Below are positions 1 through 54,095 of a stretch of 54,095 nucleotides of DNA, piece by piece. The notes below the pieces were generated by a model. That model searched no databases, was not told the origin of the DNA, and saw only the letters and a list, made by a program, of their open reading frames with translations. Each line of letters begins with the position of its first letter. Positions within the stretch are counted from its first letter, which is position 1. A program made the translations under genes and the position numbers. This DNA is from Bacteroidales bacterium (GTDB lineage Bacteria; Bacteroidota; Bacteroidia; Bacteroidales; P3). The DNA is taken from assembly GCA_024400545.1 (NCBI GenBank), contig JAKSMO010000010.1:1-54095 (forward strand), in the 5' to 3' direction.

Positions 1-2
1 TG

Positions 3-75
3 TGACTAAGCTGGGATTCGAACCCAGGACCCCATCCTTAAAAGGGATGTGCTCTACCTGCTGAGCTACTTAGTC
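3..75 (-). tRNA. tRNA-Lys (anticodon UUU)
   Basis: Read on the minus strand the segment folds into a complete 73-nt cloverleaf. The acceptor stem is GACTAAG/CTTAGTC, the D stem GCTC/GAGC, the anticodon stem CATCC/GGATG with loop CTTTTAA (anticodon TTT), and the T arm CTGGG-TTCGAAT-CCCAG, with discriminator A. The full CCA end is not encoded; only CA follows the discriminator. UUU reads AAA and AAG lysine codons. MnmG, encoded about 4 kb away, modifies the wobble U of such tRNAs, though that is only a loose link. Confidence 0.95.
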
Positions 76-94
76 ATCCTCAAATTTGAGTTTG

Positions 95-102
95 CAAAAT
101 TA
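95..102 (-). promoter_or_regulatory. -7 box for tRNA-Lys
   Basis: TAATTTTG on the minus strand matches the Bacteroidota -7 consensus TAnnTTTG and lies about 20 nt upstream of the tRNA 5' end. The -33 element is not clear. Confidence 0.5.
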
Positions 103-239
103 CAACTTTTTTCTCTTTTGACCAAAATTTTTTTTGCCTTATTTTTTTATTTACAAACCAAACAACTAATTATCAAACCAATAAACATGAAAGAAAAAAA
201 AAATTTCTTATAAAATTCGCACAATTAATAAAAAATTTG

Positions 240-247
240 TACTTTTG
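240..247 (+). promoter_or_regulatory. -7 box for the 295-1749 gene set
   Basis: TACTTTTG matches TAnnTTTG. It lies 48 nt upstream of the start at 295, in an A/T-rich stretch with no gene (positions 103-294). Confidence 0.5.
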
Positions 248-294
248 TTTCGTCAAAAAAATAAAAAATTGACCATTTTAATACAATAAAACCT

Positions 295-705
295 ATGAAC
301 AAAGACATTATTATCAAACAAGGCTATGGCGACCTACGCTTCGATATGCCCATAGAAGAAGTAGTAGCCCTGCTGGGCGAGGCTTCGGAAGTGGAGACTA
401 TAGAAAATGCTGCCGACGAGCCAACCACAGTGCTGCACTACAACAACGATTTCACCTTGTTTTTCGAGGGTGAGAATCCTATCCTTTCATGCATCGACAT
501 CAACGACGAGGACGCAACCCTCCTAGGCCAAGAGATTTTCGGTCTCTCCGAGCGCGAAATCGTTCAACTGATGGTGGCCAACAACTACCATGAGCAAGAT
601 GTAGATAACGAGGAATGGGGCGAACGCCGCATCACCTTTGCCGAAGGCAACATCGACTTTTTCCTTGAGGACGACGAACTGATGTCTGTAATTATCGGCA
701 AATGA
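295..705 (+). CDS. Acidic protein of unknown function
   Basis: 136 residues, strongly acidic, with many Asp and Glu, no signal peptide and no membrane segment, so probably cytosolic. I do not recognise a family. The pattern of short alternating strands and helices, and residues such as FEGENPILSCIDI, suggest a small alpha/beta domain of the immunity/SMI1-like size class, but no diagnostic motif is visible. Its last codons overlap the start of the WbqC-like gene by 4 nt (ATGA), so the two are translationally coupled and probably act in one transcript. Confidence 0.75.
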   Translation: MNKDIIIKQGYGDLRFDMPIEEVVALLGEASEVETIENAADEPTTVLHYNNDFTLFFEGENPILSCIDINDEDATLLGQEIFGLSEREIVQLMVANNYHEQDVDNEEWGERRITFAEGNIDFFLEDDELMSVIIGK

Positions 706-1322
706 TCATTCTCTCCACATCCTACCTGCCACCCATCATGTATATGGCAGCCCTGGCGCAACACGATTCTGCCCTTATAGAGCAAAAAGAGACCTTCCCC
801 AAGCAAACCTTCCGCAACCGCACCATTATCGCCACAGGCAACGGTTTGCAAACGCTCTCGGTCCCCGTGGTGCGCACCCAAGGCAACCATACCCGCACCG
901 ACGAGATTGCCATAGCCTACCAAGAGCCATGGCAAATACGACATTGGCGCGCCATAGTGTCGGCCTACAGTGCGGCACCCTTTTTTCTTTACTATCGCGA
1001 TTATCTTGAGCACGCCCTAATGCAGCACTACAACCGCCTAATCGATTTAAACGACGCTGTGCTCAAAGTGCTCATGAAACGGCTTAAGATCAACTGCAAC
1101 ATTGAGTATTCGTCGGACTTCCTCGGATCAGAGCAATTCGAAGGTAACAACACCTTGCTCTCTCTTACCGACAAACACGCGCAAACCATTGCCTCCCTCC
1201 CACCCTATTGTCAGGTTTTCGACAATCGCCTAGGCTTCCAAAGCAATCTGTCCATTCTTGACTTATTATTCAACCTCGGTCCCGAAGCACACAACTATCT
1301 CACTAATTTACCAATCAAATAA
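702..1322 (+). CDS. WbqC-like family protein
   Basis: 206 residues. The N-terminus LSTSYLPPIMYMAAL matches the start of the WbqC family, in which members commonly begin with a YxPPxxYxxxL segment and carry a conserved FRNRxxI stretch (here FRNRTII near residue 38) and an EPWQIRHWRAI region near residue 75. WbqC proteins occur in surface-polysaccharide and amino-acid-modification loci. Their chemistry is poorly established, so I give only the family name. It overlaps the preceding gene by 4 nt and is followed after 10 nt by a META-domain lipoprotein. Confidence 0.85.
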   Translation: MIILSTSYLPPIMYMAALAQHDSALIEQKETFPKQTFRNRTIIATGNGLQTLSVPVVRTQGNHTRTDEIAIAYQEPWQIRHWRAIVSAYSAAPFFLYYRDYLEHALMQHYNRLIDLNDAVLKVLMKRLKINCNIEYSSDFLGSEQFEGNNTLLSLTDKHAQTIASLPPYCQVFDNRLGFQSNLSILDLLFNLGPEAHNYLTNLPIK

Positions 1323-1332
1323 TTCTTTTACC

Positions 1333-1749
1333 ATGAGAAAACTAAAAATTGCTCTCGCAGTCCTCTCGCTCACACTTATGGGCGCATGCTCCGTTCAATC
1401 AAAAAACAACTCAGCCCAAATCAACGGAGAATGGCAAGTGGTAGAACTCTATGGCCAACCCATTCCCGAATGTCTCAACACACCCTCCCTCACCCTTAAC
1501 GACTCCACTTCCCTGTTTGGCGGTGCCACTGGTGCCAACCAAATGACCGGGCACTACCAAATAAAAAACGACTCCATTACCTTTCTTGAAGGTGGAGTCA
1601 CACTAATGATGGCCGACTCCGTTTCGATGGAGGTAGAGAATAACTATCTTCAGGCCATCGGCCAAACCCGTACCTTTGCGGTTGACGGCGAAAACCTAAT
1701 TATGAAAGACCCCGAGGGCAACATCATCATCACTCTCAAGAAGAGATAA
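1333..1749 (+). CDS. META-domain (HslJ-like) lipoprotein
   Basis: 138 residues from the ATG at 1333, chosen because it opens directly on a lipoprotein signal (MRKLKIALAVLSLTLMGACS, lipobox around GAC with Cys19). An upstream in-frame ATG at 1258 lies inside the WbqC-like gene and is rejected. The mature part begins INGEWQVVELYG and carries FGGATGANQMTGHYQI, the pattern of META/HslJ domains, small beta-rich domains found in heat-shock or envelope-stress proteins such as E. coli HslJ. Expected location is the outer membrane or periplasm. Last gene of the run; a hairpin follows. Confidence 0.85.
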   Translation: MRKLKIALAVLSLTLMGACSVQSKNNSAQINGEWQVVELYGQPIPECLNTPSLTLNDSTSLFGGATGANQMTGHYQIKNDSITFLEGGVTLMMADSVSMEVENNYLQAIGQTRTFAVDGENLIMKDPEGNIIITLKKR

Positions 1750-1770
1750 TCACCCATTACCTCCAGCACC

Positions 1771-1807
1771 AAACACCCGGGTTTGTAGGCTACAAACCCG
1801 GGTGTTT
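1771..1807. terminator. Bidirectional hairpin terminator
   Basis: A perfect 17-bp inverted repeat (arms 1771-1787 and 1791-1807, loop GGC) with an A run on the left and T-rich sequence on the right. It lies between convergent genes (META lipoprotein on plus, DUF6266-like on minus), so it can stop transcription in both directions. Confidence 0.9.
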
Positions 1808-1866
1808 TATTATTTAGTGAAGCTGGGTCAGGCGCCTTAGGCAACAACCTTTAATCTCAAACTTTC

Positions 1867-2982
1867 CTATAGTACCGCAAAATGGGCGGTGTAGAGACCA
1901 TCGGCCAACACGCGCAGACGAAACACACTCTGGCACGATACCGTGTTGCCCTGCTCATCGGTCCATTTCACAAACCAGGCTCCCGCATTAGGCTCGGCCG
2001 TCAGCACGGCCTCAGAGCCGTGCAGATAGGCTCCACGACCCGTAGAAACCTTGCCCAAAGCCTCGTCGCTGCTCCGCACAATCACAAAATGCGAACGTTC
2101 AGAATCGACATCAAACTCCGATGACGGCAAAACAGAGGGCGCCAAGAAAGGCTTGTCGGTATAGCCTCCCCTACTCTCCACGGCAGCGTCCAAGGCCTCG
2201 GCCGTCATATACTGCTCGGCGATAGGGTTCACACACAACAACGTCTGCGTAGAAACATGTAGCTGGCCATCGCGCATGGGGCGAAAATGCACAAAAGCGG
2301 CGCCAGAAGCGGCCAAAGGTTCGACCAAAGCCAAGCGACCCTCCCTGTTCGTCCAACAGCCCGCAGCAACGTATTTCGACAGCGGCTCGTCATTTCTCGG
2401 ATCCAAACTCACCTTGCTTACCTTGGCCGTAGCCCAAAGGCGACCAAACTCTCGATCCTGGCGTTGCTCAAAATAATAAAAAGCTAGCGTATCACCCGAA
2501 TTAAAGCCAACATTGGCTTGCAGCACATCTTTTGCAAAATTAGCCACAGTCGTACCCTCATCGATAGCCTGATTCAACATCACATCAGTCACCACACAAT
2601 TGTCAGCACTCAGCCAATAGCCTATAGTCGGCAGGCTACCCTGACTGATAATATGCTCCACCAGCACGCACCACTTCATATCACGCATCTGCTTAGTGAA
2701 ATACACCTTGCGCCGCTTCATATTCAGACTAATGTACATTCCGCGCGCCTTCACTTTATTGTATCCACCCTCAAAAAGGTCTTGCACATCGGCATGAATC
2801 AAACGTTCCATCGCATTCACATTTCCCATAGGGAGCGTGGCCATCATACTCTCTTTGGTACGTGAGGCCTTGCGCGAATTAATTTTTTGTAACATTACCA
2901 CAGAGCCATCCTTCTCGTGACGGAAAGTAACACTGCCGGAAGAACCGGATAGATTTTCTAAAATTCCTTTGAGCCTTGCCAT
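1867..2982 (-). CDS. DUF6266-like protein with a C-terminal Gly/Trp-rich repeat domain
   Basis: 371 residues from the ATG at 2982; the longer frame begins with TTG at 3009, which lies on top of the promoter box, so the ATG is preferred. The N-terminus (MARLKGILENLSGSSGSVTF) resembles the opening of DUF6266-type Bacteroidota proteins. Residues 50-110 are basic and rich in Met, Arg and Lys. The tail (LTAEPNAGAWFVKWTDEQGN) looks like a divergent InlB B-type repeat, a small extracellular-type beta domain, yet there is no signal peptide. Function is unknown. It is transcribed from a promoter just downstream of an 11-bp repeat array. Confidence 0.7.
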   Translation of the reverse strand: MARLKGILENLSGSSGSVTFRHEKDGSVVMLQKINSRKASRTKESMMATLPMGNVNAMERLIHADVQDLFEGGYNKVKARGMYISLNMKRRKVYFTKQMRDMKWCVLVEHIISQGSLPTIGYWLSADNCVVTDVMLNQAIDEGTTVANFAKDVLQANVGFNSGDTLAFYYFEQRQDREFGRLWATAKVSKVSLDPRNDEPLSKYVAAGCWTNREGRLALVEPLAASGAAFVHFRPMRDGQLHVSTQTLLCVNPIAEQYMTAEALDAAVESRGGYTDKPFLAPSVLPSSEFDVDSERSHFVIVRSSDEALGKVSTGRGAYLHGSEAVLTAEPNAGAWFVKWTDEQGNTVSCQSVFRLRVLADGLYTAHFAVL

Positions 2983-3006
2983 AACATCAGATTTAATTTT
3001 GGGTTG

Positions 3007-3014
3007 CAAAGATA
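3007..3014 (-). promoter_or_regulatory. -7 box for the DUF6266-like gene
   Basis: TATCTTTG on the minus strand, about 25 nt from the ATG at 2982. It shows that the longer TTG-initiated frame is unlikely to be the real start. Confidence 0.6.
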
Positions 3015-3040
3015 AGAAAAAAAACTGACATAAGAGAAAA

Positions 3041-3151
3041 AACGTGGAATAAACGTATTATTAACGTAGAAGATACGTAGAAGATACGTATTGAAATACG
3101 TTTGTTCTACGTTTATTCTACGTATTTAGTACGGTTTTTCTACGTTAATAT
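3041..3151. repeat. Palindromic array of 11-bp units, element 1
   Basis: Ten consecutive 11-mers can be set out here, five on each side of a short centre. The left units start at 3041, 3052, 3063, 3074 and 3085 and carry an ACGTAGAAGAT-like sequence. The right units start at 3097, 3108, 3119, 3130 and 3141 and carry a TACGTTTATTC-like sequence. The inner arms 3064-3090 and 3097-3123 are inverted copies matching at 23 of 27 positions around the 6-nt loop TTGAAA. The units share the pattern CTAYRKTYATY with three other elements in the window, but arm polarity is reversed relative to them. It lies about 30 bp upstream of a minus-strand promoter. No coding potential. Confidence 0.9.
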
Positions 3152-3627
3152 GGTTGAGGAAAGGCGATGATTGGAGAAAACTAGGTTTATGGTGCGCCAA
3201 AGAGTATCGTAACTATCATAGAATGAATGATTACAGATACATTTTAGGACAAAATCACTTCATGCGTGTACAACACTTAGTAAACTTATTCCATGATAGT
3301 TACAAAATATCAAAAGGAGAGGAAAGAATGAGCAACGAATTGCGAGTACATATTGCAATTCCCACGACCAACAAGCATAGTAAGACATACCTGAAGCTTG
3401 CCTAATCACTATATCAAAAGCGGAGGCAAGTGAAAGGATAGCAGCTTAGGGCTATACATGGCTGACGGAAAAAGCCTCTACTGACGGAACTCTGCAAGAG
3501 ATAAGAATAAGTAGTTAGTCCGCCAAGTTGGTTAGATATTGCCACAACACCTGTGACAACAACTAATCGGCTAAACTTTCTTGTTCGCACACACGTAACG
3601 TACATAGAATATGCACTTTAGGGCGTG

Positions 3628-3643
3628 CGTTTCTCGTGAAACT
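3628..3643. promoter_or_regulatory. parS-like palindrome (degenerate)
   Basis: CGTTTCTCGTGAAACT differs at 3 of 16 positions from the bacterial ParB site TGTTTCACGTGAAACA. The inner 14-mer recurs as its exact reverse complement at 5623-5636 on the other side of mnmG. ParB binding is inferred, not shown. Confidence 0.4.
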
Positions 3644-3665
3644 ATAAAATACGTTTTACGATATA

Positions 3666-5546
3666 TCAAATCTTATTGAATGCGATGAGCAGCACCGACA
3701 CATCGGCTGGGGACACTCCGCTGATACGCGAAGCCTGCCCTATGGTTGCAGGGCGCATATTAGACAGTTTCTCACGAGCCTCGTACGACAACGACTGGAT
3801 AGTGAAATAGTCGAAATCTGAAGGCAGCGGCACATTCTCGAACTTAAGAATGCGGTCGGCTACCTCTTGCTCTTTCTCAATATAGCGCTGATACTTCAAC
3901 GATATTTCGGCAGCATTTACCGCATCAACCCTCACCGAGTCAGGCACTGAATCTATCTGCTCCTGAAGTTCGGGCGATACTACCACCAATTCTTTCATAC
4001 TGATTTCTGGACGGAGCAGCAAGTTAACCAACTTTACTTTTTGAGAAAGCGTGGGTGTGTTGAGACTTTCAAGCATAGTGTTGGCCTTGCTAGGAAGTAC
4101 CGAAGTATTGACCAAATAGTCTGACAACTGATCGGTATAACGATTCTTCTCCCCTACCCTCTTCATTCGCTGATCGTCGGCCAAACCAATCTCATAAGAG
4201 AGCGGTGTAAGGCGCACATCGGCATTATCCTGACGCAAAAGTATGCGATATTCAGCACGCGAAGTGAACATACGATAAGGTTCGTCAACACCCTTGGTAA
4301 CAAGGTCGTCAATCAGCACCCCGATATAGGCCTGAGTACGATTAAGGACAAAACTTGGGCGACCTTGTATCTTGAGCACGGCATTGATTCCTGCCATCAA
4401 TCCTTGACAAGCAGCCTCCTCATAACCTGTAGTACCATTGATCTGACCAGCAAAGTACAAGTTTTCTACACGCTTGGTTTCAAGTGTGTAATTGAGTTGG
4501 GTGGGCGGGAAATAGTCGTATTCTATGGCATAACCCGGCTTGTAGATACGTGCATTTTCAAATCCTTTAATGGCATGGAGCGCATCGAGCTGCACCTCCA
4601 AAGGCAGCGAGGATGAAAAGCCATTCAGGTAATACGAATTGGTCGTCCACCCTTCGGGCTCTACAAATAGCTGGTGCCGGTTCTTATCGGCAAAGCGCAC
4701 AATCTTGGTTTCAATACTTGGGCAATAGCGCGGACCATTGCCTTGTATGCGACCTGTATAAAGAGGAGAACGGTCGAAACCTGTGCGAAGGATTTCGTGA
4801 GCCTCTTCATTAGTATATGCCAAATAGCATGAACGCTGATGGTCGAGAGGTTTGGTATCGGTATAAGAAAATTTCTGAGGGAGCTCATCACCGGGCTGCT
4901 CTTCAAGCTGCTGAAAGTTGATGGTTCGGCCATCGATACGAACAGGCGTTCCGGTCTTGAGCCTATCAACCTCAAAGCCTTGTGACAGCAATTGATCGGA
5001 GAGTCCGACAGCTGACCTCTCCCCTATCCTACCGCCTTGCCAGCTATCCTCGCCAACATAGATTGTGCCATTGAGGAAAGTGCCATTGGTTAGTACAACG
5101 GCTTTGGCAGGAATCTCTATACCCATACGGGTGCGAACGCCACAAGCAACACCGCCATTGATAATCACTTCCGTTGCCTCGTCCTGCCAAACAGAGAGAT
5201 TGGGAGTTTTTTCGAGCATATGGCGCCAATTGAGAGAGAACAACATTTTGTCGCATTGTGCCCTAGGACTCCACATAGCCGGACCTTTGGAAAGATTGAG
5301 CATGCGAAACTGGATCATCGATTGATCGGTGACAATTCCAGAATAGCCACCCAAGGCATCCACCTCTCGGACAATCTGACCTTTGGCCACTCCACCCATG
5401 GCAGGGTTGCACGACATCTGGCATATTGTATCAATATTCAAAGTAACGAGCAAGGTTTTTGCTCCCATATTAGCAGCAGCAGCGGAGGCTTCGGCGCCTG
5501 CATGGCCACCGCCAACAACAATCACATCAAAAGATTCCCAGCGCAT
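3666..5546 (-). CDS. mnmG: tRNA uridine-5-carboxymethylaminomethyl(34) synthesis enzyme MnmG (GidA)
   Basis: 626 residues, the normal length of the family. The N-terminal FAD-binding motif GGGHAGAE lies at residues 12-19 and the signature CNPAMGG at 46-52. The C-terminal helical domain with YxxYI (LKYQRYIEKEQ) binds tRNA and MnmE. With MnmE it installs the cmnm5 group on U34 of tRNAs reading NNA/NNG codons, using FAD, NADH, glycine or ammonium and methylene-THF. Cytosolic. In many bacteria this gene lies close to the replication origin, which agrees with the candidate oriC about 10 kb away. Flanked by two parS-like sites. ybeY is upstream after about 100 nt. Confidence 0.97.
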   Translation of the reverse strand: MRWESFDVIVVGGGHAGAEASAAAANMGAKTLLVTLNIDTICQMSCNPAMGGVAKGQIVREVDALGGYSGIVTDQSMIQFRMLNLSKGPAMWSPRAQCDKMLFSLNWRHMLEKTPNLSVWQDEATEVIINGGVACGVRTRMGIEIPAKAVVLTNGTFLNGTIYVGEDSWQGGRIGERSAVGLSDQLLSQGFEVDRLKTGTPVRIDGRTINFQQLEEQPGDELPQKFSYTDTKPLDHQRSCYLAYTNEEAHEILRTGFDRSPLYTGRIQGNGPRYCPSIETKIVRFADKNRHQLFVEPEGWTTNSYYLNGFSSSLPLEVQLDALHAIKGFENARIYKPGYAIEYDYFPPTQLNYTLETKRVENLYFAGQINGTTGYEEAACQGLMAGINAVLKIQGRPSFVLNRTQAYIGVLIDDLVTKGVDEPYRMFTSRAEYRILLRQDNADVRLTPLSYEIGLADDQRMKRVGEKNRYTDQLSDYLVNTSVLPSKANTMLESLNTPTLSQKVKLVNLLLRPEISMKELVVVSPELQEQIDSVPDSVRVDAVNAAEISLKYQRYIEKEQEVADRILKFENVPLPSDFDYFTIQSLSYEAREKLSNMRPATIGQASRISGVSPADVSVLLIAFNKI

Positions 5547-5621
5547 AGCAACAATTTATTTTTAAAGAGATAGGGTAGGAGTAGAGGGAAAAACTAATGT
5601 ATCACTAAACAAAAACAGTCA

Positions 5622-5637
5622 CGTTTCACGAGAAACG
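5622..5637. promoter_or_regulatory. parS-like palindrome (degenerate)
   Basis: CGTTTCACGAGAAACG differs at 3 of 16 positions from the parS consensus and is the inverted copy of the site at 3628-3643. It lies between mnmG and ybeY. Confidence 0.4.
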
Positions 5638-5643
5638 AAGCAA

Positions 5644-6069
5644 TTAATTCATTGAATTCCACAATGCTAAAGCAGCTTCTTCCTTTTTGCGCATCATAGC
5701 GGCATCCTCATCAGACTTGTCCGCCTGACCCAAAAGATGCAAGATTCCATGGATGATAACACGGTGTAGTTCCTGTTCGAAAGTGGTGTTGAACAGTTGG
5801 GCATTTTCTTTAACCCGATCGACACTAATCAAAATATCGCCTGAAACAATCTTGCCTTCTACATAATCGAAGGTGATAATATCGGTATAAGTATCATGGT
5901 CGAGATACTCGCGATTAACCTGGATGAGGTAATCGTCGTCGCAAAACACATAACTAATATCACCAACCTTTTGCCCTTGAGCCTTGATGATGTCGGTTAT
6001 CCACTTTTTCACCTTCATTTTACCTTTGAGGTCAAAATTTGTGTTTTCGGAAGAAAAATATATTGCCAT
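5644..6069 (-). CDS. ybeY: Endoribonuclease YbeY (rRNA maturation factor)
   Basis: 141 residues. The metal-binding segment HGILHLLGQAD (residues 107-117) is the YbeY H-x3-H-x5-H motif with Asp117 at the third ligand position. As far as I recall this is usual in Bacteroidota YbeY, so it is not a sign of inactivation. Upstream, VNREYLDHDTYTDIITF matches the conserved strand-helix segment with TDIITF. YbeY is a zinc-dependent single-strand RNase acting in 16S rRNA 3' end maturation and ribosome quality control. It lies upstream of mnmG on the same strand; a weak promoter TATCTTTA is at 6075-6082. Confidence 0.93.
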   Translation of the reverse strand: MAIYFSSENTNFDLKGKMKVKKWITDIIKAQGQKVGDISYVFCDDDYLIQVNREYLDHDTYTDIITFDYVEGKIVSGDILISVDRVKENAQLFNTTFEQELHRVIIHGILHLLGQADKSDEDAAMMRKKEEAALALWNSMN

Positions 6070-6281
6070 AATACTAAAGATATACGAAATTATCGGAAAA
6101 TGTTAAAAAGATGAACAAAATGATTTTTTAGCGTTGAACGATTGAAGAAGATAAAATAGATTCAAGTATTACTAAATCAAATTGTTAAACCAAAAAACTA
6201 TCTATTTTTGCTCAAAATCTATCAAATAAAAACAAGTAGCAGTACAATTGCCTTGCACATCCAAATGTCGTTGAGGAATAG

Positions 6282-6722
6282 TTAGGCCAACGTATTAACA
6301 AGTGAAGGGGTAGGGGAGTGCACGGAGAATTGTTCGAGGACGGAAACTCGACGGGCAGCTTCGGTAGCATCTATGCCACGAATTGCAAAAATCATCTGGA
6401 GAGAATGACCATTGTCCGACACACAGACTTTGTCAGCCAGGGCTTCGGCAAAGAGAAAAATATCATCATTGTTCGACGACTGACTTGAAAAATCAGCCAA
6501 TTCACACTGCAACGAAAAAGAGAGTCCCTCTCTACAATGGCGGAACGAAAGTGTGGCTTTGTGATTGGAAGAATCGGACATGACCGAATCTACAGCCTGA
6601 AGAACTGGCACAGATATAGTAGCATAATAATTATAGACATGATTATCGTCACAAATGTTGCGGATGAAGTTGTCAACAATCACCTGATAGTTTGTACCAT
6701 TTTGAATTTCAATTTGTTCCAT
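6282..6722 (-). CDS. Degenerate GHKL/HATPase-like protein
   Basis: 146 residues. Overall layout and gene order (between ybeY and the DUF4175 gene) match the small RsbW-like histidine-kinase-type ATPase that sits here in other Bacteroidales: an N-terminal strand, then IxDNFIxxICxDxHVYNYYATISVPVLQAV. The ATP-binding signatures are gone. The N-box that should read like EAxxNAxxHG is QAVDSVMSDSSNH, and no DxGxG motif follows. I infer a protein that kept the fold but lost ATP binding. It has its own promoter at 6750-6757. Confidence 0.6.
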   Translation of the reverse strand: MEQIEIQNGTNYQVIVDNFIRNICDDNHVYNYYATISVPVLQAVDSVMSDSSNHKATLSFRHCREGLSFSLQCELADFSSQSSNNDDIFLFAEALADKVCVSDNGHSLQMIFAIRGIDATEAARRVSVLEQFSVHSPTPSLVNTLA

Positions 6723-6749
6723 AACAATATACTACTTTATGTAAGTTTA

Positions 6750-6757
6750 CAAAGATA
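6750..6757 (-). promoter_or_regulatory. -7 box upstream of the GHKL-like gene
   Basis: TATCTTTG on the minus strand, 27 nt upstream of the ATG at 6722. Confidence 0.6.
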
Positions 6758-6787
6758 CACTATTTTTTTGAATTAATAAGCCTAAAA

Positions 6788-9700
6788 TCACATATTATAA
6801 AAATAATCATTCACTTTAGACTTATAATAAGGTGATAAGGAGGGAGGTACGGTGCGGAATAGTTCTGAATTTTTGTCTTGCAACCGCTTAAATTTTTCTA
6901 TTTCTGAAGGCGACATTTGATGATTTATGTCTTTAGCCTCACGGCTTTGGCGACGCTCCTCTTTTTCACGCTCCATTTCGGCCTTTTCGTGTTCAAGCAA
7001 ACGGGTCATAATTTGCTGCTGCCTATTGATGGTCTGTTGAGTTATGACCTTGTTAACCAGATCGGTCTCAGTTTGTTCCATTTGCTTCATCAATTGATCG
7101 ATTTCTCTGGCCAACTTGGCATTTCCGGCACTTCCTTGCTTCAATTCCTGGCCATATTCCTGCATCATGCGACGAATCATTTCTTGTTGTGCGGCCATAC
7201 GCGCAAACTCTTGGCTCATTTGAGAACTTCCTTTATCACCTAACTTTTTGCGTTGTCCTTTTTGATCGGCTTTTCCCTCTTTATCTAATTGTTTCTTAAG
7301 CGCTTCCATTTGCTTATTAAGCTCTTGCTGCATCTGTTTCATCGATTTGGGCGATGGCTTACCCTTACCAGGGTTGCTACAACTACCTTGCTGTTTTTTG
7401 CCTTTGTTTTTACAGCTTCCATTTTTCTTCTGTTGCTGGTTGGCACGCATCTGGCTTTGCATCTGATCGAGCGATTCTGCCAAAACTAGGGCAAGATTGT
7501 TGAATGAAGTCATAGCATATTGCATCGACGAAGCTGCTTGCGGATTCTTATATTCGCCATAAAAAGACTGGTTCAGATTAAGCAAATCACGCAAAGAACG
7601 AGAGATACTATTGTTGATTTCCGATACATTCTTATTGATGACCGATGCCACTTTAACCTGTCGTTTGGCAATAGCGCGAAGCGAATCCTCTACATTGCGA
7701 AAATCATCCTTTACTTTATTCTGACTTGATATAATAGATTGATATAAAGGATCTTGTATATAGGTATTCTGAGCTTTAGAAATCAGTTTTTCTTGATTGA
7801 ATGATAGCTGAACCAAGCTCTTGAGTAAGCGACGAATAAGTTCAGCGTCCTCGGCCAGATCTTGTTGCTCGAGATCTTGTTCGGCCTCAGCAAGTTGCTC
7901 GGACAATTGATCAAGCTGATCAGCAGCTTCTTTCTGCTGCTGAGATGCATCTTTATTCTTGCCCTTCTTCATATTATCCTCAGCATTTTGCTGATTCTGA
8001 TCGATCTTTTTCATTAGATCTTGGTCAACCTTGAAATTCAAGTCTTTATCAATATCCTTATACTCTTTTTGGATATCCTTGATGTCTTGCTGAAGTTTAT
8101 CAAATTGCTGCGACAAATCTTGCTGTTCTTTGGCTAGCTTCTCTTTTTCGTCCTTAGAATTGGCTTTCTCAGATTTTTGAGACAGATCACGCTGTTTTTC
8201 AGCTAATTGTTCGGTTTTTTGAATGGCATCTTCCACCTTTTTTTCCATCTCCAAACGCTTCATCAATTCGATATTCTGGTCGAGTTGCTTCTCTAAGTCG
8301 GCATTATCCATCTTTAGTTGTTCGAGCTGTTCTTGGATGTTCTTTTTGTCCATCTCCTGCATCATCTTGTCGATTTCCTGCATCATCTTTTTCATCTCAT
8401 CGTTCATTACCTCATTCATCAGACGCTCGAGCTCTTGCTGTTTTTCTAACAACTTTTCGCTTTGATCTTTATATTTTTGTTCCAAACGTTTGTTTTCTTG
8501 CAGCTGTTGTTGCATTTGTTGTAGCAGATTCTTGACCTCCTGTTGTTTCTTGGCCAAATCCTGAAGGTCTTTTTTGTCCTGCCAGCTCAACTCTTTCTTA
8601 TCCACCAACTTACGCATAAGTTCATTGATATCTTGCTGCATTTTTTTGAGCTCAGATACAGACTTTTGTGCTTTGTTCTGTGCTTCGGCAGAATTGCGCT
8701 CGAGGATATTCTCCAATTCTTTTTCGGTAGGAATCACCACCTCAAATTGTTGTGAAGTGGCTGACTTGGGGCCATGCACGCCATCATTATCCCACACCTG
8801 GAAATAATAGACTAACTTATCGCCAGGATTGAGCTGAATTTCGGCCAGATTGGTGGAGAAATAAAATTCTTGAACGGATTCGTTGGAAAGGCCTATTGGC
8901 GTAGTGGTTACAACTTTGTGAGATGTATCATTTACATTGGTTATCACCATCTTAAACTCAAGTTTGGAGAAACCATAATCGTCTTTAATTCGGCCATTGA
9001 AGAACAAACGGTCGGGCATTGTGGAATCCTGCATCTCAAGAACAGAAATCATGGGTATCGCATCTTCAACCGTTGTAACAGCATAGGTTAAAGTGTCGGA
9101 ATTTGGAGAAAAATCGTTGGCAGCAGAAAACGAATATTCAAAGGACTGCATGGCACGAAGCGAGAAGGAAATTCGGCCGTTAGCATCAGGTATTAATTTT
9201 TTAACTTGTTCGTTAACAAAGAAATACAGAGTATCTACATGAGAGGTATTGAAATACCATTTGATAGATGTTCCTTGTGGAACAACAACCTCGCCTTCGT
9301 TGGAAAGGGTTTCGGAAGCCTTGTTAGTATAGGTGGGGTAGGAGAGGGCTAATTGGAAATCGACCACAGAAGGTTTAGGAAATACTTTAAGCGTATATTC
9401 ACTAGAAACAACCTGAGCTGCCTCAAAATGAAAATCAACACTGCGCTGAACTGTTTTAAAAGTATAAGAATAATGAGTTTTATCAATTTGCACCATTTTG
9501 AATATGTTGCCGTTTATGTTGATAAAAGCCTCGTTAGGTATGGAATTGCCTTCAATGGAAACAAGTAATTCAAAATCATCTTGTTGAGAGCATTCCAAAA
9601 GTTTATTTTGAATAACAAAAGAAAAGGGAGCTGGGCGCTCGAATTGAGTGGAATAGTGTGTGATACGATGAGAAGGCTGAGTGAGTAGGGTGGGGGAGAA

Positions 9701-10210
9701 AAGGAGTATTGCAATTATAAGGATGACGGGAATGGCAAGATATTTGAGATACTTGGTATTGGCCTTAATATCGATAGCCCTATGGAAAGGAACGGGCTTG
9801 AGCTGCGCTGTTTTTTGAGCAATAGCAGCTTGAAGAAGATCATCATGGGCACTGGTACCTGACTGTTGTAACTGAAGCAGGTTGAGCAATTTATCTTTGA
9901 CTTCAGGGAAGTGACTGCCCACAATACGCGCAGCATCTTCATAGGAGATAGTTTTGCCCAAACGGAACATCTTAGCCAAAGGAATAAGCACATAATAGCC
10001 TATAAGTCCGAAACTAACAAGTAAAAACACCCAAAAGAAAATAGCGCGTATTATGGTGCCGAAATAGCCAAAATATTCGAAAAATGATAGGACTAAATAT
10101 AATGACAATAGCAGCGTAAGGACATATAGTATGCCTTTTATCATCCTGTTTTTGTAGTACTTACGGATGAAATTATCGAGACTTGACAGTATAGTATCCT
10201 TATTTTGCAC
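6788..10210 (-). CDS. DUF4175 family membrane-anchored coiled-coil protein
   Basis: About 1140 residues. Two or three transmembrane helices lie in the first 90 residues and another around residue 160 (YLKYLAIPVILIIAILLF). Next comes a beta-rich Ig-like region, then about 500 residues of Gln/Lys/Glu-rich coiled coil (KLLEKQQELERLMNEV and similar). This is the DUF4175 layout of Bacteroidota; function is unknown and an envelope role is inferred. Start choice: GTG at 10210, because a TATTTTTG promoter box lies at 10228-10235 and would place the transcript start inside any longer frame. The alternative is the ATG at 10309, which adds 33 residues. Confidence 0.85.
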   Translation of the reverse strand: MQNKDTILSSLDNFIRKYYKNRMIKGILYVLTLLLSLYLVLSFFEYFGYFGTIIRAIFFWVFLLVSFGLIGYYVLIPLAKMFRLGKTISYEDAARIVGSHFPEVKDKLLNLLQLQQSGTSAHDDLLQAAIAQKTAQLKPVPFHRAIDIKANTKYLKYLAIPVILIIAILLFSPTLLTQPSHRITHYSTQFERPAPFSFVIQNKLLECSQQDDFELLVSIEGNSIPNEAFININGNIFKMVQIDKTHYSYTFKTVQRSVDFHFEAAQVVSSEYTLKVFPKPSVVDFQLALSYPTYTNKASETLSNEGEVVVPQGTSIKWYFNTSHVDTLYFFVNEQVKKLIPDANGRISFSLRAMQSFEYSFSAANDFSPNSDTLTYAVTTVEDAIPMISVLEMQDSTMPDRLFFNGRIKDDYGFSKLEFKMVITNVNDTSHKVVTTTPIGLSNESVQEFYFSTNLAEIQLNPGDKLVYYFQVWDNDGVHGPKSATSQQFEVVIPTEKELENILERNSAEAQNKAQKSVSELKKMQQDINELMRKLVDKKELSWQDKKDLQDLAKKQQEVKNLLQQMQQQLQENKRLEQKYKDQSEKLLEKQQELERLMNEVMNDEMKKMMQEIDKMMQEMDKKNIQEQLEQLKMDNADLEKQLDQNIELMKRLEMEKKVEDAIQKTEQLAEKQRDLSQKSEKANSKDEKEKLAKEQQDLSQQFDKLQQDIKDIQKEYKDIDKDLNFKVDQDLMKKIDQNQQNAEDNMKKGKNKDASQQQKEAADQLDQLSEQLAEAEQDLEQQDLAEDAELIRRLLKSLVQLSFNQEKLISKAQNTYIQDPLYQSIISSQNKVKDDFRNVEDSLRAIAKRQVKVASVINKNVSEINNSISRSLRDLLNLNQSFYGEYKNPQAASSMQYAMTSFNNLALVLAESLDQMQSQMRANQQQKKNGSCKNKGKKQQGSCSNPGKGKPSPKSMKQMQQELNKQMEALKKQLDKEGKADQKGQRKKLGDKGSSQMSQEFARMAAQQEMIRRMMQEYGQELKQGSAGNAKLAREIDQLMKQMEQTETDLVNKVITQQTINRQQQIMTRLLEHEKAEMEREKEERRQSREAKDINHQMSPSEIEKFKRLQDKNSELFRTVPPSLSPYYKSKVNDYFYNM

Positions 10211-10227
10211 AATATTTAAATAACTTG

Positions 10228-10235
10228 CAAAAATA
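10228..10235 (-). promoter_or_regulatory. -7 box deciding the DUF4175 start
   Basis: TATTTTTG on the minus strand. A transcript starting about 7 nt downstream would have a leader of roughly 12 nt before the GTG at 10210 and would exclude the ATG at 10309. Confidence 0.5.
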
Positions 10236-10455
10236 CGAAATTTTTTGGATATATCGCTGTTATTTTTCGACTTGAAATAAATTATAGGTAACTTCCCAAA
10301 ATCCTTCATGTGGCCCGCTACACCTCTTTGGTTGATCCTCTTTGGTTGATAACATTTGATTCTAGAATCAGTTTGCTCAAAATAAACCTTTCAAATTCCA
10401 AATTAATTTTGAGAAGTAACTATGGAAAAAAAAGCATTAATCAAAATAAAAAGTG

Positions 10456-10463
10456 TACCTTTG
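10456..10463 (+). promoter_or_regulatory. -7 box of the SDR gene
   Basis: TACCTTTG, 20 nt upstream of the ATG at 10484. Confidence 0.6.
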
Positions 10464-10483
10464 CATTTTGAAAAAAACACATT

Positions 10484-11299
10484 ATGAATAAAGTAATCAT
10501 CATAACAGGAGCATCGTCGGGATTCGGAAAAATAACTGCCGAACGTTTAGCTAAGCACGGACATACCGTATATGGAATCTGCCGTAGATCAATGCAGCAT
10601 GAAAGCATCAAATATATTCAGTTGGATGTGAGAGACAAAGAAGCTATCGCGCTGAATATAAAAGAAATACATGATAAAGAAGGCCACATTGATGTACTGA
10701 TAAACAATGCGGGCATGGGCATTGGGGGATCGCTAGAAATGGCCACACAAGAGGAGATTGAGACTCAAATGAATGTGAATTTTATGGGCTGCGTGAATAT
10801 GTGTCAAAGTGTGCTTCCCTATATGAGAAAACAACGCAATGGGAAAATCATAAATTTGAGCTCTATTGGCGGAATTATGGGCTTACCCTACCAAGGGTTC
10901 TACTCGGCCTCGAAATTCGCTATAGAGGGCTTTTCTGAGGCTCTGAGCGCCGAAGTAAAGGGCTTTGGCATCAAGGTTTCGATGGTGGAACCAGGCGACT
11001 TTGCCACCAACTTTACGGCCAGCCGCAAGAACTCTGAGGCCACGATGAATGACCCTGACTACGGCCCAATTTTCAAACGCTCTCTCGGACTGATTGAGAA
11101 AGAGGAGAATGGGGGTTTGAAACCTGAGGTTTTGGCTCGCAAAATAGAGAAAATCGTAAATGCCAAGCATCCAAGACTGCGCTATGTGGTGGCAAATTTG
11201 GAGCAATGGTTCTCGGTTGTTCTTAAAAGGTTGATACCCGGCAATTTGTTTGTTGATATCTTAGTCAGCTACTATAAAACTAAGCCTAACAAACATTAA
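10484..11299 (+). CDS. Short-chain dehydrogenase/reductase (SDR family)
   Basis: 271 residues with a classical SDR layout: TGASSGFG at residues 8-15 for the nucleotide, NNAG at 74-77, catalytic Ser at about 127 (LSSIGG), and Tyr140/Lys144 (YSASK). The C-terminal extension VVLKRLIPGNLFVDILVSYYK is amphipathic and could touch the membrane. The substrate is not visible. It is the only plus-strand gene between 1.9 and 15 kb and faces a convergent acyltransferase-serine palmitoyltransferase pair, so a 3-ketosphinganine reductase role is possible but unproven; membership in the same pathway is inference. Own promoter at 10456; shared terminator downstream. Confidence 0.88.
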   Translation: MNKVIIITGASSGFGKITAERLAKHGHTVYGICRRSMQHESIKYIQLDVRDKEAIALNIKEIHDKEGHIDVLINNAGMGIGGSLEMATQEEIETQMNVNFMGCVNMCQSVLPYMRKQRNGKIINLSSIGGIMGLPYQGFYSASKFAIEGFSEALSAEVKGFGIKVSMVEPGDFATNFTASRKNSEATMNDPDYGPIFKRSLGLIEKEENGGLKPEVLARKIEKIVNAKHPRLRYVVANLEQWFSVVLKRLIPGNLFVDILVSYYKTKPNKH

Positions 11300-11342
11300 A
11301 CTAACAAAACAATTAACTTATAACTAATTGGTATTCAAATAA

Positions 11343-11373
11343 TAGGTGCCAGTATTAACTATACTGACACCTA
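11343..11373. terminator. Bidirectional hairpin terminator
   Basis: 13-bp arms (11343-11355 and 11361-11373, one mismatch) around a 5-nt loop, between the convergent SDR and acyltransferase genes, followed by a T-rich stretch. Confidence 0.75.
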
Positions 11374-11415
11374 CTATTATATTAGAATCTTTTTAAAAGA
11401 TATTATTAGCAATGT

Positions 11416-12537
11416 TTAAATGCTTTTCTTGAAGATAGCTCGTTTGAGTAGGGGAGTGGTATCGTATGTGGTATCCCAAATGCGTTGTGCTTCATTGCCA
11501 ATGATTTGAGGATTGGTGTAGGCCCAACGAACATTGTTCTTGATGGCATTCTTGTTCATCTCGGAATAGTAGATGGAATGCACACCGCGTTTCTGCCATT
11601 CGGGCAGTACACCGTTGAGCAACAAATCGATATCGGTAAAATGATGGAGTGAACGGAGGATATGATACCAGCCGAAGGGGAAAAGACGGCCATTAGCTTT
11701 CTTGAAACCAGCGTTAAGGTCAGGCAGACTGAGACCAAAAGCAATCAGATTATCGTTCTCATCAACCACAAAATTAGCAAATTCAAGATTGACAAAGGGA
11801 ATATACTGTTTGATATAACTGTCGATTTCCTTATCGGTAAAAGGCACAAAATCATAGAGATCTTTGAAAGCACCATTGATAGCCAAAAAGAACTTGCGGG
11901 CATAGGGATAGACCTCTTTACGCGATTTGAAGTGGAGAAGACGGAGGTTGTACTTCTTCATAATCAACTCGTTGATGCGGCCCACCTTTTCGGGAATAGG
12001 CTGAGAAGCAGGCATGATGTACTGTCCCCACTTGCAAGCCACTTCGCAACCCTTACGCTCCACAAAATCAATATAATATTTTGGATTATAAAGGGTTGTC
12101 ATATTCTGGCGTGCTTCGAAATTCTCAATCACCCAGCACTCCTTATCCATATCGGTGAATCCAAAAGGTCCCTCAATCATATTCATACCTTTTGAACGAC
12201 CATAGTCAGCAACAGTATCAAAGAGTTTTTCAAAAACCTCGTAATCCTCTATGAAATCGAACCAACCAAAACGAACAGCCTTCTTATTCCATAACTCATT
12301 GACTGAATGATTGATAATACCAGCCACACGGCCCACAATCTGCTTTCCTCTATAGGCCAGCCACATCTTAAGATCGGCATGTTCGAGGGAGGGATTTTTC
12401 TTGGTAAGAAGATTAATCTCATCAAAATTCAAGGTGGGGATATAAGAAGGCACATCCTTGAAAAGCTTGTTGGCAAAAGTAACGAACTTGCGGAGTTCGC
12501 GACGTGAGCTAACCTCTTTAATTACAATTGGTTCCAT
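11416..12537 (-). CDS. GNAT-fold N-acyltransferase-like protein, candidate sphingolipid acyltransferase
   Basis: 373 residues with no signal peptide. The sequence reads like a large GNAT-type acyltransferase: an N-terminal FxxFxNxLFKDxPxYIP segment, a WLAYRGKQIVGRVAGIINH strand pair near residues 60-80 typical of the acyl-CoA fold, and a FVVDENDNLIAFGLSLPDL strand near residue 265. It lies 14 nt downstream of the serine palmitoyltransferase gene on the same strand, so the two form an operon. Bacterial ceramide synthesis needs an N-acyltransferase of this general type, so N-acylation of the sphingoid base is a reasonable inference. No catalytic residue can be assigned by eye. Confidence 0.65.
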   Translation of the reverse strand: MEPIVIKEVSSRRELRKFVTFANKLFKDVPSYIPTLNFDEINLLTKKNPSLEHADLKMWLAYRGKQIVGRVAGIINHSVNELWNKKAVRFGWFDFIEDYEVFEKLFDTVADYGRSKGMNMIEGPFGFTDMDKECWVIENFEARQNMTTLYNPKYYIDFVERKGCEVACKWGQYIMPASQPIPEKVGRINELIMKKYNLRLLHFKSRKEVYPYARKFFLAINGAFKDLYDFVPFTDKEIDSYIKQYIPFVNLEFANFVVDENDNLIAFGLSLPDLNAGFKKANGRLFPFGWYHILRSLHHFTDIDLLLNGVLPEWQKRGVHSIYYSEMNKNAIKNNVRWAYTNPQIIGNEAQRIWDTTYDTTPLLKRAIFKKSI

Positions 12538-12551
12538 ATAAAATAAATAGG

Positions 12552-13736
12552 TTAGAGTATTTCTAATTGTTTGAAAGTGCGATATATTTTCTCCACAGCC
12601 GTGTCGATCTGCTCATGGGTGTGAGTGGCCATGATGGCAAAACGGATGAGCGTATCGTGCGAAGGCACAGCGGGAGGAATGACGGGAGTAACAAAAATGC
12701 CATCGTCGAAAATCATGCGCGTAGCCAAGAAAGTCTTCTCGGCATCACGAATGAAAAGAGGGATAATGGGCGACTGGGTATTGCCTATCTCGAAGCCCAA
12801 ATCGCGATAACACTTTAACGCATATTCGGTATTGTTCCAAAGCTGAGCCTGACGCTCGGGCTCGCTACGCATGATGTCGAGAGCGGCCGAAGCAGCTGCC
12901 GTGGCAGCAGGGGCGATAGATGCGGTGAAAATATAAGGACGAATATTGTGTTTCAGATAGTTGATAGTCTCTTTATCGGCTGCCAAAAAGCCACCAATAG
13001 AGGCCAAAGACTTAGAGAAAGTGCCCATCACCATCTCCACCTTAGACAACATATTGTAGTGATCGCAAGTGCCACGACCCTCACGACCGAAGACACCCAA
13101 ACCATGAGCCTCATCAACCATCAAAGTGGCCTGATATTTGTCGCAGAGAGCCACCATCTGATCAACGGGAGCCACGTCGCCTTCCATTGAGAAAACACCA
13201 TCTGTAACCACCAGTTTAACAGCATCTTCGGGAAGTTTTTGGAGCACACGCTCCAAATCTTCCATATTGTTATGCTTGTATTTCAAGGTGTTGGCAAAAG
13301 TAATAAGTTTGCCTTCCATGATAGAAGCGTGATCCAATTCATCGTATATCACATAGTCGTTGCGACCCGTGATGCAAGGGATAGTGCCCGAATTGGCCTG
13401 GAAACCGGCAGAGAACAGCAGCACACCTTCCTTGCCCATAAATTCAGCCAACTTGTCCTGCAACTCGATATGGATATCCAAAGTGCCATTAAGGAAGGGA
13501 GAACCGGCACAACCAGTGCCATATTTTTGAATGGCTGCCTGGGCTGCCTCTTTGATCTTAGGGTGATTGGTGAGACCAAGGTAAGAGTTTGAACCAAACA
13601 TCAATACCTTCTTACCGCTGACGATAACCTCAGTGTTTTGTTCCGACGAAATAGGTGTGAAATAAGGGTAAACCCCCTTGGCTTTTGCCTCTTGAGGGAC
13701 AGTATAACGAGATAATTTAGATTGTAAAGGTTTCAT
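12552..13736 (-). CDS. spt: Serine palmitoyltransferase (alpha-oxoamine synthase family)
   Basis: 394 residues, PLP-dependent fold type I. PLP-lysine Lys242 lies in GTFSKSLASIGG; His136 in LDHAS and the DEAH of residues 208-211 are the usual cofactor contacts. The family condenses an amino acid with an acyl-CoA. The Bacteroidota clade closest by eye is serine palmitoyltransferase, which makes 3-ketosphinganine from serine and palmitoyl-CoA, the first step of sphingolipid synthesis. Alternatives are KBL (2-amino-3-ketobutyrate ligase) or BioF. The adjacent acyltransferase-like gene and the absence of biotin or threonine genes favour the sphingolipid role. Cytosolic. Confidence 0.82.
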   Translation of the reverse strand: MKPLQSKLSRYTVPQEAKAKGVYPYFTPISSEQNTEVIVSGKKVLMFGSNSYLGLTNHPKIKEAAQAAIQKYGTGCAGSPFLNGTLDIHIELQDKLAEFMGKEGVLLFSAGFQANSGTIPCITGRNDYVIYDELDHASIMEGKLITFANTLKYKHNNMEDLERVLQKLPEDAVKLVVTDGVFSMEGDVAPVDQMVALCDKYQATLMVDEAHGLGVFGREGRGTCDHYNMLSKVEMVMGTFSKSLASIGGFLAADKETINYLKHNIRPYIFTASIAPAATAAASAALDIMRSEPERQAQLWNNTEYALKCYRDLGFEIGNTQSPIIPLFIRDAEKTFLATRMIFDDGIFVTPVIPPAVPSHDTLIRFAIMATHTHEQIDTAVEKIYRTFKQLEIL

Positions 13737-13796
13737 CTATTCTTTCATTATAAATAAAAGTGCAAATTAACAAAAAAAATCCCATATAACAGAAAT

Positions 13797-14579
13797 CTAT
13801 TCTGTTAAAAAGGTAAACAATCTTTCTGTCAATCTGCTCGCTCCAATTCTAAAAAACTGATTAGTAGTTTGTTCTTTACCTACAATTTGACATGCTAAAA
13901 GATAGTATTTTAACACTTCTTCGGGAGTGGAAATACCTCCAGCAGCTTTAAAACCAACCCACTTTCCAGTTTTTTTATGATGATTACATATTATATTAAG
14001 CATAACTTCGGCTGCCTCCAAAGTGGCCGAAACAGCAATTTTTCCTGTGGAAGTCTTGATAAAATCAGCCCCTGCATCAATAGCTATTTGCGATGCTTTG
14101 GCAATATTATCAGCCGTTTGCAACTCGCCAGTTTCCAATATAACTTTCAGCGTTCGGCCTTGGGTCAAATCGCGAATAGCAGCTATTTCGTCAAATACCT
14201 TTTGGTAGTCTCCTTCCAAAAAAGAACCTCGCGAAATGACCATATCAATTTCGTCGGCACCTTCATCAAGAGCATACTTAATCTCTTGTAACTTAACGGG
14301 TAGGGGAGACTGACCAGCAGGAAAAGCTCCTGCCACAGAAGCAACCTTGATACCGCTATTTTGAAGCAAATGTGCTGCCTGGTGAACAAACACAGGATAC
14401 ACACACACTGCTGCCACATGTGAAATGCCATGCGCGGCATCCTGCAACTGAATAGAACGCTCACAAAGCTGCTGAACACGTTGGCGAGTGTCGGCACCTT
14501 CGAGCGTGGTATTATCAATGCACGAAAAAACCTGCCGCAAAGCATCACGATTTACGGCAGTAGAAATTGATGTTGACAT
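13797..14579 (-). CDS. deoC: Deoxyribose-phosphate aldolase
   Basis: 260 residues, TIM-barrel class I aldolase. The Schiff-base lysine is Lys175 in DAGADFIKTSTGK, and the second active-site lysine is Lys211 in VGFKAAGGI. It cleaves 2-deoxyribose-5-phosphate to glyceraldehyde-3-phosphate and acetaldehyde in deoxynucleoside catabolism. It lies 7 nt downstream of rpiB, so the two pentose-phosphate genes form an operon. Confidence 0.96.
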   Translation of the reverse strand: MSTSISTAVNRDALRQVFSCIDNTTLEGADTRQRVQQLCERSIQLQDAAHGISHVAAVCVYPVFVHQAAHLLQNSGIKVASVAGAFPAGQSPLPVKLQEIKYALDEGADEIDMVISRGSFLEGDYQKVFDEIAAIRDLTQGRTLKVILETGELQTADNIAKASQIAIDAGADFIKTSTGKIAVSATLEAAEVMLNIICNHHKKTGKWVGFKAAGGISTPEEVLKYYLLACQIVGKEQTTNQFFRIGASRLTERLFTFLTE

Positions 14580-14586
14580 TTGTATC

Positions 14587-15030
14587 TTATTTCAACAATT
14601 GACTAATCTTTTCGACACGGCGCTGATGACGACCGCCTTCGAACTCGGTGTTGAGAAATTCGTCAACAATCTGCAGAGCCACTTCCTGTGGAATGAAACG
14701 GGCAGGAATGGAGACCACATTGCAATCGTTGTGCTGACGACCTAGGTGGGCAATCTCGGGAGTCCAGCTCAGAGCGCAACGTACATTGGGATATTTATTA
14801 ACAGTCATCTGCACACCGTTGCCGCTACCGCAAATAACGATACCACGGCGATATTCGCCATTGTTGATAACACGACCCAGCTGATGTGCAAAATCAGGAT
14901 AATCAACACTTTCGCTACTATTAGTACCAAAATCCTTTACCTCAAAACCTTTCTCGGCAAGGTATTTTTTGATTACTTCTTTCAATTCAAAACCGGCATG
15001 ATCGCATGCCATAGGAATAATTTCTTTCAT
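14587..15030 (-). CDS. rpiB: Ribose-5-phosphate isomerase B
   Basis: 147 residues from the ATG at 15030; a slightly longer TTG frame is rejected. ACDHAGFELK at the N-terminus, ICGSGNGVQMTVNK with the catalytic Cys, and the HNDCNVVSIPARF segment identify RpiB/LacAB family isomerases. It interconverts ribose-5-phosphate and ribulose-5-phosphate. First gene of a two-gene operon with deoC, from the promoter at 15063-15070, and the last gene before the candidate replication origin, transcribed away from it. Confidence 0.95.
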   Translation of the reverse strand: MKEIIPMACDHAGFELKEVIKKYLAEKGFEVKDFGTNSSESVDYPDFAHQLGRVINNGEYRRGIVICGSGNGVQMTVNKYPNVRCALSWTPEIAHLGRQHNDCNVVSIPARFIPQEVALQIVDEFLNTEFEGGRHQRRVEKISQLLK

Positions 15031-15062
15031 AAACAAGCGTGTTTATAACTATATTAATTTTG

Positions 15063-15070
15063 CAAAATTA
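15063..15070 (-). promoter_or_regulatory. -7 box of rpiB-deoC
   Basis: TAATTTTG on the minus strand, about 33 nt upstream of the rpiB start. Confidence 0.55.
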
Positions 15071-15109
15071 CACATTTTGCGTAAATCATTCATATTAAAA
15101 CAAATTTAC

Positions 15110-15600
15110 TTTTCCACATATTTTTGAACATATTTGTATGAATAAGAATGTCAACATAATACAAGTTATCAACAATAACAATGTTGATAAGTGAGAATAA
15201 CTTTGTGGATAAAAATTGAAAACATTTTTGGGGCTAGTGACTGTTGAAAACCGACAGTTTTTTCCAACTTTATCAACAATTATACCCTGGCGCAACTATA
15301 GTTTGTACTATCAACAAAAAGCTGTTGGGACAGCAAAACGCCCTTTTGTTGATAAACATTTAAATATAAGAATACCAAACTATTGTAATATGAAAACTTG
15401 TTGATATCTGGTGATAACGAAAAAGCTGACAAAAGCCGTTACACGAGTTATCAACAAAACTAACATGGTTAATAAAAGAAAAAGATTAAATAAAAAGGAT
15501 AAAGATATTTTTAAATCAAAAGAGAAGGTGATTTGGATATTTCAATATCTTTTCGTATCTTTATAAGAAAAGTTTTTTCAATAGCTCCGTTTCACCTTGT
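15110..15600. other. Candidate chromosomal replication origin (oriC)
   Basis: No gene lies here. Eight DnaA-box-like 9-mers fall within 15166-15456. TTATCAACA is exact at 15166, 15270 and 15448 on plus, and at 15182 and 15347 on minus. TTATCCACA, the classic box, is exact at 15204 on minus. One-mismatch boxes lie at 15308 (plus) and 15399 (minus). Positions 15457-15600 are very A/T-rich and could be the unwinding element. Genes to the left run on minus (9 of 10 between 1.9 and 15 kb) and genes to the right on plus (13 of 14 up to 31 kb), the pattern expected around a bidirectional origin. A perfect parS lies at 17618. Use of TTATCAACA by this organism's DnaA is inferred. Confidence 0.72.
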
Positions 15601-15642
15601 TTGAAACGCTATATATTGATTGTTATTTTACGAATAAACAAG

Positions 15643-15806
15643 TGGAGTTACACTGGAGCTGCACTGGAGGTGAAGCGGTGCTAAAAGATCATTCCAAGCC
15701 TTCAGTTCCGTCGATTCTACGGTCATTCTACGGTCATCTTATGGTGATGCTACGGCGTAGGACCGTAGCTGTGCCGTAGAAACTCCGTTGGATCACCGGA
15801 ATGTCT
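15643..15806. repeat. Palindromic array of 11-bp units, element 2 (beside the candidate oriC)
   Basis: The left arm has CTACGGTCATT at 15717, CTACGGTCATC at 15728, TTATGGTGATG at 15739 and a diverged unit at 15706. The centre is 15750-15762. The right arm has CCGTAGCTGTG at 15763, CCGTAGAAACT at 15774, CCGTTGGATCA at 15785 and CCGGAATGTCT at 15796, largely the inverted copy of the left arm. A further run of three 11-mers of another sequence (TGGAGTTACAC, TGGAGCTGCAC, TGGAGGTGAAG) lies at 15643-15675. Not coding. It separates the A/T-rich origin flank from the nadA promoter. Confidence 0.85.
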
Positions 15807-16014
15807 ATGTTGCTACTTTGATTTTTTCGTCTTGGTGAATATGCAAAACGCATCTTGGCCGTTTTCCAAACTTCAAAATTCAATCATTTTTAACGTTAAA
15901 TTCGCCGCAAAAACCTTGTTTTGTCGCTACATATTTAAGATGTTGAAAATTAATTAATAAAGCAGTTTTAAAAAATATTTAAATATTTATATGTTTCAAT
16001 TCATAAATTTTTCG

Positions 16015-16022
16015 TATCTTTG
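16015..16022 (+). promoter_or_regulatory. -7 box of nadA
   Basis: TATCTTTG, about 64 nt upstream of the nadA start. Positions 15807-16014 hold nothing else I can name. Confidence 0.6.
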
Positions 16023-16085
16023 CAGTCCAAAAATATGCACATTTATCCTTCATTTTTTTACAAATAGACACAAATACATTGATAT

Positions 16086-17036
16086 ATGGACAACAACTTT
16101 TTGAAGAGTGAAATCATTCGTTTGAAAAAGGAAAAGAACGCTGTGATTTTGGGTCACTACTATCAGCGCGACGAGATTCAGGAACTGTCGGACTATATTG
16201 GCGACAGTCTGGCCCTGGCTCAGCGTGCCCAGGATTGCGACAACGATATTATTGTTTTCTGCGGAGTGCATTTCATGGCCGAAACTGCCAAGATTCTTAA
16301 TCCTTCGCGTAAAGTGCTTCTGCCCGACATGAATGCGAGCTGCTCGTTGGCCGAGTCTTGTCCTGCCGAGGCCTTTGCTGAGTTTAAGGCCCAGCATCCC
16401 GACCACATGGTGATTTCATACGTCAACTGCTCGGCCGAGATCAAGGCGCTTAGCGATTTGATTTGTACTTCGGGCAATGCCGAAAAGTTGGTGCGCTCGT
16501 TGCCTGAAGATCAGAAGATTATCTTTGCTCCCGATAAGAATTTGGGTGGATATATCAATGCCGTGACTGGACGTAACATGTTGTTGTGGAATGGTGTATG
16601 CACTGTTCATGATGCTTTGCATGCCGAAAGTGTGTTGAAACTGAGGGCAGAGCATCCCGATGCTGCAGTGATTGCGCACCCCGAGTGCAATAGTGCTCTG
16701 CTGCAGGTTTCGGATTTTGTGGGCAGCACCAAGGCTATGCTCAACTATATTAAAACGTCGGGCAAGAAAAAGTTTATCGTTGCCACCGAAACGGGCATTC
16801 TTTATGAAATGCGCAAGGAAAACCCCGACAAAGAATTTGTGGTTGTTCCTTCGGGCGATGGTTGCTGCAGTTGTGCCGATTGTGCTCATATGAAGCTCAA
16901 CACACTGGAAAAACTGTACAATTGCTTAAAGGATGAAACTCCCGAGATTGTTATGTCGGCCGAGCTGATTGAAAAGGCAAAGAAACCTATTGTGCGCATG
17001 CTTGATATGTCGAAGCAGTTGGGTATTATTAAATAA
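16086..17036 (+). CDS. nadA: Quinolinate synthase
   Basis: 316 residues. NadA binds a [4Fe-4S] cluster through three cysteines; here the regions are CGVHFMAETAK (Cys59), WNGVCTVHD, and the C-terminal GDGCCSCADCAHMK. LGHYYQRDEIQELSDYIGDS at the N-terminus is a family signature. It condenses iminoaspartate with dihydroxyacetone phosphate to quinolinate in de novo NAD synthesis. Its stop codon overlaps the next start by 1 nt (TAATG), indicating coupling with the YbaK-family gene. Confidence 0.97.
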   Translation: MDNNFLKSEIIRLKKEKNAVILGHYYQRDEIQELSDYIGDSLALAQRAQDCDNDIIVFCGVHFMAETAKILNPSRKVLLPDMNASCSLAESCPAEAFAEFKAQHPDHMVISYVNCSAEIKALSDLICTSGNAEKLVRSLPEDQKIIFAPDKNLGGYINAVTGRNMLLWNGVCTVHDALHAESVLKLRAEHPDAAVIAHPECNSALLQVSDFVGSTKAMLNYIKTSGKKKFIVATETGILYEMRKENPDKEFVVVPSGDGCCSCADCAHMKLNTLEKLYNCLKDETPEIVMSAELIEKAKKPIVRMLDMSKQLGIIK

Positions 17037-17554
17037 TGCGCGGACAAGAACAGGTATATAAGTATTTGGCCGAGCAGGGTATAACGTTTGACTACTACGA
17101 ACACCCTGAGGCTCCCACGATAGAGATTGCGTCGCAATATTATCGTGGCGAGGGCACCACATTGTGCAAAAACCTCTTTTTCCGCAATCATAAGGGCAAT
17201 AAGCACTATCTTGTGATTATGGACTCGCGCCACGACTTGGATATCCACGATTTGGAACACCGCTTGCATCAGGGAAAGTTGTCGTTTGCCTCGGCCGAAC
17301 GGATGATGAAATATCTGGGAGTAAAGCCAGGTTCGGTGTCGTTGTTTACTTTGGTGAACGATGCCGAGCATGAGGTGATACTGTTTGTGGATAATGAACT
17401 GCGCAAGGCTGAGCGAGTGAGTTTTCATCCCAACGACAATACTGCTTCGCTTGTGATCAGTAATGCCGACATGATGAAATTTGTGGAGACGATAGGCAAC
17501 GCATACCAGTTTTTAGATCTTTACGAAACCGAAAATAAACCTGTTGATAACTAG
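17036..17554 (+). CDS. YbaK/EbsC-family aminoacyl-tRNA deacylase (prolyl-tRNA synthetase-associated domain)
   Basis: 172 residues. Segments HPEAPTIEIA, CKNLFFRNHKGNKHYLVIMDS, LSFASAERMMKYLGVKPGSVSLFTL and ILFVDNEL follow the order seen in the YbaK/ProX editing fold, a small domain that removes misacylated amino acids such as Ala from tRNA-Pro. The FRNHKGNKHYLVI strand with its lysine is a typical active-site region. Overlaps nadA by 1 nt. Substrate specificity cannot be read from the sequence. Confidence 0.85.
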   Translation: MRGQEQVYKYLAEQGITFDYYEHPEAPTIEIASQYYRGEGTTLCKNLFFRNHKGNKHYLVIMDSRHDLDIHDLEHRLHQGKLSFASAERMMKYLGVKPGSVSLFTLVNDAEHEVILFVDNELRKAERVSFHPNDNTASLVISNADMMKFVETIGNAYQFLDLYETENKPVDN

Positions 17555-17604
17555 TGGGGTGGGGGAGATAGCCTGTTGAAAACCAGGTTAGAAATTGTTG
17601 ATAA
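17542..17604 (-). promoter_or_regulatory. Two further DnaA-box-like sites
   Basis: TTATCAACA on the minus strand at 17542-17550 (over the end of the YbaK-family gene) and 17596-17604, about 14 nt upstream of the parS site. Confidence 0.4.
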
Positions 17605-17616
17605 CTTAAAAAAATA

Positions 17617-18495
17617 ATGTTTCACGTGAAACAATTGGAATATAAAGTTACAGAACAAAAAGAGTTGATGGCATTTTTGATGGAAAAGATGCCTGATACG
17701 AGTCGTACCAAAGTGAAAGACTATTTGGCACACAATGTTTGTGTGGATGGTCGTAGGGTGAGCCAGTTTAATTACCCCCTCATGCCCGGCATGGTGGTGA
17801 GTATTGAAAAGGCTAGTTACAAAGAGCGAATGAAACCTCGTAATTTGGACATTGTGTATGAGGACGACTTCTTGTTGGTGGTGAATAAGCATGAAGGTTT
17901 GTTGTCGAATAGCAAGAAACCCAACGAAACCACAGTTATCACAGTTCTTAACCGATATCTGCATCTCTCGCACCAAAAGTGCAACGCCCATATTGTGCAT
18001 CGTTTGGACCGCGACACTTCTGGACTGATGGTTGTTTCGAAATCGAAGCAGGTATCGCAGGCTTTTGAGGCCGACTGGAAGGGTTTGGTGAACGACCGCG
18101 CCTATGTGGCTGTGGCTTGGGGTAAGTTGGAACCTGCCGAAGGCACCATTAAATCGTGGCTTACCGATGGCGAATACTGTGTGCTTTCATCGCCCACCGA
18201 TAATGGCGGCAAATTGGCTATAACCAACTACAGGGTGGTGAAAACCAGCCGCCGATACTCGTTGGTGGAACTGCGTTTGGATACCGGTCGTCGCAACCAG
18301 ATTCGTGTACATCTGCGCGAAGAGCAGCATCCGGTGGTGCACGATCCAATGTATGGCTACAAAGACGATGTTTCGCCCATCAACCGTTTGGCCCTGCATG
18401 CTTTTCGTTTGGGTTTCACCCATCCTATTACGGGTAAGCACCTCACTTTCGAGACACCTTATCCTACTTCGTTTATGAAATTAATGGAGTTGTAA
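17617..18495 (+). CDS. RluA-family pseudouridine synthase
   Basis: 292 residues. An N-terminal S4-like RNA-binding domain (FLMEKMPDTSRTKVKDYLAHNVCVDGR) is followed by the catalytic domain with HRLDRDTSG, whose Asp is the nucleophile. It converts uridine to pseudouridine in rRNA or tRNA; the position modified cannot be told. The first codons after the ATG at 17617 (TTT CAC GTG AAA CA) are part of a perfect parS palindrome, so the N-terminus FHVKQ is fixed by a DNA site. The ATG at 17668 would be an alternative start downstream of parS. Confidence 0.93.
   Translation: MFHVKQLEYKVTEQKELMAFLMEKMPDTSRTKVKDYLAHNVCVDGRRVSQFNYPLMPGMVVSIEKASYKERMKPRNLDIVYEDDFLLVVNKHEGLLSNSKKPNETTVITVLNRYLHLSHQKCNAHIVHRLDRDTSGLMVVSKSKQVSQAFEADWKGLVNDRAYVAVAWGKLEPAEGTIKSWLTDGEYCVLSSPTDNGGKLAITNYRVVKTSRRYSLVELRLDTGRRNQIRVHLREEQHPVVHDPMYGYKDDVSPINRLALHAFRLGFTHPITGKHLTFETPYPTSFMKLMEL
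17618..17633. promoter_or_regulatory. parS centromere site (ParB binding)
   Basis: TGTTTCACGTGAAACA is a perfect 16-bp match to the bacterial parS consensus. Chromosomal parS sites normally cluster near oriC, and this one lies about 2.2 kb from the DnaA-box cluster. It overlaps the start codon of the pseudouridine synthase gene. Confidence 0.9.
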
Positions 18496-18544
18496 ATAAT
18501 AATAAAACCCTTACGTGGGCGTTGTAAATATAAGTTTAGAAAAT

Positions 18545-19273
18545 ATGAAAATAAATGCTTTTGCCATATTGCTGATGTTGGTTGGCGCACTTTCGTTGAA
18601 AGTGAGCGCTCAGTGGGTGCCTTATTATCCTGGCACGATGTATCGTGTGGATGTGGATGACACTATCACCGACCCCGACCATTGGCAGTTGCAGTTGCCC
18701 AAATATGAGCCGCATCTCTCGGTCAGTACAGGCTTTTTTGGCACAGACTTTGGCGATAATCGGCTCTATACCTCGGTAGCTCCGTCGCTCATAGTGCGGC
18801 CTAACAGCAAATGGACACTGATGGGTGGTTTCCGCATCACTACCGATATGGGCTTGAACAGCCACTATATTATCGACAATGCTAATCCGAGCTATGCCCC
18901 CTACAAGCGTAATGGTGGCACGGGTCTGGTGTCGGCTGGCGTGGCAGCACAGTATCAGGTGAACGACAACATTTGGTTGGCTGGTTCCATCTATCACATG
19001 ACTGGCACTTACGCCCCGCTGTATTTTGGCAACGGCAATGTGTTTGATGTTTCGTGCACCGCCATTTCGGCCGAGGCTGCGTTCCGTTTTGCCAACAACA
19101 ACTTGCTCCATATAGCTTTCACTTATATCAACGACCAGAATGGCACCATGCCCTACATGATGCATGACGCTTGGATGCACTGTGTAGGTTTTGGCGGATA
19201 TGGCATGTATACCAATCCTTGCTATCATCACATCAATCCCACGAGTTCTTATCTTATGCCTATGTGCTATTGA
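18545..19273 (+). CDS. Secreted, probable outer-membrane beta-barrel protein
   Basis: 242 residues from the ATG at 18545, chosen because a signal peptide follows directly (KINAFAILLMLVGALSLKVSAQ). The mature part alternates short strands rich in aromatic and small residues (LSVSTGFFGTDFGDNRLYTS, SKWTLMGGFRI, GLVSAGVAAQYQVNDNIWLAGSIYH), typical of barrel strands. There is no C-terminal sorting domain. Family unknown to me; it stands alone between the pseudouridine synthase and DUF4290 genes. Confidence 0.7.
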   Translation: MKINAFAILLMLVGALSLKVSAQWVPYYPGTMYRVDVDDTITDPDHWQLQLPKYEPHLSVSTGFFGTDFGDNRLYTSVAPSLIVRPNSKWTLMGGFRITTDMGLNSHYIIDNANPSYAPYKRNGGTGLVSAGVAAQYQVNDNIWLAGSIYHMTGTYAPLYFGNGNVFDVSCTAISAEAAFRFANNNLLHIAFTYINDQNGTMPYMMHDAWMHCVGFGGYGMYTNPCYHHINPTSSYLMPMCY

Positions 19274-19313
19274 TAGGATTACAAGTGTAACATCTAGATT
19301 GAAAAATTGTAAA

Positions 19314-19925
19314 ATGGAATATAATACTCAGCGAAATCAACTCAAAATCACCGACTACGGTCGCAACATATATAAACTTATCGAATATGTGAAGACTGTG
19401 GAAGATCGTGAGAAAAGAAGCCAAATGGCTTCAGCCATAGTGGATATCATGGCCAATATTAGTCAGGAACCTAAAGAAGGCGAAGATTACAAGCGTAAAT
19501 TCTGGGTGCATTTGATGATTTTGGCCGATTGGGATTTGGATGTAGATAAGCCCTATGATATTTCGCAAGAGGAAAACGAGAAATTCACTCCTCGTCCTTT
19601 GTCGTTCAAGAAGTCGCGTCCTCGTTTTCGTCACTATGGTGCCATTATGGAAAACATGATTAAGACCGTGTCGGATTATCCCGAGGGTGAGGAACGCCAA
19701 GAATTGGTGGGTTTGATGGCTCATGCCATGAAACGCGACTATTTGTTGTGGAATCGCGATACTGTGAAAGATAATCTGATTTCGGAACAGATGCAGATTA
19801 TCTCCGACAATAAGCTTAGTGTGCCCGACGATTTTGAGTATTACGATTTTCGCGACTATCTGAAGGGCACTTCCGACGAGCGTAGGCCCAATGGCACCCG
19901 CAAAAAGAAAAAGAAGAAAAAGTAA
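19314..19925 (+). CDS. DUF4290 family protein
   Basis: 203 residues from the ATG at 19314; the frame is open further upstream but begins inside the preceding gene. MEYNTQRNQLKITDYGRNIYKLIEYV and the RFRHYGAIMENMI segment are typical of DUF4290, a Bacteroidota-specific family found immediately upstream of murA. The tail is a run of lysines, suggesting nucleic-acid or ribosome contact. Function unknown. 12 nt upstream of murA, so co-transcribed. Confidence 0.88.
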   Translation: MEYNTQRNQLKITDYGRNIYKLIEYVKTVEDREKRSQMASAIVDIMANISQEPKEGEDYKRKFWVHLMILADWDLDVDKPYDISQEENEKFTPRPLSFKKSRPRFRHYGAIMENMIKTVSDYPEGEERQELVGLMAHAMKRDYLLWNRDTVKDNLISEQMQIISDNKLSVPDDFEYYDFRDYLKGTSDERRPNGTRKKKKKKK

Positions 19926-19937
19926 TTTTGGAATAAT

Positions 19938-21263
19938 ATGTCATCATTCGAAATAACTGGCGGTTATCGTCTCAGTGGCGAGATTCATCCTCAGGGAGCT
20001 AAAAATGAAGCTCTCCAGGTGATTTGTGCCGTGTTGCTTACAGGCGAGAAGGTTGTGATAAGCAATGTTCCCGACATTCGCGATGTGAACAAGCTCATCA
20101 GCCTTTTGCAGTTGCTGGGTGTGAAGGTGCGCCGTTTGAACGACGATAGCCTTCTCCTCACCGAAGGTCGCACCTATGAGTTTCAGGCCGATGACATTGA
20201 CCTTTCTGTTTTGCGTAGCGAGGAATTCTCTCAGCAGGCCACGGCTTTGCGCGGCTCTATCATGGTGGTGGGTCCTCTGCTGGCCCGTTTTGGGCAGGCA
20301 CTTGTTCCTCAGCCTGGTGGCGACAAGATTGGTCGTCGTCGTTTAGACACTCATTTTCTGGGTATGGAAAAACTGGGAGCCACGGTGACTTATTGTCGGG
20401 GCGGTTATGAGGTTATGGCGTCGAAATTGGAAGGTTGCTATATGCTGCTCGACGAGGCTTCTGTGACGGGCACGGCCAATATCATTATGGCTGCCGTGAT
20501 GGCACAGGGCAACACAACTATTATGAATGCAGCCTGCGAGCCTTATGTTTATCAGCTGTGTCATATGCTCAACAACATGGGTGCCAAGATTTCGGGCGTG
20601 GGGTCGAACCTGCTTACCATTCAGGGCGTGAGCGAACTGCATGGCTGCGAGCATCGACTGCTGCCCGATATGATTGAGGTGGGTTCGTTTATTGGCATGG
20701 CTGCCATGACTCAGGGCGACCTTACCATTCGCAATGTGGGCATTCAGCATTTGGGTCTTATTCCCCAGGTGTTTCGTCGTTTGGGTATTGAGGTGTGGCA
20801 AAAAGGCGATGATTTGTATATCCCTTCGCAAGACCACTACGAGATAGAGCGTTTTATGGATGGTTCCATAATGACTATAGCCGATGCTCCGTGGCCTGGT
20901 TTCACCCCCGACCTCATCAGTATAGCCCTTGTGGTGGCCACTCAGGCCAGAGGCAGTGTGCTGATTCATCAAAAGATGTTTGAGAGCCGCCTGTTCTTTG
21001 TGGATAAGCTTATTGATATGGGTGCACAGATAATTTTGTGTGATCCGCATCGTGCCACGGTTATAGGTCTCGACCAGCAACACCGGCTGCGAGGCGTGCG
21101 CATGTCGTCGCCCGACATACGTGCGGGTGTGGCATTGCTTATTGCCGCTCTTTCGGCCGACGGTGTAAGCCGGATAGAAAATATTGAGCAGATTGATCGC
21201 GGATATCAACATATTGATGAGCGTTTGCGTATGCTCGGTGCACAAATTAAACGTATTGATTAA
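19938..21263 (+). CDS. murA: UDP-N-acetylglucosamine 1-carboxyvinyltransferase
   Basis: 441 residues, two-lobed EPT fold. The substrate lysine motif AKNEA lies at residues 21-25, and the loop PGGDKIGRRRLDTH at 126-139 is where E. coli has PGGCTIG with catalytic Cys115. Here the position is Asp129. Cys-to-Asp at this site is known to keep activity while removing the fosfomycin target, so intrinsic fosfomycin resistance is expected. It adds enolpyruvate from PEP to UDP-GlcNAc, the first committed step of peptidoglycan synthesis. Cytosolic. Confidence 0.96.
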   Translation: MSSFEITGGYRLSGEIHPQGAKNEALQVICAVLLTGEKVVISNVPDIRDVNKLISLLQLLGVKVRRLNDDSLLLTEGRTYEFQADDIDLSVLRSEEFSQQATALRGSIMVVGPLLARFGQALVPQPGGDKIGRRRLDTHFLGMEKLGATVTYCRGGYEVMASKLEGCYMLLDEASVTGTANIIMAAVMAQGNTTIMNAACEPYVYQLCHMLNNMGAKISGVGSNLLTIQGVSELHGCEHRLLPDMIEVGSFIGMAAMTQGDLTIRNVGIQHLGLIPQVFRRLGIEVWQKGDDLYIPSQDHYEIERFMDGSIMTIADAPWPGFTPDLISIALVVATQARGSVLIHQKMFESRLFFVDKLIDMGAQIILCDPHRATVIGLDQQHRLRGVRMSSPDIRAGVALLIAALSADGVSRIENIEQIDRGYQHIDERLRMLGAQIKRID

Positions 21264-21284
21264 TAATTGTAATATATATATATT

Positions 21285-22067
21285 ATGTTTGGTTTCTTCA
21301 AAAAGTATCATAAAAAACCTCGTCCCATATATGAGGCATTGGGCACAGACATTCATTGCCACCTGTTGCCTAATGTGGATGATGGCTCAAAATCAGCAGT
21401 CGAATCGGCCACGTATCTGGGCATTATGAAAGAAGCTGGTTTTAGCAATATCATTCTCACTCCCCATTTCCAGGATAGGAACTATACTAATGTGGAAGAG
21501 GATATCCTTAATCGTTTCGAAACATTTAAAAAAGATGTTGAGAAATATCCTACGCCCAATCTGGTGGGTGTGGCAGGCGAATATCGTTTTGATACAAAGT
21601 TTCGTCAGCGCGTGAAGGATCGCAAATTCCTTTTCATCAATGATAAATTCCTGCTTTTCGAGCTGAATATGGGAACGGAAATAATAGGTGTTGAAGAGGT
21701 GCTTTTCGAAATCCAGACCGACGATGTGCTGCGCGACAAAGATATCATCCTTGCCCACCCCGAGCGGTACAATTATTATAGTTCTCATGCCAAGACATTG
21801 GAGCGCCTAAAGGATATGGGCATTTATTTTCAGGTCAATATCCTTTCGCTCAGCGGCTTCTATGGCGAGTCGGAACGCAAAAAAGGTTTTGAGATGATTA
21901 ATAATGGCTGGGTTGAGTTTTTGGGCACAGATCTGCACACCAATCTCTATTCCCAAGCCTTAATCGACAGCACTTACGACAAGGATATTGAGAAGTTGCT
22001 CAACAAGCACACTTTTTACAACAATCGTGTTCTCGACCCCGTATTCACTATATCAAATAAAATCTAA
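21285..22067 (+). CDS. CpsB/YwqE-type tyrosine-protein phosphatase (PHP fold)
   Basis: 260 residues. TDIHCHLLPNVDDG at residues 21-34 is the PHP metal site of CpsB/CapC/YwqE manganese-dependent phosphotyrosine phosphatases. LTPHFQDRNYTN, ILAHPERYNYY and LGTDLHTN are the remaining conserved metal-binding segments. The family dephosphorylates tyrosine kinases that control capsule or exopolysaccharide export. No kinase or polysaccharide genes are adjacent, so a stand-alone regulatory role is likely. Confidence 0.92.
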   Translation: MFGFFKKYHKKPRPIYEALGTDIHCHLLPNVDDGSKSAVESATYLGIMKEAGFSNIILTPHFQDRNYTNVEEDILNRFETFKKDVEKYPTPNLVGVAGEYRFDTKFRQRVKDRKFLFINDKFLLFELNMGTEIIGVEEVLFEIQTDDVLRDKDIILAHPERYNYYSSHAKTLERLKDMGIYFQVNILSLSGFYGESERKKGFEMINNGWVEFLGTDLHTNLYSQALIDSTYDKDIEKLLNKHTFYNNRVLDPVFTISNKI

Positions 22068-22087
22068 TCTCCTACAATAATATTAAT

Positions 22088-23443
22088 ATGAATAGTCTTA
22101 ACGCAATATCCCCCATCGACGGTCGCTACCGCTCTAAAGTTGAATCATTGGCAGGCTACTTCTCCGAAGGTGCCCTTATTCGTTATCGTGTGCGTGTCGA
22201 AATAGAGTATTTCATTGCTTTGGGCAATGTGGCCCAGCTGCCTTTGCACGATCTTTTTGCCCAGCGTCCTCAGCTTGCCGAGCAGCTGCGCGACATTTAT
22301 CGCAATTTCACCGACGACAATGCCCTTGAGATTAAAGAGATAGAAAAAACTACCAACCATGATGTGAAAGCTGTTGAGTATTTTATCAAACGTCGTTTTG
22401 ATGAGATGGATCTGCAGTCCTACAAGGAGTTTATCCATTTTGGTCTCACTTCGCAGGATATCAACAACACTTCGGTGCCACTTTCCATCAAAGAGTGTCA
22501 CGAGCAGGTTTTGATGCCTCAGTATCAAGCAATTCTTGATATCCTTGAAGAGAGAGCTCGCGAATGGAACGATGTGCCTATGTTGGCTCACACCCATGGT
22601 CAGCCTGCTTCTCCCACCTCGTTGGGCAAAGAGATTATGGTGTTTGCCTATCGTATGTGTCGTCAGATGGATTATTTTGCCCAGATTCCTTTCTCGGCCA
22701 AATTTGGTGGCGCTACCGGCAATTTCAATGCCCATCTTGTAGCTTATCCCGATGTTGACTGGCGCAGCTTTGGCAATGATTTTGTTGCCAATCATCTGGG
22801 TCTTGAGCGTTTGCAGTACACCACTCAGATTGAGAACTACGACAATATGGCCGCATATTTCGACAATTGCAAGCGTATCAATGTCATCCTTATCGATTTC
22901 TGCCGTGATATCTGGACCTATGTTTCGATGGAGTATTTCAAGCAGAAAATCAAGGCTGGTGAGGTTGGTTCTTCCGCTATGCCCCACAAGGTTAATCCTA
23001 TCGACTTTGAGAATGCCGAAGGTAATTTGGGTCTGGCCAACGCTATCTTTGAACATCTCAGCCATAAATTGCCTATTTCCCGTATGCAGCGCGACTTGAC
23101 CGACTCTACTGTCAGCCGCAATGTTGGTGTGCCTGTGGCCCACACGCTTATTTCTTTGGCATCGCTCCAGAAAGGCATGGGCAAGCTTCTGCTCAATGAG
23201 CAGGCTTTCTACAACGATTTGGAGAACAACTGGGCCGTGGTGGCTGAAGCTATCCAAACGATTCTCCGTTCGGTGGGCTATCCCAACCCCTACGAGGCAT
23301 TGAAACAGCTTACCCGCACCAACGAGAAGGTTACAGCTCAAACTATTTCCGACTTTGTTGGCACGCTTGATGTTGACGATTCCGTGAAGGATCGCATCCG
23401 TCGCATCACTCCGCACAACTATCTCGGTTATAAAGCTTTCTAA
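22088..23443 (+). CDS. purB: Adenylosuccinate lyase
   Basis: 451 residues, fumarase/aspartase superfamily. AISPIDGRYRSK at the N-terminus is characteristic of PurB, THGQPASPTSLGKE carries the active-site His, and GSSAMPHKVNPIDFENAEG is the superfamily signature loop. It catalyses two steps of purine synthesis, release of fumarate from SAICAR and from adenylosuccinate. A 12-bp stem hairpin element follows the stop. Confidence 0.97.
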   Translation: MNSLNAISPIDGRYRSKVESLAGYFSEGALIRYRVRVEIEYFIALGNVAQLPLHDLFAQRPQLAEQLRDIYRNFTDDNALEIKEIEKTTNHDVKAVEYFIKRRFDEMDLQSYKEFIHFGLTSQDINNTSVPLSIKECHEQVLMPQYQAILDILEERAREWNDVPMLAHTHGQPASPTSLGKEIMVFAYRMCRQMDYFAQIPFSAKFGGATGNFNAHLVAYPDVDWRSFGNDFVANHLGLERLQYTTQIENYDNMAAYFDNCKRINVILIDFCRDIWTYVSMEYFKQKIKAGEVGSSAMPHKVNPIDFENAEGNLGLANAIFEHLSHKLPISRMQRDLTDSTVSRNVGVPVAHTLISLASLQKGMGKLLLNEQAFYNDLENNWAVVAEAIQTILRSVGYPNPYEALKQLTRTNEKVTAQTISDFVGTLDVDDSVKDRIRRITPHNYLGYKAF

Positions 23444-23460
23444 TAGAGTATAATAAACTT

Positions 23461-23514
23461 AAGATTTAAGAGTATGGCAGCTGCCGACACAGCATCAGCC
23501 TGCTCTTAAATCTT
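23461..23514. repeat. Hairpin-forming intergenic element, possible terminator
   Basis: Perfect 12-bp inverted arms AAGATTTAAGAG (23461-23472) and CTCTTAAATCTT (23503-23514) around a 30-nt core, followed by a short T run. The same arm sequence recurs in the lptB-kdsD spacer (36.7-36.9 kb), so this is a dispersed element that may also end purB transcription. Confidence 0.6.
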
Positions 23515-23534
23515 TAGTTTTAAAACATTATTCC

Positions 23535-25337
23535 ATGTCGTTCACCTTCCGATATATGAAACCTTATGCTGCTCGATTGGTGGCCTATGGTTTCTTTGTT
23601 GTATTGTCGGTGGTGTTTACAATGGCTACGGCATTGTCGGTAGCCGACTTTATCAAAATTCTTTTCCCGCCCAGCGATACGTCGCTTATTTCGTCGGGCG
23701 GCGCCAGTTTGCTTTCGCAGGGTTTGCAAGCACTTTACAATTGGCTTATCTCTTTCGGACCAAAGATGGCATTGATTTATTTCTCGGTGGTTGTCTTTGT
23801 TCTTTATGCGTTTAAAAACGTTTTCTCCTATCTGTCATTAGTTCAGATGGCTGTGGTGCGGTGCAAAGTGGTGCGAGATATCCGCAACCAACTTTTCGAC
23901 AAAGCTGTTCATCTGCCACTTTCGTATTATGGATCTCATCGTAGTGGCGATGTTATTTCGCGATTTGGCAGTGATATGGTGGAATATGAAGAGAGTACGC
24001 TAAATTCTATCCAACAACTGGTTACGGCTATTGTTAGTATGGTGTTGTTTATAGCCATGTTGTTCTATATCAGTGTTAAGCTTACATTGTTTGTGCTTTG
24101 CATGTTGCCAGTTATCTTGATAGTGATTTCGGGTATCACCCATCGTTTACGGCGCAAGTCGCTCCAATTGCAAGAGCGCAATGCTTTCCTTACCTCGCTG
24201 ATGGAGGAAACGATTATGGGACTTAAGGTAATCAAGGCTTATACGGCTATAGATTTCTCCAATCGTCGTTTTCGTGATGCCAATGCAGGTTATGCCAAAT
24301 TGCGCACCCGCGTTTTTCGTCGTGTTGATTTGTCGTCTCCGGTCAGCGACTTTTTGGGCAATGCTGTGGTTATTGGCATATTGCTCTTTGGGTCGTCGAT
24401 GGTATTGGCAGGCGATGCAGGGCTCACTGCCGACCTTTTTGTGTCGTATATCATGATGTTTGTGCTCATGATACCTCCAGCAAAAGAATTGTCAACAGCT
24501 ATTTCGCAGATGAAGAAAGGTCGTGCCTGTATTGATAGGTTGCAGCAGTTTCTTTCGGTTTCCAATACCGTTGTTGATGCCCCCGATGCTGTTTCTTTTG
24601 CGGGGTTGAGCAACAAGATTGAGTTTTGTAATGTAGGATTTCATTATAATCCTGACAAAGAAGTTCTTACCGACATCAATCTAGATATTCCACGGGGTAG
24701 CACAGTCGCCTTGGTGGGCAGTTCGGGATCGGGCAAATCAACTATGGTGGATCTTGTTATGCGGTTCTATGATTGTACGAAAGGCGAGATTCGTATTGAT
24801 GGCACTCCGCTAAAACAATTACGGTTGGCCGATTTGCGCCAGCATATAGGTGTTGTGGCGCAGGACACCATATTGTTCAACGATACTATTCGTGCTAATA
24901 TCGCTTTTGGTATGCCGGATGCTACAGATGAACAAATAGTTAGGGTGGCAAAAGCCGCCAATGCGCACGAGTTTATCATGCAGCAACCGCAGGGCTATGA
25001 TACCAATATTGGTGATGGTGGCAACAGTTTGAGCGGCGGCCAGCGTCAGCGTATCAGCATTGCCCGCGCTTTGTTGCGTAATCCCGATATTCTGATTTTC
25101 GACGAAGCTACTTCGGCTCTTGATACCGAGAGCGAGCGCCTTGTGCAGCAGGCTTTAGACAACTTGCTCTCCAATCGAACCGCCATTATTGTGGCTCATC
25201 GTCTTTCTACTATCCAGCATGCTGACCTTATTGTTGTTCTCGAACAAGGAAAGATAGTGGAGCGCGGCACTCATCAGCAGCTTATGGATTTCCAAGGTCG
25301 TTATTATCAATTGGTTCAAATGCAGTCGATAAAATAG
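23535..25337 (+). CDS. MsbA-like ABC exporter (fused permease and ATPase)
   Basis: 600 residues, half-transporter layout. Six membrane helices lie in residues 1-320, and the ATPase domain has Walker A LVGSSGSGKST, signature LSGGQRQR and Walker B ILIFDEATSALD. Such proteins work as inner-membrane homodimers. The nearest well-known role is lipid A/LPS core flipping by MsbA, but multidrug export cannot be excluded. Followed after 5 nt by a T9SS-secreted protein gene. Confidence 0.9.
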   Translation: MSFTFRYMKPYAARLVAYGFFVVLSVVFTMATALSVADFIKILFPPSDTSLISSGGASLLSQGLQALYNWLISFGPKMALIYFSVVVFVLYAFKNVFSYLSLVQMAVVRCKVVRDIRNQLFDKAVHLPLSYYGSHRSGDVISRFGSDMVEYEESTLNSIQQLVTAIVSMVLFIAMLFYISVKLTLFVLCMLPVILIVISGITHRLRRKSLQLQERNAFLTSLMEETIMGLKVIKAYTAIDFSNRRFRDANAGYAKLRTRVFRRVDLSSPVSDFLGNAVVIGILLFGSSMVLAGDAGLTADLFVSYIMMFVLMIPPAKELSTAISQMKKGRACIDRLQQFLSVSNTVVDAPDAVSFAGLSNKIEFCNVGFHYNPDKEVLTDINLDIPRGSTVALVGSSGSGKSTMVDLVMRFYDCTKGEIRIDGTPLKQLRLADLRQHIGVVAQDTILFNDTIRANIAFGMPDATDEQIVRVAKAANAHEFIMQQPQGYDTNIGDGGNSLSGGQRQRISIARALLRNPDILIFDEATSALDTESERLVQQALDNLLSNRTAIIVAHRLSTIQHADLIVVLEQGKIVERGTHQQLMDFQGRYYQLVQMQSIK

Positions 25338-25342
25338 TAGTT

Positions 25343-26860
25343 ATGGTCAAACCGAACGATATAACCCAAGGAAATAAGTTAGTGACATTGTTGCTTGTAT
25401 TTGTGTGTTTTGTTTCGGCATTGCATGCGCAACAGCCTTTTCATATCTCCACAGGCGTGGCTTCAAGTCATAATGTAAGTTTTCTTGAGTGGACAACCGC
25501 TGATGGAGTAGGTGATTATCAGGTGTGGCGTCAGTATCCCAATGAGTTATTTGAATTTGTAGCCATTGTTTCAGGCCAGACTTCTTACCACGATAGTCTT
25601 ACTCGGACTATATGCAGCGATACGGTAAATTATTATGTTGTAGGCAACAATGGAATAGAAGATGTCTTTTCTGATACGGTTGGCATTTATCATACCGACG
25701 ACATTCCAACGGCCCCATGCCAGCTCAAGGTTTGTAGTGTGGATACTGCTGCTGACCGAATTTTTCTGAGTTGGTATCCAAGTCCTGATGCCGATGTGAT
25801 GGGCTATTTTATTGTTCAAGGCAATCCTAGTCGCGGTTATGATACTGTTTGGGGGCGTGAAAATACTACTTATCTTTGTCGCGAAAACCTTGCGGAGGGC
25901 TTGGCCGAGGCTCAGTATGATTTTCGCATTATGGCTTTTGATAGCTGTTATCAGGCTAGTGCCCTCACGCCGTATTATCATAATCCCGTTCTTCAGTTCA
26001 CACAAGAACCATGTTCGCGGCATTTTCGCTGCAAATGGAACAGGTATATTAATATGCCCGACAGTGTGGCTCATTACACGCTCTTTTACCAACTTGAAAA
26101 TAGCGATGTTATTCATCGTCTCCAAGTGGGGCCGGAGGGGCCTTTTGAATTTGATACTGTCATCTCTGATTTGGCTGTTGGCAGAGTTAATGTGTATCTG
26201 CGTGTTGACAATAGTACCGATTCACTTCATGCTTTTTCTCTTTGTCGCACGTTTCAGTTTCCTTCAATCGACACGGCCGAATATTTGACTATTGCCTCGG
26301 CCGACTATTATGATACGATTCCTGCCATTATGCTTGATATTGATGTTGATCCCTCGTTTGCAGGTTCGCCAGTTCAGATTTATCGTCGTCGTGGTTCCCG
26401 TGAACAGTTCGCACCTATAGCCGAGATTGAGATTAACCCGTATAATTCTCACATACAGTATCTTGATAGAGATATTTATGCCGATGCCGATTTTTATACT
26501 TATCAATTGTCTGTGCATGATAGTTGTGAATACTATACCCAATATTCCGATACTTTACAAATAGTATTGCCCACAGTATCAACGGGTTTATTCATTCCTA
26601 ACATTTTAATAAGTGGCAGTGCTGAATTGGGGCGATTCTGTCCGCAGTTGCTTTCGCCGTTGGCCAAAGGATACCATTTCGCTGTCTTTAACCGTTATGG
26701 TGAGAGAGTATTTTACACTACTGATATTAACGATTGTTGGGATGGCACGTCTGCCGATGGGCATGTGCTTCCCCAAGGCACCTATGTCTATCTCATTAGT
26801 TGCAGTCATTCCGATGGCTCCGACAAAAAATATAAAGGAACAATAACATTGATAAAATAA
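25343..26860 (+). CDS. T9SS-secreted protein with fibronectin-like domains and a gliding-motility-type C-terminal domain
   Basis: 505 residues. The signal peptide ends near ALHAQ (residue 30). Residues 35-390 form several fibronectin III-like modules (FLEWTTADGVGDYQVWRQ, IFLSWYPSPDADVMGYFI). The C-terminal 90 residues (GLFIPNILISG, YHFAVFNRYGERVFYT, CWDGTSADGHVLPQGTYVYLI, YKGTITLIK) are the type B sorting domain (CHU_C/gliding-motility-associated) used by the type IX secretion system. Surface or secreted; ligand unknown. Confidence 0.9.
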   Translation: MVKPNDITQGNKLVTLLLVFVCFVSALHAQQPFHISTGVASSHNVSFLEWTTADGVGDYQVWRQYPNELFEFVAIVSGQTSYHDSLTRTICSDTVNYYVVGNNGIEDVFSDTVGIYHTDDIPTAPCQLKVCSVDTAADRIFLSWYPSPDADVMGYFIVQGNPSRGYDTVWGRENTTYLCRENLAEGLAEAQYDFRIMAFDSCYQASALTPYYHNPVLQFTQEPCSRHFRCKWNRYINMPDSVAHYTLFYQLENSDVIHRLQVGPEGPFEFDTVISDLAVGRVNVYLRVDNSTDSLHAFSLCRTFQFPSIDTAEYLTIASADYYDTIPAIMLDIDVDPSFAGSPVQIYRRRGSREQFAPIAEIEINPYNSHIQYLDRDIYADADFYTYQLSVHDSCEYYTQYSDTLQIVLPTVSTGLFIPNILISGSAELGRFCPQLLSPLAKGYHFAVFNRYGERVFYTTDINDCWDGTSADGHVLPQGTYVYLISCSHSDGSDKKYKGTITLIK

Positions 26861-26867
26861 TAGCAAA

Positions 26868-27671
26868 ATGAAAATTGCTCTTTACGCACGATATATTGAA
26901 GAAACCCTCCGTCAGCAGTTTTCTCAACTGGTTGATATTCTTCAGCGCAATGGAGTTGAAACCGAGGAGGTGACCGATACGATTCCCGACAGCCATTTCG
27001 ATTTTCTTTTTTCGGTGGGTGGCGACGGCACGCTTCTCAGTTCTGTGCATCTGATTGGCGATCGAGGCATCCCTGTTCTCGGCATCAATTTTGGTCATTT
27101 AGGTTTCCTCACTACGGCGGGCCGATATGATATTGACCGTCTTGTTCACGACCTTTTGGCCGGCCACTATACAGTTGAGCCTCGCACTTTGCTGCATGTT
27201 GTGGCCAATCACGACAACCAGCAGTTAGAGACTTTTGCCCTCAATGAGGTGTCGCTTCACCGATTGCTTGATGGCACCCTTCTCAGTACCGATCTGTTTG
27301 TGGATGATGATTTTGTGGCTACTTATGCTGGCGATGGCCTAATAGTGGCCACACCTACGGGTTCTACGGCTTATTCTCTTAGCTGTGGTGGCCCAATCCT
27401 TACGCCAAATAGTTCGTGTTTCGTTATCACACCGAATGGTGCGCACAATCTTACTTTGAGGCCTATCATTGTGCCCGATTCTGCTGTATTGCGCCTTGTT
27501 ACTCATTTGCAGCAGTCATCCTTTAATTTGGGCACCGACTCTCGTCGTCAGCAGTTTTCTTGTGGCACCGAGATTGTTCTCACGCGTGAGCGTTTCACAG
27601 TTCAGCTTGTGCGACTCCACAACCAGAGTTTCTTTACGGCCATTCATCAAAAACTGGGTTGGAATTTTTAG
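26868..27671 (+). CDS. nadK: NAD kinase
   Basis: 267 residues, slightly shorter than average. GGDGTLLSS at residues 51-59 is the ATP/NAD kinase motif, LNEVSLHR the second conserved NE segment, and YAGDGLIVATPTGSTAYSLSCGGPI the glycine-rich TPTGSTAY signature. It phosphorylates NAD to NADP. It lies 8 nt after the T9SS protein gene and 14 nt before patatin. Confidence 0.96.
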   Translation: MKIALYARYIEETLRQQFSQLVDILQRNGVETEEVTDTIPDSHFDFLFSVGGDGTLLSSVHLIGDRGIPVLGINFGHLGFLTTAGRYDIDRLVHDLLAGHYTVEPRTLLHVVANHDNQQLETFALNEVSLHRLLDGTLLSTDLFVDDDFVATYAGDGLIVATPTGSTAYSLSCGGPILTPNSSCFVITPNGAHNLTLRPIIVPDSAVLRLVTHLQQSSFNLGTDSRRQQFSCGTEIVLTRERFTVQLVRLHNQSFFTAIHQKLGWNF

Positions 27672-27684
27672 CAATATCCGTTTT

Positions 27685-28530
27685 ATGCGCCACCTATCGA
27701 CATTTATTCTGCTCGTTTTTATGTTATTATTTGTTCCACTAAATGCACAAAGGGTAGGGGTGTCGTTGTGTGGTGGTGGCGCGTTAGGTTACGCACACAT
27801 GGGTTTTCTTCAGGCATTGGACGAGGAGGGTGTGCACCCTTCTGCGGTGGTTGGAACTTCGATGGGGGCCATTATGGGAATGATGTATTGTGCAGGCTAT
27901 TCTCCACAGCAAATCTTGTCTATAGTTAAGAAGGAGAAGATGGACCGCCTCATCACCATCGCCAAACCATCGCTGCGGCTCGATGGTCTCGTTAGCACAA
28001 AACCTATTCAAGATGTGTTACTTAAATATGTCCCGCACAATAGTTTCGATTCACTAGATGTGCCGTTTTATTGTTGTGTGGCCAATATCAGTGCGCTAAA
28101 ACCTCATTATTGTAGTGTAGGCAATCAGTTGGTTCAGTGTGTTATGGCTTCGGCAGCCATACCTGGCATATTTTCCCCTGTGCCTTTGTTTGGTGGATAT
28201 TGTGTTGACGGATCCGTTTTTGACCAAATGCCTATTTTGCCGCTGCAAGAGGAGCGGTGCGACATCACCATTGGTGCTTTACTGAAAGTGGAGAAACCTC
28301 GAACCGATTTGAAAACCAATTTTGTATGGCTTCACGCTATTAGTGCTGCTTGCTATCATTCGGTAACAACTACAATTCCGCAGTTCACCCATGTGGTGGA
28401 GATTGATCTGGGTAACTATTGGATGCTTGATTTCGACAAAGTTGACCAGCTGTATCAGATGGGCTATGAGGCCGGAAAGAAGTATTTTGCCAATAACCCA
28501 ATGTTTAATTCCATTGCCCCACAGCGCTAA
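27685..28530 (+). CDS. Patatin-like phospholipase (secreted or periplasmic)
   Basis: 281 residues from the ATG at 27685; the longer frame runs back inside nadK and is rejected because a signal peptide (ending near PLNAQ) starts here. The oxyanion loop GGGALG lies at residues 30-35, the nucleophile Ser59 in GTSMG, and the catalytic Asp in VDGSVFD. These are serine-aspartate dyad lipid acyl hydrolases. Its 3' end overlaps yraN on the opposite strand by 26 nt. Confidence 0.9.
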   Translation: MRHLSTFILLVFMLLFVPLNAQRVGVSLCGGGALGYAHMGFLQALDEEGVHPSAVVGTSMGAIMGMMYCAGYSPQQILSIVKKEKMDRLITIAKPSLRLDGLVSTKPIQDVLLKYVPHNSFDSLDVPFYCCVANISALKPHYCSVGNQLVQCVMASAAIPGIFSPVPLFGGYCVDGSVFDQMPILPLQEERCDITIGALLKVEKPRTDLKTNFVWLHAISAACYHSVTTTIPQFTHVVEIDLGNYWMLDFDKVDQLYQMGYEAGKKYFANNPMFNSIAPQR

Positions 28531-28876
28531 AGGCATCTTCGATATGGTTGATTTGATAGCTAGTTTGGCTAATCTCAACGGCAATGATGTCAAATCTTAC
28601 TTCCTCTTCTCTGTCGTTCTCAATCACATAGGCATTGGCTAGTCTGATATAGGCGCGCTGCTTGTTTTTGTTCACAAAATCCTCAGGGTTGCCAAAATCA
28701 AGCATACTGCGTGTCTTCACTTCCACAAAAACAATTAGTCCTTCTTTATATGCAATAATGTCAGCCTCCAGTTTCCCCTTTTTCCAGTTGCGTTCAATTA
28801 TTGCATAACCTTGTTCTTGCAAGTACTTTGTTGCAAGATCTTCGCCTAGTTTTCCTGTGTCGTTGTGTTTTGCCAT
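28505..28876 (-). CDS. YraN/UPF0102 family putative endonuclease
   Basis: 123 residues. GKLGEDLATKYLQEQGYAIIERNW at the N-terminus and EADIIAYKEGLIVFVEVKTR, with the E-x-D-x-EVK nuclease-like core, define the UPF0102 family, related to Holliday-junction-resolvase-type restriction-endonuclease folds. Function is not firmly established. It is the only minus-strand gene between 16 and 31 kb; own promoter at 28884, divergent from comEC. Confidence 0.93.
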   Translation of the reverse strand: MAKHNDTGKLGEDLATKYLQEQGYAIIERNWKKGKLEADIIAYKEGLIVFVEVKTRSMLDFGNPEDFVNKNKQRAYIRLANAYVIENDREEEVRFDIIAVEISQTSYQINHIEDAFSAVGQWN

Positions 28877-28883
28877 ATTAATG

Positions 28884-28891
28884 CAAAAATA
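28884..28891 (-). promoter_or_regulatory. -7 box of yraN
   Basis: TATTTTTG on the minus strand, 7 nt upstream of the yraN start, implying a very short or leaderless message. Confidence 0.5.
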
Positions 28892-28923
28892 CTACTTTTT
28901 TCTTTTTTGTCAGAAAAAAAATG

Positions 28924-28931
28924 TAATTTTG
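28924..28931 (+). promoter_or_regulatory. -7 box of comEC
   Basis: TAATTTTG, 7 nt upstream of the ATG at 28939. A second in-frame ATG lies two codons further (28945). Confidence 0.5.
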
Positions 28932-28938
28932 CATCATA

Positions 28939-30966
28939 ATGACAATGGATACTGACCATTCAACACTTGCCAAAACGCTCACACTGATGTTTCAACGGGC
29001 TCCAATGCTGCGAGTTGCGTTGGCATTAGTTATTGGTATATCGTTGGGCGATATGTTTGATGCAGTCACATTTACCCCCATTATTGTTGCCCTTATTTGC
29101 AGTTTGTTGTTGATGTGTTTATCGTTGACTTTTGCAAAAATGTCGTACTTTTTTCATCCTATGTTGTGGCTCTCTATAGTTGCAATGGGGTGGGGGATAT
29201 TCATTTTTGCGCAGCCTGCCGATCCCTTTGCCGAACAAACGCAAATGGCAAAAACACACTTGGTAGTGCGTATAGCTGATGCTCCTCGTGAGTCGGCCCA
29301 GTGTTATAAATATGTTGCAGAAATTGACTCTGTGGAGGATAGACCTGCATTTGGTAAGATATTGCTTTATTTCCCCAAAACAGCAGTTACCGCCAATTGG
29401 CAGTATGACGATGTTTTACGGATCTATGTCAAGCCACAACGACCTGAGGGTGAAACGAACCCACATCAATTCGATTATCGTCGGTATTTGCAGCATCGAG
29501 GTATTTATTGGCAAAGTTACGTTGCCCAGGATGCTTTTGCTCTTGTTCCTAATGCCAAACGCCATTTTTCGTTGATTGGTATTGCCAAAATGTTGCAGCA
29601 CAAGTGGGTAGTTCGTATTCAGCATTTAGGTCTTAGCCAACAGCATCAGTCGGTGGTTGAGGCACTGCTACTGGGTTGGCGCAACGATTTATCGCCCATC
29701 ACTCAGGCACAGTTCCGGCAGGCGGGCATCTTGCATTTGTTGTGTGTGTCGGGTTTGCATGTGGGCATATGGTCTATGATTGTGGGAGGATGCTTGATAT
29801 TTTTAGGCAATTTGCGATGGCAGCGTATCGTGAAAGGGGTGGCCAAGATTGTGACAATCTGGTGCTTTGTTCTTTTGTCGGGTCTTACTCCTTCGGCAGT
29901 GCGCGCAGGTCTAATGTTCTCGCTTTTGGCAATAGGGGGCATGATGGAGCGCCGTACATCAAGTTTGAACCATTTGGCCACGTCGGCATGTATATTGCTT
30001 GTTTTCAGCCCTAACACACTTTTCGATGTGGGTTTTCAATTATCTTATTCGGCAGTGTTAGGCATATTGGCATTCCACACTCCGCTCCAACAACTCATTC
30101 CCTCATTGGAGCAAAAGAGATACTTAACACCATTATCCAAGCTTTGGTCGTGGACTTGCCTTTCGCTGTCGGCGCAAATGGTCACTTTGCCATTATCACT
30201 ATTTTATTTTCATCAGTTCCCTCGCTATTTTTTATTTGCCAACCTTGTTATTGTACCTTTTGCCGGGCTGCTGCTGGTTTCGGCTTTGATAATGACCCTA
30301 TGGGGTGGGTGGACTGTCAATATTGTTGAGTGTGAACTCAATTTTATCGATCGTGTTACACAACGAATATCCTCTCTTCCATCGCCGATGCTTGATAATA
30401 TTTATTGCGATGTGCTTATCTCTGGCTTATTGGTAGTTGCCATGTTGTTAGGTGTGCTTTTTCTTCGCGGACGCCATCATTGGGCTTTGCCATCAGCCAT
30501 TTGTTGCTTGATACTTGTTGCATTATACTCCAACATGGTAAATTGGCGTGCACAGCGTCAACATGATATGGTGTTTTATCACTCTGGTCGTCATTTGGCT
30601 GTTGAATGTTTGGCTGGTCGTAATAGTTATCTTATTTGTAGCCGGCAAGTTGCGCAAAATCCCGATGTGCTAGCTTATCAACGGCAAGGGTTGCTCAACC
30701 ATCGGCGAATTAGCCACACGCAGGTCATTCCTATCGACTCTACTTTTATTGATGCTTGTTGTGCGGTGAAAAATCATAGCATTGTATTTGATAGCCGCAA
30801 TACCTTGGTGATTGATAGTTCCAACTGCACACCTTTTTTATGGCATAGTCAATATGATGTTTCGTCTGTGCGGCAGCACTTCGATGTTATTGTGGTGGCA
30901 CCTCGCCAAAGGGTTGATACCTCGCTCTTGCAATGTTTTACGCCCGATACTATTATTTGCGAATGA
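28939..30966 (+). CDS. comEC: ComEC/Rec2-family DNA uptake channel protein
   Basis: 675 residues. An N-terminal DUF4131 region with about three membrane helices and an OB-like soluble part is followed by the Competence domain with many helices and the family signature QAGILHLLCVSGLHVGIW near residue 260. The C-terminal metallo-beta-lactamase-like domain of Bacillus ComEC is absent; only about 140 soluble residues follow the last helix, as is common in Bacteroidota. It is expected to carry single-stranded DNA across the inner membrane in transformation. The 3' end overlaps the next, convergent gene by 14 nt. Confidence 0.92.
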   Translation: MTMDTDHSTLAKTLTLMFQRAPMLRVALALVIGISLGDMFDAVTFTPIIVALICSLLLMCLSLTFAKMSYFFHPMLWLSIVAMGWGIFIFAQPADPFAEQTQMAKTHLVVRIADAPRESAQCYKYVAEIDSVEDRPAFGKILLYFPKTAVTANWQYDDVLRIYVKPQRPEGETNPHQFDYRRYLQHRGIYWQSYVAQDAFALVPNAKRHFSLIGIAKMLQHKWVVRIQHLGLSQQHQSVVEALLLGWRNDLSPITQAQFRQAGILHLLCVSGLHVGIWSMIVGGCLIFLGNLRWQRIVKGVAKIVTIWCFVLLSGLTPSAVRAGLMFSLLAIGGMMERRTSSLNHLATSACILLVFSPNTLFDVGFQLSYSAVLGILAFHTPLQQLIPSLEQKRYLTPLSKLWSWTCLSLSAQMVTLPLSLFYFHQFPRYFLFANLVIVPFAGLLLVSALIMTLWGGWTVNIVECELNFIDRVTQRISSLPSPMLDNIYCDVLISGLLVVAMLLGVLFLRGRHHWALPSAICCLILVALYSNMVNWRAQRQHDMVFYHSGRHLAVECLAGRNSYLICSRQVAQNPDVLAYQRQGLLNHRRISHTQVIPIDSTFIDACCAVKNHSIVFDSRNTLVIDSSNCTPFLWHSQYDVSSVRQHFDVIVVAPRQRVDTSLLQCFTPDTIICE

Positions 30967-31510
30967 GGGTTACAATGAGGTAAAGGCTTAGCAGTGTAAG
31001 TGCAAAAGTATAGAATCTTGGCCAGATAAAGCTGATGATGAGCATTACGCTTATGAGTGCAAGTAGTTTTACAGCAATTTGTTTTTTTAGTGGCAGACTT
31101 TGCAGTGTCAGGTTGATTTTGCTGGTAGTGCCACGCCATTTTGACATGATTTTCTGCCACAATTGATTTAGAATTTTGTAGAGACGCGGCATGCCACGTC
31201 TGTACTTGCCGTTATTATCAATGGTTTCGGTTTTGAAGGTGGGCATTTTTTTGACTTTTACATGTATGGTTTTTTGGTGTTTTTTGCCCTGTATGGTTAC
31301 TGTCAGGGTGAGTTTGGTCCGCCCTTTTGACCTATTGAGTCTGAAACGTTTTGTGCCGGATATTTCCAGCGCTATCTCATTAGTTTTAAACCCATTGTCA
31401 AGTGTGAGTGATACATTGTCGGCACCTTCGCACTGCCAACTGATTTCTACGATGTCGCCTTCGGTGATGGTGCGACGATCAATATCAAATGTCATTCGTT
31501 GTTTGTCCAT
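30953..31510 (-). CDS. Membrane-anchored protein of unknown function with an Ig-like N-terminal domain
   Basis: 185 residues from the ATG at 31510 (MDKQRMTFDIDRRT); upstream ATGs at 31528 and nearby are possible. The first 85 residues (ITEGDIVEISWQCEGADNVSLTLDNG, KLTLTVTIQGKKHQKTIHVKVK) read like an Ig-type beta domain. Residues 145-185 hold two hydrophobic helices. A palindromic repeat (31178-31205) lies inside the frame and encodes KYRRGMPRLYK, suggesting an in-frame insertion. Tail-to-tail overlap with comEC. Confidence 0.7.
   Translation of the reverse strand: MDKQRMTFDIDRRTITEGDIVEISWQCEGADNVSLTLDNGFKTNEIALEISGTKRFRLNRSKGRTKLTLTVTIQGKKHQKTIHVKVKKMPTFKTETIDNNGKYRRGMPRLYKILNQLWQKIMSKWRGTTSKINLTLQSLPLKKQIAVKLLALISVMLIISFIWPRFYTFALTLLSLYLIVTLIRK
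31178..31205. repeat. GAGACGCGGCATGCC-type palindrome inside a gene
   Basis: Near-perfect palindrome centred on GGCATGCC with GTAGAGACG/CGTCTGTAC arms. It matches intergenic copies at 32326-32353 and 32416-32443 at almost every position. Confidence 0.8.
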
Positions 31511-31633
31511 ATATTTATGATGATGCAATTTTTATGCCAGTTGTGCGTTATTGTTGAAAAGGTGGATGGGGTTAATGGAGTTGACGAAGTGGCTGCTGCC
31601 CCACAATTCACTAATCACAAATCACTAAACAAA

Positions 31634-32299
31634 ATGCACTACGATTATTTTGAATTTGAACATACGATGAGCGATGATGAGCGCGTCCAGTTTATACACG
31701 ATGCTTATGAGCGTATCTTTGGAACGGTGATAGAGGGCACCTACCGAAATATCAATAAGGTGATGCGGTTTCTGCGGCAGTCCGACTTTTATAGGATTGC
31801 TTGTCGCCACCATCAGTTTGTGGGGGGCAATGCATGGCATCAGCTGGAGTGTTTTTGTCATGCGTTTCTTGATCCTTTTAGCCGTGGGGCAGGTGGATAC
31901 GGAGAGGTAGATTTGTACCGTAAAGAGCAGGCGGAGTGGATTGAGGCGGATCGATTGGGTATTGCTATTGTGTGTTTGTTGCACGATGCTGGTAATGTGA
32001 CGGGGGTTGAGTTTCCTCCGCGTGTGCTGAAGCGCCATGGCCGCCGTTCCACTTATGTGCTTACGGATATGAATCGTTTCGATCTTATGTTTGATGAGAA
32101 TATGGCTATCATTTATCATCAGGAGAAGGATCCCGAGGATTTGCGTTACGCTACGCCTGATGGGGAGTCTTTTGAGCGTATTCTGCAGTTTCCGCTTTAC
32201 CGGATGATTCGCCATTGCGATGCGATTAGCTGCCAATGCCGCATGACGGAGGCGGAGTTGGTGTCGCGTTTGGCTGAGTTGTATGAGGTGTTAGGCTAG
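31634..32299 (+). CDS. HD-domain-like hydrolase of unknown substrate
   Basis: 221 residues from the ATG at 31634 (MHYDYFEFEHTM); the frame is open back to 31499 but that part overlaps the opposite gene's start. HHQFVGGNAWHQLECFCHAF, CLLHDAGNV and MIRHCDAIS follow the H...HD...D order of the HD phosphohydrolase fold. The leader contains a 20-nt stretch identical to the leader of the thioesterase gene at 40241. Confidence 0.72.
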   Translation: MHYDYFEFEHTMSDDERVQFIHDAYERIFGTVIEGTYRNINKVMRFLRQSDFYRIACRHHQFVGGNAWHQLECFCHAFLDPFSRGAGGYGEVDLYRKEQAEWIEADRLGIAIVCLLHDAGNVTGVEFPPRVLKRHGRRSTYVLTDMNRFDLMFDENMAIIYHQEKDPEDLRYATPDGESFERILQFPLYRMIRHCDAISCQCRMTEAELVSRLAELYEVLG

Positions 32300-32451
32300 A
32301 GATGCGAAATGTAGTGTCTGTATTGCTAGCGATGCGGCATGCCGCGTCTCTACTGATGCCGGATGATAAAGGAATGGGGCAATGACCATACGGCCACTGC
32401 CCCATTTTTTTATTGCCAGAGACGCGGCATGCCACGTCTCTACGTGTTGTG
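32300..32451. repeat. Palindromic repeats of the GGCATGCC family
   Basis: Two good copies (32326-32353 and 32416-32443), plus a degenerate one at about 32293-32325, in the spacer between the HD-domain gene and the convergent T9SS gene. Strong hairpins that could also terminate transcription. Confidence 0.8.
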
Positions 32452-33636
32452 TTATTGCAGCACTACTTGCTGGAACGCGGTGCCGTTTTGTGTTTTAACG
32501 CGTAAGGTGTAAATGCCGTTTGCCATGTTGGAGAGGTCGATCTCGTTGGTGGCGCCAAAGGTTTTAACAAGCTGACCCATAGCGTTGAATACGTAGGTGT
32601 TGATTACCTGTTCGGCCTGAATGGTGAGGCGACCCTCGGTGGGGTTGGGGTAAACGTTTACGGTGGGCTGATGACGCTCGGCGATGCTTACATAATCGTC
32701 ATAATAGTAGAAGTAGTCGCAAACATACTGCAGCACCCAGTCAACATCAACGGTGTACCAATGCTCGGTGGTCATAGCGTGAACGTTGTTGAAAGTGTAG
32801 GACTTGGGGCGTTCTATTTCGGGGTGCCAAGGCATCTGGGTGGTGCTGAGGGGCATGTCGTAGTTAAACTCATACTCGCTGCGGCCGGTTTCGGCACCGC
32901 CACGGTTGAAACGATGGTACTCGGTTACATTGCCGTACTGATCGTAAACATAGAGTTCCTCGCCGTTGTAGTCCCAGGTGGCGCCATCGTTCTCAGTGGT
33001 GCTGTCCTGAGTGTGGTCCAGCTTACCATCGCTGTAGTAGTAAGTGATCTTCTCGTCGGGCGATACTCCATATCCGTTGTAGTTATACCAAGTCTCGTCG
33101 GCCAGCTGACCATAGGAGTCGTAGGTATATTCAATTTTTTGGTACAGGATGTTCATCATGTGCAGCACGGTGAGCACAATCTGATGATTGTCGTTGTAGG
33201 TATAGGTGTAGATACCACCCATCGTCCAGCCGTCACTCATGTTGTTGTAGTTGGTGCGCGAAGCGATGTTGCCGGCCACGTCGTAGGTGTAGTCAACATA
33301 GTAAACATTCTTCCAGGTTGCACCCATTTTCTGCCAACCGGAGATTTTGACCAGCTGGTTTTGGTCGTTGTAGCTGATAGAGTCGATAACTTCGTATTCG
33401 CCAGCCACATATTCGCGAACAGCAATCAGGCGACCATGATTGTCGTAAGAGAAATTGGAACTTTCGTAGTTGTCATCGCTGCGGAAGCTGACCATACGAT
33501 GCTCGTAGGTGCTCTTCACTGCCAGATTCTGAATTTGATTGATGCGGACCATGTCGTTCGCAGTCTTTTGGCGAGTTTGTGCGCCACAAATGATGGTGGT
33601 CAGCACAAGTGCAAAAAGGATACTGATTTTCTTCAT
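32452..33636 (-). CDS. T9SS-secreted protein with YD-like repeats
   Basis: 394 residues. Signal peptide (MKKISILFALVLTTIICGAQ), then residues 55-300 made of repeating Tyr/Asp/Asn-rich strands (NFSYDNHGRLIAVREY, DYTYDVAGNIASRTNY, EYTYDSYGQLADETWY), the look of RHS/YD-type repeats. The C-terminal 75 residues (VNVYPNPTEGRLTIQ, YVFNAMGQLVKTF, LSNMANGIYTLRV) form a type A T9SS sorting domain. Exported to the surface or medium. Promoter box TATCTTTG at 33706-33713. Confidence 0.9.
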   Translation of the reverse strand: MKKISILFALVLTTIICGAQTRQKTANDMVRINQIQNLAVKSTYEHRMVSFRSDDNYESSNFSYDNHGRLIAVREYVAGEYEVIDSISYNDQNQLVKISGWQKMGATWKNVYYVDYTYDVAGNIASRTNYNNMSDGWTMGGIYTYTYNDNHQIVLTVLHMMNILYQKIEYTYDSYGQLADETWYNYNGYGVSPDEKITYYYSDGKLDHTQDSTTENDGATWDYNGEELYVYDQYGNVTEYHRFNRGGAETGRSEYEFNYDMPLSTTQMPWHPEIERPKSYTFNNVHAMTTEHWYTVDVDWVLQYVCDYFYYYDDYVSIAERHQPTVNVYPNPTEGRLTIQAEQVINTYVFNAMGQLVKTFGATNEIDLSNMANGIYTLRVKTQNGTAFQQVVLQ

Positions 33637-33705
33637 AATGTTAAATTATTGATATATTATAATTTATATGCTATATTTTAGTTATAAAAATGATAAAATG
33701 AATTG

Positions 33706-33713
33706 CAAAGATA
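33706..33713 (-). promoter_or_regulatory. -7 box of the YD-repeat T9SS gene
   Basis: TATCTTTG on the minus strand, 69 nt upstream of the start. Confidence 0.55.
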
Positions 33714-33832
33714 CAAAAACTGAGCGGAATGGAAAGAAAAAAAAGCAATTTTTTTGTGTTGTAGCATTGTTTGTGAGGCTTTGGTCTCAGTGATATGTAT
33801 CAACTATTGGTGTAGTGCCGAGTGCTCAGATT

Positions 33833-34588
33833 TTAGAAGTTCCAAGTAAAACCCGAGAAGGGGTTGTGCCGGTCGGCGTCTTGTTGTTGCGACAGTTCTT
33901 GCAAATGGCGTATGCGCCGGATTCCCCAGCGCCACATTTTCACATCAAACCAGATGAGCACCACGAACAGTCCCATCCCTACAATTTGGCCTGCGGACCC
34001 CATGCTTTCCGGTATCATGAGCAATGAGTCGAAGGTGCCGTGAAGCAGCATGGGAATGAGGAATGCTTTGAGCATGTGGGATGATGTGTGTTCTTGGTCG
34101 AATTTGGCCAAGGCGAAGTAATAACCCATCATCACGCCAAACAGGAAGTGGCCAGGTACCGACAGAAGTGCTCGCACCGATCCGGTTACCAAAGCATCGG
34201 CATAGCTATCGGACTGAAAAACATAGGCGATGTTCTCAAAACAGGCAAAACCTAACGATACAAAGCAGGCATATACGATACCATCAAAATATTCGTCGAA
34301 CTCTTTGCTGCGCCAAACAGCCCATCTCAGCATAAGGAGTTTGCACAGCTCCTCGCTGCATCCGGCCACAACGAATCCGGTGTAGGCCCCACTCACAATG
34401 GGTATTTGAGGGGTGAATGCGCTGAGAACACTTTCCAACACTATGGCAGGTAGAATGGCTGCAGCACCAAAAAAGAATGCTTTGAGCAGCATGCGTATGG
34501 GTTCTCGCTCAAATCGGTCTTGACGATAAACAACCCATGCCAACACAATCACGGGCAATATGGCTAGGGACAGGATATAGTAATTCAT
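33833..34588 (-). CDS. prsW: PrsW-family intramembrane metalloprotease
   Basis: 251 residues with about seven membrane helices. Active-site motifs are CSEELCK with Glu79-Glu80, CFENIAY at 116-122, His147 in SVPGHFLFG, and LLHGTFDS with His183 and Asp187, the PrsW pattern. In Bacillus PrsW starts regulated proteolysis of an anti-sigma factor; no sigma/anti-sigma pair is in the window, so the substrate is unknown. Promoter box at 34728-34735 gives a leader of about 140 nt. Confidence 0.9.
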   Translation of the reverse strand: MNYYILSLAILPVIVLAWVVYRQDRFEREPIRMLLKAFFFGAAAILPAIVLESVLSAFTPQIPIVSGAYTGFVVAGCSEELCKLLMLRWAVWRSKEFDEYFDGIVYACFVSLGFACFENIAYVFQSDSYADALVTGSVRALLSVPGHFLFGVMMGYYFALAKFDQEHTSSHMLKAFLIPMLLHGTFDSLLMIPESMGSAGQIVGMGLFVVLIWFDVKMWRWGIRRIRHLQELSQQQDADRHNPFSGFTWNF

Positions 34589-34727
34589 TGTTTGTGATTT
34601 TATTAGTTGGATGATTAATTTATTGGTTTTATTATTAAAACATAGTCGAATATGCCAATAATTCCTTGTGTTTTAATATTGAGAATCATATTGTTGCAAA
34701 CAATTATCGGCATGCACAACTTTTATG

Positions 34728-34735
34728 CAAAGATA
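34728..34735 (-). promoter_or_regulatory. -7 box of prsW
   Basis: TATCTTTG on the minus strand, well upstream of prsW. Confidence 0.5.
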
Positions 34736-34829
34736 CAAAAGTTGGGCAAATTGGCAAGGATTATTTTGTCAATGCCGCGTGCATCAGCTTCACCAGCCCC
34801 AAGGAAGTTCCATCTTTATAGGTGTGAGC

Positions 34830-34971
34830 GCTATATCGCCCACTCTTGAACCATCGCCCACACTACGCTCATTCTACGGTCATCTTACGGTAGTGCTACG
34901 CCCCTTGGAACCGTAGCAACACCGTAGGATAACCGTAGAATCAGCGTAGGTAGTGTGGGAGTGGCTATAGC
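34830..34971. repeat. Palindromic array of 11-bp units, element 3
   Basis: Left units: CTACGCTCATT at 34863, CTACGGTCATC at 34874, TTACGGTAGTG at 34885 and CTACGCCCCTT at 34896. Right units: CCGTAGCAACA at 34911, CCGTAGGATAA at 34922, CCGTAGAATCA at 34933 and GCGTAGGTAGT at 34944. The outer flanks also pair: GCTATA and CCCAC blocks near 34830-34862 match the reverse complement of 34950-34971. Best preserved of the four elements; could fold as one long hairpin with about 60-nt arms. Confidence 0.92.
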
Positions 34972-35054
34972 ACAATTCATTGTTGGTGCGAAATAAAAGA
35001 TAGGTTTTTACGTTTACTAGCATTATATAAATGTCAGATTGAATCGCAGTTTTT

Positions 35055-35972
35055 TTGATGATGAACCGTATTAGTTATGCCGATTACTGCCGTAAGGTGT
35101 TTGGCCACAGGATGCAGAAACTCACTGTGGACGCAGGTTTCACTTGCCCTAACCGTGATGGGCGCTTGGGCACAACGGGTTGCGTGTTTTGCAACAATGC
35201 GGCCTTCAATCCGGCATATTGTCAGCCTAGCAAGAGCATCACTCAGCAGATAGAGGAGGGCATTGCCTTTCATCAGCATAGGCGTAGGCATAATGGAGGA
35301 TATTTGGCCTATTTTCAAGCGTATAGCAATACGTATGCACCGGTTGAGGTTTTGCGCAAAAGATTTGATGAGGCTTTGGCTCATCCGCTGGTTGATGGAT
35401 TGGTGATTGGCACTCGGCCAGATTGTGTGAATGACGAGAAGTTGGATTTTTTGGCGCAATTGGCACAACGGCATTATGTGATGGTGGAGTACGGAATTGA
35501 GAGTTGTTATGATAGCACGCTTCTGCGTGTGAATCGTGGGCACGATTTCGCATGTACGAAGCAGGCCATTGTAGCCACAGCCCAACGTGGCATTGCTTGT
35601 GGGGGACATTTGATTTTGGGATTGCCAGGCGAAAGTTGGCACGATATGGTGGCCGAGGCCGAAACCCTTTCCCAGCTGCCACTTACCACATTGAAATTGC
35701 ATCAGTTGCAGATCTTAAAAGGGTCGCAGTTGGCCATGGAATATGAGCGAGATAGGACTTGTGCACCCCCTCCTTTTACGGTGGATGAGTATGTGGCGTT
35801 GGTAAAGGAGTTTTTGCAGCACCTGCGTTCGGATATTGTTGTGGAACGCTGTGTGAGCGAAGTGCCCCCTCGCCATCAGGCGGCGCCTGAGCGCGGATGG
35901 CGACATCCCGACGGAACGCCTGTGAAAGCCGAAGAAATCAGTGCGATGATTTTGTCTAGTCGGCCTGATTGA
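35055..35972 (+). CDS. Radical SAM protein, TIGR01212/YhcC family
   Basis: 305 residues. [19 protein letters not shown] carries the C-x9-C-x2-C [4Fe-4S] motif of the TIGR01212 group. [38 protein letters not shown] and [14 protein letters not shown] are the following conserved blocks of the radical SAM barrel. YhcC function is not settled; roles in tRNA or anaerobic metabolism have been suggested. Cytosolic. Its last 17 nt overlap the 3' end of lptB on the other strand. Confidence 0.92.
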
Positions 35973-36714
35973 GGTTGCGTGTATTGGCTCGGCGGAGTTC
36001 GAAATCGCGTCCAAGGTATTTTTCTCGCACATCGGGGTCGGCGGCCATCTCTTCGGGGGTGCCGTGATGCAGCACACGGCCTTCGTAGAGCAGATAGGCA
36101 CGGTCGGTGATGGATAGGGTTTCGTGCACATTGTGGTCGGTGATAAGGATGCCGATGTTGCGGTCTTTGAGGTGGGCCACAATATCCTGAATGTCCTGCA
36201 CGGCAATGGGGTCAACGCCGGCAAAAGGCTCGTCGAGGAGCAGGAATTTGGGGTCGTTGGCCAGGGCGCGGGCAATCTCGGTGCGTCGGCGTTCGCCACC
36301 CGACAGTTGAATACCTTTGCTACGGCGTATTTTTTCGAGACCGAATTCGGCTATGAGCGACTCGCATTTTTCTTGTCGAGCCACAGCGTCGAGGTCTTTG
36401 CGGAATTCTAGAATAGACATAATGTTGTCTTCTACAGTCATTTGGCGAAACACCGAGGCCTCCTGGGCCAAATAGCCCACGCCGTTTTGTGCACGTTGGT
36501 ACATGGGCATCTTGGTGATTTCCATATCGTCGAGAAATACCTTGCCCGAATAGGGCTTGATGATGCCGACTATCATATAGAATGTAGTGGTTTTGCCAGC
36601 TCCGTTGGGGCCGAGAAGTCCTACAATCTCACCTTGTTTCACGCTTACGCTCACTTCTTTTACTACGGTGCGTGAACGATATATCTTGACTACATTTTCT
36701 GTTCTTAGTTCCAT
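35956..36714 (-). CDS. lptB: LPS export ABC transporter ATP-binding protein
   Basis: 252 residues. Walker [10 protein letters not shown] at 35-43, the Q-loop region ending in [18 protein letters not shown] typical of LptB, signature LSGGERRR, Walker [14 protein letters not shown], and a C-terminal [25 protein letters not shown]. It powers LptFG to move lipopolysaccharide from the inner membrane to the outer membrane. kdsD, upstream on the same strand, makes an LPS-core (Kdo) precursor, so both genes serve LPS. Separated from kdsD by a duplicated 91-bp element. Confidence 0.95.
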
Positions 36715-36720
36715 TTTTTG

Positions 36721-36905
36721 TTATTTAAGATTTAAGACTTAAGATTTAAGAGAATAGGCCACCTCGCAATGGAAAGTTTACCGCGCCAGCTCACTCTAAA
36801 ATCTACATTCTTTATTATTTAAGATTTAAGACTTAAGATTTAAGAGAATAGGCCACCTCGCAATGGAAAGTTTACTGCGCCAGCTCACTCTAAAATCTAC
36901 ATTCT
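36721..36905. repeat. Direct duplication of a hairpin-bearing 91-bp element
   Basis: 36721-36811 is repeated at 36815-36905 (offset 94 nt) with essentially a single C/T difference (ACCGCGCC versus ACTGCGCC). Each copy has AAGATTTAAGAG near its left end and CTCTAAAATCT near its right end, so each can fold. The arm sequence is shared with the element after purB (23461-23514). Confidence 0.9.
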
Positions 36906-36919
36906 ACATTCTAAAATCC

Positions 36920-37897
36920 TCACAGTATTCCCTCGCGCAGTACATCATGCAGGTGCAGCACGCCGAGGTAGCGGTCGTTGTGGTCAACTACTATCAGCTG
37001 GGTGATGCTGTTGGTCCGCATTTGGTGCAAAGCGTTGACGGCATATTCGGTATCAACCACACGTTTGGGGTTGTGCGACATGATGTCGGCTGCGGTGAGC
37101 TTGCTGATTTCGGCATTGGCTTTAATCATGCGACGCAGGTCGCCATCGGTGATAATGCCTAGAATATGGCTGTCGTCGTTGCTGTCAACCACCACGGCGC
37201 ACCCTAGTCGGCGCGACGACATTTCAAGAATTGTGTCGCGTATGCTGGTGTTGGGTGTCACCAGAGGCTTTTCATTCTGAATATAAAGGTCGCTAACCCG
37301 CATATAGAGTTGTTTGCCTAATGCGCCGCCGGGGTGGAATCGTGCAAAATCCTGAGCGGTGAAGTTGCGGCACTCGATAAGGGCCACGGCCAGTGCGTCG
37401 CCCATCACCAGCTGGGCGGTAGTGCTGCTGGTGGGAGCCAGGTTGTTGGGGCATGCTTCGTGTTCCACTGTGGTGTTGAGCACGATGTCGGCCTCGTGGG
37501 CAAGAAAAGAATCGGTGTTGCCAACAATAGCGATGAGCTTGTTCCCAAAATTCTTCACCAACGGAATAAGCACTTTGATTTCGGGCGTATTTCCACTTTT
37601 GGAGATGCACACTACCACGTCGCCAGGCTGTATCATGCCCAAATCGCCGTGAATGGCATCGGCGGCGTGCATAAAAAGGGCAGGAGTGCCGGTGCTATTA
37701 AGTGTTGAGACAATCTTGGTAGCTATGTTTGCGCTCTTGCCAATGCCGGTAATAATCACTCTTCCAGATGCTCGAAAAATGGTTTCTACGGCATCAGAAA
37801 AGCTATTATCGATGTATTTTTCGATGCCTTCAAGTGCTTTTTTTTCATCTGCAATCACTTGGATTGCAATATTTTGTATTTCTTCTGGTGTCTTCAA
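36920..37897 (-). CDS. kdsD: Arabinose-5-phosphate isomerase (KdsD/KpsF/GutQ family)
   Basis: 325 residues. N-terminal SIS sugar-isomerase domain (VIITGIGKSANIATKIVSTLNSTG, HGDLGMIQPGDVVVCISKSGNT), then two CBS domains from about residue 205 (DLYIQNEKPLVTPNTSIRDTIL; AADIMSHNPKRVVDTEYAVNAL). It converts ribulose-5-phosphate to arabinose-5-phosphate, the first step to Kdo of LPS. Lies upstream of lptB. Divergent from recQ through overlapping promoters. Confidence 0.94.
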   Translation of the reverse strand: MKTPEEIQNIAIQVIADEKKALEGIEKYIDNSFSDAVETIFRASGRVIITGIGKSANIATKIVSTLNSTGTPALFMHAADAIHGDLGMIQPGDVVVCISKSGNTPEIKVLIPLVKNFGNKLIAIVGNTDSFLAHEADIVLNTTVEHEACPNNLAPTSSTTAQLVMGDALAVALIECRNFTAQDFARFHPGGALGKQLYMRVSDLYIQNEKPLVTPNTSIRDTILEMSSRRLGCAVVVDSNDDSHILGIITDGDLRRMIKANAEISKLTAADIMSHNPKRVVDTEYAVNALHQMRTNSITQLIVVDHNDRYLGVLHLHDVLREGIL

Positions 37898-37932
37898 TGT
37901 AGATTTTTTTTACTTGTTTGAAGATTTTTTAC

Positions 37933-37940
37933 TAACTTTG
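37933..37940 (+). promoter_or_regulatory. -7 box of recQ
   Basis: TAACTTTG, 30 nt upstream of the recQ start. The kdsD box lies only 5 nt downstream on the other strand. Confidence 0.55.
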
Positions 37941-37945
37941 GAGTG

Positions 37946-37953
37946 CAAAATTA
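37946..37953 (-). promoter_or_regulatory. -7 box of kdsD
   Basis: TAATTTTG on the minus strand. With the recQ box at 37933-37940 it forms a face-to-face overlapping promoter pair. Confidence 0.55.
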
Positions 37954-37970
37954 CATCTTTTTTTTGAATT

Positions 37971-40175
37971 ATGATAGATTTGCAGACAAAGTTGAAAGAA
38001 ATATTTGGTTTTGATAACTTTAAAGGCGACCAAGAAGCTATCATCACCAGCATTTTAGAGGGTAAAGATACCTTTGTTATCATGCCTACAGGTGGTGGCA
38101 AGTCGCTTTGTTACCAGCTGCCCGCAATGATATGCGAGGGTACCGCAATTGTCGTTTCTCCCCTCATTGCGCTGATGAAAAATCAGGTGGATGCGGTGCG
38201 TTATACTTCGGGTAAGAACTGCGTGGCGCATTTCCTTAATTCATCGTTGGCCAAGGCTCAGGTAAAAGAGGTGAAGGATGATTTGCTGCAAGGAGGCACC
38301 AAATTGCTTTATGTGGCTCCCGAAACCTTGTCGAAAGAAGATACTATTGAGTTTTTGAAGGGTATTAAGATATCGTTTTTTGCAATCGACGAGGCCCACT
38401 GTATTTCGGAGTGGGGTCATGATTTCCGTCCCGAATACCGCCGGCTGCGCGACGCTATCGACTATATCAATAACACTGCGCCTATCCTCACCCTTACGGC
38501 TTCGGCCACTCCCAAGGTGCAACAGGATATTATCAAAAATCTGCGAATGGAGGATGCACGACTTTTTGTGTCGTCGTTCAACCGTCCTAACCTATATTAT
38601 GAGGTGCGGCAGAAACCTTCCGAAACTATCAATCTGCATAAAGAGATTATTAAATTCATCAAAGAGAACGACGGCAAGAGTGGTATTATTTATTGTTTGA
38701 CCCGTCGCCGTGTGGAGGAATTGGCCCAGCTGCTTCAGCTCAACGGCATTAAGGCACTGCCTTACCATGCTGGTCTTGACAATAAGGTGCGTGCCGAAAA
38801 TCAGGACAAGTTCCTGATGGAGGAGGTGGATGTGATTGTGGCCACCATTGCTTTCGGTATGGGCATCGACAAACCCGATGTGCGTTTTGTTATCCATTAC
38901 GATATTCCCAAGAGCTTGGAGGGTTATTATCAGGAAACTGGTCGTGCCGGACGTGATGGTGGCGAGGGGAAATGCCTGGCCTTCTATTCCGAACATGATG
39001 TGGAAAAGCTCTATAAGTTTTTCACTGATAAGAATATTACCGAGCAGGAAATGGCCAACCAGTTGGTGCAGGAGGTGGTGAGCTATGCCGAATCTTCGGT
39101 GTGCCGCCGATTGAACCTCTTGCGCTATTTTGGCGAGGACTATAATCAGCCCAATTGCGGATGTTGCGACAACTGTTTGCATCCCAAGCCCAAGATGCCG
39201 GCCAAAGAAGAGATGCAATATGCGCTCGAAACCATTTTGGCCACCAAACAGGCTTTCAAATCGAAGGATATTGTTGATGTGATGTTGGGCAACCGCAATG
39301 CCAACACCAAGATTTACAAACAAGATACCCTCGAACAGTGGGGCCAGGGCACCGACCACGACGCTTCGTTCTGGAAGGCTGTGCTGCGTCAGGCCATTTT
39401 CGAAAAATTTGTTGTTAAAGAGATTGAGCAGTTTGGTGTGCTCAAACTCACGCCAGCAGGCCACAAATTCATCAAGAATCCTTACGAGATCTCAATTACT
39501 ACCGACCACAAGTACAATGGGTCTGTGAGCGATGACGATGAGGATGCTGTGGTGCCAACCGGGGCTTCGGCATCGGCTGGCGACGAGGCGCTCTATAATC
39601 AGCTCAAGGGTCTCCTTAAATCGATAGCCCAGCGCGAACATCTGCCCACGCATGTCATTTTTGACGATCGTTCCATCAAGGATATGACCATTCAGTATCC
39701 TTGCACCATCGATGAACTTTCGCGTTGCTCGGGCGTGGGTATCGCCAAGGCGCAAAAACACGGCCAGCCTTTCGTAGATCTGATCAAGACTTACGTTGAG
39801 GACAATGAGATTGATAGACCTCAGGATATCGTAGTGCATACTGCTGCCAAGAAATCGGCCAATAAGGTGTATATTATCCAGGCCATCGATGCGCGCAAAT
39901 CGCTCGACGATATTGCCAATGGCAAAGGTATGTCGTTCGACGACCTATTGTCAGAAATTGAGCGCATTATCGACTCGGGCACCAAGTTGAATCTCGATTA
40001 TTATATCAACGATACCATCGACGAAGAACACCAGGAAGAGCTGATGGCCTATTGGCGCGAGTCGGAAAGCACCGACTTGCAGGAGGCTTATGATGAGTTT
40101 GATGGCGATGAGGATTATCCCGAGCGAGATATTCGCCTCATGCGTATAAAATTCTTGGTGGATTACGGACATTAA
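37971..40175 (+). CDS. recQ: ATP-dependent DNA helicase RecQ
   Basis: 734 residues, longer than E. coli RecQ (609). Walker A TGGGKS at 40-45, DEAH box AIDEAHCISEWGHDFRPEY, motif VI with QETGRAGRDG, and the zinc-binding segment CRRLNLLRYFGEDYNQPNCGCCDNC. RQC and HRDC-like regions follow, then an acidic tail (YDEFDGDEDYPERD). 3'-to-5' helicase in recombination and fork repair. Confidence 0.96.
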   Translation: MIDLQTKLKEIFGFDNFKGDQEAIITSILEGKDTFVIMPTGGGKSLCYQLPAMICEGTAIVVSPLIALMKNQVDAVRYTSGKNCVAHFLNSSLAKAQVKEVKDDLLQGGTKLLYVAPETLSKEDTIEFLKGIKISFFAIDEAHCISEWGHDFRPEYRRLRDAIDYINNTAPILTLTASATPKVQQDIIKNLRMEDARLFVSSFNRPNLYYEVRQKPSETINLHKEIIKFIKENDGKSGIIYCLTRRRVEELAQLLQLNGIKALPYHAGLDNKVRAENQDKFLMEEVDVIVATIAFGMGIDKPDVRFVIHYDIPKSLEGYYQETGRAGRDGGEGKCLAFYSEHDVEKLYKFFTDKNITEQEMANQLVQEVVSYAESSVCRRLNLLRYFGEDYNQPNCGCCDNCLHPKPKMPAKEEMQYALETILATKQAFKSKDIVDVMLGNRNANTKIYKQDTLEQWGQGTDHDASFWKAVLRQAIFEKFVVKEIEQFGVLKLTPAGHKFIKNPYEISITTDHKYNGSVSDDDEDAVVPTGASASAGDEALYNQLKGLLKSIAQREHLPTHVIFDDRSIKDMTIQYPCTIDELSRCSGVGIAKAQKHGQPFVDLIKTYVEDNEIDRPQDIVVHTAAKKSANKVYIIQAIDARKSLDDIANGKGMSFDDLLSEIERIIDSGTKLNLDYYINDTIDEEHQEELMAYWRESESTDLQEAYDEFDGDEDYPERDIRLMRIKFLVDYGH

Positions 40176-40240
40176 TAACGATTTTGAGTATCCCTCCCAA
40201 AATCAATTTACTAATCACTATTCACTAATCACAAATCACA

Positions 40241-40624
40241 ATGAACACTGGTATTAAAGGACATTTAGAACAGATAGTTACCCCCGAAGTTTGTGCCGAC
40301 CGTATTGGTAGCGGCCTAGTGCAGGTTTTTGCCACCCCCATGATGATTGCCCTTGTGGAGCAGACTTGCCTCAATAGCGTGAACCCCTACCTTGAAGAAG
40401 GCCAGGGAACCGTGGGCACGCTTGTCAACGTAACCCATTGTGCCGCAACACCTGTAGGTATGAAGGTATGGTGCGACAGCGAGCTGATTGAGGTTGACCG
40501 TCGCCGCCTGGTATTCAGCGTCAAGGCCTACGATGAGTGTGGTCTCATTGGCGAGGGGCAGCACGAGCGTTTCATCATCGATTCTGCCAAATTCCAAGCC
40601 AAGATTGACAGCAAGAAGCAATGA
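40241..40624 (+). CDS. Hotdog-fold thioesterase (FlK-like)
   Basis: 127 residues. GSGLVQVFATPMMIALVEQTC, GTVGTLVNVTHCAATPVGMKVWCDSELIEVD and LVFSVKAYDECGLIGEGQHERFIID follow the layout of fluoroacetyl-CoA-type thioesterases, with Thr, Glu and His candidates (ATPMMIALVE, VTHCAATP). Physiological substrate unknown. Its stop overlaps the fucosidase start by 4 nt (ATGA). Confidence 0.88.
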   Translation: MNTGIKGHLEQIVTPEVCADRIGSGLVQVFATPMMIALVEQTCLNSVNPYLEEGQGTVGTLVNVTHCAATPVGMKVWCDSELIEVDRRRLVFSVKAYDECGLIGEGQHERFIIDSAKFQAKIDSKKQ

Positions 40625-42048
40625 GACGAATCTTCCTTCCCCTCCTTTTGCTGGCAACCTTGAAACTGTCGGCACAAGTAGCACCTCCCGAGCCCTTCGG
40701 TCCATGTCCCACCCCCCAGCAGGTGCGGTGGCAGCGCATGGAAATGAATATGTTCTGCCATTTTGGTCCCAATACCTTCTCTGGCCTTGAATGGGGCGAA
40801 GGCACCGAGGCCGAGGATATGTTCAACCCAACGCAACTTGATTGTAATCAATGGGCTGCGGTGGCTCGTGTTGCGGGTATGCGTGGCATCATTATCACTG
40901 CCAAACATCACGACGGGTTCTGTCTTTGGCCCAATCCGGCCAGCCAGCACACCGTGAAGCAGAGTAGCTGGCGCGGTGGCAAAGGCGATGTGCTGAAAGA
41001 ATTGTCCAAGGCTTGTAGCAAAGCGGGTATCAAATTTGGTATCTATATCTCGCCCTGGGATCGCAACGCCCCCACCTACGGCACCCCCGAGTACAACAAC
41101 ACTTTTAAGCAGACCTTAGAACATGCCCTCACCCACTACGGCCCCATCTTTGAGCAGTGGTTTGATGGCGCTTGTGGCGAAGGCCCCAATGGCAAACGCC
41201 AGGTTTATGACTGGGATTTGTTCAACGGCACTGTGGCTCGTCTCCAGCCGCAGGCACTCATCTTCAGCGATGTGGGGCCCGGATGCCACTGGATGGGCAA
41301 CGAGAATGCCGTAAACGGCGAGACTTGCTGGAGCCGACTCACCACCGATGGCTTTGCCCCCGGACAGGCCTCTCCGGCACTCGACACCCTTAACCAAGGC
41401 CAGCGCGACGGCAAATATTGGATTCCTGCCGAGAGCGATGTCTCCATCCGCCCCGGCTGGTTCTATCACCAGAATGAGCAGCCCAAGAGTGTGCAGGAAC
41501 TCCTCCGCATCTACTACACCAGCGTGGGCCGCAACTCATTGCTGCTGCTCAATGTACCGCCCGACACCCGAGGACTCATCCCTGCCGCCGACTCATTGCG
41601 CCTAGTTGAATTCCAACATGCACTCAACAGCATATTTAGCAAAGACTTGACCAAAGGTGCCAAAGCCTTCTCAAATCAAATCCGAGCCAAAGAATACGGT
41701 CCTGCCAATGTGCTCGACACCAACTACCACCGCTACTGGACTGTGGATGACACATGTCTCAACCCAACCCTTGAGATTGTGCTGCCCCGGCCGGTCAAAT
41801 TTAACCGCATCATGCTGCAGGAGTACATACCGCTGGGCCAGCGCATTGAACGTTTTGAGGTAGAGGTGTTCGACGGCAAGGTGTGGCACCGTGCCGCCCA
41901 GGCCACCACCATCGGCTACAAGCGCATCCTCCTCACCGAAACTTACAACGCCCGTGTTCTGCGCATCCATTTCCATGGTCGCGCCTGCCCAGTGATCAAC
42001 CGTGTGGCCTTGTTCAACGACACTGTGAGCAGTGAATTAAAAAGATAA
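40621..42048 (+). CDS. Alpha-L-fucosidase (GH29)
   Basis: 475 residues. Signal peptide to about residue 19 (ATLKLSAQ), then the GH29 barrel. FCHFGPNTFSGLEWGEG and AKHHDGFCLWPNPASQHTVK are the N-terminal family blocks, and EQWFDGACGEG carries the nucleophile Asp. C-terminal residues 355-460 form a beta-sandwich similar to F5/8-type carbohydrate-binding domains (LEIVLPRPVKFNRIMLQEYIPLGQRI). It removes alpha-linked fucose from host or algal glycans; periplasmic or surface. No SusCD pair is nearby. Confidence 0.92.
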   Translation: MRRIFLPLLLLATLKLSAQVAPPEPFGPCPTPQQVRWQRMEMNMFCHFGPNTFSGLEWGEGTEAEDMFNPTQLDCNQWAAVARVAGMRGIIITAKHHDGFCLWPNPASQHTVKQSSWRGGKGDVLKELSKACSKAGIKFGIYISPWDRNAPTYGTPEYNNTFKQTLEHALTHYGPIFEQWFDGACGEGPNGKRQVYDWDLFNGTVARLQPQALIFSDVGPGCHWMGNENAVNGETCWSRLTTDGFAPGQASPALDTLNQGQRDGKYWIPAESDVSIRPGWFYHQNEQPKSVQELLRIYYTSVGRNSLLLLNVPPDTRGLIPAADSLRLVEFQHALNSIFSKDLTKGAKAFSNQIRAKEYGPANVLDTNYHRYWTVDDTCLNPTLEIVLPRPVKFNRIMLQEYIPLGQRIERFEVEVFDGKVWHRAAQATTIGYKRILLTETYNARVLRIHFHGRACPVINRVALFNDTVSSELKR

Positions 42049-42055
42049 ATTGACA

Positions 42056-42119
42056 AATTAAGAATAAAGAATAAAAAGGTTCGCTGCGTCAGCCCACTTT
42101 TTATTCTTTATTCTTAATT
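42056..42119. terminator. Long hairpin with terminator-like features
   Basis: Perfect 23-bp inverted arms (42056-42078 and 42097-42119) around an 18-nt loop whose GCTGCGTCAGCC resembles the GCGCCAGCTC core of the 36.7-kb duplication. A/T-rich arms give a U run in either direction. Follows the fucosidase gene. Confidence 0.75.
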
Positions 42120-42157
42120 CAAAAATTACCCCAACAAGTCTTAAATCATAAATATTA

Positions 42158-43057
42158 ATGAAGTCCTCTTCCCTCATCGGCCATCTGGCCTGTTTCGGAG
42201 CCTACGCCATCTTTGGTTTCAATATCATATTCTGCAAAGATATTGCCAACCAAAGTCTGCTCTTGCCCGAGGTGCTCTTTGCCTTCCGAGCCGTAGGTGC
42301 CGGGGTTCTGTTCTGGCTACTGAGCCTCTTCACCCCCAAGGTCAAAGTGCCGGCTCGCGACCTCCTGGCCATGTTTGGTGCCGGATTCATCGGCCTCGTC
42401 ATGCCGCAGATGACCTTCCTCTATGCTGTGGGCATGGCCACGCCGGTCGATCTCTCGGTGGTCAACTCCATCACCCCCATCATGACCATGTTTGTGGCGG
42501 CCATCTTCCTCAAAGAACCCATCACCTTCAAAAAAGCCGGCGGCGTCATCCTCAGCTTTGCCGGAGTGGTATGGCTGATTCTCCAGTCCACCCATGCCGG
42601 TGGCGTTCAGCACAGCACCCCCCTCGGCATTGGCCTCACCATCCTCAACGCCCTCTGCTTTGCCCTCTACCTGGGAGTGTGCCGCCCCATCATCCAGCGC
42701 TACGATGTGGTCACGCTCATGAAATGGATGTTCCTCTTTGCCCTCCTCATCATCTTGCCATTCTCCGTCAAAGGGTTCATCCACACCGACTTTGCCGCCG
42801 TCTCGCCCAAGGTGTGGTGGGAAGTGGCCTACCTCATCTTCTTTGCCACCTTTGTGGCTTACTTCCTCATCCCCATCGGCCAGCAGCGCATCCGCCCCAC
42901 ACTGGTGAGCATGTACAACTACCTCCAGCCCATCATTGCCTGCATTGTAGGCGTTGCCTTGGGCATGGATACCCTCACTGCTACCAAAGTCCTTGCCGCT
43001 GCCTTCATCTTCTCGGGTGTGGCCATTGTTAATAAAAGTAGAGCCAAATCCGCATAA
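42158..43057 (+). CDS. EamA/DMT-superfamily transporter
   Basis: 299 residues with ten predicted membrane helices in two EamA repeats: the first ends near LSFAGVVWLILQ, the second contains YNYLQPIIACIVGVALGMDTL. IFGFNIIFCKDI and TPVDLSVVNSITPIMTMF are typical DMT segments. Inner-membrane exporter of metabolites or drugs; substrate not visible. Codons end strongly in C compared with genes before 40 kb. Confidence 0.9.
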   Translation: MKSSSLIGHLACFGAYAIFGFNIIFCKDIANQSLLLPEVLFAFRAVGAGVLFWLLSLFTPKVKVPARDLLAMFGAGFIGLVMPQMTFLYAVGMATPVDLSVVNSITPIMTMFVAAIFLKEPITFKKAGGVILSFAGVVWLILQSTHAGGVQHSTPLGIGLTILNALCFALYLGVCRPIIQRYDVVTLMKWMFLFALLIILPFSVKGFIHTDFAAVSPKVWWEVAYLIFFATFVAYFLIPIGQQRIRPTLVSMYNYLQPIIACIVGVALGMDTLTATKVLAAAFIFSGVAIVNKSRAKSA

Positions 43058-43075
43058 TCGTAATCCCATTACAAC

Positions 43076-44770
43076 ATGAAAAAACACCTTCTATTCCTTT
43101 CTTTACTAACCCTCTTGTGCCATTCCTTTGCCTGCACCAACCTCATTGTGGGCAAGAAAGCCTCGGCCGACGGCAGCGTCATGTGCAGCTACAACTGCGA
43201 CGGCTTCGGCTTCTCCGGCTCGCTCTTCTACAGCCCTGCCGGCCGCCATACCCCCGGCGAACCCATTGCCATCCACGGCTGGGGTCCCACCCACGAAGGC
43301 CGCTTTGTGCCCCAGGTGGAATATACCTATAATGTGGTAGGGCTGATGAATGAGCACCAGCTCACCATAGTCGAAACCACCTTCGACGGCCGCCTCGAGC
43401 TGGTCAATTCCGATGGCCTTTTCGACTATTTCAGCCTCATGCGCATTGCCCTTCAGCGTTGCCGCAATGCCCGCCAGGCCATCAAATGTATGGCCGAGAT
43501 GGTGGAGGCCTACGGCTACAACTCCAGCGGCGAAACCATCACCATCTGCGACCCCGACGAGGCCTGGATTATGGAAATCATTGGCAAAGGACCCGACCGC
43601 CAGGGGGCTGTGTGGGTGGCCCTGCGTGTGCCCGACGATTGCATCTGCGCCCATGCCAACCTCAGTCGCATACGCCAGTTTCCGCTCGAAAAGAAGAAAA
43701 CTTACCGTAGCATCAGCAGCAACAATATCAAGCATATAGACCGTCCCGAGGTGGAATGCGTATATGCCCATGATGTCATCACCTTTGCACGCGAGAAAGG
43801 ATTCTTCAATGGCAGCGATGCCGACTTCTCCTTCCGCGATGCCTATTGCCCCATCGACTTTGAGAATGTGCGCTATGCCGATGCCCGTGTGTGGAGCTTT
43901 TTCCGCCACCATGCCAGCCATGCCGAGATGGACAAATATCTGCCCTATATCAATGGCGAGTTTGACAAATGTGACCACCTGCCCCTATGGATTAAACCCG
44001 ATAAACCTCTCACGCTGAGGGATGTGCAGCACGATATGCGCGACCACTTTGAAGGCACCCCGTTGGACATGACCGCCGATATGACTGCCGGCCCTTGGTC
44101 CTCCCCGGTGCGCCCCCTGCCCATGCATTTCAAATCAACCGATGGCAACGACTATTTCCGCGAGCGTGCCATCGCCACCCAGCAGTCCGGCTTCAGCATG
44201 ACCTGCCAGATGCGCTCTTGGCTACCCAACGATGTGGGAGGCGTCACATGGTTTAACTGTGACGATGCCAATATGATAGCCTATGTGCCCCTCTACTGCT
44301 GCCTCACCCAGGTGCCCGACCCCTTCCGCCCCGAGAACAACCCTCGCAACGAGTTCTCTTTTGAGTCGGCTTTTTGGATGAACAACTGGGTGGCCAACAT
44401 GGTTTACCCCCGCTACTCTATGATGATTGGCGATTTGCGCGAGGCTCAGAATGAGCTGGAAGACTATTATTTCGCCGACCAGGATTCGGTGCTCAAGGCT
44501 ATTGAGAATCTCACCCCTGGCGACCGCCAGGCTTACCTCAACGGCAAGAGTATTGCCTATGCTAAGCGCATGATGGAGCGTTGGGATAAGTTGGCCAAAC
44601 TCCTCATTGTCAGATATAACGACCAAGTGGTGCGACCCGTGGAGAATGGCCAGGTGGTGCGTGGCCGCTATGCTACCCCGGGCTACGACCAGCAGTTTAT
44701 CGATGCCATAGGCCCCGCCACCGGCGACCGCTACCGCCTCAAGAAAGTCATCGACCGCCGCGAACGCTAA
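43076..44770 (+). CDS. C69-family dipeptidase (PepD-like)
   Basis: 564 residues. The signal peptide ends at the catalytic Cys20 (CHSFAC-TNLIVGKKAS), the arrangement of C69 N-terminal nucleophile hydrolases, where the first mature residue is the nucleophile. YNVVGLMNEHQLTIVETTFDGR and SSGETITICDPDEAWIMEIIGKGP are family blocks. It cleaves dipeptides after export. Same C-rich codon use as neighbours. Confidence 0.92.
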   Translation: MKKHLLFLSLLTLLCHSFACTNLIVGKKASADGSVMCSYNCDGFGFSGSLFYSPAGRHTPGEPIAIHGWGPTHEGRFVPQVEYTYNVVGLMNEHQLTIVETTFDGRLELVNSDGLFDYFSLMRIALQRCRNARQAIKCMAEMVEAYGYNSSGETITICDPDEAWIMEIIGKGPDRQGAVWVALRVPDDCICAHANLSRIRQFPLEKKKTYRSISSNNIKHIDRPEVECVYAHDVITFAREKGFFNGSDADFSFRDAYCPIDFENVRYADARVWSFFRHHASHAEMDKYLPYINGEFDKCDHLPLWIKPDKPLTLRDVQHDMRDHFEGTPLDMTADMTAGPWSSPVRPLPMHFKSTDGNDYFRERAIATQQSGFSMTCQMRSWLPNDVGGVTWFNCDDANMIAYVPLYCCLTQVPDPFRPENNPRNEFSFESAFWMNNWVANMVYPRYSMMIGDLREAQNELEDYYFADQDSVLKAIENLTPGDRQAYLNGKSIAYAKRMMERWDKLAKLLIVRYNDQVVRPVENGQVVRGRYATPGYDQQFIDAIGPATGDRYRLKKVIDRRER

Positions 44771-44789
44771 CCACTTAAAACTCTTTGCT

Positions 44790-45803
44790 ATGAAACCCAC
44801 CGATGTGCAAATCCAAAGCTACCAAGGCGACATCAGTCTCTTGCAGTCGCCCAGCCTCACGGCCTTCCTCTGCTCCCACCGTGTGCCCACCGGCACCACC
44901 GAAGATGTTACTCGCTGGGTGGACCAACTGCCGACCGACACGGTGGTGATGTGCGGCAACCTCACCGGCGTGGAACAGCTGGTGCTCAGCCGCTTACAGC
45001 AACGCGGCATAAAGACTGTGCTGGTGCTTGCCACCGCTATGGCGCAGTCCCCTATCGGCAACTCGCTGGTAATCACTCCGGTTGCCGACCCTTCAATCAC
45101 CACGCCCACGGGAGCCTCCTCGGCCATGCGCAACCAACTCATGATTTCACTTGCCCGGCAGATTGTGGTAGGCTTTATGAGCGACAACGGCCGGCTGGCC
45201 CGCCAGCTGCTCAACCATCCGCAGGTGACTGTGCTCCACACCGATGGACAGTGCCAGGTGGCCGAGACTAACCCCGACCTCATTCAGTCTAACGCCGAGT
45301 GCATGGGCTGGGCAATCTATGAGCAGATTCATGCCGGCAACCTGTCCTCGATCGACATGCGGCGACTCCTGCAGCAGTATCTCCGGCTCGACAATCCGCG
45401 GCCATCACTGCTGCATTCGCTGCTGCTGTTCACCGTGGTGAAGCAATACGGCAAACTGCCCGACTTCAATTTCACGGCATTCTTCAAGCTGTGGGGTGCC
45501 AACAAATTCCGCCCGGAAGACCTTAAGTCGCAGAAGGTTGAGGGCAAATGGATGCCCTCGCTGGCCGACCGTGTCACGGCCAGACTCTTCAAGGCCATGC
45601 CCAGTAAGTTTCGCGAGCCCATCAATCCTGCCGAGCAGTTCGACCCCGCACTGGCCCACAGCCTGGTGGATGCCGCCCTCAAGCGCTCACCCAAGAACAA
45701 GCGCATGCTCCAGCGAGCCCTCAACCTCGCCTTCTTTGAGCATAACTCACAGGATATCACCAAGTACCAACAACTCCTAGGCAAAGAACCCAAACGCAAA
45801 TAG
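44790..45803 (+). CDS. SLOG/DprA-like Rossmann domain protein of unknown function
   Basis: 337 residues, cytosolic. Residues 25-90 (FLCSHRVP, VVMCGNLTGVEQLVLSRLQQRG, VLVLATAM) look like the SLOG nucleotide-binding fold of DprA and LOG proteins. DprA proper has a further GG-signature and S/T-x-A pocket that I cannot find, so it is not called DprA. The C-terminal 150 residues are basic and helical (FKLWGANKFRPEDLKSQKV; LKRSPKNKRMLQRAL). Function unknown. Confidence 0.55.
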   Translation: MKPTDVQIQSYQGDISLLQSPSLTAFLCSHRVPTGTTEDVTRWVDQLPTDTVVMCGNLTGVEQLVLSRLQQRGIKTVLVLATAMAQSPIGNSLVITPVADPSITTPTGASSAMRNQLMISLARQIVVGFMSDNGRLARQLLNHPQVTVLHTDGQCQVAETNPDLIQSNAECMGWAIYEQIHAGNLSSIDMRRLLQQYLRLDNPRPSLLHSLLLFTVVKQYGKLPDFNFTAFFKLWGANKFRPEDLKSQKVEGKWMPSLADRVTARLFKAMPSKFREPINPAEQFDPALAHSLVDAALKRSPKNKRMLQRALNLAFFEHNSQDITKYQQLLGKEPKRK

Positions 45804-45862
45804 CCATCCCTCACCCACCTCCCCACCATCCTCTCACTCTCGGTCCACCTTCGCCCCAACAC

Positions 45863-45969
45863 CGCTCGTTTTACCTTATATATCCTATAGTTATCCTATG
45901 GTTATTCTATAGCGTATAGGATAACTATAGAATATATATAGTATAACTATAGTATAACGAGTAGGACTG
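45863..45969. repeat. Palindromic array of 11-bp units, element 4 (A/T variant)
   Basis: Left units: CTATAGTTATC at 45885, CTATGGTTATT at 45896, CTATAG at 45907, with weaker units from 45863. Right units: TATAGGATAAC at 45915, TATAGAATATA at 45926, TATAGTATAAC at 45937 and 45948, GAGTAGGACTG at 45959. The outer CTCGTT block pairs with AACGAG. Same architecture as elements 1-3, but CG is replaced by TA or TG in both arms together. Confidence 0.9.
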
Positions 45970-46032
45970 GGGTGGAGCTACAATTGTGCCCAACGCCCAG
46001 TACGGAAAAATTGATAATTCAGAAAAAATGTG

Positions 46033-46040
46033 TATATTTG
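46033..46040 (+). promoter_or_regulatory. -7 box upstream of the first island gene
   Basis: TATATTTG; would give a leader of about 330 nt to the gene at 46374. Confidence 0.4.
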
Positions 46041-46373
46041 CAGAGTTGATGCTAGCGAGGTATAGCATCGTAATCGATTGAGAAAGCGCATTATACGCTT
46101 TATTCCTTGATAGTAAAACTGGACATTTTACGCGAAAAACAGGAATAAAGTCAGCTGATGTGCTCCCTTGGTTTGTATTCGTACATTCATTACGATACAT
46201 CCATGTGGGGCTTTTCATCTTGACCTTATTTTGTTTTTCCGGGAGTCCAGCCCTACTATCAGAAATATGGTTAGTAATGGATGGCTCCACTTTTTCCTTT
46301 TTGTATTCCCCAACCTCGAGCCAGGTTGGAAACAAAACGTTGCGCCCGACACGGAATAAGGGTAAGAACTGTA

Positions 46374-46880
46374 GTGAAATGCTTTTTGTTATTTTTGTTT
46401 ATGGGCTGCCTTGTTTGTAATGCTCAAATTCGACAACATATTTTCTCTGAAAAAGTTGTACAAGATAAATTCGAGGATGTAGAAAGTCAAAAACATGTTA
46501 AAACATTAATATCAATTACAGACTCGACCATAGAGTTTGAAGAAAAAGGTAGTAGTCCTCAATTATATTATTTAATGCCATTTGACGATCCCCATTATAC
46601 TGGGTCTAAGGATAATCCTGTCAACTTGATTGAGAACACTTATGGATATGAGGTCCAATATACATGTTTAGACATACCATTTTGGATGTATAGACTCTAT
46701 TTCTTAACATGTGAAGAACTCTATGCCGAAGAGAAGGAGAAAAAACAATACGAGTTCTTCTTAAATCATGTATTCTTTATAACTCATCGAGTAATTACCA
46801 GTAAGTATACCGGGGAATTTTTAGCTCAAGCATGGTGGATAACAGCCCCGGACGGGAGTCGTAGTTTATATAAAAATTGA
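46374..46880 (+). CDS. Secreted protein of unknown function
   Basis: 168 residues from the GTG at 46374; the ATG at 46281 is possible. The GTG is preferred because it opens directly on a signal peptide (KCFLLFLFMGCLVCNAQ). The rest has mixed strands and a high Tyr/Phe content (IPFWMYRLYFLTCEELYAEEKEKK), with no motif I recognise. The A/T-rich codon use contrasts with the C-rich genes just upstream, suggesting acquisition. Confidence 0.55.
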   Translation: MKCFLLFLFMGCLVCNAQIRQHIFSEKVVQDKFEDVESQKHVKTLISITDSTIEFEEKGSSPQLYYLMPFDDPHYTGSKDNPVNLIENTYGYEVQYTCLDIPFWMYRLYFLTCEELYAEEKEKKQYEFFLNHVFFITHRVITSKYTGEFLAQAWWITAPDGSRSLYKN

Positions 46881-46920
46881 TAATTTACAAGGTGCAATTT
46901 TACAAAGATAAATATCAGTC

Positions 46921-47481
46921 ATGAAAAAGTTAATCTTTATTGTATTAGTTTCTCTTTCTTTTTATTCTTTTTGTCAGCCTATCCGAGTAAAAGGAGTTGA
47001 GATTAAAGGAAGTTTGAATAGAATTGTTCATCGGTTAGAAAATAATGGATGCACAACACTTATAAATTCCAGGGATGCTTGTATTTTAGAAGGATTTGTT
47101 TCAGGATATTTTTCTGGAATTACAATAACTACCATTACAAATGAATCAGGATACGAGGTAAGTATAGTCTTTCCTAGTTGCACCACTTGGTCTAAACTAG
47201 AAAGTGAGTATAACAATATTAAAGATATATTGATAGAGAAATATGGAAATCCCACAAAAAGAGATGACCAAATGCTAGATAACGCCATCAGTAATAATCA
47301 AAAGCTATCTATTATTAGACAGCAAGATTCAAGCATAGGCTGCTATTGGAATATGGGGGAATTCCACATATTTTTCCATCTTTGTTATTTAGCAGAAAGG
47401 GACGATTATTACCCTTTGCTTACTTATATTGACAATATTGAATTTAAAGCGAAGAAGCATGAAGCAAACGATGACTTATAG
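46921..47481 (+). CDS. Secreted protein of unknown function
   Basis: 186 residues; signal peptide MKKLIFIVLVSLSFYSFCQP. The mature part starts IRVKGVEIKGSLNRIVHRLENNGC and contains a SKLESEYNNIKDILIEKYGNP helix seen in small Bacteroidota lipoprotein- and cystatin-like proteins. Family not certain. A/T-rich like its neighbour and probably co-transferred. Confidence 0.6.
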   Translation: MKKLIFIVLVSLSFYSFCQPIRVKGVEIKGSLNRIVHRLENNGCTTLINSRDACILEGFVSGYFSGITITTITNESGYEVSIVFPSCTTWSKLESEYNNIKDILIEKYGNPTKRDDQMLDNAISNNQKLSIIRQQDSSIGCYWNMGEFHIFFHLCYLAERDDYYPLLTYIDNIEFKAKKHEANDDL

Positions 47482-48172
47482 CAAATAGAATTCTTCTATG
47501 GCCTAAAACTGCAGTCATGTAATTTTCAATAAATCAAATTAGCAAACATTCTAAATCATCTTTCTATAAACATTATGGAGAGTCAAAAAAAGAATAGTTA
47601 CTATTGGCGGAATTCTGATGATGTCGAAAACCATGTCATTTCCCAATATATGAGAACTGATTATCTATCCGCCCCTGGGGATGTTCTGATCAGTCCCTGG
47701 GGATGTTCCACCGATTGCTGTTGTGTCGGATTTGCAATCCGACACAGTGTACTATAAGGATTTGCAATCCGCATCAACTTCCTATTCTAATAAGGATTTA
47801 TGAGTTGATGGATTGCAAATCCGTCCCTGCGGATGTTCCTTTCTAACGGATTCAGTCCCCGAGGATGTTCTGTTCCGTCCTAACGGTTGTTCTGACCGCC
47901 TATCGTTGTGTCGGATTTGCAATCCGACACAGCTTACTATAAGGATTAGCTTCGCTGACATTGTTGCAGCTCGGCATAACTTGAGCAAGCTCAGTTCTGC
48001 GCTCACTCCGCACAATGTTTGCAATCCGCATTGATCATCAAAATATTTGACTGACAGCCGAGGGCAGGTGATTCGTACCTGTCCTCGGTTGTACCATGGA
48101 GGGAGGCTGGCGAAAAATAAATAATTGCATATTGGGCAATTTTTTATTTGAATATGCGTTAAAGGTTTTGTT
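47482..48172. repeat. Gene-free region dominated by REP-like palindromes
   Basis: Composite units with 11-bp arms TGTGTCGGATT/AATCCGACACA occur at 47722-47746 and 47907-47931, each followed by an ACTATAAGGATT stretch. Several diverged copies of a GGATGTTC-containing block lie between them. The same composite recurs at 52350. The 5' part (47575-47640) is A/T-rich and could be the decayed start of a lost gene. No functional gene seen. Confidence 0.75.
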
Positions 48173-48310
48173 ATGAGCATTATTGAACGAAATATTGAGA
48201 TGATTCTGGCCTTGTGCGAGAAGCACAGGATGCGGAGTTTGTCGGTGCTGATGGATAGGTTCAATGATGAGAGTGATGAAGCTTTATGGTTAAATAGGAC
48301 AAAAATGTAA
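48173..48310 (+). pseudogene. Truncated MNT-type nucleotidyltransferase (antitoxin-like) remnant
   Basis: 45 codons. IIERNIEMILALCEKHRMRSLSVLMDRFNDESD matches the N-terminus of minimal nucleotidyltransferases of the MntA type, whose order is a helix, KVKSLYVFGS, then DRFNDESDIDLLV. Here the GS catalytic turn is lost (SLSV-LMDRFNDESD), and after ESD the frame leaves the family and stops. MNT proteins pair with HEPN toxins; none is present. Sits 6 nt before a DUF3791 gene. Confidence 0.65.
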
Positions 48311-48316
48311 CGTATT

Positions 48317-48535
48317 ATGTCTGAATCAGAGAAAGATAGGTCATTTTTTCTGGCTTTTTGTATTGAGGAATACAAAAAGGCTAAGGGTATGACGGGAGGT
48401 GAGGTTGCCGCACTGTTTTTTGACAAAAGGGTGAGTGAGTATCTGACCCAGCATTTTGCGGTTCTGCATACACAGGGTCGACAGTGGTTGGTGGAGGAGA
48501 TTGATGAGTTTCTGGAAAGGAGGTCTGAGAAATGA
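48317..48535 (+). CDS. DUF3791 protein, probable antitoxin of the DUF3990 gene
   Basis: 72 residues (FFLAFCIEEYKKAKGMTGGEVAALFF..., VSEYLTQHFAVLHTQGRQWLVEEIDEFLERR), the DUF3791 pattern: a short helical protein with a conserved YKxxKGMTGxEVxxLF segment. Overlaps the following DUF3990 gene by 4 nt (ATGA), the arrangement of toxin-antitoxin pairs. Antitoxin role inferred from this context. Confidence 0.78.
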   Translation: MSESEKDRSFFLAFCIEEYKKAKGMTGGEVAALFFDKRVSEYLTQHFAVLHTQGRQWLVEEIDEFLERRSEK

Positions 48536-49014
48536 AGGTTTATCATGGAAGTCTGGAAAAAGTATATTCGCCCGAGATTCGCAAACCTAATCGCACACTA
48601 GATTATGGCTCAGGTTTTTATACCACAACCGATTTCGACCAAGCATGCCGGTGGGTTGAGCGACGCAAGAGTGAGGGCATCAACTTTGGATATGTGAATG
48701 AGTATGAGGTGGATGATGTGAGACTGAGAACGGCAAAGGTCTTATGGTTTGACAGACCGAGCGAGGATTGGGTTGATTTTGTGTATAACAATAGGAATGT
48801 CAAAGGTTTTAACCATGATTATGACTTTGTTTATGGCCCTGTTGCCAATGATCGTGTTTATGCGGCCTTTGCATTATTTGAGTCTGGCATATTGAGCAAG
48901 CAGGACCTGATTAGAGAACTGAAAACATACAAATTGGTTGACCAACTGCTTTTCCATACTGATAAGGCATTGGAATCGCTATGTTTTGTGGATGCAATAA
49001 AGATTGATATATGA
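48532..49014 (+). CDS. DUF3990 protein, putative ADP-ribosyltransferase-fold toxin
   Basis: 160 residues. KVYHGSLEKVYSPEIRKPNRTLDYGSGFYTTTDFDQACRWVERR at the N-terminus is the DUF3990 signature, compatible with an ART-like fold: YHGS in the first strand, a YGSGFYTT segment, and helix QACRWV. The family is predicted to act on a host molecule, possibly by ADP-ribosylation; no target is known to me. Flanked by two DUF3791-type genes, both overlapping it by 4 nt. Confidence 0.8.
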   Translation: MKVYHGSLEKVYSPEIRKPNRTLDYGSGFYTTTDFDQACRWVERRKSEGINFGYVNEYEVDDVRLRTAKVLWFDRPSEDWVDFVYNNRNVKGFNHDYDFVYGPVANDRVYAAFALFESGILSKQDLIRELKTYKLVDQLLFHTDKALESLCFVDAIKIDI

Positions 49015-49232
49015 ACTTGGAGATTAACGACAGTAATGTGCATTTGCTATTGCCAGGCAAGGTGGCCGCCGTTGCGGCTATGTTTGCCGAGGACAATCAC
49101 TGTACTATGCTTGAGGCCATGCGAGAGTTTTACAAGTCAGCCGTTTATCAGCAACTGGAACACGAGGAAACAAAGTTGTGGCATCTGGGTGCCGTGGCCT
49201 TATATGAGATGTGGCGGGAAGGCTCTCACTAA
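49011..49232 (+). CDS. Second DUF3791-like protein
   Basis: 73 residues (LPGKVAAVAAMFAEDNHCTMLEAMREFYKSAVYQQLEHEETKLW). The MLEAMREFYKS helix resembles DUF3791/DUF3990-associated small proteins but is less close than the upstream copy. Start overlaps the DUF3990 stop by 4 nt, so one polycistron. Could be a second antitoxin or a regulator. Confidence 0.65.
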   Translation: MNLEINDSNVHLLLPGKVAAVAAMFAEDNHCTMLEAMREFYKSAVYQQLEHEETKLWHLGAVALYEMWREGSH

Positions 49233-49253
49233 TCAGAAATTCCCCACTTTTTG

Positions 49254-49307
49254 GGAATCAATTCCGAAAATATCGCGAGTTTTTTGGAATTAATTCCGAA
49301 AATATCG
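49254..49307. promoter_or_regulatory. Repeated palindromic operator upstream of the AAA/DUF4143 gene
   Basis: A 22-bp sequence at 49254-49275 is repeated at 49286-49307 with one difference. The second copy starts with the perfect palindrome GGAATTAATTCC; both contain CCGAAAATATCG. The promoter box TATATTTG follows directly at 49308-49315. Likely binding sites of a repressor. Confidence 0.65.
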
Positions 49308-49315
49308 TATATTTG
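49308..49315 (+). promoter_or_regulatory. -7 box of the AAA/DUF4143 gene
   Basis: TATATTTG, 19 nt upstream of the ATG at 49335. Confidence 0.6.
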
Positions 49316-49334
49316 CATCTGAAAATTATCCGAT

Positions 49335-50462
49335 ATGATAGCAAGAAGGTTAAAGCAAATAATTGATAATCATAAATTGAACAATAAAGCAATTGTGATT
49401 ATTGGTAGTAGGCAAGTAGGGAAAACTACACTTCTGCGAGAGATGTTTCCCGAAAATGATGACTGTATGTGGTTTTTTGGTGATGATTTAGATACGCAGC
49501 AGTTGTTCTCTAATATGACGGCCACTAGGTTGAGAAACATTATTGGCAGGCATACCACATTGGTGATTGACGAGGCTCAGAGAATACAGGATATTGGACT
49601 GCGGATGAAGTTGATTACCGACCAGATGCCGGATGTCAAGTTAATAGCCACGGGCAGTTCAGCTTTTGAACTCTCTAATCAGCTAAATGAGCCATTGACG
49701 GGCAGAAAATGGGAGTACCGTATGTATCCCATCTCTTTTGCGGAAATGGTTGACCATCATGGACTTCAAAAGGAGTTGAGGATGTTGCCACAAAGGTTGG
49801 TGTATGGCTATTATCCTGAGGTGGTGACATCGGTAGGTGACGAGAAAGAAATCCTTAAACAGCTATCCGACAGCTATCTGTACAAAGATTTGCTCGCACT
49901 TGGGAGTATAAAGAAGCCAGAGAAACTGGTGCTTCTGCTGAAAGCATTGGCGTATCAGGTTGGGTCGCAAGTATCCTACAACGAGCTGGCCGGCACGATA
50001 GGCCTTGATGCTAAGACGGTGGAGACTTATATCCAGCTGTTAGAGAAGTCGTATGTTGTTTTTAGACTGACCGGATTTAGCAGAAATATGCGTAACGAAC
50101 TTAAGAACAGCAAGAAAATATATTTTTATGATAATGGTATCCGCAATGCTTTGGTGTCGAACTTTGCGAATGTAGAGTCGCGGACTGATATGGGAGCTTT
50201 GTGGGAGAATTTTGTCATTTCTGAGCGCATGAAACGCAATGAATATGGCAGAGTGTGGTGTAATAGCTATTTCTGGCGCACCAAAGACCAAACCGAGATT
50301 GACTATCTGGAGGAACAGGACGGGAAGTTGATGGCATACGAGTTTAAGTACAATAGTCGGCGAAAAGCAAAATTACCGCCCTCGTTTGACCAGGCTTATC
50401 CCAGAACTGAGTTTAAGGAAATCACGCCGTACAATATCGAGGAATTCTTGTGCGGAGTATAG
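49335..50462 (+). CDS. AAA_14/DUF4143 ATPase
   Basis: 375 residues. Walker A GSRQVGKTT at 24-32, Walker B TLVIDEAQ, sensor segment LIATGSSAFELS, then a winged-helix region (YNELAGTIGLDAKTVETYIQLLEKSYVV). The C-terminal DUF4143 nuclease-like domain ends in EIDYLEEQDGKLMAYEFKYN with conserved D and E-x-K residues. Abundant in Bacteroidales, often in defence or mobile regions; role unresolved. Own operator-promoter (49254-49315). Confidence 0.9.
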   Translation: MIARRLKQIIDNHKLNNKAIVIIGSRQVGKTTLLREMFPENDDCMWFFGDDLDTQQLFSNMTATRLRNIIGRHTTLVIDEAQRIQDIGLRMKLITDQMPDVKLIATGSSAFELSNQLNEPLTGRKWEYRMYPISFAEMVDHHGLQKELRMLPQRLVYGYYPEVVTSVGDEKEILKQLSDSYLYKDLLALGSIKKPEKLVLLLKALAYQVGSQVSYNELAGTIGLDAKTVETYIQLLEKSYVVFRLTGFSRNMRNELKNSKKIYFYDNGIRNALVSNFANVESRTDMGALWENFVISERMKRNEYGRVWCNSYFWRTKDQTEIDYLEEQDGKLMAYEFKYNSRRKAKLPPSFDQAYPRTEFKEITPYNIEEFLCGV

Positions 50463-50714
50463 ATGCTTAGTAAATGTCTTAACATTAACTGGCAGTCGAG
50501 GCTGGCTACCGCCCAGTTAATGTCAACGTTAAAGCTAAAGTCAAGAAAAGTGGTTTGAAAATAAATATTTTCTGTTATCAAATATTTTGTTTATCTTTAT
50601 AAGATTAATCTGACTTGGCCATTGTACCGCAAGCAATTGTAGCATAATGGATAAGTTGGTGTTAGGATGCACCCAATAAATGGTGATTATATATAAAATA
50701 TACAGATTAAAGTA
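50463..50714. other. Spacer with hairpin and shared leader sequence
   Basis: Hairpin arms 50479-50492 and 50513-50526 (one mismatch, TTAACATTAACTGG). A 19-nt block at 50528-50546 (GTTAAAGCTAAAGTCAAGA) recurs with one change at 52814-52832 upstream of nifJ. Weak -7 box TATCTTTA at 50592-50599. Confidence 0.55.
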
Positions 50715-51275
50715 ATGAACGAGCTGATTTCATATCAAGAAGTACAAGACAAGATTGCCACTATACGAGACCGGCAGGTTATAGCCGATGCTGATGTGGC
50801 TGTGCTTTATGGTGTGGAAACTCGTGAAGTGAATCAGGCAGTAAGAAACAACTCCGACAAGTTCCCCTCTGATTACATGTTCGAGCTATCTCAAAATGAG
50901 TTACGTGATTTGCGATCAAAAATTTTGACTACAAATGTATCAAGTAAGAGTCGTTCGACCACAAAAGTCTTCACCGAGAAGGGTCTTTATATGCTAGCAA
51001 CTATCTTGAAAAGCGAAAAGGCTGTTGCTGCCACCTTCGCTATCATTGAGACTTTTGCTAAGGTTCGGGAGCTGAGGCGCGAATTGGTTTCTTTGCACAA
51101 AGAGACCGACAAGTCCATCCAGTCCAAAAAGATGCAACACTTCGGTGATATCTTGACCGACATCGTGATGCCCGAACTTGAGACATCTGAAACTGAGTCC
51201 ACATTGGAAATCAACTTCTTCGTCGGAAAAATCAAACATACTGTAAAACGTATCAAAAAGGATAATAACAAATAA
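50715..51275 (+). CDS. ORF6N-domain protein (phage/plasmid-type regulator)
   Basis: 186 residues. N-terminal ORF6N domain (IRDRQVIADADVAVLYGVETREVNQAVRNN, FPSDYMFELSQNELRDLRSK, EKGLYMLATILKSEKAVAATFAIIETFAKVREL), common in phage, plasmid and island regulators. Residues 110-186 form a charged helix. Followed 24 nt downstream by the truncated nifJ copy; the duplicated nifJ leader begins inside its last codons. Confidence 0.87.
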   Translation: MNELISYQEVQDKIATIRDRQVIADADVAVLYGVETREVNQAVRNNSDKFPSDYMFELSQNELRDLRSKILTTNVSSKSRSTTKVFTEKGLYMLATILKSEKAVAATFAIIETFAKVRELRRELVSLHKETDKSIQSKKMQHFGDILTDIVMPELETSETESTLEINFFVGKIKHTVKRIKKDNNK

Positions 51276-51284
51276 TAATCTTAA

Positions 51285-51848
<564 letters not shown>

Positions 51849-51883
51849 ACGTTATTTTTGTTTTCTTTTTGTCATAAAAATTG

Positions 51884-51891
51884 TATCTTTG
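51884..51891 (+). promoter_or_regulatory. -7 box of the small lipoprotein gene
   Basis: TATCTTTG, 60 nt upstream of the start at 51952. Confidence 0.55.
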
Positions 51892-51951
51892 CAGTCGATT
51901 TAGGATAATATTAGAGTAATAAAAGAGTATTAATCACTAAAAAAACAGAAT

Positions 51952-52308
51952 ATGAAAAGTGAACGATTATTGACAACAATCATTACATCAATATTATTGT
52001 TGATATTTCAGGGTTGTGGCAAGGACAATAATCTTTCTGAATCTACACCTGTAAAAAAAACAGGATACTTACAGATTGTTGATGAACCTCGCTTAGAGGA
52101 TCCATGTATGCCAGGAATGGTATTTGCTCTGGCCACAAATGAGTGCAGTTATGTCATTATGAAAAATGGTCAATTTGTTAGATGGCAATCCGATAGTACA
52201 GTCATTGCGGTGTTCGGATGTTCCGTTGGTGATACATTGTCTTTAATGGGAATAGTAAAAGATATCAAAGATTTAAATGGAGATAATCAAACAATAATCA
52301 TGATATAA
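51952..52308 (+). CDS. Small lipoprotein of unknown function
   Basis: 118 residues. Lipoprotein signal MKSERLLTTIITSILLLIFQ with lipobox ending at Cys22 (FQGC), then a polar linker and a compact domain (TGYLQIVDEPRLEDPCMPGMVFALA). No family recognised. Lies between the two nifJ copies, so it is part of the inserted segment. Confidence 0.7.
   Translation: MKSERLLTTIITSILLLIFQGCGKDNNLSESTPVKKTGYLQIVDEPRLEDPCMPGMVFALATNECSYVIMKNGQFVRWQSDSTVIAVFGCSVGDTLSLMGIVKDIKDLNGDNQTIIMI

Positions 52309-54095
<1,787 letters not shown>

Follow-up and report, generated by a model that had tools for sequence, protein, structure and literature searches.

Four intergenic elements in a 54,095-nucleotide stretch of Bacteroidales DNA (here called the window) share a peculiar architecture: a run of 11-base units, a short centre, and inverted copies of the units on the far side. 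What kind of element is this, and is a unit about as long as a helical turn there to be read in DNA or to pair in RNA?

From four elements to a family

An inverted-arm scan of the window at period 11 ranks first exactly the four places for which one inverted layout had been predicted, 3047-3140 (score 1.515), 45866-45960 (1.477), 34857-34955 (1.477) and 15707-15800 (1.235); the runner-up scores 1.091 and the best of 40 dinucleotide shuffles 1.045. In the identical scan, periods 10, 12, 13 and 14 give maxima of 1.04-1.13, and the best places of the window at periods 8 and 9 score 1.32 and 1.29, so that element 2 alone is unexceptional. Taken together, the four elements are exceptional. The right arm of element 3 holds an exact four-unit TACnnT match (minus strand, 34910-34948). 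Units point toward the centre in elements 2-4, as is the rule for types A and B, and away from it in element 1, of type C. The original prediction described the units by the consensus CTAYRKTYATY, which fits the common ones while departures occur, and it drew element 2 too wide: the palindrome itself stands (Table 1), whereas the left part, 15643-15704, lies outside it and carries units in one direction. Similar copies of element 1, over 63-77 bases, are found on contig C98 of the same genome (87%) and in relative G020 (92%). A tRNA-Lys (TTT) lies at positions 2-75 of the window, minus strand.

Table 1. Elements of the window and the genes beside them
Feature	Position	Strand	Evidence
Element 1, type C, unit CTACGTTTATT, units pointing away from centre	3041..3146		score 1.515; fold z -7.9
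mnmG/gidA, beyond right side of element 1	3666..5546	-	PF01134, E 5.6e-160
rpiB-like gene, left of element 2	14587..15036	-	PF02502, E 4e-58
Three GC-rich 11-base one-direction units, about TGGAGTTACAC, TGGAGCTGCAC, TGGAGGTGAAG, beside element 2	15643..15675	+	read directly
Element 2, type A, between rpiB-like and nadA genes	15705..15802		score 1.235; fold z -4.7
nadA, right of element 2	16086..17036	+	PF02445, E 5e-123
PrsW-like protease gene, left of element 3	33833..34588	-	PF13367, E 3.5e-43
Element 3, type A inverted array	34851..34964		score 1.477; fold -66.4 kcal/mol, z -9.1
Element 3 left arm, units CTACGCTCATT, CTACGGTCATC, TTACGGTAGTG, pointing to centre	34863..34902	+	sequence
Element 3 right arm, inverted units CTACGCTGATT, CTACGGTTATC, CTACGGTGTTG	34910..34949	-	sequence
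Radical SAM gene, right of element 3	35055..35972	+	PF16199, PF04055
Element 4, type B, AT-rich unit CTATAGTTATC	45864..45962		score 1.477; fold z -5.4

The possibility that only these four occur is dismissed by a search of the whole genome (G000) for two adjacent units with at most two mismatches, which gives 82 matches where the reversed control gives 1. Forty-one stretches were examined besides the window, making 45 places, and an element was called at a score of at least 1.15. By this threshold 44 of the 45 places hold an element, the sole exception (C46, L032) being probably a chance match. A unit search outside the 45 adds five type B places (C16, C37, C62, C63, C78), and there is an extra inverted array whose unit is approximately TTGCAATGAAG (C29, L104:8278-8370). 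The genome has at least three unit types; by unit, 26 of the 44 elements are of type A, 16 of type B and 2 of type C. Given that all three are present in this one window, the estimated 8% contamination of the assembly cannot explain their coexistence. Over 400 kb of the genome the detector picks up 7 places at period 11; for periods 10 and 12 the counts are 4 and 1. Inverted arrays with units of about 8 bases (TTTAGTTG/CTTAGTTG; L108:6907-7042, C62) show that short inverted arrays with other periods are present here too.

On rough ORF calls, the genes around the elements are oriented -+ in 12 cases, -- in 10, +- in 9 and ++ in 9, with 4 incomplete; the 40 elements with genes on both sides thus comprise 12 divergent, 9 convergent and 19 same-direction contexts. 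Eight of the 44 share sequence with open frames 60-152 codons in length, which we take as spurious. The genome therefore carries a dispersed family of about fifty intergenic palindromes in every gene orientation. A scan of the genome and its relatives had been proposed with the original prediction; once run, it turned up a dispersed family whose members share one layout and have units of about a helical turn.

Spelling, period and position among relatives

Relatives within the genus, for which a set of 120 genomes was used, have the same architecture with different unit spellings: CTACCATCTCC in G009, GTACCCTCTCC in G097, GTCCGCTTGTT and GTACAATATAT in G094, TTACACTTGTT in G017 and GTACAGTATAT in G077. 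In 744 kb from 16 relatives, partly chosen around known matches, the detector finds 24 places at period 11, about three of them doubtful; period 10 gives 2 and period 12 gives 3. The genus also has inverted arrays with units of 7 and 8 bases.

Do the spellings have anything in common? Fifteen of them, aligned by rotation, reach 4.637 bits, compared with at most 4.293 in 100 column-permuted sets and at most 4.458 in 100 randomly oriented ones; related spellings in this set are not independent, the register of those of G009 and G097 is ambiguous, and G070 and the types B and C of our own genome were left out. Core positions are among the best kept within arrays, in part by construction, as rotations were chosen on information. 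The fifteen spellings thus appear to share a loose core, approximately TACnnT. This core is not universal, and arrays of the reversed control are also common: of the 119 genus genomes, 77 have four TACnnT units in a row, with one mismatch allowed (1976 matches), 60 have the reversed control (386 matches), and in 30 of those 60 the control equals or exceeds the pattern. At the level of the order, the exact four-unit pattern is found in 25 of 295 genomes and 24 of 184 genera (360 matches), and its reversed control, counted from the table, in 23 of 295 genomes (102 matches). Many of the order-level arrays inspected run in one direction only. In the fragmented assembly of G107, contigs L202, L203 and L205 end inside arrays; draft genomes therefore probably undercount them.

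Positions are kept between some species, not generally. At five junctions of G077 that aligned among the stretches at hand, a related element is kept in the relative at three, and at two the relative has, by eye, a one-direction 11-base array of another spelling. At the first of the five junctions, G107 (C141, L205:1500-2450) has a 7-base inverted array (AGTGACC/AGTGACA) in place of the 11-base element of G077 and G078. An array lies upstream of nadA in 8 of 29 relatives, L072 being a doubtful case, and in 15 of 126 background regions, some of which are nadA itself (p 0.038), and G006 has none at this junction; upstream of the radical SAM gene there is an array in 0 of 26 relatives (29 loci, 3 uncalled). 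General conservation of position is thus rejected, being weak at the first gene and absent at the second. Spacing along the chromosome seemed regular in a few intervals of G077.

Arms, edges and known systems

The original prediction held that the two arms of an element change together. This is true of an element's overall spelling and hardly of its single units. With arms anchored at the centre, agreement in type A is 0.677, shuffled partners giving 0.633 and 1 of 5000 shuffles doing as well; in type B the two values are 0.736 and 0.742 (3644 of 5000). Opposing units agree only slightly better than units of different elements (0.713 versus 0.683 in type A, 0.790 versus 0.781 in type B), and an apparent excess of covariation in type B vanished once two type C elements were removed from the set. 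When shifts of up to 5 bases between arms are allowed, the innermost 22 nt of type A stand out (8 of 200 shuffles as good), as does one outer stretch of type B (12 of 200, in a set that includes one type C element). In G077, 44-nt arms agree at 0.936 versus 0.922 (42 of 2000 shuffles as good), and at one edge position, where no base has a frequency above 0.62, the two arms mirror each other in 11 of 12 elements. The share of transitions is 0.36 among arm mismatches and 0.32 among the differences between elements, all types together, and we find no G-U preference among arm mismatches, wobble-compatible ones being split 101/89 between the strands. Given that opposing units are little more alike than those of different elements and that wobble pairs are not preferred, it is the unit that is kept, not the pairing. 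Within the unit, positions 8 and 11 vary most in type A and positions 6 and 11 in type B; the others are better kept.

Similarity between elements peaks near the centre and fades outward, with no conserved end. In the 12 copies analysed from G077 a 97-bp core is nearly invariant and the flanks vary; by eye, the bases beside the core are inverted rather than direct copies, the ends of the elements not being definable. In type B (17 rows, including one of type C and leaving out elements near stretch ends) the inner 44 nt have a GC content of 0.20-0.21 and the 30 nt beyond them, on either side, one of 0.58, and the outer units, about CTAGCTCCGCC, resemble by eye a free-standing array, L880, of relative G020. 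Several elements of G097 appear by eye to have one spelling nested inside another. Such layered elements may record the replacement of one repeat spelling by another. In G020 (C319, L877:1850-2150) a type C element adjoins an array of unit CTACGGGGATC, an altered type A spelling.

Could the family belong to a system already described? The original prediction set the elements apart from ordinary REPs, CRISPRs and transposon ends, and as far as tested this is borne out. They share with REP/BIME sequences the many short intergenic palindromes of species-particular sequence; REPs, described in part in PMC3733652, are single stem-loops of 20-40 bp tagged GTAG or CGTC, whereas the arrays are runs of 11-bp units. 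A RAYT transposase is typical of REPs, yet PF01797 (Y1/RAYT) has 0 matches in G000, G009, G061 and G074, all of which have arrays. CRISPRs are direct repeats with unique spacers, and here units abut without spacers; where MITEs have conserved terminal inverted repeats, similarity here falls with distance from the centre. BrickBuilt, a MITE of Porphyromonas gingivalis, has about 20 intergenic copies with 23-nt direct repeats, predicted long stem-loops, and a leader and tail with 12-nt IS5-like terminal repeats (PMC4596501). BrickBuilt is thus alike in being an intergenic Bacteroidales repeat with tandem units and long predicted stem-loops, and identity is rejected, since its units are 23-nt and direct, ours 11-nt and inverted, and the ends differ. 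Tandem boxes of the OmpR/PhoB type come near in another respect: in one study, PhoP binds directional 7-bp motifs with a strict 4-bp spacer, giving 11 bp per protomer, and its binding is tighter with three and four consecutive motifs (PMC4832192). The arrays likewise have a directional unit and this period; such boxes are promoter sites in one direction, whereas the arrays are inverted, lie in all gene contexts and come with no protein found to bind them. A literature search, largely without subscription papers, yielded no description of inverted 11-base repeat arrays.

Two further systems bear some likeness. DNA uptake sequences form dialects, one short motif being spelled differently in related species; they serve DNA uptake and come singly or in pairs rather than as phased arrays. 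Phage initiator-gene origins have imperfect units of about 11 bp, some with TACnnT, in genes that match replisome-organizer families. We find such arrays in five phage genes from IMG/VR (L306, L353, L369, L386, L402), whose proteins match PHROG replication families, and these arrays are presumably replication origins. Five TAC11 arrays lie in genes that match one profile, four of which built it; in the same test the reversed, TAG11 and period-10 controls give none and period 12 gives two weak ones. Among 44 imperfect arrays of the reversed control, 25 fall within open frames too, and several of these frames have the look of phage initiators. The phage arrays sit inside a phage gene, and viral contigs show no enrichment for TACnnT at 11 bp: it gives 98 stretches, one control pattern 104, and three further control scans at least 120 each. 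The spellings of our genome match 0 stretches (type A) and 2 stretches (type B) in IMG/VR, and element 3 has no match in plasmid or phage records. Phage origin iterons are therefore rejected as the identity of the family and kept as an analogy.

Among candidate partners, namely RAYT, LytTR and DUF4373, no binding protein for the arrays was found. RAYT is rejected, with arrays at only 2 of 30 Y1-transposase loci, at none of the 30 on both sides of the gene, and no RAYT in the four array-bearing genomes named above. The arrays, in our estimation, resemble LytTR sites of the AgrA and PlnC type. LytTR proteins are near-universal (58 of 60 genomes, arrays present or not) and do not discriminate; an array, a weak one, lies near 1 of 30 LytTR loci, and this candidate is also rejected. 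So is DUF4373, a phage-type initiator domain found in 1 of 40 genomes.

How the arrays may be read

The repeat family is genuine and of unusual design. We propose, tentatively and with a probability of roughly 0.4, that the elements are helically phased arrays for a putative host protein, stacked one protomer per turn. The candidate protein would recognise, from one face of the helix, a short core that in most cases is close to TACnnT; protomers would stack head to tail, one for each 11-bp turn, and each of the two inverted arms would carry a stack, the two facing each other and meeting at the short centre. The arrays would have spread between genes as a repeat family through some copying process; from species to species the spelling of the unit would change, and the spacing, the loose core and the inverted layout would persist. 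Their effect, if they have one, might be on local chromosome structure or on the boundary between neighbouring genes. For such stacking, PhoP at 11 bp (PMC4832192) may serve as a working precedent. The period, the loose core within the genus and the lack of a pairing constraint together favour DNA arrays read once per turn by a protein, and arms that agree in unit sequence and little in pairing are expected if the unit itself is read. The preference for period 11 in relatives (24 places versus 2 and 3) is in accordance with this. Contrary points are that no binding protein was found, that the core is not universal, that element 1 has the opposite polarity, that inverted arrays of 7- and 8-base units exist, and that positions are kept only in part. 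A wider form of the proposal, rather unlikely in our judgement, would have genus-wide chromosomal docking arrays, in which a conserved protein family reads one motif per turn and the spelling of dozens to hundreds of arrays in each species shifts with its specificity; new spellings would grow or insert at the centre, the outer layers being older.

Alternatively, the elements may be selfish palindromes of the REP or MITE kind, copied by a transposase encoded elsewhere and devoid of host function, with the 11-bp units as transposase sites. We consider this doubtful, though a serious contender. About fifty dispersed copies in all gene orientations, very similar copies at unrelated places in G077 and G094, the patchy occurrence of the type B unit (found in 8 of the 120 genomes of the genus, in three of them as a single match, and absent from G020) and the presence or absence of an array at the nadA junction all suit a mobile palindrome. 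Against it stand the conserved middle and fading edges, the reverse of what MITEs have and thus an argument against a classical one, together with the failure to define a terminal repeat or target duplication, and the RAYT results, with no gene in four array-bearing genomes and few arrays at Y1 loci. Slippage and template switching at palindromes during replication might also make and homogenise arrays with no protein involved, an improbable origin in our view. The 7- and 8-base inverted arrays of the same genus, the many spellings, and the layered elements with another spelling outside would be in keeping with it; however, one spelling recurs at dozens of unrelated places, period 11 is preferred, core and polarity are common to spellings, and opposing arms are barely matched, whereas template switching would match them.

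A question remains, are the elements selected as RNA hairpins, that is, as transcribed terminators, stability elements or protein-bound RNA in which the 11-bp unit is an A-form turn? All four window elements have strong predicted single-strand folds (z against shuffles in Table 1), and in the predicted stem of element 3 single mismatches are spaced 11 pairs apart. Yet covarying pairs, the mark of a structured RNA, amount to a small excess in type A and none in type B, mismatches show no G-U preference (the 101/89 wobble split), gene orientations are alike in number, and arrays in other families run in one direction. No intrinsic terminator, a stem followed by a T run, was found in 34600-35100, around element 3, the one element searched. 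In Rfam only tRNA exceeds the gathering threshold in the window, the best sub-threshold match at element 3 (E 0.48) being at chance level. The centre-anchored comparison of arms lowered odds that were already slight, and we hold this explanation very improbable. Arm agreement, mismatches and the conserved middle thus argue against both a conserved RNA hairpin and a classical MITE. Of the two meanings first offered for the 11-bp unit, we prefer that of a motif presented on one face of the DNA, and selection as an RNA hairpin is not borne out.

Dispersed palindromic repeats are common in bacteria; what sets this family apart is a building block of one helical turn. The evidence suggests an undescribed repeat family recognised by a DNA-reading protein, and the keeping of the period while the spelling changes between species points to chromosome-scale selection by such a protein. 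The many spellings in one genus amount to a natural experiment, in which the specificity of protein and site may be matched across about 100 species.
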